From an uncultured Bacillota bacterium (GTDB taxonomy: Bacteria; Bacillota; Clostridia; Oscillospirales; Oscillospiraceae), in the NCBI GenBank assembly GCA_947649625.1, contig CANSSJ010000015.1, positions 1-39,227 of the forward strand: a stretch of DNA of 39,227 nucleotides. The letters are read 5' to 3'. Both the position numbers and the translations under genes were made by a program. The notes under the pieces are model-generated. The model did not search any database. It saw only the letters and a list, made by a program, of their open reading frames with translations, and had not been told where the DNA came from. Positions 1 through 39,227 of the stretch are shown piece after piece (position 1 is the first letter of the stretch; each line of letters starts with the position of its first letter).

Positions 1-185
1 ACATCGAGCTGGCCGGGGTGTTCAAGGGGTATCCCGGCGTGGCGGGGATGTATATCCTTAAGGCGGAGAGCCTTGAGGCGGCGGAGGAGCTGTGCAAGCG
101 GGAGCCTCTGGTGGCGGAGGGTTTCGCCACCTATAAGCTGAAAGCTCTCCAGCCGGCAAACAAGGAAAACAACTATCTGCTCTAA
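1..185 (+). CDS. YciI-like (YCII domain) protein, C-terminal part
   Basis: The open frame enters from the left edge and stops with TAA at 183-185, leaving about 60 residues. The visible part reads like the second half of a YCII domain: a beta strand (GMYILKAES), a helix (LEAAEELCKREPLV), then AEGFATYKLKAL. This matches the family pattern in which a strand is followed by a 'DPFV..G' type turn; here the equivalent is EPLVAEG. YCII proteins are small ferredoxin-fold proteins of poorly defined, possibly enzymatic, function. The usual Asp of that turn is a Glu here. The N-terminus, including the conserved His of the family, lies outside the window, so the assignment is tentative. Confidence 0.55.
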   Translation, partial: IELAGVFKGYPGVAGMYILKAESLEAAEELCKREPLVAEGFATYKLKALQPANKENNYLL

Positions 186-194
186 CAGGAAAAG

Positions 195-218
195 TCCTTT
201 TTCTTTCAAGAAAAAGGA
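195..218. repeat. A/T-rich inverted repeat upstream of obg
   Basis: Two 10-base arms (195-204 and 209-218) are perfectly complementary around a TTCA loop. There is little G+C in the stem, so it is a weak terminator candidate between the YciI-like gene and obg; it could also be a leader hairpin or an RNA-processing site. Confidence 0.4.
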
Positions 219-241
219 ATAAAAGAAAGGAGGTGCCCGAT

Positions 242-1522
<1,281 letters not shown>

Positions 1523-1528
1523 GCGGAA

Positions 1529-1560
1529 GCGGCAGGGCTGTTGGCCCTGCCGCTCCTGTT
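1529..1560 (+). terminator. Intrinsic terminator of obg
   Basis: A perfect 10-bp stem (1529-1538 with 1544-1553) with a TGTTG loop is followed by a T-rich stretch. It sits between the stop of obg and the stop of the convergent gene at 1563. Confidence 0.8.
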
Positions 1561-1562
1561 TG

Positions 1563-2066
1563 TTATTCAGCAGAAATTTGCTCAACTGCTTTTTTTCCAA
1601 AAGGGACGAACAGGAAGGGAGCAAGGTTGGATATTACGGTGGAGAGGCCCAAATGATGGGTAACGCTATAGAGGAAAAATGAGATGATTCCGCTCCACTC
1701 CTGAAGTCTCACTAATGTGAGGCCGAAGGCGATGGGAAAGAATGAGAAAAAAGTCTGCCGCAGAATATTTACAATTAGATAGAACGCGACAATAATGGCG
1801 GCGGAGAGAGCAATTTCCGCTTTTGTCATAGAGCGGAAAAATAACAGCCCGCCGATAAGAAGTACAAGGACAAACACAACTGCCAGCCAGACAGCGCTTC
1901 GAACCGGGTCGGCATAGGTAAAGGTAGTTACCACACCATCAGCCCTTGTGGTTGTAACATCATAATAGATAAACCGGCTCAAATAATCGGTAAGGTTGGA
2001 TGTAAGCCAGCCTGCGGCCAGGCAGAAGGCCGGCACCCGCCACAGGGTTTTCAGGCGTATATTCAT
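1563..2066 (-). CDS. Small integral membrane protein, unknown function
   Basis: The 167-residue product has four to five hydrophobic segments: around residues 8-24, 58-78 (AVWLAVVFVLVLLIGGLLFF), 84-103, 107-121 and 127-155. A polar loop (about 34-52, VTTTRADGVVTTFTYADP) lies between the first two. No catalytic motif is recognised. The start ATG has AAGGATG nearby and lies 16 bases after the stop of the flavodoxin gene, so the two are probably co-transcribed. Base composition here and in the flavodoxin gene is visibly less G+C-rich than in obg or purA, which could mean a different history. Function unknown. Confidence 0.7.
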   Translation of the reverse strand: MNIRLKTLWRVPAFCLAAGWLTSNLTDYLSRFIYYDVTTTRADGVVTTFTYADPVRSAVWLAVVFVLVLLIGGLLFFRSMTKAEIALSAAIIVAFYLIVNILRQTFFSFFPIAFGLTLVRLQEWSGIISFFLYSVTHHLGLSTVISNLAPFLFVPFGKKAVEQISAE

Positions 2067-2082
2067 AGAGTCACATCCTTAA

Positions 2083-2577
2083 CTACGAAAAGATCTCCAC
2101 AGCCTTTGCCGCCATTCGTGCGCCATAGATCTCAAAGTTTTCTGAAAACTCATTGATATCCAGGGTATTGTCGATCCCTACCGGGCCAAGGTGGATCACC
2201 GGCTTGCCGCAGGAGCCTCCGCCCGAGTAAGTAAGGGCGCCCATGACCATGCAGTGATCCAGCATCTCACGGATGCCGAGCTCCCCGCCGCCGTGAACAT
2301 ACTGAGCGGTCGTATACGCGCCGGCCAGCTTTCCCGCCAGCCCGAGTTTTCCCGCCTCCGCCAGCAGATAGTTCATCATCTGCCCGGTAATATGCGCCGC
2401 ATAGATGGGAGAACCAAACACCACGCACTTCGCTTCTTTCACAAATTCCACGTCTACGTTTTCAATGGGAAAGATTTTTGCCTCAACGCCCTCAACGGAA
2501 TTCATGCCTTTTACGATCTGTTCTCCCATGTTTTTCGTATTGCCTGTGACAGAGTGATAAATAACAGCCATTTTCAT
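2083..2577 (-). CDS. Flavodoxin / NAD(P)H-quinone reductase-like FMN protein
   Basis: The 164-residue product has a flavodoxin fold. It opens with strand MKMAVIYHSVTGNTKNMGEQI, where SVTGNT is the FMN phosphate loop. The second signature is VVFGSPIYAAHITGQMMNYL (FMN isoalloxazine loop), followed by AGAYTTAQYVHGGGE. The last loop and the length resemble the WrbA/flavodoxin-like NADPH-dependent FMN reductases more than small electron-carrier flavodoxins. It is predicted to be cytosolic and to carry or transfer electrons. It lies 50 bases downstream of glsA in the same direction, and no good promoter is seen in that gap, so it probably shares the glsA promoter. Confidence 0.85.
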   Translation of the reverse strand: MKMAVIYHSVTGNTKNMGEQIVKGMNSVEGVEAKIFPIENVDVEFVKEAKCVVFGSPIYAAHITGQMMNYLLAEAGKLGLAGKLAGAYTTAQYVHGGGELGIREMLDHCMVMGALTYSGGGSCGKPVIHLGPVGIDNTLDINEFSENFEIYGARMAAKAVEIFS

Positions 2578-2627
2578 AAAATGCCGTTCCTTTCATTTAA
2601 AAAATCGGTCCGGTATGTACAAAATTG

Positions 2628-3548
2628 TCAAAACATGTTCAAATCCATATTTTCAGAGAGATATTCCAGCATCTTCAAACCGCCGATACTGTTCCCCTTG
2701 TCGTCCAGGGAGGGGCCGTAGGTGGCGATCCCGCACCGCCCGATGGCGCAGGAGATGATCCCGCCGCCCACGCCGCTCTTGGAGGGAAGGCCAACCGTGG
2801 CGGCGAACTCGCCGGAGTAATCGTACATGCCGCAGGTGACCATCAGGGAGCGGACCAGTTTTACCGTGCGGGGCTGGATCAGCTGCTCGCCGGTAATGGG
2901 GCTTACGCCGTTATTTGCCAGCGTAGCCGCGAATACGGCCAGATCCCGGCAGGAGCAGGCCAGAGAGCACAGCAGAAAATAGAGCTCCAGGTGCTCCTCG
3001 CAGTCGCCCTCGATAATGTTGTTGGAGCGCATCAGATAGATGATCGCCCGGTTCTTAAACCCCGTCTCGGTCTCAGACAGGAATACCTCGTAATCCACAT
3101 CCAGCTGAGGGTTTCCGGTGAGCCTGCGGGCAAAATCAATGCTGACCCGCTTCCGCTCCTCCAGCGTCGCGCCCCGGATGGTACTGGTCACGGCGATGGC
3201 CCCGGCGTTGATCATGGGGTTGAACGGCTTGTTGTTGGTCAGGTGGTCCAGCCGGACGGTGGAGTTGAACGCGTCGCCGGTGGGCTCCAGCCCCACCTTG
3301 GTAAACACGCTGTCAAATCCATTCTGCTCCAGCGCCAGAATAAGGGTGATCACTTTGGAGATACTCTGCATTGTGAACCTGTCCTCGCAGTCTCCCACCG
3401 ATGTCATATTCCCCTTCATATCGCACACCGCAAGCCCCAGCTTGGACGGATTCTTGGAGGCCAGCTCCGGGATATAGCTGGCCGGCTTCCCGTACCGGAC
3501 AAAGCGCCGGCCATGTACCAGCGCCTTTTGAAGCATATCCTGATCCAT
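2628..3548 (-). CDS. glsA: Glutaminase A
   Basis: GlsA hydrolyses L-glutamine to glutamate and ammonia, a nitrogen-supply and acid-resistance function. The 306-residue length is typical of the serine-dependent beta-lactamase-fold glutaminases. The catalytic Ser-x-x-Lys is in TMQSISKVITL. Other family blocks are GKPASYIPEL near the start, NKPFNPMINAGAI, and KSGVGGGI near the end. The frame extends further upstream, but the ATG at 3548 is preferred because TAGGAGGAG precedes it and the protein then begins like other GlsA proteins. A consensus promoter lies about 55 bases upstream, with a leader hairpin (AAAATAT...ATATTTT) next to the ribosome site. It heads a likely three-gene operon. Confidence 0.95.
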   Translation of the reverse strand: MDQDMLQKALVHGRRFVRYGKPASYIPELASKNPSKLGLAVCDMKGNMTSVGDCEDRFTMQSISKVITLILALEQNGFDSVFTKVGLEPTGDAFNSTVRLDHLTNNKPFNPMINAGAIAVTSTIRGATLEERKRVSIDFARRLTGNPQLDVDYEVFLSETETGFKNRAIIYLMRSNNIIEGDCEEHLELYFLLCSLACSCRDLAVFAATLANNGVSPITGEQLIQPRTVKLVRSLMVTCGMYDYSGEFAATVGLPSKSGVGGGIISCAIGRCGIATYGPSLDDKGNSIGGLKMLEYLSENMDLNMF

Positions 3549-3602
3549 TTTATCTACTCCTCCTAAAATATGGTCTGCCCTTGCAGATATTTTGTGATTT
3601 TT

Positions 3603-3631
3603 ATTATAATATAAGCCGCTGTTTTTTGCAA
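3603..3631 (-). promoter_or_regulatory. Sigma-A promoter of the glsA operon
   Basis: On the minus strand TTGCAA (3626-3631) and TATAAT (3603-3608) are separated by exactly 17 bases. Confidence 0.8.
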
Positions 3632-3691
3632 CCCCTTCCAAACCGTGAAAGAATAACTTGTCCGCCCGTCAAGGTTTGTTGGTATTTCCCC

Positions 3692-3720
3692 TTGCGCGGC
3701 GCCCCCTCCTATGTTATACT
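3692..3720 (+). promoter_or_regulatory. Sigma-A promoter of the ParB-like gene
   Basis: TTGCGC (3692-3697) and TATACT (3715-3720) are 17 bases apart, about 40 bases before the start codon at 3761. Confidence 0.65.
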
Positions 3721-3760
3721 GCGGAACTGAAAATTCTTCCTCTGTAAGGGGGCATTACCT

Positions 3761-4588
3761 ATGTATCTGGAAGATTACCGCAAGGCCCGCCAGCTGGGCC
3801 AGAAGGAGGCGCGGCTCTCCCAAGCCAGAGGCGCTTCCCCCTATCTGCCGGTGCTGGATGAGATCCTTTCGGCTGAAAACACCTGCGGCGAGGTGGACCT
3901 GGGCCTGGTGGAGATCCCCATTGAACTGATCGTGGGGACCCGCTCCGCCGGGCGCAGCAAGGACTTTTCCCACTCCTTCCTTCCTTTGATGGACGAGGAT
4001 TCAGAGTTCTGCCACAAATGGACCGCCCTGTGCAAGGCCCATATGGACGTGGGGATCACCGACCCCATCAAGGCTTACGAATATATGCACACCTTTTACG
4101 TTGTGGAGGGACACAAGCGGGTGAGCGTGCTGCGCTACTTCGGGGCGGTGAGCATCCCCGCCGAGGTCACCCGCGTCCTCCCCGCCCGGGACGGATCAAA
4201 GGCCAGCAATATATATTACGAGTACGTAGATTTCTACCAGCTGTCTCAGATCAATTACCTCTGGTTCAGTGGGACGGGCCGGTTTGCCCGGCTTCAGGAG
4301 GCGGTAGGCAAAGGACCGGAGGAGCTCTGGACAGAGGACGAGCGCCGGAAGTTCTTCCGCTTCTACACCCAGTTCTCCGCCCTCTACGGGGACAAGAGCG
4401 CCAAGGAGCTGGCCACCCGCCTTACCGTGGCCGACGCCATGCTGCTCTTCCTGGAGTTTTTCGGCTACGACCAGGTGAAAAAGTTCTCCCAGTCGGAGCT
4501 GAAGGAGGGCTTCCTCCAGCTGCATAAGGCTTTTTCCGTCAAAAAGGCTTCGGGTCTGAACCCGCTGAAAGGACTGCTGAACCGATGA
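3761..4588 (+). CDS. ParB/Srx-fold nucleotide-binding-like protein
   Basis: The 275-residue protein carries a ParB-like segment at about residues 48-130. VEIPIELIVGTRSAGR resembles the N-terminal strand and turn, and FYVVEGHKRVSVLRYFGA (112-129) closely resembles the ParB box II motif (EGHRR) that binds CTP in ParB. The remainder (130-275) is mostly helical and not recognised. I recall similar domains at the N-terminus of Clostridia proteins annotated as BMP-family substrate-binding proteins, but here it stands alone and has no signal peptide. Its stop overlaps the start of the next gene by four bases (ATGA), so translation of the two is probably coupled. Role unknown; a regulatory or scaffolding role is a guess. 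Confidence 0.7.
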   Translation: MYLEDYRKARQLGQKEARLSQARGASPYLPVLDEILSAENTCGEVDLGLVEIPIELIVGTRSAGRSKDFSHSFLPLMDEDSEFCHKWTALCKAHMDVGITDPIKAYEYMHTFYVVEGHKRVSVLRYFGAVSIPAEVTRVLPARDGSKASNIYYEYVDFYQLSQINYLWFSGTGRFARLQEAVGKGPEELWTEDERRKFFRFYTQFSALYGDKSAKELATRLTVADAMLLFLEFFGYDQVKKFSQSELKEGFLQLHKAFSVKKASGLNPLKGLLNR

Positions 4589-5178
4589 AAATACTGGCTC
4601 TGTCCGACCACGAGGTCCCCTGGTTATGGGACTACCTCGACCGGCGGAGGCTGGAGGGCGTAGACCTTATTCTCTCCTGCGGCGATCTGGACCCCAGATA
4701 TCTGTCCTTCATTGTTACCTTTGCCCACGCGCCGCTGCTGTATGTCCACGGCAACCACGACGACCGGTACGCCGCCACGCCGCCCGAGGGGTGCATCTGC
4801 GTAGAGAACCGGATCTACAGCCACAAGGGCGTCCGGGTACTGGGCCTGGGCGGTTCGGTGCGCTATAAGCAGGAGGGTGAACACCAGTACACCCAGCGTC
4901 AGATGGACCGCCGGGTGCTGCGCCGGCGGCTGGACCTGGCCCGCAACAAGGGCTTCGACATTCTGCTGGCCCACGCCCCCGCCCTGGGCCACCACGACGG
5001 CGACGATCTGGCCCACGAGGGCTTTGACGCCTTCAACGGCCTGATGGACAAATACAAGCCCCGCTACTTCGTCCACGGACACGTGCATATGACCTACGGC
5101 CAGGACATCCCCCGCCTCTCCTCCTATGGGGAAACTCAGGTCATCAACGCGTACGAGAGCTATATTTTTGATTTTTGA
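4585..5178 (+). CDS. Calcineurin-like metallophosphoesterase
   Basis: The 197-residue protein is a compact metallophosphoesterase. Visible metal-binding blocks are CGDLDPRYL, VHGNHD, the His of LLAHAP, and VHGHVH near the C-terminus. The first block is LSDHE rather than the usual D-x-H, so the first metal site may be altered; members of this subfamily with SDEE in place of SD.H are known to me. The product is probably cytosolic and could hydrolyse a phosphodiester or phosphomonoester, but the substrate cannot be read from sequence. It is coupled to the ParB-like gene by an ATGA overlap and ends in a bidirectional terminator. Confidence 0.85.
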   Translation: MKILALSDHEVPWLWDYLDRRRLEGVDLILSCGDLDPRYLSFIVTFAHAPLLYVHGNHDDRYAATPPEGCICVENRIYSHKGVRVLGLGGSVRYKQEGEHQYTQRQMDRRVLRRRLDLARNKGFDILLAHAPALGHHDGDDLAHEGFDAFNGLMDKYKPRYFVHGHVHMTYGQDIPRLSSYGETQVINAYESYIFDF

Positions 5179-5191
5179 TTGTCAACACAGG

Positions 5192-5218
5192 AAAGCAGAC
5201 GCGGACGCGTCTGCTTTT
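5192..5218. terminator. Bidirectional terminator between convergent genes
   Basis: Perfect arms AAAGCAGACGCG and its complement (5192-5203 with 5206-5217) are flanked by A and T runs, so it can work for both the metallophosphoesterase gene and the gene starting at 6482. Confidence 0.75.
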
Positions 5219-5240
5219 CCCGTTTCAGCCGGAACAGGCC

Positions 5241-6482
5241 TTAATATGTAATCAGCTCGTTAAAGCGGGAGATCGCGAAGCGGTCGGTCATTCCCGAGAT
5301 ATAGTCTATAATGGCCTGAATATACAGCTCGGGGGTCTGCAGCTCCTGATAGATCTTCTCATTCTCGCAACTCCGGGAGAGCTCTTTCAGCTCCCCCTCC
5401 GGGAGGATGCTCGCCGCGCAGTAGCGGCCCAGCCAATTCATAAAGTCGCCAATCAGCACCGGAGTGAAATGCCGGTTTTTCTCCAGGCGGCACAGGGTAC
5501 CGGCGCCGCCCCCCTCGTAGAAGGAATACATCGTCTCAAAAAGCTGAGTAAGCACCAGCTCCGAGTAATGGTTAAAGGGCTCCAGGCGGCTGTGCCGGTA
5601 TATGTGCTCATAGTTGAAGGCCTTAACCTCTTTCAGCTGGTCGTTGAACTTCTGGCTCATGCTGACCCCTGTTTCCGGAGAGCTGTTCTGGCAGATGTCG
5701 ATGATCATGTTGTGCATGATCACAGTGGTGTTCATCACCCTCTCGTCGTTGGCCCGGGCCATTTTCAGCAGCTCGTCCTGGTCCGCCCGGTCCAGGAAGC
5801 CCAGATTTACCGCGTCCTCGATATCCCGGCCCACATAGGCGATCTTATCCGCCATCTTGACCACGCAGCCCTCCCAGGTCGCGGCCTGATACTTCCCCGC
5901 CGTGTCAAAGTCCTCAATGGGGATGGAGAGGTCTCTGGGGAAAATACCGTTCTGGTCCACCTCCCCGCAGTGGGAGATGATCCCGTCCCGAACGGCATAG
6001 GTCAGGTCCAGATTTCTGCTGATCTTGTAATTGTCCTCCAGCAGCTCGATCTTGTCCACGAACCGAAGTCCGTTTTCCTCGTGCCAAAAGCTGCGGTGCA
6101 GGTACTTCTCCGACAGCTGCCGGATCACCCGCTCCCCCTGGTGGCCGAAGGGGGCGTGGCCCAAGTCATGCCCGATAGAGATGGCCCGCGTCAGCTCCTC
6201 GTTCAGCCCTAGCGCCTTGGCAATGGTGGAGCTGACCGAGTCCACGTGATTCACATGCTCCATACGGGTGCAGATATGGTCGTTGTCGATGTTGTAAAAT
6301 ACCTGGGTCTTATGCTTCAGCCGGCGGTACGCCATAGAGTGGAGGATACGGGTGTAGTCCCTGGCGAAGGGGCTGCGCACATCGTCCCTGCGGGAGTACA
6401 GCTCACTCCGCCGGGAGATCAGCTTTTCCCAGCCAGGATTGCCCTCCCTGGCCGCATACCTGCTGAATTTGAGTTCTGACAT
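5241..6482 (-). CDS. Deoxyguanosinetriphosphate triphosphohydrolase-like protein (HD)
   Basis: The 413-residue protein belongs to the Dgt family of HD phosphohydrolases, which split dNTPs into nucleoside and triphosphate. The N-terminal signature is RDYTRILHSMAYRRLKHKTQV. The metal-binding residues follow: RMEHVNHV (H76) and GHDLGHAPFGHQGE (H105, D106). The last Asp is probably in KMADKIAYVGRDIED. An ATG exists at 6491, but it directly abuts GGAG. The ATG at 6482 lies about nine bases after that site and gives the usual MSELKFSRYA start. The next gene upstream (SAMHD1-like) is in the same direction with a 27-base gap, so the two are probably one transcript from the promoter at 8727-8755. Confidence 0.9.
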   Translation of the reverse strand: MSELKFSRYAAREGNPGWEKLISRRSELYSRRDDVRSPFARDYTRILHSMAYRRLKHKTQVFYNIDNDHICTRMEHVNHVDSVSSTIAKALGLNEELTRAISIGHDLGHAPFGHQGERVIRQLSEKYLHRSFWHEENGLRFVDKIELLEDNYKISRNLDLTYAVRDGIISHCGEVDQNGIFPRDLSIPIEDFDTAGKYQAATWEGCVVKMADKIAYVGRDIEDAVNLGFLDRADQDELLKMARANDERVMNTTVIMHNMIIDICQNSSPETGVSMSQKFNDQLKEVKAFNYEHIYRHSRLEPFNHYSELVLTQLFETMYSFYEGGGAGTLCRLEKNRHFTPVLIGDFMNWLGRYCAASILPEGELKELSRSCENEKIYQELQTPELYIQAIIDYISGMTDRFAISRFNELITY

Positions 6483-6509
6483 GCCAATCATCTCCTGTAA
6501 AAATAATCC

Positions 6510-8669
6510 CTACTGCCTCGATTCCAGGAAAGCCTTATACTTTTCATCCTTGCTTCTCTTCTCCCCCGCCGCATTGACCGCACCGTCCTCATTCTGAAAA
6601 TTCTCCACAAATTTCTGTTCTCCGTCGTTTATGAAATGCTTGACCACAAATACAAAGATATCTTCCAACAATTTATAATGCTTTTCCAGGCGCTTGCGCT
6701 TCTCCTGTTCCGAACCTTCCTCATCATCATGAGGCTGCCTGGAGAAGACATAAAAGCCCTCCTTAGCGTAGACAGACGCATATTTTTTCTGTGGGATAAT
6801 GCTTGTCAGCTTCTTGAGATAATATTCGTTCACCTGCCGGCTGTCATCCCCCGGCATCCCCAATATTTCGCTGCTTTTCAGGGCGATCTCCAGTTTCTCG
6901 ATGGAATCCGTAGAAAGGAAATTGGTGGTGCGCTGGACGACAAAAAAGTCCCCTCCATACAGCGGCTCGATCAGCCCATATTTCTCCCTCTCCCCTTTTT
7001 GGTCGATCTGCTGGGTGATATAGGTCACATGCTTCGCGATCTGAGAACGAAGCTCATCCGCCTTCAGCCCGCAGTTCCCGCCGCTGCAAATAAATTTCTC
7101 GGCCTGATCCCGCACCCTGTCATCCCGAAAATGCTGCTCCATAAAGTTTGAGAACTCAAATACTGTTTTCCACCAGGGCTTCAGGTAGTCCCGTGTCATA
7201 TATTGGTGTACCAGGCGCATTACGTCATAAACTTTCTGCGCTATCTTATTCTTTGTCTCAATATCGACCGCCCTGTAGCGCCAATAATCTTCCAGCGCCT
7301 TCTTTGCCTTTGCTTTGATCGTTCTCTCCTGGTCTTTCGCCTCTTTGGAAGCCTCATCGAACACAATTCGAGCCTGCCCCTTTTCCCGTCCGTCATTCAG
7401 CAGTTCATTGCTCCTGATATAAATGGAATTGAGCAGGGCGAGCCAGGCGGAATCTGAGTAGTTCTGCTCCACCACCGCCTCCACAGAAAACAGGTATTCC
7501 TTGGGCACTATCCCCAGTGAGTACAGTTCCGGCCTTCTTGGAGGCTTCTCTTCTCCCCTGGCACGTTTCAGCGCTTTATAATTGTGGGACAGCCTGCGGG
7601 AAATGTAGGTATTCAAAAAATCCGAATATACCACCGCGTGGTGGTTATACACATACATGTACAGTCCGTCACGGGCGTCGATCATATTCTGGAGTGCCGG
7701 CACCGCCTTACTGGTGAAAATCAGATATCCCTTATCATCCAGATACATACTGCGGAACAGCCTCTGGGTATCAATTGTAGGAGTGCCGATTCCCGTCATG
7801 ACGGAGTCCCGCATGATATAGTCCAGCTTATCCACATCAAAGATCTGAGAGTTCAGCAGCCGCACCATCGCATTTTTAACTTTATAGCTCTCCAGCTTTT
7901 TTGCCGACTTAACACTGTATTCCATACCCAGGATACTGCGGATAATCAGCGCGAAATCCACCGTTATGGAGCAGGCGTCGTCCTTATCCTCCCTGGCTTT
8001 CTGATCCAGCTTCGTCAGGATATCGCGGTACTTTTTCAAAATCACCACACAGGAAAGCTGCTCATGGATGGCGCCAGTCTTCTTTTTCTTCTTATGTTTC
8101 GCCTCCAGCTCTCTGAGCAACACCTGACAGTCCTTCCGTGCCACATGTTCCTCTTTGCTTTCCGCGATTCCATTTTTCGCTTGTTCCTGTTTTTCTTCTC
8201 CCGCTTTTTTAATGTGTTCCTTTAATGCATCTCTAAGGGCCTTCTCAACTTCTTTTCTTTCAAACTGCGTCTCTCCCATGTGGGAAAAGGGGCAGTGTCC
8301 CACATCGTGGAGCAGCGCGGCCACCGAGGCGTTGAATTCCAGCGACTCATCAATCAGAAGTTTCCCTTCCGTCCCAACCGGTCCGCCTTTCTCCTCCTTT
8401 TTCTTTTCTTCTCCCAGAATCCCGTTCCGGTTCAGGTATTTGATTGCGCTGCGCATCAGCTCCAGCACGCCCAGCGAGTGCTCAAACCGGGTATGCCGGG
8501 CCCCCGGGTAGACATGCTGGCAGGTCAACTGCCGCACGTCGCTCAGCCGCTGGAACGGGACGGTGTCGATCAGCTCCAGATCAAACTTTGTAAGATTGAC
8601 ATACCCGTGGACCGAATCCCGAATGATCTTCACCGGTTTCAGGTAATACGACTTGCTCAATCCCTTCAC
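6510..8669 (-). CDS. SAMHD1-like HD-domain phosphohydrolase, 719 aa
   Basis: The N-terminal third is clearly an HD phosphohydrolase of the SAMHD1/YdhJ type: IIRDSVHGYVNL, FQRLSDVRQL, VYPGARHTRFEHSLGV (H64), LLHDVGHCPFSHMGE (H121, D122), then IFDVDKLDYIMRDSVMTGI (last metal Asp). Between the HD pair and that Asp there is a Lys/Glu-rich insertion (about 128-200) that resembles a coiled coil. The C-terminal 350 residues are not recognised. The gene is visibly A+T- and Lys-richer than its neighbours, which may indicate acquisition. An ATG at 8687 opens the same frame, but AGGAGG lies just inside it and nine bases before a GTG at 8669, which I chose. dNTP hydrolysis is inferred; substrate and any defence role are unknown. 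Confidence 0.85.
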   Translation of the reverse strand: MKGLSKSYYLKPVKIIRDSVHGYVNLTKFDLELIDTVPFQRLSDVRQLTCQHVYPGARHTRFEHSLGVLELMRSAIKYLNRNGILGEEKKKEEKGGPVGTEGKLLIDESLEFNASVAALLHDVGHCPFSHMGETQFERKEVEKALRDALKEHIKKAGEEKQEQAKNGIAESKEEHVARKDCQVLLRELEAKHKKKKKTGAIHEQLSCVVILKKYRDILTKLDQKAREDKDDACSITVDFALIIRSILGMEYSVKSAKKLESYKVKNAMVRLLNSQIFDVDKLDYIMRDSVMTGIGTPTIDTQRLFRSMYLDDKGYLIFTSKAVPALQNMIDARDGLYMYVYNHHAVVYSDFLNTYISRRLSHNYKALKRARGEEKPPRRPELYSLGIVPKEYLFSVEAVVEQNYSDSAWLALLNSIYIRSNELLNDGREKGQARIVFDEASKEAKDQERTIKAKAKKALEDYWRYRAVDIETKNKIAQKVYDVMRLVHQYMTRDYLKPWWKTVFEFSNFMEQHFRDDRVRDQAEKFICSGGNCGLKADELRSQIAKHVTYITQQIDQKGEREKYGLIEPLYGGDFFVVQRTTNFLSTDSIEKLEIALKSSEILGMPGDDSRQVNEYYLKKLTSIIPQKKYASVYAKEGFYVFSRQPHDDEEGSEQEKRKRLEKHYKLLEDIFVFVVKHFINDGEQKFVENFQNEDGAVNAAGEKRSKDEKYKAFLESRQ

Positions 8670-8726
8670 TGCGCTCTGCCTCCTCATTCATTCCACGTCT
8701 GGTACAACACATCTGTCAGTAAGACA

Positions 8727-8755
8727 ATAATACCAGATTTTTCCCAAAATTGCAA
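8727..8755 (-). promoter_or_regulatory. Sigma-A promoter of the two HD-hydrolase genes
   Basis: On the minus strand TTGCAA (8750-8755) is 17 bases from TATTAT (8727-8732), about 55 bases before the GTG start. Confidence 0.75.
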
Positions 8756-8844
8756 CTTAATTTTGTGATTTTTGCAGCATCCGCCCCTTCACGGGCCGCT
8801 GTCCCCGGCACGGCAACTTTGTCCCCCGGCGCGGCATTTTCCCC

Positions 8845-8873
8845 TTGCAACGCCGAGTAAAAAGCGGTATAAT
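8845..8873 (+). promoter_or_regulatory. Sigma-A promoter of purA
   Basis: TTGCAA (8845-8850) and TATAAT (8868-8873) have the ideal 17-base spacing. The leader is about 67 bases; no purine riboswitch is recognisable in it. The rest of the 8670-8947 gap holds only this and the divergent promoter. Confidence 0.85.
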
Positions 8874-8947
8874 ACCCCCGTTACGGGGAGGACCGGAAAA
8901 GGCAAACCCTTCGCGGCTGCGAATCCCGGACTCCGGAGGTAACAACA

Positions 8948-10240
8948 ATGGTAAAAGCGATCGTAGGCGCCAACTGGGGCGACGAGGGCAAGGGCAAGAT
9001 CACCGACATGCTGGCCCGGCAGTCCGATGTGGTCGTCCGCTTCCAGGGGGGCGCCAATGCCGGCCACACCATCATCAACGATTACGGCCGGTTTGCCCTG
9101 CACACTCTCCCCTCAGGCGTGTTCTACCCCCACATCACCAACGTCATCGGCAACGGCGTGGCTCTGGACATCGCCAAGCTGGTCCAGGAGCTGGACAGCG
9201 TCACAGGCCAGGGGGTGCCCGCCCCCCGGGTGATCGTCTCCGACCGGACCCAGCTGCTCATGCCCTACCACATCCTCCAGGACACCTATGAGGAGGCCCG
9301 GCTGGGCGGGCGCGCCTTCGGCTCCACCAAGAGCGGCATCGCCCCCTTCTACTCCGACAAATACGCCAAGACGGGCATCCAGATGTGCGACCTCTTCGAC
9401 GAAAGCCGGCTCCGGGAGCGGCTCACCGCCGCCGTGGAACTGAAAAACGTGCTCTTTGAGCACCTGTACCACCAGCCCAAGGTGGACGCGGAGGAGCTTC
9501 TCTCCCAGCTTCTGGAGCTGCGGGAGCGGATCCGCCCCTATGTGGGGGACACGGTGTCCTTCCTCCACCAGGCGCTGGCCGAGGGCAAAACCATCCTGCT
9601 GGAGGGCCAGCTTGGTTCCATGAAGGACCCGGATCTGGGTATCTTCCCCATGACCACCTCCTCCCACACCCTGGCCGGCTACGGCTGTGTGGGGGCCAGC
9701 GTGCCCCCCACCTCCATTGAGGACGTGATCTGCGTCACCAAGGCCTACTCCTCCTGTGTGGGCTCCCAGACCGAGCCCTTTGTCAGCGAGGTCACCGGAG
9801 CTTCCGGGGACGAGCTGCGCCGCCGGGGCGGCGACCATGGGGAGTTCGGCGCCACCACAGGCCGGCCCCGCCGGGTAGGCTGGTTCGACACGGTGGCCAC
9901 CAGGTACGGCTGCACGGTCCAGGGGGCCACGCAAGTCGCCCTCACCTGCCTGGACGTGCTGGGTTATCTGGATGAGATCCCCGTCTGCACCGGCTACGAG
10001 ATCGACGGCCGGGTGACAGACGCTTTCCCCACCACTCCCGCCCTGCTCCGGGCAAAGCCGGTCTTTGAGACCCTCCCCGGCTGGAAGACCGACATCCGGG
10101 GCTGCACCGACTACGACGCACTCCCCGCCAACGCCAGGGCCTATGTGGACTTCCTGGAGGCCCATATCGGCGCGCCTATCACCATGGTGTCCACCGGCCC
10201 CAAGCGGGAGGAGATGGCATACCGCACCCCCAAGCTATAA
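8948..10240 (+). CDS. purA: Adenylosuccinate synthetase, clostridial-type
   Basis: PurA converts IMP, aspartate and GTP to adenylosuccinate in AMP synthesis. The 430-residue protein keeps the catalytic motifs: WGDEGKGK (D12), NAGHT (H40), GSTKSGIAPFYSDK (IMP site), EFGATTGRPRRVGWFD, and a C-terminal ITMVSTGPKREE. It belongs to a divergent branch that, to my knowledge, is the ordinary PurA in many Clostridia. Differences from the E. coli enzyme include GGANAGH for GGHNAGH, EGQLGS for EGAQGT, and TCLDVL for TKLDVL (Cys334 where a Lys contacts guanine). The ribosome site GGAGG is nine bases from the ATG. It is followed by a GC-rich hairpin and then a protease gene in the same direction. Confidence 0.95.
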   Translation: MVKAIVGANWGDEGKGKITDMLARQSDVVVRFQGGANAGHTIINDYGRFALHTLPSGVFYPHITNVIGNGVALDIAKLVQELDSVTGQGVPAPRVIVSDRTQLLMPYHILQDTYEEARLGGRAFGSTKSGIAPFYSDKYAKTGIQMCDLFDESRLRERLTAAVELKNVLFEHLYHQPKVDAEELLSQLLELRERIRPYVGDTVSFLHQALAEGKTILLEGQLGSMKDPDLGIFPMTTSSHTLAGYGCVGASVPPTSIEDVICVTKAYSSCVGSQTEPFVSEVTGASGDELRRRGGDHGEFGATTGRPRRVGWFDTVATRYGCTVQGATQVALTCLDVLGYLDEIPVCTGYEIDGRVTDAFPTTPALLRAKPVFETLPGWKTDIRGCTDYDALPANARAYVDFLEAHIGAPITMVSTGPKREEMAYRTPKL

Positions 10241-10246
10241 CTTCAC

Positions 10247-10276
10247 CACGCCGGGCGCGGACAAGCGCCCGGCGTG
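10247..10276 (+). terminator. GC-rich hairpin after purA (no T tract)
   Basis: A perfect 12-bp stem (10247-10258 with 10265-10276) encloses a six-base loop. It lacks a following T run, so it may be a 3'-end stabiliser or a leaky terminator before the protease gene. Confidence 0.45.
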
Positions 10277-10316
10277 TGGAGCATATGTAAGCCCCATCAA
10301 CGCAAAGGAGAAAACC

Positions 10317-12179
10317 ATGAAAAAACTGCTTTCCTCACTGCTGGCCCTGACGCTGGGCCTGTCTCTGGCCATCCTTCCCGCCTCTGCGCTGGAGCTGGAC
10401 GAGGCCCGGGAGCTGCTGGCCGTCTATTACGTGGACGGCGTCCCTCCAAAGGTGCTGGAGCTGGACTCTCTGGACGCCATTCTGGAGGCCATCGGCGACC
10501 CCTATACCTTTTACATGACCCCCGAGCAGTACGACGCCTTCAACAAGTCGGTCAACGGTCAGACCGTAGTGGGCATCGGCGCCACGGTGGAGACCGCCTA
10601 TGACGGCGGCTACCGGATCATGTCCGTCCTGCCCGACTCCCCCGCCCTGGAGGCGGGCATCCAGCCCGGCGATATCCTCACGGCGGTGGACGGCGTGCCC
10701 ATGTCCCCCGAGGTGGACCCCCGCATCCCCGTGACCGGACAGGAGGGCACCAGCCTGACCCTCACCATCAATCGCAACGGTCAGACGCTGGAGTTTACAC
10801 TCACCCGCCGGGCGGTGCCCATCCCCATCGTCACCCATGAGCAGCGGGGCTCCGCCGGCTATATCGACTGTATCAGCTTCGGCACCACCACCGCCCGATC
10901 CATCCAGGAGGCCATCCAGGAGCTGGACGACCACACCGCCGTCTGGATCGTGGACCTGCGGGCCAACCCCGGCGGAGACAGCGGCTCCACCGCCGCCAGC
11001 GCCAGCCTCTTTACCGGCGGCGGCACCATGCTCTACTTCCGGGACGGCTCCGGGAGCTATAATTACACCTACACCCTGCCCACCTTCCCCGACATGACGG
11101 ACAAGCCGGTGATCGTCCTCACCAGTGAGCACTCTGCCAGCGGCTCGGAGCTCTTCGCCGGGGATATCCGCACCTACACCGCCGGTATCGCCCTGGGCCA
11201 GCGCACCTTCGGCAAGGGCATCGCCCAGATCGTGCTGGACGAACGCAACTGCCCGTATATGGAGGGCGGCGAGGCCATGAAGATCACCGCCTACCGCTTT
11301 TTCGCCCCCGACGGGGCCACCAACCATATCACCGGCGTACTGCCCACTTTGCTTATTTCCCCGGAGAATACCGAGGCGGCGGCCATGCTCCTGTCTCAAC
11401 CCGAGCCCCAGCGGCTCGACGGCTATTGGAAGCTGGTGCTGGCCGGACAGACCTTCTACCTCAAAGCCTCCGACGCCCGGACAGAGGAATATAAGGCCGC
11501 CTTCACCGAACTGCTGGAGGCGCTGCCCCTGTCCGCCGCCCTGTACAAGGGCTCCGGATTTGCCACATGGACCCTCCTCTCCCCCGAGCAGGCGGCCAGG
11601 GAGCTGGGCCTGAGCTTCAAGCCCCGCACCTTCACCGACACAGAGAACAGCGAGTTTGCCCGGGAGATCGACACCCTGGCCACCTACCGCATCCTGAAGG
11701 GCTTCGGCGACAAGACCTTCCGCCCCGGCGAGACCGTCACCCGGGCTCAGTTCTGCTCCATGGTGGCCTCCGCCCTGGACCTGCCTGACGGAAAGGCCTC
11801 CAAATTCTCCGACGTGAAGGAGGGCGCCTGGTACGCCGGCGCGGTGAACGCCATGGCGGATATGGGCTTTGTCTCGGGCCGCGGCGGCGGGACCTTCTGC
11901 CCCGGGCAGACCATCACCTGCCAGGAGATGGTCTCCATCCTCTCCCGGGTGGCCGCCTGGATCAGCATGGACGGCTACGACCTGGACGGACAGCTCCTCA
12001 TGCCCGAGGAAGTGGAGAAGTACTCCGATTACGCCTCCTGGGCTCAGGCAGCTGCCCGAAACCTGGACGAGCTGGGCGCTCTGGCCGGCGACCTGGCTCC
12101 CACCGACTCCGGCACCCGTGAGGTGGCTGCCGCCATGCTCTGCCGGCTGATGGAACGCACCCATTTGATTTGGGATTAA
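10317..12179 (+). CDS. Secreted S41 (CtpA-type) protease with PDZ and SLH domains
   Basis: The 620-residue protein starts with a signal peptide (MKKLLSSLLALTLGLSLAIL, cut near ASA). A PDZ domain follows at about 82-165 (ALEAGIQPGDILTAVDG), then the S41 protease core: YIDCISF, VDLRANPGG, SEHSASGSELFAG with the nucleophilic Ser in SASGSE (273-278), and the catalytic Lys300 in TFGKG. Residues from about 435 form two clear and one weaker S-layer homology repeat (ILKGFGDKTFRPGETVTRAQF; FVSGRGGGTFCPGQTITCQEM), which would hold it on secondary cell-wall polymers. The ATG at 10317 follows AAAGGAG. It probably trims or degrades exported proteins at the cell surface; the target is unknown. Confidence 0.9.
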   Translation: MKKLLSSLLALTLGLSLAILPASALELDEARELLAVYYVDGVPPKVLELDSLDAILEAIGDPYTFYMTPEQYDAFNKSVNGQTVVGIGATVETAYDGGYRIMSVLPDSPALEAGIQPGDILTAVDGVPMSPEVDPRIPVTGQEGTSLTLTINRNGQTLEFTLTRRAVPIPIVTHEQRGSAGYIDCISFGTTTARSIQEAIQELDDHTAVWIVDLRANPGGDSGSTAASASLFTGGGTMLYFRDGSGSYNYTYTLPTFPDMTDKPVIVLTSEHSASGSELFAGDIRTYTAGIALGQRTFGKGIAQIVLDERNCPYMEGGEAMKITAYRFFAPDGATNHITGVLPTLLISPENTEAAAMLLSQPEPQRLDGYWKLVLAGQTFYLKASDARTEEYKAAFTELLEALPLSAALYKGSGFATWTLLSPEQAARELGLSFKPRTFTDTENSEFAREIDTLATYRILKGFGDKTFRPGETVTRAQFCSMVASALDLPDGKASKFSDVKEGAWYAGAVNAMADMGFVSGRGGGTFCPGQTITCQEMVSILSRVAAWISMDGYDLDGQLLMPEEVEKYSDYASWAQAAARNLDELGALAGDLAPTDSGTREVAAAMLCRLMERTHLIWD

Positions 12180-12201
12180 ATATGGAAAGGACCTGACAAA
12201 A

Positions 12202-13293
12202 TTGACCAAGATCGACATTATCTCCGGCTTTTTAGGGGCCGGCAAGACCACTCTAATCAAGAAGCTGCTGGACGAGAGCTTCAAGGGGGAGAAAATCGTC
12301 CTCATCGAGAATGAGTTCGGCGAGATCGGCATTGACGGCGGCTTTTTGAAGGACGCCGGGGTGGAGATCACTGAGATGAACTCGGGCTGTATCTGCTGCT
12401 CTCTGGTGGGCGACTTCGGCGCGGCCCTGAAGCAGGTGCTGGCCGGCTACGCCCCCGCCCGCATCGTCATCGAGCCCTCCGGCGTGGGCAAGCTGTCCGA
12501 CGTGGTGGCCGCGGTGGAGCGGGTCCAGGCCGAAGCCCCTGACCTGCACCTGAACAGCTTCGTCACCGTGGTGGACGCCGCCAAGGCCAAGGTGTATATG
12601 AAGAACTTCGGCGAGTTCTTCAACGACCAGGTGGAGCACGCCTGCGCCATCATCCTGTCCCGCACCCAGAAGATCGACCAGCACAAGCTGGACGGGGCGG
12701 TGACCCTCCTGCGGGAGAAAAATCCCAAGGCGGCCATCCTTACCACCCCCTGGGACCAGCTCACCGGGGCACAGATCCTCTCTGCCATGGAGGGCGGCCG
12801 CGACCTGGCCCACGAGCTGATGGAGGAGATCGAGCACGAGGACCACCACCATCATCACCACGACCACGACCACGAGCATGACCATGAACACGATCACGAA
12901 CACCACCACCACGACCATGAGCATGACCATGAGCATGAGCACCATCATGAGCATGGCGACACCTGCACCGCCTGCTGCGGCCACGACCACTATCACCACG
13001 ACCACGACGCCGACGAGGTGTTCACCTCCTGGGGCCGGGAGACTCCCCGGAAGTACAGCCGGGAGGAGCTCCAGGAGGCCCTGGCCTCCCTGGCTATGAC
13101 CGAGGACTATGGAATCATCCTCCGGGCCAAGGGGATGGTCCCCTGCGAGGACGGAACTTCCTGGCTCCACTTCGACCTGACCCCCGAGGAGTTTGAGATC
13201 CGGGAGGGCTCCGCCGACTATACCGGCCGTCTGTGCGTCATCGGCTCCGAGCTGAAAGAGGACCAGCTGGAAAAGCTGTTTTTGCTGGCATAA
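12202..13293 (+). CDS. COG0523 GTPase (metal chaperone) with His-rich segment
   Basis: COG0523/CobW-family GTPases deliver metals, most often zinc, to client proteins. The 363-residue product has Walker A GFLGAGKTT (9-17), ENEFGEIGID, and the diagnostic metal motif GCICC (C63, C65, C66). A CobW C-terminal domain occupies the last 80 residues. Between them, at about residues 208-272, lies a stretch with roughly 30 histidines alternating with Asp/Glu, plus a CTACCG motif: a likely metal store or sensor. The start is a TTG at 12202 behind AAAGG; no ATG fits the conserved N-terminus. It lies 22 bases after the S41 protease gene. The next gene is a divergent paralogue. Which metal it handles cannot be read from the sequence. 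Confidence 0.92.
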   Translation: MTKIDIISGFLGAGKTTLIKKLLDESFKGEKIVLIENEFGEIGIDGGFLKDAGVEITEMNSGCICCSLVGDFGAALKQVLAGYAPARIVIEPSGVGKLSDVVAAVERVQAEAPDLHLNSFVTVVDAAKAKVYMKNFGEFFNDQVEHACAIILSRTQKIDQHKLDGAVTLLREKNPKAAILTTPWDQLTGAQILSAMEGGRDLAHELMEEIEHEDHHHHHHDHDHEHDHEHDHEHHHHDHEHDHEHEHHHEHGDTCTACCGHDHYHHDHDADEVFTSWGRETPRKYSREELQEALASLAMTEDYGIILRAKGMVPCEDGTSWLHFDLTPEEFEIREGSADYTGRLCVIGSELKEDQLEKLFLLA

Positions 13294-13307
13294 AACCGGA
13301 TGCACTG

Positions 13308-13357
13308 TGTAGGGGCGGACATTGTCCGCCCGCGGGCGCGCACTGCGCGCCCCTACA
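13308..13357. repeat. Double-hairpin intergenic repeat, complete copy
   Basis: Two adjacent perfect 8-bp hairpins with 3-base loops (13313-13331 and 13334-13352) are closed by TGTAGG (13308-13313) and CCTACA (13352-13357). The whole 50-base element is therefore almost a cruciform. Related copies occur at 29534-29561 and 35207-35275. It fills most of the gap between the two COG0523 genes. Confidence 0.75.
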
Positions 13358-13383
13358 AAATATCCCCCCAGAGGTGAAATAAC

Positions 13384-14331
13384 ATGCCCGATTCACGAAT
13401 TCCCCTCTATTTAATCACCGGCTTTCTGGACGCCGGCAAGACCACGCTGCTGTCCGACACGCTGAATATGGACTACTTCAACGACGGCCAGCGCACGGTG
13501 CTCCTCCTGTGCGAGGACGGCGAGGAGGAGTACGACCAGGAGTTTCTCTCCAAACGCAACTGCCGCCTGATCCCCGTGGAGGACCAGGAGCAGTTGACCA
13601 CCGAGTTTTTGAAAGAGATCGACCGCCGCTACCAGCCCGAGCGGGTGCTGCTGGAGTACAACGGCATGTGGCCCGGCCAGCTGCTGGTAAACCTGCGGCT
13701 GCCCCGGAACTGGGGGCTGTATCAGGCCATCCATGTGGTGGACGGTTCCACCTTTGAGATGTATCTGAAAAACATGCAGTCCATGTTCATCGACATGGTG
13801 TCCAACGCGGACATGGTGCTGTTCAACCGCTGCACCCCCGACATGCCCCTGTCCGGCTGGAAGCGGTCAGTGCGGGCGGTGAACCGGATGTGCGAGATCG
13901 TCTTTGAGGACGTCATGGGCGAGGAGCTGGAAGTGGAGGACATCCTCCCCTACTCTCTGGATGAATCCCATATCGACCTGGAGGACGCCGACTACGGCAT
14001 CTGGTATCTGGACATCCAGGAGCACCCCGACCGCTATGTGGGCAAGACCATCACCTACAAGGCCCAGGCCATGACCGGCGCGAAGTTGCCCAAGGGGTCC
14101 TTTGTCCCGGGGCGCAACGCCATGACCTGCTGCGTGGAGGACATCCGCTTCTTCGGTTTCCTGTGTAAGTACGACAGGACCCGCTCCCTGAAAAAGGGGG
14201 AGTGGATCACCGTCACCGCCGAGATCAGGTGGGAGCACGCCGACGTCTATGAAGACGAGGGCGTGGTGCTCTACGCCCGGAGCGTGGAGAAGGCGGCCCC
14301 CCCCGACGACCCGCTGGTATACTTCCGATAA
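13384..14331 (+). CDS. Divergent COG0523-like GTPase fused to a YcgQ/TIGR03943-like domain
   Basis: The 315-residue protein begins like a CobW/COG0523 GTPase: IPLYLITGFLDAGKTTLL (Walker A 13-21), YQPERVLLEYNGMWP in place of the usual E.SG motif, and AIHVVDGSTF. The diagnostic CxCC motif is missing and the NKxD base-recognition motif reads FNRCT, so GTP use is uncertain. From about residue 205 it changes character. YVGKTITYKAQAM, GSFVPGRNAMTCCVEDIRFFGFL (CC at 249-250), GEWITVTAEI and VLYARSVEKA resemble the C-terminal domain of YcgQ (TIGR03943/DUF1980), a putative metal-related permease partner. The fusion suggests coupling of a chaperone-like GTPase to a permease-type module, but no permease gene is nearby. 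The ribosome site is AGAGGTG. Confidence 0.75.
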   Translation: MPDSRIPLYLITGFLDAGKTTLLSDTLNMDYFNDGQRTVLLLCEDGEEEYDQEFLSKRNCRLIPVEDQEQLTTEFLKEIDRRYQPERVLLEYNGMWPGQLLVNLRLPRNWGLYQAIHVVDGSTFEMYLKNMQSMFIDMVSNADMVLFNRCTPDMPLSGWKRSVRAVNRMCEIVFEDVMGEELEVEDILPYSLDESHIDLEDADYGIWYLDIQEHPDRYVGKTITYKAQAMTGAKLPKGSFVPGRNAMTCCVEDIRFFGFLCKYDRTRSLKKGEWITVTAEIRWEHADVYEDEGVVLYARSVEKAAPPDDPLVYFR

Positions 14332-14334
14332 GAC

Positions 14335-14370
14335 AAAAATTGACGGCCCCCGTGGGGGCCGTCAATTTTT
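14335..14370. terminator. Strong bidirectional terminator
   Basis: A perfect 16-bp stem (14335-14350 with 14355-14370) begins with A5 and ends with T5. It serves both the COG0523-like gene and the convergent glnS. Confidence 0.9.
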
Positions 14371-14377
14371 ATCTCAC

Positions 14378-16081
<1,704 letters not shown>

Positions 16082-16111
16082 GGGCTTCTCTCCTCCTTTG
16101 TCAATGGGGTT

Positions 16112-16140
16112 ATTTTACACCAGAACGGCCGTCCTTGCAA
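16112..16140 (-). promoter_or_regulatory. Sigma-A promoter of glnS
   Basis: On the minus strand TTGCAA (16135-16140) is 17 bases from TAAAAT (16112-16117), about 30 bases before the start codon. Confidence 0.8.
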
Positions 16141-16209
16141 GTATTTTTGCCTCCGTTCCGGACAAAGCGGAATGCAGCGGGCAAAATCCGTAATTTCTGC
16201 GAAATTCAA

Positions 16210-16238
16210 TTGAACAGGAAGGCTTTTTGTGATAGAAT
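16210..16238 (+). promoter_or_regulatory. Sigma-A promoter of the small HTH gene
   Basis: TTGAAC (16210-16215) and TAGAAT (16233-16238) are 17 bases apart, divergent from the glnS promoter. Confidence 0.65.
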
Positions 16239-16262
16239 CCGAAGGGATAAGGGGGGATGACC

Positions 16263-16709
16263 ATGGGCACGCCGGAAGCAGAGCGGCGGGAGAGCACCAC
16301 CGTGGAGCTTCAGGACCTTCTGGATACCGCGCCCCAGCTGGCCCAGTTTCTGGAGGAGCAGGCGGACAATATGCGGCCGCCCACCTTTGACCGGCATCTG
16401 GCCGCTCTGATGGAGGAACGCGGCCTCACCCCCGCCAGACTGGGCGAGCTGGCCCTGCTCAGCCGCTCCTTCACCTACCAGCTGTGCAGCGGCGTGCGCG
16501 CCCCCAGCCGGGACGTGGTACTCCGGCTGGCTCTGGTCCTCAAGCTGGACCCCGAAGAGACCCAGCGGCTGCTGCGCAGCGCCTGCCGGGGGGCGCTGTA
16601 TCCCCGGGTGCGGCGGGACGCGGCGCTCATTTTCGCCCTCCAGCGGGGGATGAGCCTGTTCGACGCCAACGAACTGCTGTGCTCCCTGGAGGAGGAGCCT
16701 CTTCTGTAA
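16263..16709 (+). CDS. Small XRE-like helix-turn-helix protein
   Basis: The product is about 148 residues. Its centre (about 40-95) fits a lambda-repressor-type HTH: FDRHLAALMEERGLTPARLGELALLSRSFTYQLCSG, then RAPSRDVVLRLALVLKLDPEETQRLL. The C-terminal part (RRDAALIFALQRGMSLFDANELLCSLEEEPLL) is a short helical tail. It is probably a DNA-binding regulator, though the binding helix is not strongly basic. Two ATGs are possible (16257 and 16263). The second is preferred because AAGGGGGG is six bases upstream of it and directly abuts the first. It has its own promoter and terminator, so it is a single-gene unit; its target is unknown. Confidence 0.75.
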   Translation: MGTPEAERRESTTVELQDLLDTAPQLAQFLEEQADNMRPPTFDRHLAALMEERGLTPARLGELALLSRSFTYQLCSGVRAPSRDVVLRLALVLKLDPEETQRLLRSACRGALYPRVRRDAALIFALQRGMSLFDANELLCSLEEEPLL

Positions 16710-16721
16710 GATCTTAGACAG

Positions 16722-16747
16722 GCCCGCCCTTAACGGGGCGGGCTTTT
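16722..16747 (+). terminator. Terminator of the small HTH gene
   Basis: A GCCCGCCC/GGGCGGGC stem (16722-16729 with 16736-16743) is followed by TTTT. Confidence 0.75.
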
Positions 16748-16904
16748 CACACACACAAGCCCCCTCCGCCGCCCGCGGCGGGAACTTTCTGAAAGTGTGC
16801 AGCCTGCATACCAAAAGGGCGGAAAGGCGCGCTATAATGGAGAAAGAAGGCCGATCCGGCCGCCCCGGCCCTGCGGGGGGCGGATCACAAGGAGGAATGA
16901 AGGA

Positions 16905-18242
16905 ATGCGATGCGCGCGCTGCGGCCGGGATTTCGCCGCCGGGCTGGGCAGCTGCCCCCACTGCGGCTCCGCCGCCCACTACGGCGGCAACACGGAATTT
17001 TACGGAAAGGCGGCCAGCTCCAGGCTGACGGTGGGCGATCTGTTCTCCGGGATGTTCCAGAAGCACCCCAGGGGAGCGGGCGCCAGAATGTTCATGGCGG
17101 GCACGCCGCTGTCCACCCCCACGCCGGACCGGATGCTGTTCGAGTGGCAGAAGCCCTGGCTGTTTGTCCGGGTGCTGGCGGTGGGACTGATTTTCGCCGC
17201 CATGTGCTATTTTGAGGGCTTTGTCCAGGGGTACGGCGCGGGTGTTTACACCCTGCTCAGCCTGGGCTGCCTCATCATCCCCGTCAGCATCCTCATCTTC
17301 TACTGGGAGGTCAACATACCCCGGGATATCCCCCTGTACACAGTGCTGGTCATCTTCCTGCTGGGCGGAATGCTGTCGCTGATCTTCCCCGATTTTCTGG
17401 GGCACGGGGACCTGCCCTCGGCCAGCTTCGCCGCCTTTACCGAGGAGCCGGCCAAGCTGCTGGCCCTGGCGGTGTTCGTCTACTATCTGGACGCCAAATA
17501 TATCTTTGGCGGGATGCTCATCGGCGCCGCCGTGGGGGCGGGCTTCGCGGGAATGGAGACCATCTCCTACGTGATGATGAACGGGAGCTTTGACATTCTC
17601 GTCATGCGCAGCGTGCTGGCCATCGGCGGGCACGTCAGCTGGGCGGCCATCGAGGGGGGGGCGCTGGTCATGGCCAAGGGCGGCGAAAAGCTGTCCCCCC
17701 GGCACTTCGTGGATATGCGGTTCCTCCCCTACTTGGCCGCCACCATGGGGATGCACTTTATCTGGAACAGCGGCATCGTCCTGATGGAAATTCCCGTTTT
17801 CATCACCCTGAAGCACCTGCTCATGTGCATTGCCGCCGTCTATGTGTCCTTCCTCCTGCTGAAAAAGGCGGTGGCTCAGGTCCTGCTTGCGGCGGACGGC
17901 GCCCGGTCCGTACCGCGCCCGGAGCGGAGGCAGACAGGAGCCCCGGCCCTGCTCTCCGCCTCCTCCGGCCCGCTGGCCGGGCGGAGCTTCCCCTTCCGGC
18001 AGTCCGTCACCATCGGCTGTGACCCCGGTCAGTGCAATGTCGTCCTCCCATCGGGCACCCCCGGCGTCAGCCGGCGCCACTGCACCCTGGAGCTGCGCCC
18101 GGAGGGCGTCTATCTCATGGATCACAACTCCTCTTACGGAACATTCTGGCAGTCCGGCCAGCGGATCGCCCCCAACCAATGGGTGGCTGTCACCGGGCCC
18201 TTCTGCCTTGGCAGCCAGGGGGTCACCTTTACCTGCCGGTGA
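16905..18242 (+). CDS. PrsW-family membrane protease with zinc ribbon and FHA domain
   Basis: The 445-residue protein has three parts. Residues 1-22 are a zinc ribbon (CxxC at 3/6 and 17/20). Residues about 85-325 form 8-9 membrane segments with the PrsW metalloprotease signature: FTEEPAKLLAL (EE at 180-181), GFAGMET, a His at 243 in GGHVSW, and HFIWNS (H284). Residues about 355-445 are an FHA domain: ITIG-like core VTIGCDP, VSRRHC (S389, H392) and MDHNSSYGTFW, which would bind phosphothreonine peptides. PrsW cleaves anti-sigma factors in B. subtilis; here the FHA suggests control by Ser/Thr phosphorylation. The frame is open further upstream, but the ATG at 16905 follows AAGGAGG at good spacing. 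A TATAAT at 16833-16838 has no convincing -35. Confidence 0.85.
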   Translation: MRCARCGRDFAAGLGSCPHCGSAAHYGGNTEFYGKAASSRLTVGDLFSGMFQKHPRGAGARMFMAGTPLSTPTPDRMLFEWQKPWLFVRVLAVGLIFAAMCYFEGFVQGYGAGVYTLLSLGCLIIPVSILIFYWEVNIPRDIPLYTVLVIFLLGGMLSLIFPDFLGHGDLPSASFAAFTEEPAKLLALAVFVYYLDAKYIFGGMLIGAAVGAGFAGMETISYVMMNGSFDILVMRSVLAIGGHVSWAAIEGGALVMAKGGEKLSPRHFVDMRFLPYLAATMGMHFIWNSGIVLMEIPVFITLKHLLMCIAAVYVSFLLLKKAVAQVLLAADGARSVPRPERRQTGAPALLSASSGPLAGRSFPFRQSVTIGCDPGQCNVVLPSGTPGVSRRHCTLELRPEGVYLMDHNSSYGTFWQSGQRIAPNQWVAVTGPFCLGSQGVTFTCR

Positions 18243-18314
18243 ACCCCTGCGGACCGCCGCAGACGGCCTGTCCCGCGCCGCATGGACGCCGCCGGGGCAA
18301 TAATTTACCGATAA

Positions 18315-18352
18315 CTGACGCCGCCCGAACCGCGGCGTCAGCTTTTATTTTT
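18315..18352 (+). terminator. Terminator of the PrsW-FHA gene
   Basis: A perfect 10-bp stem (18315-18324 with 18332-18341) is followed by a T-rich tail (CTTTTATTTTT). Confidence 0.8.
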
Positions 18353-18386
18353 CCGGCCCGGCTCTGTCCAAAATCTCATCCTCCCC

Positions 18387-18415
18387 TTGTCTCCACCGGA
18401 AAAAGCGGGTATAAT
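18387..18415 (+). promoter_or_regulatory. Sigma-A promoter of the thioredoxin reductase-thioredoxin operon
   Basis: TTGTCT (18387-18392) and TATAAT (18410-18415) are 17 bases apart, 24 bases before the start codon. Confidence 0.75.
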
Positions 18416-18438
18416 AGAGAAGTATAGAGGTGATCGCT

Positions 18439-19335
18439 ATGGCTTATGATATCATGGTACTGGGCTCCGGCCCGGCAGGCCTGGCGGCTGCGGTGGCCGC
18501 CAGGAGCCGGGACAAGAGCGTCCTGGTCATTGGAAACCCCTGGCAGGACAGCCCCCTTGCCCGGGCGGAGCAGGTGGACAACTACCCCGGTCTCCCCGGC
18601 CGGACGGGCATGGAACTGCTGGAGGAGTTTTACCGCCACGCCGAAAACGCGGGCGCGGAGTTCGTGGTGGGCAAGGCCCTGTCCCTGCTGGCCTGGAACG
18701 GGTTTTCCGTCACGGTGGGCAGCCAGGTCTGTCAGGGGAACGCTCTGATCCTGGCCCCGGGGGTGGTGCGGTCCGCCAAGTACCCCGGCGAGGCGGAGTT
18801 CCTGGGCCGTGGGGTGAGCTACTGCGCCACCTGTGACGGGATGCTCTACCGGAACCGGCCGGTGGTCGTGGTAGGCCTGGCCCCCGACTCCCCCCAGGAG
18901 GCCAACTACCTCCACAGTCTGGGCTGTCAGGTGGTCTACGTCTCTCCCCGGCAGCCCCAGGGCCTGGAGGACGGAATCCCCTATGTGAAGGCGGGAAAGC
19001 TGGCCGTCCAGGGCGGGCAGACTGTCACCGGACTGGAAGCTGACGGCGCCCTTCTCCCCTGCGCCGGGGTATTTATCCTGCGGCGGGCGGTAGCCCCCAC
19101 CGATCTGCTGCCCGCGCTGGAGACGGAGGAAGGGGTCATCCGGGTAGACCGCCGGATGGCCACCAACATCCCCGGGGTGTTCGCCGCCGGAGACTGCACC
19201 GGCGGGCCTCTCCAGGTGTCCAAGGCGGTGGGAGAGGGCCATGTGGCCGCCCTGTCCGCCTGCGAGTATTTAGATCATCAATTAACCAAAGAAAGGAAGG
19301 AAACCCATGATCCATTTCAACAAGGAGACCTTTGA
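18439..19335 (+). CDS. Thioredoxin reductase-like flavoprotein, probably ferredoxin-dependent (FFTR-type)
   Basis: The 298-residue protein has the fold of low-molecular-weight thioredoxin reductases. It has an FAD site GSGPAGLAA (9-17), the redox-active CATC (C129, C132) in GRGVSYCATCDGMLY, and the C-terminal FAD motif GVFAAGDCTGGPLQVSKAVGEG. The NADPH-binding GxGxxA motif is degraded to VVVVGLAPDSPQEA, and the HRRxxxR motif is absent (SPRQPQG instead). These losses are the hallmark described for clostridial ferredoxin-dependent flavin thioredoxin reductases. It would therefore reduce the adjacent thioredoxin with ferredoxin electrons rather than NADPH. The frame is open from a GTG at 18430, which lies inside the ribosome site GAGGTGAT; the ATG at 18439 is the start. 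Its end overlaps trxA by 29 bases. Confidence 0.88.
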   Translation: MAYDIMVLGSGPAGLAAAVAARSRDKSVLVIGNPWQDSPLARAEQVDNYPGLPGRTGMELLEEFYRHAENAGAEFVVGKALSLLAWNGFSVTVGSQVCQGNALILAPGVVRSAKYPGEAEFLGRGVSYCATCDGMLYRNRPVVVVGLAPDSPQEANYLHSLGCQVVYVSPRQPQGLEDGIPYVKAGKLAVQGGQTVTGLEADGALLPCAGVFILRRAVAPTDLLPALETEEGVIRVDRRMATNIPGVFAAGDCTGGPLQVSKAVGEGHVAALSACEYLDHQLTKERKETHDPFQQGDL

Positions 19336-19618
19336 CAAGACCCTCAGCGAGGGAAAGCTGATGATGGTGGACTTCTGGGCCGAGTGGTGCGGTCCCTGTC
19401 AGATGCTGGGCCCTGTCATCGAGGCACTGGCGGAGAAGTACGAGGGCAGAGCCGTCGTGGGCAAGATCAACACCGATGAGGAACAGGAGCTGGCCATGGG
19501 CTTCGGGATCACCGGCATCCCCACCGTCATCTTCTTCAAGGACGGCAAGGAGATCGACCGCCTGGTGGGCGTCATGCCCCCCGACGCCTTTATCCAGGTG
19601 CTGGAGAAAAATCTGTAA
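19307..19618 (+). CDS. trxA: Thioredoxin
   Basis: A standard 103-residue thioredoxin with the active site WAEWCGPC, the cis-proline loop GITGIPTVIFF, and the Asp in VDFWAEW. It is a cytosolic disulfide reductant. GGAAGG lies before the ATG, which is inside the end of the upstream flavoprotein gene. The 29-base overlap implies translational coupling and fixed stoichiometry with its reductase. Confidence 0.96.
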   Translation: MIHFNKETFDKTLSEGKLMMVDFWAEWCGPCQMLGPVIEALAEKYEGRAVVGKINTDEEQELAMGFGITGIPTVIFFKDGKEIDRLVGVMPPDAFIQVLEKNL

Positions 19619-19627
19619 GCAGAGACG

Positions 19628-19663
19628 CCGCCCTCCCGCCGTACAGCGGGAGGGCGGACTTTT
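19628..19663 (+). terminator. Terminator of trxA
   Basis: A perfect 12-bp GC-rich stem (19628-19639 with 19646-19657) is followed by ACTTTT. It ends just before the stop of the convergent DUF4363 gene. Confidence 0.75.
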
Positions 19664-20053
19664 CTACAGCACGTTGACTACCGTGGCCTGCTCCATCTCG
19701 GCCAGCAGTTCCAGCTGGGCCATCAGGTCGGCGTTGGCCGCGTTGTACTGGTCGGGCTCCTGGAGCTGGAGGTACTCCAGCACCTGCCGGAAGGCCCGCA
19801 GCACCTGGTCGGTGTCGCTGTGGCGCATCAGCGTGTGAAAATAGAAATGATGCCCCTGCCAGTCCTCATACACCTGCCGGGTGAGGGCCTCCGCCCTGCT
19901 CCAGTCCTCCCGCTCCGCCAGCTCCTGCGCCTGACGCAGCTGCTCCCTCATATCTCCGGTGATGGACTGGGCGTACCAGGCGTTGGTCAGGCTGACCGCC
20001 AGCAGCAGGACCAGCAGGCCCGCCGCGATATAAAGCCGTTTCACGCAAGACAC
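19664..20053 (-). CDS. DUF4363 family membrane-anchored protein
   Basis: The 129-residue protein has one N-terminal hydrophobic segment (about 6-25, RLYIAAGLLVLLLAVSLTNA). It is followed by an extracytoplasmic, helix-rich, acidic domain (REQLRQAQELAEREDWSRAEALTRQVYEDWQ) with the W..A......W..H pattern of DUF4363. It lies three bases after the DUF421 gene in the same direction. This pairing is common in Clostridia, and the two probably act together in the envelope. Biochemical function is unknown. Confidence 0.8.
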   Translation of the reverse strand: MSCVKRLYIAAGLLVLLLAVSLTNAWYAQSITGDMREQLRQAQELAEREDWSRAEALTRQVYEDWQGHHFYFHTLMRHSDTDQVLRAFRQVLEYLQLQEPDQYNAANADLMAQLELLAEMEQATVVNVL

Positions 20054-20056
20054 CCC

Positions 20057-20731
20057 CTACGATTCCTTCTTGGCGAAGTAGACCGCGTCGGTCTCATCCA
20101 CCAGCAGCAGAAACACCTGGGAGACATCCCGGCATCCCCGCTGGGTCAGCTGTCTGTCCAGCCAGGGGCGGTCGTGGCCCAGCAGCTTTAAATTGCCCTC
20201 CAGCAGCCTGCCGTCGCTGACCACCACCCGGGGCAGCCCTCCCTCCTCCACACTTACCTTCAGATCCCGGGCCGTGGGGGGCTTCTGGTTGGCGAAGGGC
20301 AGCACGGACAGCTGGCCGTTGGTCTCCAGGATGGCGTATTTGATCTGACTGAGGTCAGTGTAGCCCTTGCACCGCAGCTCCTCCAGCAGCTCGTCCAGGG
20401 TGAGCCTGGTCTTGGCCATCTCCTTCTGGTCCAGGGTCCCGTTCTGCACGATGATACTGGGCCGTCCGCACAGAACCGCCCGAAACCGGACGGACTTCAT
20501 GGTGAGCACCGACAGGATCATGGTCAGCGACATCAGGGTCAGGATGGGCACGATCCCAGTAAGCAGGGGGATACCGTAGTCCTGCATGGGCACCGAGGCC
20601 AGGTCGGCAATGATGAGGGAGAGCACCAGCTCCGAGGGCTCCAGCTCCCCCACCTGGCGCTTGCCCATCAGCCGCACCCCGGCGATGATGAGAATGTATA
20701 GAATCATGGTCCGCATAAGGCCGGTAAACAC
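20057..20731 (-). CDS. DUF421 (YetF-like) membrane protein
   Basis: The 224-residue protein has three N-terminal membrane helices (about 5-20, 33-50, 55-76) carrying the DUF421 signature RLMGKRQVGELEPSELVLSLIIADLAS. A cytosolic C-terminal region of alpha/beta repeats follows (FRAVLCGRPSIIVQNGTLDQKEMAKTRLTLDELLEELR). The start is a GTG at 20731 behind GGGAGG at nine bases. YetF-type proteins are widespread in spore formers, and a germination or envelope role has been suggested for some; that is not provable here. It is followed immediately by its usual partner DUF4363. Confidence 0.88.
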   Translation of the reverse strand: MFTGLMRTMILYILIIAGVRLMGKRQVGELEPSELVLSLIIADLASVPMQDYGIPLLTGIVPILTLMSLTMILSVLTMKSVRFRAVLCGRPSIIVQNGTLDQKEMAKTRLTLDELLEELRCKGYTDLSQIKYAILETNGQLSVLPFANQKPPTARDLKVSVEEGGLPRVVVSDGRLLEGNLKLLGHDRPWLDRQLTQRGCRDVSQVFLLLVDETDAVYFAKKES

Positions 20732-20849
20732 GAAAAATCGCCTCCCGTCTTTTCAGTCTTTCCCTCCCTTCAAAGTTTTATCCCATAAATTGTCCGGACC
20801 CCGCCCGAGCCGCGCGCGGCAGAAGACCCCCGGCTCAGCCGGAGGCCTG

Positions 20850-20880
20850 AAAAAACGGCGGGAGGCATCCCCCCGCCGCT
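20850..20880 (-). terminator. Terminator of the LysM gene
   Basis: On the minus strand, a 10-bp stem with one mismatch (20856-20865 with 20869-20878) and a three-base loop is followed by six T residues (20850-20855). A second small GC-rich inverted repeat lies at 20829-20842. Confidence 0.7.
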
Positions 20881-20889
20881 TATATGTTC

Positions 20890-21852
20890 TTACTTCTTCA
20901 CGGGCAGGACGATGACCTGTCCCTCATAGATGGTATTTGCGTTTTTCAGCCGGTCGGCGTTGCGCTCAAAAATGGCCTTGTACTCGCTGACCTTGCCATA
21001 CTCAGCCGCGGCGATCTTCCCCAGGGTGTCCCCGGCCTTGACAGTGTACAGCTTCTCACCGGCGGCCGCAGCAGGGGCGGGGATCAGGGTATCTCTCCCC
21101 AGCTTCTCGGGCAGGGTGATAACCGCTCCCTCTTTCAGAGTGACCCCCTTGTTGGCTTTCATCAGGGCGTAACGCTGAGCGTTGGTGCCGTAGAAGTTGG
21201 TGCAGATGCTGCTCCAGGTGTCGCCCTTTTTCACGGTGTAACTGCCAGAAGCGGCGGGAGTGCTGGGTGTCGTGGGCGTGGCCGGGGTGGCGGGCAGCTC
21301 GGAGAAGGTGGCCTTTAACCGGTCGTAATCGCTCTTGCACATCACGACAAAGTTGAACTCATCGATGAAAGGCAGAGAGCTTTCATCCGCGGATTGAGGG
21401 AAGACTGCGCGGGAGTAGGGTCCGCTCAAAGGACAGAATTCATCGGGCGTGCCGGGCCCGCCCCAGAGAGTCATTTTTTCATCCAGGTCCCACACAGCCC
21501 ACCAGGTATTTACACCTGCGTATTGGTGTCCCTCAGAAATCACCGGCTTACTTTCCGGAAGTTTGCCGTCCGGAGAACCGCCGACAGCATACTCGTATCC
21601 GGGGAGGGCCGCCACATCAATGGTGGAATTATCCTCGACCACATAGATATGATAGTCTGAACTATGAAATTCTTCAGCCCTTTCCCCTGAATCGAAAATA
21701 GTGTCCATCAGGTAGCCGTTGAAAGTGACAGACAGGCCGCGTTTCGGGTCATCCACGGTCTTGGGGGTTCCAGCCGCCATAGCCGGGACGGCCATTGCCA
21801 GGGACAGGGCGAACGCAAGGGTAAGGGAGAGTGTCTTTTTCAGTTTTTTCAT
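20890..21852 (-). CDS. Secreted protein with two LysM domains
   Basis: The 320-residue product has a clear signal peptide (MKKLKKTLSLTLAFALSLAM, cut near AMA-AG). Residues about 30-185 form a domain I do not recognise, rich in aromatic and acidic residues. A Pro/Thr linker (PATPATPTTPSTPAA) leads to two LysM repeats: YTVKKGDTWSSICTNFYG and YTVKAGDTLGKIAAAEYG, both ending in VITLP/VIVLP. LysM binds N-acetylglucosamine in peptidoglycan, so the protein should sit in the wall. No hydrolase domain is evident. The coding DNA for the N-terminal half is less G+C-rich than its neighbours. Upstream lies a 440-base region with several hairpins and a candidate RNA. Confidence 0.88.
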   Translation of the reverse strand: MKKLKKTLSLTLAFALSLAMAVPAMAAGTPKTVDDPKRGLSVTFNGYLMDTIFDSGERAEEFHSSDYHIYVVEDNSTIDVAALPGYEYAVGGSPDGKLPESKPVISEGHQYAGVNTWWAVWDLDEKMTLWGGPGTPDEFCPLSGPYSRAVFPQSADESSLPFIDEFNFVVMCKSDYDRLKATFSELPATPATPTTPSTPAASGSYTVKKGDTWSSICTNFYGTNAQRYALMKANKGVTLKEGAVITLPEKLGRDTLIPAPAAAAGEKLYTVKAGDTLGKIAAAEYGKVSEYKAIFERNADRLKNANTIYEGQVIVLPVKK

Positions 21853-21964
21853 CGTTTGTACCTCTTTCTTTTAGATTTCTAGGTCTCCTCGACGGTGCGT
21901 ACCCTGGGGAGCAGGATTTCCCGCTTCCTCCTCCCGCTGGGTATACCCGCCCAGGCAAACGAAA

Positions 21965-21993
21965 GCGGCGCAGGATAAATAATCCCACACCGC
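21965..21993 (-). other. Hairpin in the LysM gene leader
   Basis: Arms 21965-21976 and 21982-21993 pair over 12 positions on the minus strand (three G-U pairs) around a five-base loop, followed by a loose T-rich tail. It could be an attenuator in the leader. Farther downstream, at about 21900-21955, two more GC-rich inverted repeats are seen. No known riboswitch class matches by eye. Confidence 0.4.
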
Positions 21994-22015
21994 AACTGAA
22001 CAGACACAAACCCCC

Positions 22016-22156
22016 AAAAACCGCCTCTTGATAAATGGCGGTGTTTCCGATATAATGAGGGCTGGCGCAGCAATGCTGTTGTGTAGGAGGTACCCTCTCC
22101 TGCATAGGGTTACAGGGTGTTCGCAGCGCCCTGTAACCTGCCTCAATTTGCCTTGT
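22016..22156 (-). ncRNA. Candidate structured small RNA with its own promoter and terminator
   Basis: On the minus strand a promoter (22163-22191) is followed by about 140 bases with no convincing gene. This ends in a terminator-like hairpin (22020-22025 with 22037-22042) and a T run (22016-22019). Inside are a 10-bp perfect stem (22108-22117 with 22129-22138) and a 7-bp near-perfect stem (22083-22089 with 22097-22103). A further 7-bp inverted repeat (22141-22147 with 22175-22181) brackets the -10 region. The plus strand carries an equally good promoter (22028-22056) reading the other way, so strand is uncertain. I cannot match it to tmRNA, RNase P, SRP, 6S or a known riboswitch. Confidence 0.4.
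22028..22056 (+). promoter_or_regulatory. Sigma-A-like promoter, plus strand, in the intergenic region
   Basis: TTGATA (22028-22033) and TATAAT (22051-22056) are exactly 17 bases apart. It overlaps the terminator of the minus-strand RNA candidate. No plus-strand gene follows; transcription would end near TTTTTT at 22195-22200 or at the terminator at 22259-22288. Confidence 0.55.
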
Positions 22157-22162
22157 GCCCCT

Positions 22163-22191
22163 ATTGTAGCGTAGATTGAGGAAGAACGCAA
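22163..22191 (-). promoter_or_regulatory. Sigma-A-like promoter, minus strand, of the candidate RNA
   Basis: TTGCGT (22186-22191) and TACAAT (22163-22168), read on the minus strand, are 17 bases apart. Confidence 0.55.
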
Positions 22192-22258
22192 GCCCTTTTT
22201 TAGACATGGCTCGAATTTTCGGGCTGTGTCTTGTTTTTGTGGTAAAAGATGAAACCGC

Positions 22259-22288
22259 AAAATCCCCCGGCGCAAGCCGGGGGATTTT
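22259..22288. terminator. Bidirectional terminator after the hybrid kinase gene
   Basis: A perfect 12-bp stem (22259-22270 with 22277-22288) has A-rich and T-rich ends and lies right after the kinase stop codon. Confidence 0.85.
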
Positions 22289-22292
22289 GGTT

Positions 22293-25200
22293 CTATCTCA
22301 GTATGTTGCTCAGTGTTTCCAGCAGCTTGTCAATATTGATTGGCTTGGAGATATGTCCATTCATCCCCGAGCGCAGGGCCTCCTGCTTATCCTCCTCGAA
22401 GGCGTTGGCCGTCATGGCGAGGATGGGAATGTTCGCCAGCTTCTGATCTTCCAGCCGGCGGATCTTCATGGTCGCCTCATATCCGTTCATCACAGGCATC
22501 TGCACGTCCATCAGCACCAGCTGATACCAGCCCGGCTCAGACTGGCTCACCATCTCTACCGCCTGCCGGCCGTTCTCCGCCGTCTCCACCTGGAAACCGG
22601 CCTCTCTCAGAATAACGGTGGCGATCTCCTGATTCAGCTCGTTGTCCTCCACCAGCAGGATACGGCCTGTGTTCACCACTGCGGGCCGGGCGTCCTCGTC
22701 CGTCTTCTCCTCCTCTCCCAGCAGAGAGATCAGGCAGCTGCGCAGTTCGGAGAGGAACAGCGGTTTGCCGCAGAAGGCGGTGACTCCCGCTGCACGGGCC
22801 TCCTCCTCAATATCCGACCAGTCATAGGCGGTCAGAACGATGATGGGCACCTGATCGCCGATCTCCATACGGATGCGGCGGGCCACCTCGATACCGTTCA
22901 TATCGGGCAGCAGCCAGTCTACAATATACACGCTGTAGTTGTCATCCCGCATCACGGCCTGGCGGGTGCGCAGCACCGCCTCCTTGCCGGACAGGGTCCA
23001 CTCCGCCCGCATCCCGATCTGCTGGAGCATACAGGACACGCTGTCGCAGGTGTTGAAGTCGTCGTCCACCACCAGGGCCCGGCACCCCTTCAGCTCCGGG
23101 ATGGTCTGGGGCTCCCGCACCCCCTCCCCGTCCTGCAGGCGGAGGGTAAGTCCCACAGTGAACTCCGTCCCCACCCCCTGCCTGCTTTTCACCGAGATGG
23201 TCCCGTTCATCATATCCACAATGTTTTTGGTGATGGCCATACCCAGGCCGGTGCCCTGAACGCCGCTGGTGGTGGAGTTATGCTCCCGCTCAAAGGGCTC
23301 GAAGATGTGGGCGACAAATTCCTCGCTCATCCCGATCCCGGTATCCTTCACGCAGAATTCATACCTGGCATGTCCCTCCGGCGCGCCCGGTCTCTCTGTC
23401 ACCCGAATGCTGATCACGCCCCCCGCCGGGGTATATTTGATGGAGTTGCTCAGCAGGTTCAGCAGGATCTGGTTCAGCCGCAGCCGGTCACAGTAGATAT
23501 CCTCATTCATCACATCCACCGCGTCCATATACAGCTCCAGCTGCTTGCTGTGGACGTCCGCCTGAACGATGTTGCGCAGCCCGTGGAGGATGTCAGGCAG
23601 AGAACAGGGCTTCTCCTCCAGCGACATCTTGCCGCTCTCGATGCGGCTCATATCCAGCACGTCGTTGATGAGGCTGAGCAGGTGGTTGCTGGAGGTCATG
23701 ATTTTTTTCAGATAGCCCTCCACCTGATCCCGCTGGTCGATATGGGTGGTGGCCAGGGCGGTAAAGCCGATAATGGCGTTCATGGGGGTCCGGATGTCGT
23801 GGGACATGTTGGACAGGAACACGCTCTTGGCCTTGCTTGCCCGGTTGGCCTGCATCAGGGCGTCCTCCAGCAGATCCATCCGCTCGATCTCCCGGCGGGT
23901 GTCGTCGTCCACGTTGCGGAAGCCCAGCACCACCTCACGGCGGTTTTCCCACAGACCCGCCCGGACCGCTTTCATCTGGAAATAGCGGATCTCCCCTCCG
24001 CATACCACCCGGTAGTTAATAATATATGTGTTTTTGAGGCTCAGCCGCTCCGCCAGCTCCCCAGGCGACACCGCCCGGCACACCAGCGCCCTGTCCTCTT
24101 CATAGACGCACCGGTCAATGTAGCGCAGCAGGCTCTCCTGAATGGGCCGCCCCTCCACAAAGATCTCGTCCAGGATGCCGTACTTGCAGTCGTGAATGCG
24201 CAGAGGCCCGCCCGTGCCGGTATCCAAGTCGAAATGGCACACCAGATTGTAGTCCACGCTCAGCGCCTGAACCAGTTCCTTCTGCCGCTGCTCATTCTCC
24301 GCCCGCTCCCGCTCCTCCCGGAGCTTCTGGGTGGTATAGTCCAGCAGGAAGCGCTGGTAGAACGGCTCCCCGTCCTCCTCCGTCAGTTTGATATTGCCCA
24401 TCACATGGAGGATATCCCCGTTGGCGTGTCTGACCCGGTATTCGATGTTGACATTGTCCCCCACCTTGGTCAGGGACTCAATACAGGCCCGGAGCCTGGG
24501 CTGATCCTCAATCACCACGGAGGGCGCGACCATGTTAAAGCCGCTGTCCAGCAGGGCCTCCCGGGACTCGTAGCCCAAAATCTGGAGGGCCGCCCGGTTG
24601 ATGCTGATGATCCGGGAGCCGTCCAGCGAGTGGCACATCACGCCGCAGTCCATGGTGGTAAAAAGGTTCTCCAGCTCCCGGTTTTTGTTCACGATCTCCT
24701 GCTCATAGGCCCGTTCCTGAGTTATGTCAATGGCCACGCCCACCGTGCCCATCACGCTGCCGTCGCAGTCGTACAGGGGAGATTTGTAGGTGGTCAGCAG
24801 CCGGATGCCCTCGCCGCTCTGAACGGTCTCCTCAGAGACGCAGGTCCGCTCCGTCTCCATAACGATCCGCTCAGACTCAATACAGGCGGGATCGTCCTGC
24901 TCCACATCCCAGATGTACGCGTGGCCCCTGCCCTGCACCTGCTCCTTGGTCTTGTTCACCGTGGCGCAGAAGGCATCGTTCACCTTTTCATGGATGCCGT
25001 TTTTATCCTTGTACCACACCAGGCTTGGCGTGCTGTTGATGGTGGCCTCCAGAAACTGGTTGGTCTGCCACAGGTCCAGACGCAGCTTCTGCTCCTCCTG
25101 CCAGCGCCGGAACCGGTAGGCCAGTTCCTTAGGTGTCATGGGCAGCGTCCACACCTCGTCGGCCAGCGGCAGGCTGTCCTCCAGTTCCGCAGTCTGCGCC

Positions 25201-25442
25201 TTATCCATGAGAAGGATCAGCTGGGCGGAGTCCTTCTTCCCCTCTGCCAGCGCACGCACCGACTCCACACCGGCCTGAGGAACTGCCAGGATCACATCAG
25301 CTCTGGCCAACGGGACCTCCCGAGGCTCACGGCTGTCCAGAAAAGAGTGATTAAAGGCCTCCAGAGGCGGCAGTCCTTCAAGCGTCTCCAGCACCTCTGG
25401 CTGACAGTTTATGAGGTAAAACTCCATATGACAGCGGTACAT
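22293..25442 (-). CDS. Soluble hybrid sensor histidine kinase/response regulator
   Basis: The 1049-residue protein has no membrane segment, so it senses a cytosolic signal. Residues 1-115 look like a degenerate receiver-like domain. PAS domains are seen at about 128-250 and 255-378, with a third PAS-like module at about 395-515. A coiled region leads to the HisKA domain (SNMSHDIRTPMN, H548). The ATPase has N666 in LNLLSNSIKYT, DTGIGM and GTGLGMAI. Two receiver domains follow with phospho-Asp at 842 (VDWLLPDMNG) and 979 (LMDVQMPVMNG). No output domain is present, so phosphate may pass to a separate Hpt or regulator. The ATG at 25442 follows AGGAGGAG. It is monocistronic between a consensus promoter and a strong terminator. 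Confidence 0.93.
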   Translation of the reverse strand: MYRCHMEFYLINCQPEVLETLEGLPPLEAFNHSFLDSREPREVPLARADVILAVPQAGVESVRALAEGKKDSAQLILLMDKAQTAELEDSLPLADEVWTLPMTPKELAYRFRRWQEEQKLRLDLWQTNQFLEATINSTPSLVWYKDKNGIHEKVNDAFCATVNKTKEQVQGRGHAYIWDVEQDDPACIESERIVMETERTCVSEETVQSGEGIRLLTTYKSPLYDCDGSVMGTVGVAIDITQERAYEQEIVNKNRELENLFTTMDCGVMCHSLDGSRIISINRAALQILGYESREALLDSGFNMVAPSVVIEDQPRLRACIESLTKVGDNVNIEYRVRHANGDILHVMGNIKLTEEDGEPFYQRFLLDYTTQKLREERERAENEQRQKELVQALSVDYNLVCHFDLDTGTGGPLRIHDCKYGILDEIFVEGRPIQESLLRYIDRCVYEEDRALVCRAVSPGELAERLSLKNTYIINYRVVCGGEIRYFQMKAVRAGLWENRREVVLGFRNVDDDTRREIERMDLLEDALMQANRASKAKSVFLSNMSHDIRTPMNAIIGFTALATTHIDQRDQVEGYLKKIMTSSNHLLSLINDVLDMSRIESGKMSLEEKPCSLPDILHGLRNIVQADVHSKQLELYMDAVDVMNEDIYCDRLRLNQILLNLLSNSIKYTPAGGVISIRVTERPGAPEGHARYEFCVKDTGIGMSEEFVAHIFEPFEREHNSTTSGVQGTGLGMAITKNIVDMMNGTISVKSRQGVGTEFTVGLTLRLQDGEGVREPQTIPELKGCRALVVDDDFNTCDSVSCMLQQIGMRAEWTLSGKEAVLRTRQAVMRDDNYSVYIVDWLLPDMNGIEVARRIRMEIGDQVPIIVLTAYDWSDIEEEARAAGVTAFCGKPLFLSELRSCLISLLGEEEKTDEDARPAVVNTGRILLVEDNELNQEIATVILREAGFQVETAENGRQAVEMVSQSEPGWYQLVLMDVQMPVMNGYEATMKIRRLEDQKLANIPILAMTANAFEEDKQEALRSGMNGHISKPINIDKLLETLSNILR

Positions 25443-25480
25443 AATTCGTCTCCTCCTGCGTGGCACAGCTTTTCATTTTA

Positions 25481-25509
25481 AGTATAATCCCCCCGGCCTT
25501 TTCTGTCAA
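25481..25509 (-). promoter_or_regulatory. Sigma-A promoter of the hybrid kinase gene
   Basis: TTGACA (25504-25509) and TATACT (25481-25486), read on the minus strand, are 17 bases apart. Confidence 0.85.
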
Positions 25510-25551
25510 CAGATAAGGCCCACTTCCGGGGCGAAAATGCGGGACGTGTCT

Positions 25552-26643
25552 CTATGTCTTTTCTTTTTCTCCAAAAATTTCCACATTCCTTTTGATCCGC
25601 AGGTTATCCGGCTCCAGCTCCAGCGCTTTTCTGGCCTCCTCCGCCGCCGCCTGGCGGTCCCCGGTATAGTAGAAGGCCATGGAGCGCAGGTCGTGGGGCA
25701 GGCTGCCCCATGCGGCGGCCTCGCAGATGTAGCTTCTGGGCCGGACCGTGATGGCCAGGGCGCAGGCGGTAAAATAGAGCACCCCCTCCCACTCTCCCTG
25801 GCGGTAGAGCATGAGGGCCAGGTCCATGTAGGGCTCCCGCAGGTGGGGGGCCTCGGTAATGGCCCGGAGATACCAGTCCCGCGCCGCCGCCGGCTCCCCC
25901 TTCTCCCAGTAGGACCGGGCAATGTACCGCATGGAGGCCGCCCGCTCGTCCCGCCAGAGGGCGGTGGGCATGGCCAGGTGGCCCTTCAGGGTGCGGATGC
26001 AGTCGTCCCAGCGGCCCCAATACATATATTCCCTGCCCAGGTAGTGGACGTTGCGGTCGTCCCCCGGCTCCTCCCGGACGGACAGCTCCAGCAGGGGCAG
26101 ATACTGGCTCCGGGACTTTGACCGGTCCGGGTGGTGGTCCAGCTGCACCCCCTCCGCCGTGACCATGGGGCCGGGGCTGCCCTCTCCCTCCCACTTCAGC
26201 ACCTCGTGTACGGGGTGGACCCACCGGTAGCCCCGGCGGGCGTGGATCTTTTCATACCAGAAGACCACCCCCTCGGAGCCGTCGGCGTTGAAGGACCAGG
26301 TGTATCGGTAGGAGGCCTGCCCCGCCCCCGGAACCCAGACTCTCTCCAGCTCCCTCCGCCACCCGGGATGGAACACCTCGTCCAGATCGGTGCAGACGCA
26401 GATGTCCGCATCCTCGGGCGCCAGCTCCAGGGAGCGGTTCCGGGCGGTATCAAAACGCCAGGGAGAGACGGTCTCCACCGTCACCTCCGCCCCCCGGGCC
26501 CGCAGTTTCTCCACCGTAGCGTCCTCCGAGCCGGTATCCAGCACCACTATCTGGTCGGCTTCAGACATGGAGTCCATCCAGCGATCCACAAACTGCTCCT
26601 CATTTTTGCAGATCGCGTAGACACACACCTTGTACTTCCCCAT
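25552..26643 (-). CDS. Family 2-type glycosyltransferase with TPR-like C-terminus
   Basis: The 363-residue protein begins with a GT-A fold: VYAICKNEEQFVDRWMDSM, IVVLDTGSEDAT, and a metal-binding CTDLDEVF (D86-D88). VHPVHEVLKWEG follows, as in the SunS/tetratricopeptide glycosyltransferases. The C-terminal half (about 190-360) is a series of helix pairs resembling TPRs (AARDWYLRAITEAPHLREPYMDLALMLYRQGEWE; AAEEARKALELEPDNLRIKR). It is probably cytosolic. It lies 57 bases after the collagen-like gene with only a leaky terminator between them. By analogy with other bacterial collagen-like proteins that are O-glycosylated, that product is its most likely substrate (inference). The ATG follows AAAGGAGG. 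Confidence 0.88.
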   Translation of the reverse strand: MGKYKVCVYAICKNEEQFVDRWMDSMSEADQIVVLDTGSEDATVEKLRARGAEVTVETVSPWRFDTARNRSLELAPEDADICVCTDLDEVFHPGWRRELERVWVPGAGQASYRYTWSFNADGSEGVVFWYEKIHARRGYRWVHPVHEVLKWEGEGSPGPMVTAEGVQLDHHPDRSKSRSQYLPLLELSVREEPGDDRNVHYLGREYMYWGRWDDCIRTLKGHLAMPTALWRDERAASMRYIARSYWEKGEPAAARDWYLRAITEAPHLREPYMDLALMLYRQGEWEGVLYFTACALAITVRPRSYICEAAAWGSLPHDLRSMAFYYTGDRQAAAEEARKALELEPDNLRIKRNVEIFGEKEKT

Positions 26644-26655
26644 AAAAACCTCCTT

Positions 26656-26691
26656 TATAAAAGGCCGGCGCCCCCAAACGGGAGCGCCGGC
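26656..26691 (-). terminator. Terminator/attenuator between the collagen-like and glycosyltransferase genes
   Basis: A 12-bp stem with one mismatch (26664-26675 with 26680-26691) is followed on the minus strand by CTTTTAT. It may lower expression of the downstream glycosyltransferase relative to the abundant structural protein. Confidence 0.65.
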
Positions 26692-26700
26692 TGGCTTGGA

Positions 26701-27789
26701 TCAGGTCGCGATGACACCGGCAGTCCTCAACGAGGCCAGCAGTTCATTGATTTTGTCCACAAGCTCCGGGGTCCCGGCGCCCGGCTCCTCATCCGCCACC
26801 GCGGGACCGGGCGTGATGGCGGGGCCGGCAGGGCCAGTAGGACCGGTCGGTCCGACAGGGCCTGAACCGCCGGCAGGGCCGGTGGGGCCGGTAGGTCCGG
26901 CAGGACCGGCGGGGCCTTCAGCGCCCGCAGCACCAGCCGCGCCCGTCGCACCTGTGGCGCCGGCAGGGCCGGTAGGGCCGGTAGGTCCAGTAGGACCGGC
27001 AGGGCCCTGAGCGCCTGTGGCGCCCGTAGCACCCGCGGCGCCGGCAGGGCCGGTGGGACCCGCAGGACCGGCAGGGCCCTGAGCGCCCGTGGCGCCCGTA
27101 GCACCCGCGGCGCCGGCAGGGCCGGTGGGACCGGCAGGGCCGGCAGGACCCTGAGCGCCTGTGGCGCCAGTCGCGCCCGTGGCACCGGCAGGGCCGGTGG
27201 GACCCGCAGGACCGGCAGGACCCTGAGCGCCTGTGGCGCCCGTAGCACCCGCGGCGCCGGCAGGGCCGGTGGGGCCCGCAGGACCGGCGGGGCCCTGAGC
27301 ACCCGTGGCGCCAGTCGCACCTGTGGCTCCGGCAGGGCCGGTGGGACCCGCAGGACCGGCAGGACCCTGAGCGCCCGTGGCGCCAGTCGCACCCGTGGCG
27401 CCGGTAGCTCCCGTGGCTCCGGTGGCGCCTGTCGCGCCGGCAGGGCCGGGGATCCCCTGGGGGCCGGTAGGACCTGTCGCGCCGGCAGGACCCGGATATC
27501 CCTGAGGCCCGGTTGGGCCCATAGGGCCGGTGGGACCTACTCCCGGGCAGGGGGGGAAGGGGCCCGGCCCCGGGCAGGGAGGCACCGGGGGCAGAGGTCC
27601 GGGACAGCCGCACCCGGTATCGCAGCCGCACCCGGTATCGCAGCCGCACCCGGTGCCGCAGCCGCACCCGGTGTTGCAGCCGCACCCGGTGTTGCAGCCG
27701 CACCCGGTGTTGCAGCCGCACCCGGTCAGATGGGCCACAACGCCGTCCCGGCTGCTCTGCTCCCAATCAGAAGCATAGTATCGTTTCAT
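26701..27789 (-). CDS. Collagen-like repeat protein with Cys-rich hexapeptide head
   Basis: The 362-residue protein has no classical signal peptide. Residues 1-22 ([11 protein letters not shown]...) are followed by seven TGCGC hexapeptides (about 22-63, TGCGCN/G/D/P; 14 Cys). A Pro-rich spacer ([14 protein letters not shown]) leads to about 75 Gly-X-Y triplets (85-325) that are nearly all GPA, GPT, GAT or GAQ, typical of bacterial triple helices. The C-terminal 30 residues ([21 protein letters not shown]) form a short helix often seen at the end of spore-surface and fibre proteins. It resembles BclA-like exosporium filaments in plan, but spore location is not shown. The ATG at 27789 follows AAAGGAG. 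No convincing sigma-A promoter is seen upstream. Confidence 0.92.
27016..27375 (-). repeat. Five tandem 72-bp repeats within the collagen-like gene
   Basis: Each unit encodes eight triplets, [27 protein letters not shown]. The GAQ codons recur exactly every 72 bases (27375, 27303, 27231 checked). Units alternate partly between GAT and GAA at the sixth triplet, suggesting 144-bp duplications. Length variation between strains is expected. Confidence 0.85.
27604..27726 (-). repeat. 18-bp repeats encoding TGCGCx hexapeptides
   Basis: Seven near-identical 18-base units encode the Cys-rich head of the collagen-like protein. The variable last codon (Asn, Asn, Asn, Gly, Asp, Asp, Pro) separates them. 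Confidence 0.85.
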
Positions 27790-27873
27790 AACGCGCTCCT
27801 TTGATTTCAAGTAATGGATGTGGCTATGCCACACACCATACTATGACCGCCGTCCCCTTTGGTGCGCGGGGGC

Positions 27874-27902
27874 TTTACAGGCCGGCCGGTTTCCCCTATA
27901 AT
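27874..27902 (+). promoter_or_regulatory. Sigma-A promoter of the small unknown gene
   Basis: TTTACA (27874-27879) and TATAAT (27897-27902) are 17 bases apart, 22 bases before the TTG start. Confidence 0.75.
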
Positions 27903-27924
27903 AGGGGCAAAGGAGGCGTCCCCA

Positions 27925-28185
27925 TTGAACACCATCGAGATCCCCACCCTGCTCTTCTGGGAGAATGGCAACAGCTGGTATGGAAGCCTGGGCAATGCCC
28001 GGTTCTTCATCAAACCGGAGGCCCCCGAAGGGTCAGAGGAAAAACAGCTGACGGTTCGCCTGTGGAAGGGCCCGCTGGCCATAGATCTGAGCGAGGTCAT
28101 CGCGGAAGCCGCTTTCCCGGTCACAGAGGCGGGCCTGGCCCAGACCACCGCCTGGCTGGAGGAGCAGGCGGCCGGACTGAACTGA
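27925..28185 (+). CDS. Small conserved-looking protein, unknown function
   Basis: The 86-residue product (LNTIEIPTLLFWENGNSWYGSL...) has no signal peptide or membrane segment. It looks like an alpha/beta domain: two strands with an aromatic turn (WENGNSWYG), a strand (QLTVRLWKGP) and two helices (SEVIAEAAF, LAQTTAWLEEQAAGL). The frame is open from 27859, but a TTG at 27925 is the best start. AAAGGAGG is eight bases upstream of it, and the promoter at 27874-27902 would put the earlier ATG before the transcript start. The gene has its own promoter and a strong terminator. I do not recognise the family. Confidence 0.7.
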   Translation: MNTIEIPTLLFWENGNSWYGSLGNARFFIKPEAPEGSEEKQLTVRLWKGPLAIDLSEVIAEAAFPVTEAGLAQTTAWLEEQAAGLN

Positions 28186-28224
28186 AAAACGCCCACCCGC
28201 CTCAGCGGCGGATGGGCGTTTTTT
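28185..28224. terminator. Bidirectional terminator
   Basis: Arms AAAAACGCCCA and TGGGCGTTTTT surround a CCGCC/GGCGG inner stem. It separates the small gene from the convergent antiporter gene. Confidence 0.85.
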
Positions 28225-28229
28225 ACGGG

Positions 28230-29408
28230 TCAGGCCAATTCCGGCCCCTTTGAGATGGCCGTTTTCAGCAGCACCGGCGTGAGCAGGGCGGAGGCGATCA
28301 CCGCCAGCACGATGGCGGGCAGGATGGAGGGGTCGATCATCCCGGCTCCGATGCCCCGCTGGGCCACCATCAGGGCCACCTCGCTCCGGGCCACCATGCC
28401 AATGCCCACCACCAGGGACTGGTGGCGGCTCATGCGGCAGGCCAGGCCGCCCAGGCCGCAGCCGATCATCTTGGACAGCACGGCGGCCAGCACCAGCAGC
28501 AGGGCGAATACCAGAATATCGGAATTCATATCCCGCAGATTGGTTTTCATCCCCACCCCGGCGAAGAACACCGGAGTGAACACCATGTAGGACGTGACGG
28601 TGAATTTTTTGGCCACGAATTTCCGGGCCTTGGTCACGTTGCACAGGATCAGGCCGGCAAAATAGGCGCCGGTGATGTCGGCCACGCCGAACCACGCCTC
28701 GGCACAGTAGGCCATCAGCAGGCAGAAGGCCAGCGCCCACACCGCCACCCGGCGGCTGTGCCAATGCTCCTCGGCCACATAGGTGAAGATCCGGCGGACC
28801 ACCAGGCCCACCAACAGCACAAAACCGAAAAACAGGACGATCCGCACCAGCACCCGCACCGGATCGGAGTCCCCGGAGCTGAAAGCGCTGAGGACGGACA
28901 GCACCACGATGCCGATGATGTCGTCGATGAGGGCGGCGCTGAGCAGGGTGGTCCCCGTCCGGGTCTTCAGCTTGCCCATCTCGTTCAGGGTCTCCACCGT
29001 GATGGATACGGAGGTGGCGGAGAACACCGAGCCCATGAAGGCGGACCTGAGCAGGTTATAGGGGGTAAACACGCCCCCGCAGAAGAAGGCGAAGTACAGC
29101 CCGCCGCACAGGAACAGGGGGACAAACACCCCCAGCACGGCGATGACGCTGGCCTGCACGCCGGTCGCTTTCAGCTCCTGCATGTCGGTGTCGATGCCGG
29201 CGGTGAACATGAGCATGATCACGCCGATCTCCGCCGCTTTCACCAGAAAATCGGTGCTCTGGAGCACGCCGAAGCCGCTGGGGCCCATGATAATGCCCGC
29301 CAGCAGTGCCCCCACCACCTGGGGCAGGTGGACGTGCTCGGTGGCTAGGCCGAACACCTTGGTAGACAGCAGGACGACGGCCAGCAGCAGCAGATATGTA
29401 TAATCCAT
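28230..29408 (-). CDS. Cation:proton antiporter, CPA2/Kef type
   Basis: The 392-residue protein has 11-13 membrane helices and the CPA2 pattern. GALLAGIIMGPSGFG lies near the N-terminus, MLMFTAGIDTDMQELK follows, and SAALIDDIIGIVVLSVL carries the DD/ND-type ion-binding pair. VGIGMVARSEVALMVAQRG is in the last third (the conserved R-E region). There is no RCK/TrkA domain, so gating by NAD is not expected. It should exchange Na+ or K+ for H+ in pH or ion homeostasis. The frame is open to 29489, but the ATG at 29408 follows GGGAGG and starts the first membrane segment. A consensus promoter and a short leader hairpin lie upstream. Confidence 0.9.
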   Translation of the reverse strand: MDYTYLLLLAVVLLSTKVFGLATEHVHLPQVVGALLAGIIMGPSGFGVLQSTDFLVKAAEIGVIMLMFTAGIDTDMQELKATGVQASVIAVLGVFVPLFLCGGLYFAFFCGGVFTPYNLLRSAFMGSVFSATSVSITVETLNEMGKLKTRTGTTLLSAALIDDIIGIVVLSVLSAFSSGDSDPVRVLVRIVLFFGFVLLVGLVVRRIFTYVAEEHWHSRRVAVWALAFCLLMAYCAEAWFGVADITGAYFAGLILCNVTKARKFVAKKFTVTSYMVFTPVFFAGVGMKTNLRDMNSDILVFALLLVLAAVLSKMIGCGLGGLACRMSRHQSLVVGIGMVARSEVALMVAQRGIGAGMIDPSILPAIVLAVIASALLTPVLLKTAISKGPELA

Positions 29409-29454
29409 CTCTCTTCCTCCCAAACAGAAAACCCGGTTTTCCGGGCGTCCCTGT

Positions 29455-29482
29455 ATTATAGCATCCAATTTTGGGAAGTCAA
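29455..29482 (-). promoter_or_regulatory. Extended -10 promoter of the antiporter gene
   Basis: On the minus strand TTGACT (29477-29482) is 16 bases from TATAAT (29455-29460), which is preceded by TGC (extended -10). In the leader, a CCGGG stem with an AAAA loop (29432-29445) followed by T residues resembles a minimal attenuator. Confidence 0.75.
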
Positions 29483-29487
29483 TGGGC

Positions 29488-29523
29488 AAAACGGCGGGAA
29501 ACCTCCAGGTCTCCCGCCGTTTT
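29488..29523. terminator. Terminator of the MBOAT/SGNH operon
   Basis: A perfect 12-bp stem (29488-29499 with 29512-29523) with A and T ends. It lies downstream of the SGNH gene and upstream of the antiporter promoter. Confidence 0.8.
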
Positions 29524-29533
29524 TTGGATAGAC

Positions 29534-29561
29534 TGCAGGGGCGGCCTGCGGCCGCTCCTAC
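29534..29561. repeat. Partial copy of the double-hairpin intergenic repeat
   Basis: TGCAGG, then a GGGCGGCC/GGCCGCTC hairpin with a three-base loop, then CCTAC: one half of the element seen complete at 13308-13357. It overlaps the stop codon of the SGNH gene. Confidence 0.55.
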
Positions 29562-30592
29562 GGCTGTCCGCCGTACCCCTCCACCTCCGCCCGGTAGGTC
29601 TCCAGGTCGGCGGCCCAGGCCGGGTCCTCCCAGTCGGTCCGCAGCTCCGGCCAGCTCTCTGTCAGCGCCCTGGCAAAGAACCGGGTAAACCGGGAGGCGC
29701 CGAAGACATCCAGGTGGTGCTCGTCGTGGAACATATCCTCGCTGAGGCCTATGGCCTCGTAGTCCTCGTTGAAGTCATGGAAAGGGATCCTGTTCTCTGC
29801 GGCGAAGTCCTCCACCGTGTTGAGCAGGGCCTTCTCCTCCAGCTCCAGGTTGGAGGGCGTCTTTACCAGCCACAGGTCCACCCCCTCCTCCCGGCACAGC
29901 CGGACGATCTCCTCCAGCCAGCGCCGGTTTTTCTCCAGCAGAGGGGTCCGGTCCGTCACGGTCTCGATGGCGGGACGGGGCATGGGCTTCTCCTGTGGGG
30001 AGAGCATCACATAACCCTTATACGGGTCCCGGGCCTGGTCCCGGCGGAAGGTAAAGTCCTGGCGGTTCAGCTTGCTCCAGCGGTCGTGGTACATCATAAA
30101 GTTGAACAGGGTGGACAGCCGCCCCTCCAGGTCTGGGGCGGACTGGAGGGCCAGTTCCACCTTGTTCCAGGTCAGGGGGATGTCGTCCATATAGGAGTAG
30201 GTGACCCCCTGGTCATAGTACTCCTGTTCGCCGAAGGCCATGCGGCAGTCCACCACCACCAGGGAGAGGTCCTGGGTCTTGAGGGCCTCTTTGATGTAGG
30301 TATAAGTGGCCCACAGGGGCTGCTGCTGGGTGGCGAAGACGTAGCTCTTCACTCCCGTCTCCTCCCACAGCTCCAGGGGGCTGAAGGTGGCGTAGGCGTG
30401 GCTGGAGCCGAAAAACATCACCTCGAACTGGTCCCGCTCCTCGTTGTAGAAGCCGCTGATCTTGGTGGTGGTATCCCACGGCAGGGCCAGGGACTTCCGG
30501 GCCAGCAGCCAGCTCAGGGGAATCAGGAGCAGGATGAGCAGCGCCAGAAAAGCCAGAGCGGAGCAGAAAAATCTTACGTTTTTATTCTTCAT
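29558..30592 (-). CDS. SGNH-type (DltD/AlgX-like) membrane-anchored protein
   Basis: The 344-residue protein has an N-terminal membrane anchor (about 8-30, FFCSALAFLALLILLLIPLSWLLA). An extracytoplasmic domain with SGNH-like blocks follows: VMFFGSSHAYATFSP (nucleophile Ser in GSSH) near residue 62, VVVDCRMAF, and MFHDEHHLDVFGASRF, which holds the Asp/His pair. Such proteins accompany MBOAT acyltransferases and complete acyl transfer onto extracellular polymers, as DltD does for D-alanine on teichoic acid or AlgX/PatB for O-acetyl groups. The gene starts nine bases after the MBOAT gene, so they form an operon. The acceptor polymer is unknown. Confidence 0.82.
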   Translation of the reverse strand: MKNKNVRFFCSALAFLALLILLLIPLSWLLARKSLALPWDTTTKISGFYNEERDQFEVMFFGSSHAYATFSPLELWEETGVKSYVFATQQQPLWATYTYIKEALKTQDLSLVVVDCRMAFGEQEYYDQGVTYSYMDDIPLTWNKVELALQSAPDLEGRLSTLFNFMMYHDRWSKLNRQDFTFRRDQARDPYKGYVMLSPQEKPMPRPAIETVTDRTPLLEKNRRWLEEIVRLCREEGVDLWLVKTPSNLELEEKALLNTVEDFAAENRIPFHDFNEDYEAIGLSEDMFHDEHHLDVFGASRFTRFFARALTESWPELRTDWEDPAWAADLETYRAEVEGYGGQP

Positions 30593-30601
30593 CGCCGCAC
30601 C

Positions 30602-32092
30602 TCAGAATTGGAAATAGGTAAAAGCCCTGGCGTCATACTGCGGGCCGTAGATGCCGAAGATCAGCACCGCCAGCACCCCCGCCAGATAGACCGCCCACCG
30701 CACCGGCAGCGCCTGACGGGTGATATAGGGGCGCAGGGAGCCGTACCGCTCCTGGAGCAGGTCGGCGGCCAGAAGCACCCCGAGGAAAAACAGAGCGGCC
30801 AGAAAATTGAGCTTGTCCAGCTCCAAATGAAAGAGCTGCCCCATCAGTACGAAGGGGTGGAGCTGGGTGAACATGTGGACCAGCATCCGCCGGGCGGCGG
30901 AGAAGGAGGGGGCCCGGAAAAACAGCCAGGCAAAGTCCACCAGACAGAAGGTGAACACCGCCCGCACGAAACGCCAGAAAAGGTTCTCCCGGTCGATGCG
31001 CAGGGCCCGGCAGGCCCGCTCCCGGGCGGGAGCCAGCAGCTCGCCGGTCACCTGATAGGCCCCGTTCAGCCCGCCCCAGACCACAAAGCTCCAGTTGGCC
31101 CCGTGCCACAGTCCGCTGACCAGGAAGGTGACCATGGTGTTGAAATACTTCCGCACCCGCCCCTTCCGGTTTCCCCCCAGGGGGATATACAGATAGTCCC
31201 GGAACCAGGTGGACAGAGAGATGTGCCACCGCCGCCAGAACTCGGCCGCCGACGTAGCCAGATAGGGCCGGCGGAAGTTCTCCATCAGGGCAAAACCCAT
31301 CACCTGGGCGGCCCCGATGGCGATATGGGAGTAACCGGCAAAATCCCCGTAGATCTGAAACGCGAAAAACACGGTGGCCAGGGCGATGGCCGCCCCGGGC
31401 AGGTCCGCGTAATTGTCATATACATGGTCCACCAGCATGGCCAGCCGGTCGGCCACCACGATCTTCTCAAACATCCCCCACAGCATGAGCAGCAGCCCGT
31501 CCCGCACCCGGTCCGGGTCGAAGTCGTGCCGCTCATAGAACTGTCCCAGCAGGTTCTTGGACCGCTCGATGGGGCCCGCCACCAGCTGGGGGAAAAAAGA
31601 GACGAACAGGGCGTACCGGAAGGGGTTGCGCTCCGGCTCCACCTCCCCCCGGTAGACGTCCACCGTGTAGGACAGGGCCTGGAAGGTGTAGAAGGAGATG
31701 CCCACCGGGAGCACCACGTCAAAGGCCGGCCGCTTCAGGGCGATCCCCGCCACGGACAGGGCCGCGGACAGATTGTCCAGGAAAAAGTCGAAGTATTTGA
31801 AGAAAAAGAGGATGGCCAGATTGGCCGCGAAGCTGAGGAACACCCACAGCTTTTTCCGCCGCCTCCGGCGTTTTTCGTGGGGGACGGCCTCCGCCCGGTG
31901 GATCAGCAGCCCGCTGAGATAGGTAATGAGGGTGGACAGGGCGATGAGCAGGGCGTATCTGGCGTTCCAGCACATGTAAAAGTAATAGCTGGCCGCCAGC
32001 AGCCACACCCACCGCGCCCGGTGGGGCAGCAGAAAATACACCGCCGTCACCAGGGGAAAGAACAGCAGAAAGTCGATGGAATTAAACAGCAT
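30602..32092 (-). CDS. MBOAT-family O-acyltransferase (AlgI/DltB-like)
   Basis: The 496-residue membrane protein has about 11 hydrophobic helices. It carries the MBOAT signatures WRRWHISLSTWFRDYLYIPLGGN and GLWHGANWSFVVWGG, where the His of LWHG is catalytic. It begins MLFNSIDFLLFFPLVTAVYF, typical of AlgI-like proteins. It would move an acyl group, usually acetyl, across the membrane for transfer to a cell-surface polysaccharide by the SGNH protein encoded next. The frame is open from a GTG at 32104, which is part of the ribosome site; the ATG at 32092 is preferred. Length and motifs are intact. Confidence 0.93.
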   Translation of the reverse strand: MLFNSIDFLLFFPLVTAVYFLLPHRARWVWLLAASYYFYMCWNARYALLIALSTLITYLSGLLIHRAEAVPHEKRRRRRKKLWVFLSFAANLAILFFFKYFDFFLDNLSAALSVAGIALKRPAFDVVLPVGISFYTFQALSYTVDVYRGEVEPERNPFRYALFVSFFPQLVAGPIERSKNLLGQFYERHDFDPDRVRDGLLLMLWGMFEKIVVADRLAMLVDHVYDNYADLPGAAIALATVFFAFQIYGDFAGYSHIAIGAAQVMGFALMENFRRPYLATSAAEFWRRWHISLSTWFRDYLYIPLGGNRKGRVRKYFNTMVTFLVSGLWHGANWSFVVWGGLNGAYQVTGELLAPARERACRALRIDRENLFWRFVRAVFTFCLVDFAWLFFRAPSFSAARRMLVHMFTQLHPFVLMGQLFHLELDKLNFLAALFFLGVLLAADLLQERYGSLRPYITRQALPVRWAVYLAGVLAVLIFGIYGPQYDARAFTYFQF

Positions 32093-32127
32093 AAGCTCCT
32101 CCACAGGCGCGAAATGGTTTTGCTAAC

Positions 32128-32137
32128 AGTATAGCAC
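32128..32137 (-). promoter_or_regulatory. Extended -10 element of the MBOAT operon promoter
   Basis: On the minus strand TGCTATACT forms an extended -10 (hexamer at 32128-32133) about 35 bases before the start codon. The -35 region is only T-rich. Confidence 0.45.
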
Positions 32138-32167
32138 AAAATCCCAGAGAAAAAAAGCCATGTTTTC

Positions 32168-32196
32168 TTGCCCATCCACCCAAAAGCTGGTATACT
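32168..32196 (+). promoter_or_regulatory. Sigma-A promoter of polA
   Basis: TTGCCC (32168-32173) and TATACT (32191-32196) are 17 bases apart, divergent from the MBOAT promoter. Confidence 0.7.
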
Positions 32197-32237
32197 ATCT
32201 TATTGAAAATCTGCGACAGCTGAGGGAGACTTCCGCC

Positions 32238-34928
32238 ATGAAAAAACTGATGGTCATCGACGGCAATTCCATTGTCAACCGGGCCTTTTACGGGGTGAGC
32301 CAGAGCCTGACCACCCGGGAGGGCCAGCCCACCAACGCCATTTTCGGCTTTCTGAACATTTTGAACAAGCTGCTAGACGAGGAGAAGCCCGACGCCCTGT
32401 GCGTCACCTTCGACCGGGCCGCCCCCACCTTCCGGCACCAGGCTTTTGAGGGCTACAAGGCCAACCGGAAGGGGATGCCCGACGAGCTGGCCAGCCAGAT
32501 GCCCCTTTTAAAGGAGGTGCTGGCCGCCCTGAACGTCCCCATGTACGAGCTGGACGGCTGGGAGGCGGACGACCTGCTGGGCACCATCGCCCGGCTGGAC
32601 GAGGCGGCCGGCTGGTCCACCGCCATCGTCACCGGGGACAAGGACGCCCTCCAGCTGGTGACCGGGGCCACCACCGTCAAGCTGGTGTCTACCCGCATGG
32701 GGAGGACCACCACCCGGGACGTGACCCCCGAATCCTTCCGGGAGGAGTACGGCTTCGACCCTATCAACATCATCGACCTGAAGGCCCTCATGGGGGACTC
32801 CTCCGACAACTACCCCGGCGTCAAGGGCGTTGGGGAGAAGACCGCCATGGCCCTCATCCAGCTCTACCGCACCGTGGCCCACCTCTACGACCACATGCCC
32901 GACATCTGCTCCGCCCCCAACGTGGCCGCCAAGCCCGGCCTGGTGAAGAAGCTGGAGGAGGGAAAGGACAGCGCCTTTTTGTCCTACGACCTGGCCACCA
33001 TCCGCACCGACGCTCCCATCTCCTTCCAACCGGAGGACAACCTGCGCCGGGCGCCGGACAACGGCAAGTTGTACCAGCTCTTCCTGGACCTGGAATTTGC
33101 CAAGCTCATTGACAAGTATGGCCTGACCGCCCCCCAGGGGGAGGGGGAAGCCGCCGAGACACCCATATTCGAGTGTACCTGCACCAGTGAGGTGGTGGAA
33201 AACCGGACCCGGATGGAGGAGCTGCTGGAGCTGTGGCGAAGGAAAGACTGCGTGGACGTGCTGGCTCTGCCCGGTTTGGATATCGTGTGTGTGGAGTGGC
33301 AGGAGGGGGAGTCAGACAGCCATGCCGCCCTGTTTTTTGCCGACAGGCTGGACTGCCACAACGACTTTCTGCGGGGCTTTTTCTCCGACCCGGTCATCAA
33401 AAAGACGGCCCATGGCCTGAAAAACCTGTGTCGGGCCCTGTTGGCTGAGGGGATCGCCCCCGCCGGCTTCGTCTTCGACACCGAGGTGGCCGCCTACCTC
33501 CTGGCCCCTACCGACGGCAGCTACGAGCTGGAAAAGCTGGCGCTGACCTACTTCAAGACCCAGGCCGACCCGGCCTCCGTCTATCTGGACGAGGGGGCCT
33601 TTGGGCCGCTGTCCGACCCGGCGGCCCCTATGGCGGCTCTCATCTCCCACTGCGCCTGGATTGGCGCGCTACGGGATGTGCTGGAAAAGCGGCTGCGGGA
33701 GCTGGGGATGTGGGAGCTGTACGAAAAAGTGGACCTCCCCCTGTGCGCTGTGCTGGCCGAGATGGAGACCGAGGGCTTCCTCATTGACCGGGGGGCGCTG
33801 GCGGAGTTCGGAACCATGCTTTCTGAACGCATTGACCAGGTGCAGAAGACCATCTATGCCCTGGCCGGGGAGGATACCTTCAACATCAACTCCACCCAGC
33901 AGTTGGGCAACATTTTGTTTGAAAAACTGGGCCTTCCCCCGGTAAAAAAGACCAAAACGGGCTATTCCACCAACGCCGACGTGCTGGACAAGCTCCGGGG
34001 CCAGCACCCCATCATCGACAGCATTCTGGAGTACCGGCAGCTGACCAAGCTGAAGTCCACCTACGCGGACGGGCTGGGCAAGGTGATCGGCCCGGACGGG
34101 CGGATCCACACCTCCTTCCAGAACACCGTCACCGCCACGGGGCGGCTCAGTTCTACCGAGCCAAATTTGCAAAATATCCCGGTTCGTACCGAATTGGGGG
34201 CGGAATTGCGGAAAATGTTTGCCGCGCCCGCCGGGAAGGTGCTGGTGGACGCGGATTACTCCCAGATCGAGCTGCGGCTGCTGGCCCATATGGCGGGGGA
34301 TCAGGCCATGATCGACGGCTTCAAAAGCGGCGAGGATATCCACACGATTACCGCCTCCCAGGTGTTCAATGTGCCGGCTGGCCAGGTGGAGCCGCAGATG
34401 AGAAGAAGCGCGAAAGCTGTCAATTTTGGCATTGTTTACGGCATTTCCCCCTATTCTCTGTCTCAGGATATTGGAGTTTCCGTCCAGGAGGCCAAGGAGT
34501 ATATGGACCGGTATTTCGTACACTACGCCGGGGTGCGGACCTATATGGACGGGGTGGTGGAGCAGGCCAAACAGGCCGGGTATGTGTCCACTTTATGGGG
34601 ACGGAGGCGGTGGATCCCCGAGATCAAGTCCTCCAACTTCAACACCCGGTCCTTCGGGGAGCGGGTGGCCCTCAACGCCCCCATTCAGGGGACTGCCGCC
34701 GATATTATCAAATTGGCCATGATTCGGGTGAGAAACCGGCTGAAATCCGAACATTTTCAGGGGAAACTGGTGCTTCAGGTCCACGATGAGCTCATTGTGG
34801 AGTGCCCGGAGAGCGAGGCCGAGGCCGTGTGTAAGCTGGTGGAGGAGGAGATGGAAGGGATCGCTGCCCTGTCCGTCCCCCTCCTGGCCGAGACCCACGC
34901 CGGAAAGACCTGGGCTGAGGCTCACTGA
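32238..34928 (+). CDS. polA: DNA polymerase I
   Basis: The 896-residue protein fills repair gaps and removes Okazaki primers. The 5'-3' exonuclease domain (1-290) shows MVIDGNSIVNRAFYG, VTFDRAAPTFRH, YELDGWEADDLLGT and GDSSDNYPGVKGVGEKTA. The middle domain (about 310-500) has the 3'-5' exonuclease fold. However, the first metal motif reads ALPGLDIVCVEW where proofreading enzymes have D-x-E, so proofreading is probably lost, as in several Gram-positive Pol I proteins. The polymerase domain has motif A DYSQIELRLLAHM, motif B RRSAKAVNFGIVYG and motif C QVHDELIVE. The frame opens at 32160, but the ATG at 32238 follows GAGGGAGA, starts the conserved N-terminus, and lies downstream of the promoter. 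Confidence 0.96.
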   Translation: MKKLMVIDGNSIVNRAFYGVSQSLTTREGQPTNAIFGFLNILNKLLDEEKPDALCVTFDRAAPTFRHQAFEGYKANRKGMPDELASQMPLLKEVLAALNVPMYELDGWEADDLLGTIARLDEAAGWSTAIVTGDKDALQLVTGATTVKLVSTRMGRTTTRDVTPESFREEYGFDPINIIDLKALMGDSSDNYPGVKGVGEKTAMALIQLYRTVAHLYDHMPDICSAPNVAAKPGLVKKLEEGKDSAFLSYDLATIRTDAPISFQPEDNLRRAPDNGKLYQLFLDLEFAKLIDKYGLTAPQGEGEAAETPIFECTCTSEVVENRTRMEELLELWRRKDCVDVLALPGLDIVCVEWQEGESDSHAALFFADRLDCHNDFLRGFFSDPVIKKTAHGLKNLCRALLAEGIAPAGFVFDTEVAAYLLAPTDGSYELEKLALTYFKTQADPASVYLDEGAFGPLSDPAAPMAALISHCAWIGALRDVLEKRLRELGMWELYEKVDLPLCAVLAEMETEGFLIDRGALAEFGTMLSERIDQVQKTIYALAGEDTFNINSTQQLGNILFEKLGLPPVKKTKTGYSTNADVLDKLRGQHPIIDSILEYRQLTKLKSTYADGLGKVIGPDGRIHTSFQNTVTATGRLSSTEPNLQNIPVRTELGAELRKMFAAPAGKVLVDADYSQIELRLLAHMAGDQAMIDGFKSGEDIHTITASQVFNVPAGQVEPQMRRSAKAVNFGIVYGISPYSLSQDIGVSVQEAKEYMDRYFVHYAGVRTYMDGVVEQAKQAGYVSTLWGRRRWIPEIKSSNFNTRSFGERVALNAPIQGTAADIIKLAMIRVRNRLKSEHFQGKLVLQVHDELIVECPESEAEAVCKLVEEEMEGIAALSVPLLAETHAGKTWAEAH

Positions 34929-34934
34929 CCGCCC

Positions 34935-35068
34935 CACACGGACGTCAAAAACGGACGGTATTATTTCCGCAAAATAATACACCCATAAAAGGGGTAAAAC
35001 CGGCCTTTTACGGGGTAAAAACGGGGTTTTAACGGGGTAAAACCGTACCGTCCGTGTGACACGGACAG
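34935..35068. repeat. Palindrome cluster with phased A/T tracts after polA
   Basis: An outer inverted repeat CACACGGACG (34935-34944) pairs with 35049-35058. A second, ACGGACGGTA (34951-34960), pairs with 35046-35055. A third direct copy of the core (ACGGAC) lies at 35061. Inside are a 9-bp hairpin (34959-34967 with 34973-34981) and 11-base units GGGGTAAAAC/GGGGTTTTAAC starting at 34991, 35012, 35023 and 35034. A4 or T4 tracts recur every 9-12 bases, a pattern expected to bend DNA. Further on are a palindrome GTTTTTCCGGAAAAAC (35068-35083) and a hairpin at about 35100-35119. No gene is seen between 34929 and 35292; the rest of this gap holds the promoter and the repeat copy listed next. Confidence 0.7.
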
Positions 35069-35161
35069 TTTTTCCGGAAAAACGCCCGCTTCCCCGGGGA
35101 ATTGGTTATTTTGACCAATCAACCACTTATCCACCAAAAATGACCGACTGTCCCAAACCGG

Positions 35162-35190
35162 TTGCGAGGATGCGCTTTCTCTGATACACT
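35162..35190 (+). promoter_or_regulatory. Sigma-A promoter of the 35293-38885 gene run
   Basis: TTGCGA (35162-35167) and TACACT (35185-35190) are 17 bases apart. The leader of about 95 bases contains the double-hairpin repeat. Confidence 0.55.
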
Positions 35191-35206
35191 GAGGATGACC
35201 CTTGAA

Positions 35207-35275
35207 GCCGGGCGGCCACAGGCCGCCCCTGCACACCGTTCCTTGTGACGCGGGCGCACACTGTGCGCCCCTACA
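35207..35275. repeat. Split copy of the double-hairpin intergenic repeat
   Basis: Hairpin GGGCGGCC-ACA-GGCCGCCC (35210-35228) and hairpin GGGCGCAC-ACT-GTGCGCCC (35252-35270) followed by CTACA. They are separated here by 23 bases instead of 2. Confidence 0.65.
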
Positions 35276-35292
35276 GGAGAGGAGGCCGTCCT

Positions 35293-35709
35293 ATGAAAAA
35301 CCGCACCGACAAGACCCTGCTGGCCGTCTTTGCCGTGACCCTGCCGCTCTATGCTTTTATCGTGCTCACCTATTTTGAGATCATTCCCATGGTTGACCAC
35401 TGGGAATGGCCCTCCTGGGTGAACAGCCTTTATACCTGGCTGGCCCTCGGGTTTCTCGCCGTCCCGGTGTTCTGCCTCCAGCTTCTGATGTGCCGGAGAA
35501 CGGGGCGCTGGGCGGCGGCCAGCCTCGCGCTGTTCATAATCGGCGCGGCGCTCTTCTTTGCCTGCGGGTATCTCACTGCCCGCGGCTGGGACAGCCTGTT
35601 CTGGGGCGTTCTGATGCTCCTGTCCATCGCCCCGGCGGCGGGGTGCGCCTTGGGCTGGATCGTGTACGGCCTGGGGCGGATATGCCGGAGGGGGGATACT
35701 CATGTCTGA
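35293..35709 (+). CDS. Small four-helix membrane protein, unknown function
   Basis: The 138-residue product has four hydrophobic segments (about 9-30, 43-63, 72-92, 99-120) with short charged loops and a basic C-terminus. No motif is recognised. The frame opens at 35245, but the ATG at 35293 follows GAGGAGG. Its end overlaps the next gene by eight bases, so the two small membrane proteins are translationally coupled. It is the first gene of a same-direction run of six. Confidence 0.75.
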   Translation: MKNRTDKTLLAVFAVTLPLYAFIVLTYFEIIPMVDHWEWPSWVNSLYTWLALGFLAVPVFCLQLLMCRRTGRWAAASLALFIIGAALFFACGYLTARGWDSLFWGVLMLLSIAPAAGCALGWIVYGLGRICRRGDTHV

Positions 35710-36088
35710 CAGAGCAAAGATCAACCTGATCCTGCTGGCGGGGATGGTCCTGCCGCCCCTGTCCTACCTGTTTATGAGCTTTGACCTGGGGATGGCCATT
35801 GCCGCCGCCCCCGTTCTGGGACATGTCTACCCCGCCCTGCCCTTCGCCTTCCTCCAGCTGCTGCTGTGCTTCAACTTCCGGGGCCGGTTCAGCTGGCTGG
35901 TGCGGCTGCTCCCCCTGATCCTGGTGGCGCCATTCCACCTGCTGGGGTTGTACTGGATCTTTATCGTCTCGGACGCCGGGGGTATTCCCGGCATCATTCT
36001 GACCGCGTTTACCACCCTTCCGCTGGAGGGCGCCGTGCTGGGCTGGATCGCCTGGGCCGTCCTCCGGCGGCTGGGGATACTGGAGTAG
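35702..36088 (+). CDS. Small membrane protein, unknown function
   Basis: The 128-residue product has about four hydrophobic segments (8-26, 43-57, 64-88, 95-120). It has the same size and general plan as the preceding protein and may be a distant paralogue or partner: both end in a similar helix, ALGWIVYGLGRICRR in one and VLGWIAWAVLRRLG in the other. GGAGGGG precedes the ATG inside the upstream gene. Confidence 0.75.
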   Translation: MSDRAKINLILLAGMVLPPLSYLFMSFDLGMAIAAAPVLGHVYPALPFAFLQLLLCFNFRGRFSWLVRLLPLILVAPFHLLGLYWIFIVSDAGGIPGIILTAFTTLPLEGAVLGWIAWAVLRRLGILE

Positions 36089-36100
36089 GGAGGGAGCACC

Positions 36101-36733
36101 GTGGACAACGCCGTTTACATCGTCTTTTCCGCCACCCCTACCGGGATGGGCTCCCTCATCCGCAAGGCCACCCGGAACCGGTACAACCACGTATCCCTCT
36201 CCCTCAGCCGGGATATCCGGAAGATGTACACCTTCGCCCGGCTCCACCGGACCATCCCCCTCTACGGCGGCTTCGTGGCCGAGTCCATTTTGCGGTATCA
36301 GTCCTTCGCCGGGGCGGCCCGGGTGAAGATCTGCCGGGTGGAGGCGCCGGAGCCCCAGTTCACCTATCTGCGCAACTGCCTGGAACGGCTGTGGAACGAG
36401 CGGGAGGAGTACATCTACAACACCCCCGCCGCCCTGGCCTCCCTGGTCCACCTGCGGCCCAGCATCGCCCGGGCCTACACCTGCGTCACCTTCGTCCAGG
36501 AGCTGCTGGCCCGGCACGGGCTGGCCGGGGTGGGGGAGAACGACCCGCCTACCGTCCGCTCGCTGGAGCGGCGGCTGGCCCCCTATGTGATCTATGAGGG
36601 CCCCGCCCCCGCCGCCGCCGGGGACTGGGGGGAGGACACTTACCCGGTGGAGACTACCACCCGGTACGCCGTCTACACCACCGCCCGGCACTTCGGGCGG
36701 CTGGCCCTGCGGGTGCTGGAGGGGATCGCCTGA
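36101..36733 (+). CDS. Permuted NlpC/P60 (papain-like) family protein
   Basis: The 210-residue protein shows the order His-Glu-Cys expected of circularly permuted papain-like enzymes. YNHVSLSLS (H30) comes first, then GGFVAESI (E61), then ARAYTCVTFVQELL (C128). YNTPAALASL between them is a family feature. Related enzymes act as amidases or acyltransferases on peptidoglycan or lipid substrates. No signal peptide or membrane anchor is seen, so it may be cytosolic. The start is a GTG at 36101 behind GGAGGGAG. Its stop shares one base with the start of the next gene. Confidence 0.75.
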   Translation: MDNAVYIVFSATPTGMGSLIRKATRNRYNHVSLSLSRDIRKMYTFARLHRTIPLYGGFVAESILRYQSFAGAARVKICRVEAPEPQFTYLRNCLERLWNEREEYIYNTPAALASLVHLRPSIARAYTCVTFVQELLARHGLAGVGENDPPTVRSLERRLAPYVIYEGPAPAAAGDWGEDTYPVETTTRYAVYTTARHFGRLALRVLEGIA

Positions 36734-37404
36734 TGGACGCGAAAAAACGGATCGCCCTCACCCTTGGGCTGGTGGCGGCGGGCTGCCTCGTCATGGCCTG
36801 GGTGGAGGGGGCGCTGCGGCCAATTTACCCGGTGAAGTCCGCCCTGAAGGCGGCGGTCTTTCTGGGCTGCGCCGGGCTGTATACCCTGCTCAGCCGGGAC
36901 CGTGGGGCCTTTCGGGCCTTCCAGCGGCCCTCTCGGATCAAGCCGGCCCTCCTGCTGGCGGCGGGGGTGTTTGCCTTTCTGCTGGGGGGATACCTGGTGC
37001 TGTCCCCCTGGCTGGATTTGTCCGCTATTCCGGAAAATCTGGCCGGCAAGGAGGGGATCACCCGGGAGACCTTCCCCCTGGCCGCCGCCTATATTACACT
37101 GTGCAACTCCCTGCTGGAGGAGTTTTTCTTCCGGGGGTTCGCCTTTCTCACCCTGTATCGGGAGGGGAATAAAGGGCTGGCCTATGGTTTTTCCGCCCTG
37201 GCCTTCGCCCTGTATCACGTGTCCATCACCAGCAGCTGGGGCGCGCCTGTCCTCATCGTCCTCATGGTGGCCGGGCTGACGGCGGCAGGCCTGCTCTTCA
37301 ACTGGCTGGACCGGGAGGGGTCCCTGCTGCCCTCCTGGCTGGTCCATATGGGGGCCAATTTGGGGACAAATACGGTGGGGTTTATTTTGTTTGGAATTTT
37401 ATAA
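36733..37404 (+). CDS. CPBP-family intramembrane glutamic endopeptidase
   Basis: The 223-residue protein has about seven membrane helices and the CPBP (Abi/Rce1-like) motifs: LLEEFFFRGFAFL (catalytic Glu pair and Arg), FALYHVSI (His), and LVHMGANLGTN (His/Asn). Members cleave within or near the membrane. Some process bacteriocin-like peptides or give self-immunity, while Rce1 trims prenylated proteins. The start ATG overlaps the preceding stop by one base (TGATG), so it is coupled to the permuted papain-like gene. Confidence 0.88.
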   Translation: MDAKKRIALTLGLVAAGCLVMAWVEGALRPIYPVKSALKAAVFLGCAGLYTLLSRDRGAFRAFQRPSRIKPALLLAAGVFAFLLGGYLVLSPWLDLSAIPENLAGKEGITRETFPLAAAYITLCNSLLEEFFFRGFAFLTLYREGNKGLAYGFSALAFALYHVSITSSWGAPVLIVLMVAGLTAAGLLFNWLDREGSLLPSWLVHMGANLGTNTVGFILFGIL

Positions 37405-37416
37405 GGAGTCTTTCTT

Positions 37417-37878
37417 ATGTATTATGAGATCGTGCCTATGGACCGGAGTCATATTCCGCAGATTGCCGCGCTGGAGCGGGAGTGCTTTTCCGACCCGTGG
37501 AGTGAGAATCTGCTGGAGGACGCCCTCTTCGATCCCCAGGCCAGCTTTATTGTGGCGGAGGACGGTGAGGAGGGAAATGTGCTGGGCTACGCCGGGCTCC
37601 ACGCCGTGCTGGACGAGGGGTATATCGACAACATCGCGGTCACCCCGGACGCCCGGCGGCACGGGGTGGCCTCCGCGCTGCTGGATGTGTTTTGCCGGTT
37701 TGGGGCGGTCAATCTGGCGTTCCTCACCCTGGAGGTGCGCAAGTCCAACACCGCCGCCATCGCTCTGTATGAGAAGCATGGCTTCCATATGGCCGGGCTG
37801 CGCCCCGGGTACTACCAGCACCCCCGGGAGGACGCCGTCATCATGACACGGGAGTTTGAACAGGAGGAAGAGGGATGA
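37417..37878 (+). CDS. rimI: Ribosomal-protein alanine N-acetyltransferase RimI
   Basis: A 153-residue GNAT enzyme. It opens with YEIVPMDRSHIPQIAALERECFSDPWSE, the RimI start. The acetyl-CoA loop is VTPDARRHGVASALL, followed by TLEVRKSNTAAIALYEKHGFHMAG and the end RPGYYQHPREDAVIM. It acetylates ribosomal protein N-termini or related targets. It overlaps tsaD by four bases (ATGA), the usual rimI-tsaD arrangement; tsaE and tsaB, often upstream, are absent here. Confidence 0.92.
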   Translation: MYYEIVPMDRSHIPQIAALERECFSDPWSENLLEDALFDPQASFIVAEDGEEGNVLGYAGLHAVLDEGYIDNIAVTPDARRHGVASALLDVFCRFGAVNLAFLTLEVRKSNTAAIALYEKHGFHMAGLRPGYYQHPREDAVIMTREFEQEEEG

Positions 37879-38885
37879 ATATTCTGGCTATCGAGTCCTC
37901 CTGCGACGACACCGCCGCCGCCGTGGTGAAAGACGGGCGGACGGTGCTGTCCAGCTGCGTGTCCTCCCAGATCGAGATGCACACCGTCTACGGCGGGGTG
38001 GTGCCCGAAATTGCCTCCCGGAAACACATCGAGGCCGTCTCCGGGCTGGCGGACAGGGCGGTGGCAGAGGCGGGGCTGAGCAAGGCTGAGCTGGACGCCG
38101 TCGCCGTCACCTACGCGCCGGGGCTCATCGGGGCGGTGCTGGTGGGGGTCAACTTCGCCAAGGGGGCGGCGCTGGGACTGGGCCTGCCGCTGGTGCCCGT
38201 CCACCACGTGCGGGGGCATATCGCCGCCAACTACATCACCCACCCCGACCTGGAGCCGCCCTTCGTGTGTCTGTGTGTCTCCGGGGGGACCACCGCCATT
38301 GCGGACGTGCGGTCCTACACCGAGATGGCTGTGCTGGGCGGGACCCGGGACGACGCCGCCGGGGAGTGCTTCGACAAGGTGGCCCGGGTGCTGGGCATCG
38401 GCTACCCGGGGGGCGGGCCCATGGACCGGCTGGCTCAGGGGGGAGACGACGGGAAGTATGTCCTGCCTGTGGCGCATGTGTCCGGGGCGGAGCTGGACAT
38501 GTCCTTCTCCGGGCTGAAAACCGCCAGCCTGAACCTCATCCACAACGCCCAGCAGAAAGGGGAGGCGCTGGATCTGCCCTCCTTTGCCGCCAGCTTCGGG
38601 AGGGCGGTGAGTGATTCCCTGGTGCCCAGGGTGATGGCCGCCGCGCGGATGGCGGGGTACGGAAAGATCGCCGTGGCGGGGGGGGTGGCCGCCAACAGCC
38701 GCATCCGGGCCGACCTCCAGGCCGCCTGCGCCGCCAGCGGCGACCGGCTGTTCCTGCCGGAGCTTCGCTGGTGCGGCGACAACGCCGCCATGATCGGCTG
38801 TCAGGGATTTTACGAGTTCCAGGCCGGGCACACCGCAGGCTGGGATCTGAACGCATACGCGACGAGGGATATTGCCTTGGGGTGA
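37875..38885 (+). CDS. tsaD: tRNA threonylcarbamoyladenosine transferase TsaD
   Basis: TsaD transfers threonylcarbamoyl to A37 of tRNAs reading ANN codons, with TsaB and TsaE. The 336-residue protein has the ASKHA-fold motifs: AIESSCDDTAAAVV, GGVVPEIASRKH, the metal-binding HVRGHIAAN, CVSGGTTAI, DDAAGECFDKVARVLGIGYPGG, and the late metal-site segment RWCGDNAAMIG. Length is normal. It ends the six-gene run; no clear terminator follows. Confidence 0.96.
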   Translation: MNILAIESSCDDTAAAVVKDGRTVLSSCVSSQIEMHTVYGGVVPEIASRKHIEAVSGLADRAVAEAGLSKAELDAVAVTYAPGLIGAVLVGVNFAKGAALGLGLPLVPVHHVRGHIAANYITHPDLEPPFVCLCVSGGTTAIADVRSYTEMAVLGGTRDDAAGECFDKVARVLGIGYPGGGPMDRLAQGGDDGKYVLPVAHVSGAELDMSFSGLKTASLNLIHNAQQKGEALDLPSFAASFGRAVSDSLVPRVMAAARMAGYGKIAVAGGVAANSRIRADLQAACAASGDRLFLPELRWCGDNAAMIGCQGFYEFQAGHTAGWDLNAYATRDIALG

Positions 38886-39006
38886 TATGCAGGGGCTCCT
38901 GCCGAGGTGTCCTGCGTTATGTCATCCATGTTCGTTTTATTGATGGGCCGTTTTGGTAAACTCCCCTTACATCAGGCCTTGCGTCACAGGTTTTTTCACG
39001 CGCCGC

Positions 39007-39036
39007 TGTGGACAAACCTGTGGAAAATGTGCAAAA
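39007..39036 (+). promoter_or_regulatory. Array of three DnaA-box-like 9-mers
   Basis: TGTGGACAA (39007-39015), TGTGGAAAA (39019-39027) and TGTGCAAAA (39028-39036) lie head to tail. The last two match the reverse complement of TTWTNCACA exactly; the first differs at one position. An A+T-rich stretch follows (39051-39075). This may be a DnaA-binding regulatory site, or part of an origin-like region; no dnaA gene is in the window. Confidence 0.45.
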
Positions 39037-39125
39037 CTTTTCCCCGGCGGTTTTATGTTTTATGATTATGTAAAGCGATTCGACAGCTTTCGGGAAAATT
39101 TTCTGAGAAACCCCTGGTTTTTCCC

Positions 39126-39154
39126 TTGACAGCGGCCCCTTTGGGTGCTATAAT
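39126..39154 (+). promoter_or_regulatory. Near-perfect sigma-A promoter reading out of the window
   Basis: TTGACA (39126-39131) and TATAAT (39149-39154) are 17 bases apart, with TGC before the -10. The transcript would start near 39161. An ATG at 39222 behind AAAGGG may be the first codon of the next gene, but only two codons are visible. The rest of 38886-39125 shows no gene. Confidence 0.85.
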
Positions 39155-39227
39155 GCGCCATGCACAAGAAAGCAGGTACGGTTCCCCCGTCCTCACCCCA
39201 GGCCAGAGCCAAAGGGTCAACATGGAA

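What the first reader, a model, noticed from the sequence alone, without database searches (positions are those of the whole stretch)
13384..14331. COG0523-like GTPase fused to a YcgQ-like domain, with metal and base-recognition motifs lost
The N-terminal 200 residues read as a CobW/COG0523 GTPase with an intact Walker A. CxCC is missing and NKxD reads FNRCT. The C-terminal 110 residues resemble the YcgQ/TIGR03943 domain, including a CC pair at 249-250. YcgQ normally pairs with a permease, and COG0523 proteins are metal chaperones, so a single-chain fusion beside a canonical COG0523 gene suggests a two-component metal-transfer module. The domain call by eye is inference.
Basis: partly seen in the sequence, partly recalled or inferred. 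Interest (0 to 1): 0.7.

Follow-up and report, generated by a model that had tools for sequence, protein, structure and literature searches.

The report
Soluble fusion from a transporter operon
A gut bacterium carries a soluble two-part protein that looks like a transport machine whose membrane parts were lost, leaving its switch domain joined straight to a cysteine-bearing domain, and in most relatives examined its gene stands next to that of a histidine-rich metal-chaperone-like protein.

Summary
ORF 13384-14331 joins a CobW-like G domain (PF02492, E 7.5e-12) to a DUF1980 C-terminal domain (PF21537, E 4.8e-23). Walker A is intact, CxCC absent, G4 reads NRCT, the DUF1980 CC pair is present. 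In the window's own family, 63 of 68 other genomes whose DUF1980_C loci I looked at carry this fusion. In the 60 loci fetched as one set, 59 are fusions and 58 of them have a COG0523 gene adjacent.

Trees of both halves place the fusion, as one origin, with the same ten of these operons. The simplest history is loss of about 1.4 kb that removed the permease and the DUF1980 membrane segments. Partner COG0523 proteins hold more histidine in the fusion state (median 39 against 6.5).

Most likely function: a cytosolic, nucleotide-switched metal (probably zinc) hand-off pair. The lineage is well supported; metal, nucleotide and direction are inferred, and no convincing Zur box was found for the fusion type. 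New variant of a known kind.

The parts
12202..13293 (+). Partner gene: COG0523/CobW protein (cobW + CobW_C domains), CICC motif, His-rich linker, G4 = SRTQ
   Evidence: Pfam cobW E 9.3e-37, CobW_C E 1.8e-7; PDB match YjiA 1nij E 9.9e-19; CICC in 160 of 162 aligned rows, gaps in the other 2
12388..12399 (+). CICC motif of the partner (residues 63-66)
   Evidence: sequence; aligned with the GCICCS stretch of YjiA
12835..13008 (+). His/Asp/Glu-rich linker of the partner (residues 212-269)
   Evidence: sequence; partner His count median 39 in 143 fusion-type rows against 6.5 in 32 permease-type rows, both with loci held twice (18 distinct in the second)
13384..14331 (+). Fusion gene: CxCC-less CobW-like G domain + DUF1980 C-terminal domain
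   Evidence: 590 related stretches in a capped public-genome scan, best 80 kept, 79 of them full-length fusions
13402..13833 (+). CobW-like G domain (Pfam residues 7-150; fold match to about residue 186)
13420..13443 (+). P-loop (Walker A) GFLDAGKT, residues 13-20
   Evidence: G13, G18, K19 in 80 of 80, T20 in 79 of 80
13510..13521 (+). Switch-I motif C43-E44-D45-G46, where the canonical partner reads N-E-F-G
   Evidence: C43 79 of 80, E44 and G46 80 of 80; alignment with canonical partners
13654..13665 (+). Walker-B motif E91-Y-N-G94 (ExNG, usual in the CxCC-less group; partners read EPSG or EPTG)
   Evidence: exceptions L146 and L148
13825..13833 (+). Altered G4 motif N148-R149-C150 (NKxD position)
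   Evidence: N 78, R 78, C 77 of 80; the next position is T in 58 and D in 8
13939..14322 (+). DUF1980 C-terminal domain, residues 186-313, OB-like fold
14128..14142 (+). CC-x-x-D motif (C249, C250, D253), shared with membrane-bound DUF1980 proteins
   Evidence: fusion sample 28 of 28 for all three; non-fusion 37, 41 and 40 of 41; of the four without the first Cys three have His and one Ala

Best explanation
The protein is the soluble remnant of a membrane transport complex. The ancestral operon encoded (1) a CxCC COG0523 chaperone, (2) a second, CxCC-less CobW-like G domain fused to the N-terminus of an ArsP_1-type permease, and (3) a three-TM protein carrying the DUF1980 C-terminal domain. 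In the lineage of the window the middle of gene 2 through the middle of gene 3 was lost (about 1.4 kb if one deletion), joining the G domain directly to the DUF1980_C domain. The product is a protein without membrane segments, kept with the COG0523 partner, which is now His-rich. Proposed mechanism (inferred): the His-rich linker and CICC of the partner gather metal, most likely Zn(II); the two paralogous P-loop domains pair in a nucleotide-dependent way, as HypB subunits or Ffh/FtsY do; the CCxxD site of the OB-like domain receives the metal or hands it on to a client protein. Shown: domain make-up, conserved pairing, one origin on the trees, kinship with the permease operons. Inferred: metal, nucleotide, direction, heterodimer, client.
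For: Fusion and fold. Pairing: 74 of 79 public loci; 58 of 59 fusions among 60 own-family loci, CxCC seen in 55 and the other 3 partners cut by a contig end, gap between -14 and +25 bp in 51 of 58 with first-in-frame starts; partner near 73 of 78 dereplicated fusions, and the next largest neighbour family near 12, leaving out two groups that look like antisense shadows of the partner. Ancestral operon: 22 permease-fused loci, all 22 with a DUF1980 gene directly downstream, 16 with the COG0523 gene directly upstream, 3 with it divergent, 3 without it in the stretch held; Pfam confirms cobW + ArsP_1 in one chain in the two scanned. Lineage: N-domain tree, fusions one group (94/98) among the permease-fused ones; C-domain tree, fusions one group (97/82*) among the membrane forms; the same ten operons (L190, L191, L193-L200) join the fusions in both (99/78 and 98/97*) and in the concatenated tree (96/89*, fusions 95/99*). 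Gene order in the operon equals domain order in the fusion. Metal: Cys replaced by His at C249 in three membrane forms fits a metal ligand; ZnuA, ABC-3/ABC or Fur genes at 5 membrane-form loci (L114, L116, L117, L127, L143); partner His gain.
Against: No convincing Zur-like box upstream of fusion-type operons, and the window genome's only ZnuA and Fur matches lie on other contigs. Neither G domain of the pair keeps the NKxD motif as a rule, so GTP use is doubtful. The positions of YjiA E37, C66 and C67 (the set changed in PDB entry 4ixn; zinc ligands by recall) hold no such residue in the fusion. By charge pattern the DUF1980_C domain of the membrane forms probably faces outward, so its role inside the cell need not be the old one. 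The OB-like fold match is weak and its top hits are nucleic-acid proteins. Fusion support in the N tree is just short of the starred level, and L200 is a long branch in all three trees. A stepwise history is not excluded.
Confidence: 0.55

Rival explanations
1. Regulatory subunit: the fusion is a nucleotide sensor that controls the partner COG0523 protein (or its client) and does not carry metal itself; the CC pair is structural or redox-active.
For: CxCC lost, G4 altered, Walker A and ExNG kept; close pairing with the COG0523 partner.
Against: The CCxxD motif is as conserved as the P-loop in the fusion and nearly so in membrane-form DUF1980 proteins, with Cys-to-His swaps.
Confidence: 0.2
2. 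Thiol/redox or other cofactor role: the vicinal cysteines form a disulfide or bind something other than a free metal ion (for example an arsenical, as ArsP-type permeases move by recall, or a cluster).
For: CC pair invariant; the ancestral permease is of the ArsP_1 family; an ArsR-family regulator lies beside one permease-DUF1980 locus (L130).
Against: COG0523 partner, His-rich linker and Znu/Fur neighbours point to a transition metal; the first Cys of the pair is His in three and Ala in one of 41 membrane forms, which does not fit an essential disulfide.
Confidence: 0.15
3. The fusion still works with a permease encoded elsewhere in the genome, so it is the cytosolic half of a split transporter.
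For: 17 of 61 fusion genomes have an ArsP_1 gene over the cut-off, on another contig or more than 10 kb away.
Against: 44 of 61 have none over the cut-off; the window genome, searched apart and 94.6% complete, has none. Other permease families were not searched.
Confidence: 0.07

Closest known systems
COG0523 / CobW metallochaperones (YjiA, ZigA/ZagA)
   Same: Same G3E P-loop fold and Pfam cobW match; Walker A intact. The partner P0002 is a COG0523 protein with CICC and CobW_C.
   Different: The fusion has no CxCC, no CobW_C match, ExNG in Walker B, NRC in G4, and a DUF1980 domain in place of CobW_C.
YcgQ / TIGR03943 / DUF1980 proteins (ScfB of group A Streptococcus), partners of YcgR/ScfA permeases
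   Same: Same C-terminal domain with R, CCxxD, G and W conserved. [quoted passage not shown]
   Different: No membrane segments, no adjacent permease, fused to a G domain.
HypB (NiFe-hydrogenase maturation) and Ffh/FtsY
   Same: Nearest solved folds of the G domain include HypB with zinc or nickel and the SRP GTPases; the HypB dimer is described in PMC9164220 (passages read).
   Different: HypB pairs with itself and Ffh with FtsY; pairing of the present two proteins is inferred only.
FeoB (G domain tethered to an iron permease; recalled)
   Same: The ancestral-type gene also joins an N-terminal G domain to a permease in one chain.
   Different: FeoB's G domain is of another GTPase class and its permease another family (recalled); the window protein has no permease part.

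Membership tests
COG0523 (as described in Haas et al. 2009, PMC2770081, passages read) | P-loop GTPase domain of the G3E type (Walker A, Glu in Walker B) | tested here: met
   cobW over cut-off, P-loop and E91 invariant, G3E folds nearest
COG0523 (as described in Haas et al. 2009, PMC2770081, passages read) | conserved CxCC metal motif | tested here: not met
   absent from the window protein and from the CxCC-less group aligned; so it is COG0523-like, not a COG0523 member by this definition
COG0523 (as described in Haas et al. 2009, PMC2770081, passages read) | intact NKxD motif of the G3E family | tested here: not met
   NRCT; C150 in 77 of 80
DUF1980_C (PF21537) | profile score over the curated cut-off | tested here: met
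   81.8 bits against 25.9
TIGR03943 / YcgQ permease subunit | whole-protein score over the curated cut-off, membrane N-terminal half | tested here: not met
   72.5 against 88.8 bits, positions 106-220 only; no hydrophobic segment in the window protein, none in 80 fusions at a stricter threshold
TIGR03943 / YcgQ permease subunit | adjacent ArsP_1/DUF318 permease | tested here: not met
   none in the window genome; none within 10 kb on the same contig in 61 fusion genomes
CobW C-terminal domain (PF07683) as alternative for residues 186-315 | profile match | tested here: not met
   no PF07683 match at E up to 1, although the partner matches it
CobW C-terminal domain (PF07683) as alternative for residues 186-315 | fold like that of a CobW C-terminal domain | tested here: inconclusive
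   the listed matches of the C-domain alone are OB-type domains, which does not exclude others
Zinc (Zur) regulon | Zur box upstream of the operon | tested here: inconclusive
   135 fusion-type stretches: TAATNATTA 1 against 1.2 in shuffles, CGTAATNATTACG with 3 mismatches 13 against 14.6; GATAATNATTATC with 3 mismatches 39 against 19.9, but 15 of the 39 lie inside the partner's coding start; the Zur box of these genera is not known to me
Metal-binding protein | metal bound by the CCxxD site | not testable with these tools
   needs purified protein

The most novel reading that the evidence does not exclude
A G-protein-gated metal transporter lost its whole membrane part in a single event and survived as a soluble two-protein metal relay, with a once outward-facing metal-capture domain now working in the cytosol and the partner chaperone's histidine-rich linker replacing transport by buffering; this form then became the commonest DUF1980 form in the window's family and is also found in Lachnospiraceae of the gut.
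Probability: 0.3. Interest if true: 0.78.

Novelty: new variant of a known kind. Interest (0 to 1): 0.6.

Why it matters
In the papers I saw, YcgQ/ScfB and YcgR/ScfA have no assigned biochemical function, although scfAB matters for infection in group A Streptococcus (PMC5584981, PMC12173739, passages), and many COG0523 clusters have no characterised member (PMC9164220, passages). The three states of one kind of G domain (alone, on the permease, on DUF1980_C) tie these orphans into one system and offer a soluble pair on which the mechanism of the membrane complex could be tested. It would also be an unusual case of a transporter turning into a soluble machine by loss of its membrane part.

Tried and rejected
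Operator upstream of the fusion operons: palindromes of 6-8 bp arms were more frequent than in shuffles of 135 fusion-type stretches, but with different sequences, many terminator-like; none was flagged in 26 permease-type stretches. Box scans: TAATNATTA 1 against 1.2 expected, CGTAATNATTACG up to 3 mismatches 13 against 14.6, GATAATNATTATC up to 2 mismatches 4 against 1.6 and up to 3 mismatches 39 against 19.9; 15 of those 39 lie in the coding start of the partner, leaving 24 of no shared sequence that I could see. De novo arms per G+C class gave nothing above 5 of 62. In permease-type stretches TAATNATTA was found in 10 of 26 against 1.7, but the 26 contain duplicates: 5 of 14 distinct, 3 of them near-identical sites of L162, L164, L165. 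Promoter-like sites in 9900-14600: 2 against 0.9 expected, both across the partner's start, not used.

Rfam: no match at gathering level in 9800-14700. PHROGs: no match for either protein.

In print: searches for COG0523 with DUF1980, COG3689 or COG0701, for TIGR03943, for DUF1980, for ycgQ+ycgR+zinc, and for CobW/permease/fusion/DUF318 listed no paper whose title or shown abstract describes this fusion or the CobW-permease fusion; only open-licence PMC text was searched, and listings, not whole papers, were seen. Papers opened, all as passages only: PMC5584981, PMC2770081, PMC10957091 (no 'permease' or 'CobW' found in it), PMC9164220, PMC12173739, PMC7029145. The scfAB search listed mostly unrelated papers.

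First survey with pruned ORFs showed 31 of 60 loci, because long antisense ORFs displaced genes; redone on all ORFs, which is the count used. In one search pruning likewise hid L140, L149 and L153, which one search recovered; L151 and L152 gave no hit to my profiles. The 60 own-family loci are not a random draw: I picked them from the 113 hits, mostly from genomes at least 90% complete, after G173 and G108 (both not fusions), G132, G033, G084, G013, G010 and G175 had been fetched; over all 68 genomes 63 have the fusion (G013 cut by a contig end), 2 the permease-fused type (G162, G173), 1 an unfused permease-DUF1980 pair (G108), 2 neither by my profiles. The His comparison is not an independent test: the fusion arose once on the trees, and rows include loci held twice. 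The trees use a sample: about every sixth of the 79 public fusions, those, and the window.

Full report

THE FAMILY. A capped public-genome scan gave 595 pattern matches, 590 of them related at tblastn E up to 1e-3; the best 80 were kept, with titles naming Firmicutes/Bacillota, Oscillospiraceae, Lachnospiraceae, their genera, or just 'bacterium'. In 80 full-length proteins (79 loci and the window) the P-loop, C43-E44-x-G46, ExNG, NRC and CCxxD are almost invariant. Of 200 genomes of the window's own family (Oscillospiraceae by the titles of its nearest named relatives) 113 have a DUF1980_C match. Of 60 of those loci fetched as one set 59 are window-type fusions and one (L261) is the permease-fused type. 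With eight genomes fetched earlier the tally is 63 of 68; the five others are told under Tried and rejected. In 299 genomes drawn from the phylum 31 have a match, 7 besides the window's own being window-type fusions (G329, G402, G424, G445, G466, G487, G496).

THE PAIR. In 74 of 79 public loci a COG0523 gene lies within 221 bp upstream on the same strand (two of the 74 are cut by a contig end); of the other five, L050 and L075 begin at a contig end, L072 has one 4.6 kb upstream, L035 and L052 show none. In the 60-locus set 58 of 59 fusions have it adjacent: CxCC is seen in 55, three partners are cut off; the gap is -14 to +25 bp in 51 of 58, taking the first start in frame, so small overlaps may depend on start choice. 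After dereplication at 75% identity the partner is near 73 of 78 fusions (63 upstream and 9 downstream on the same strand, 1 on the other); two other groups (38 and 37 loci) look like antisense shadows of it, and the next family is near 12. The window gap is 90 bp. In 162 aligned partner rows CICC is in 160 (2 gaps) and EPSG in 160; G4 reads LSRT-x in 131, with the aspartate kept in 13 rows of the listed types. So NKxD is usually missing on both sides of the pair. CooC, another P-loop metallochaperone, keeps only the first Asn of NKxD and binds adenine (PMC9164220, passages read), so ATP use is possible.

THE MEMBRANE COUNTERPART. In the 19 non-fusion genomes among the 80 searched for ArsP_1, 18 have an ArsP_1 permease next to the DUF1980 gene; the exception is G303. 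In 22 loci of 21 genomes (L117, L142, L182-L200, L261; 18 of the genomes come from 391 genomes of the class searched at E 1e-40) the permease has an N-terminal CobW-like domain of the CxCC-less, ExNG type. Pfam confirms both domains in the two chains scanned (L117, L142), my own profiles in the rest. All 22 have the DUF1980 gene directly downstream, 16 have the COG0523 gene directly upstream, 3 have it divergent (L196, L197, L199), 3 do not show it in the stretch held (L182, L192, L195). In two further genomes (L114, L115) a CxCC-less CobW-like domain is a separate gene of the permease-DUF1980 cluster. So one kind of G domain occurs alone, on the permease, and on DUF1980_C.

ONE ORIGIN BY LOSS OF THE MEMBRANE PART. 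In the N-domain tree (82 rows) the canonical proteins are split off (100/97*), and the fusions are one group (94/98) among the permease-fused ones if the root lies on the canonical side. In the C-domain tree (69 rows, few columns) the fusions are one group (97/82*) among the membrane forms. In both, the same ten operons (L190, L191, L193-L200) join the fusions (99/78 and 98/97*); the concatenated tree of 37 rows agrees (96/89*, fusions 95/99*). The nearest single operon is not settled: L190-194 in the C tree has weak support (80/37), and L200 is a long branch. Gene order equals domain order; in L190 the stretch between the two homologous parts is about 1.44 kb (my arithmetic). One deletion is the simplest reading; steps are not excluded.

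CONSEQUENCES. Fusion genomes mostly lack ArsP_1: 17 of 61 have one over the cut-off, none within 10 kb on the same contig, though most lie on other contigs whose distance is unknown; the window genome has none. The partner's histidines differ: median 39 (143 rows, range 12-73) against 6.5 (32 rows, 18 distinct, range 1-16); this is one evolutionary contrast, not many. Of 43 non-fusion DUF1980 proteins 37 show three hydrophobic segments; positive charge is densest in the second loop (0.27) and lowest after the third segment (0.09), and the inside-positive pattern for an inner N-terminus holds in 28 of 37. That predicts an outward DUF1980_C in the membrane form, while the fusion has no membrane segment. 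This is a crude method.

METAL. For zinc: ZnuA next to the permease in L114 and near it in L127; ABC-3, ABC ATPase and Fur genes beside the permease in L116 and L143; Fur beside the DUF1980 gene in L117, which also has a CbiM cobalt-uptake gene beyond the COG0523 gene. I scanned chosen neighbours of some loci only, so this is not a rate; the neighbours scanned at L121, L124, L126 and L130 gave no such family. Against: no convincing operator for the fusion type, and the window genome's single ZnuA and Fur matches are on other contigs. His in place of the first Cys of CCxxD in L118, L128 and L129 fits a metal ligand.

VERDICT. Function remains inferred.

Noticed in passing
L146:4480-5436, L148:4498-5430, L137:4662-5597: Second, divergent copies of the fusion without a COG0523 neighbour; in L146 and L148 the ExNG motif is altered and Pfam cobW no longer matches at E 0.001.
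   Followed up: partly
L126 (6875-7954 and 8336-9544): A permease-DUF1980 pair with two further CxCC COG0523 genes of another group nearby, one with NKSD and one with NKCD.
   Followed up: partly
window 10065-12179: S41 peptidase with PDZ and S-layer homology domains ends 22 bp before the COG0523 gene, so it may share its transcript; the true start is probably downstream of the listed one.
   Followed up: partly
G010, G175, G105, G110, G112: Short open frames (141-208 aa) with a DUF1980_C match in the window's family; the two fetched (L151, L152) gave no hit to my profiles.
   Followed up: no
L130:7325-7729: ArsR-family regulator beside a permease-DUF1980 pair, unlike the Fur/Znu neighbours of other loci.
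   Followed up: no
L139 (G496): Window-type fusion with partner in a genome of the same phylum but another class, grouping with L136 in the trees: possible lateral transfer.
   Followed up: no
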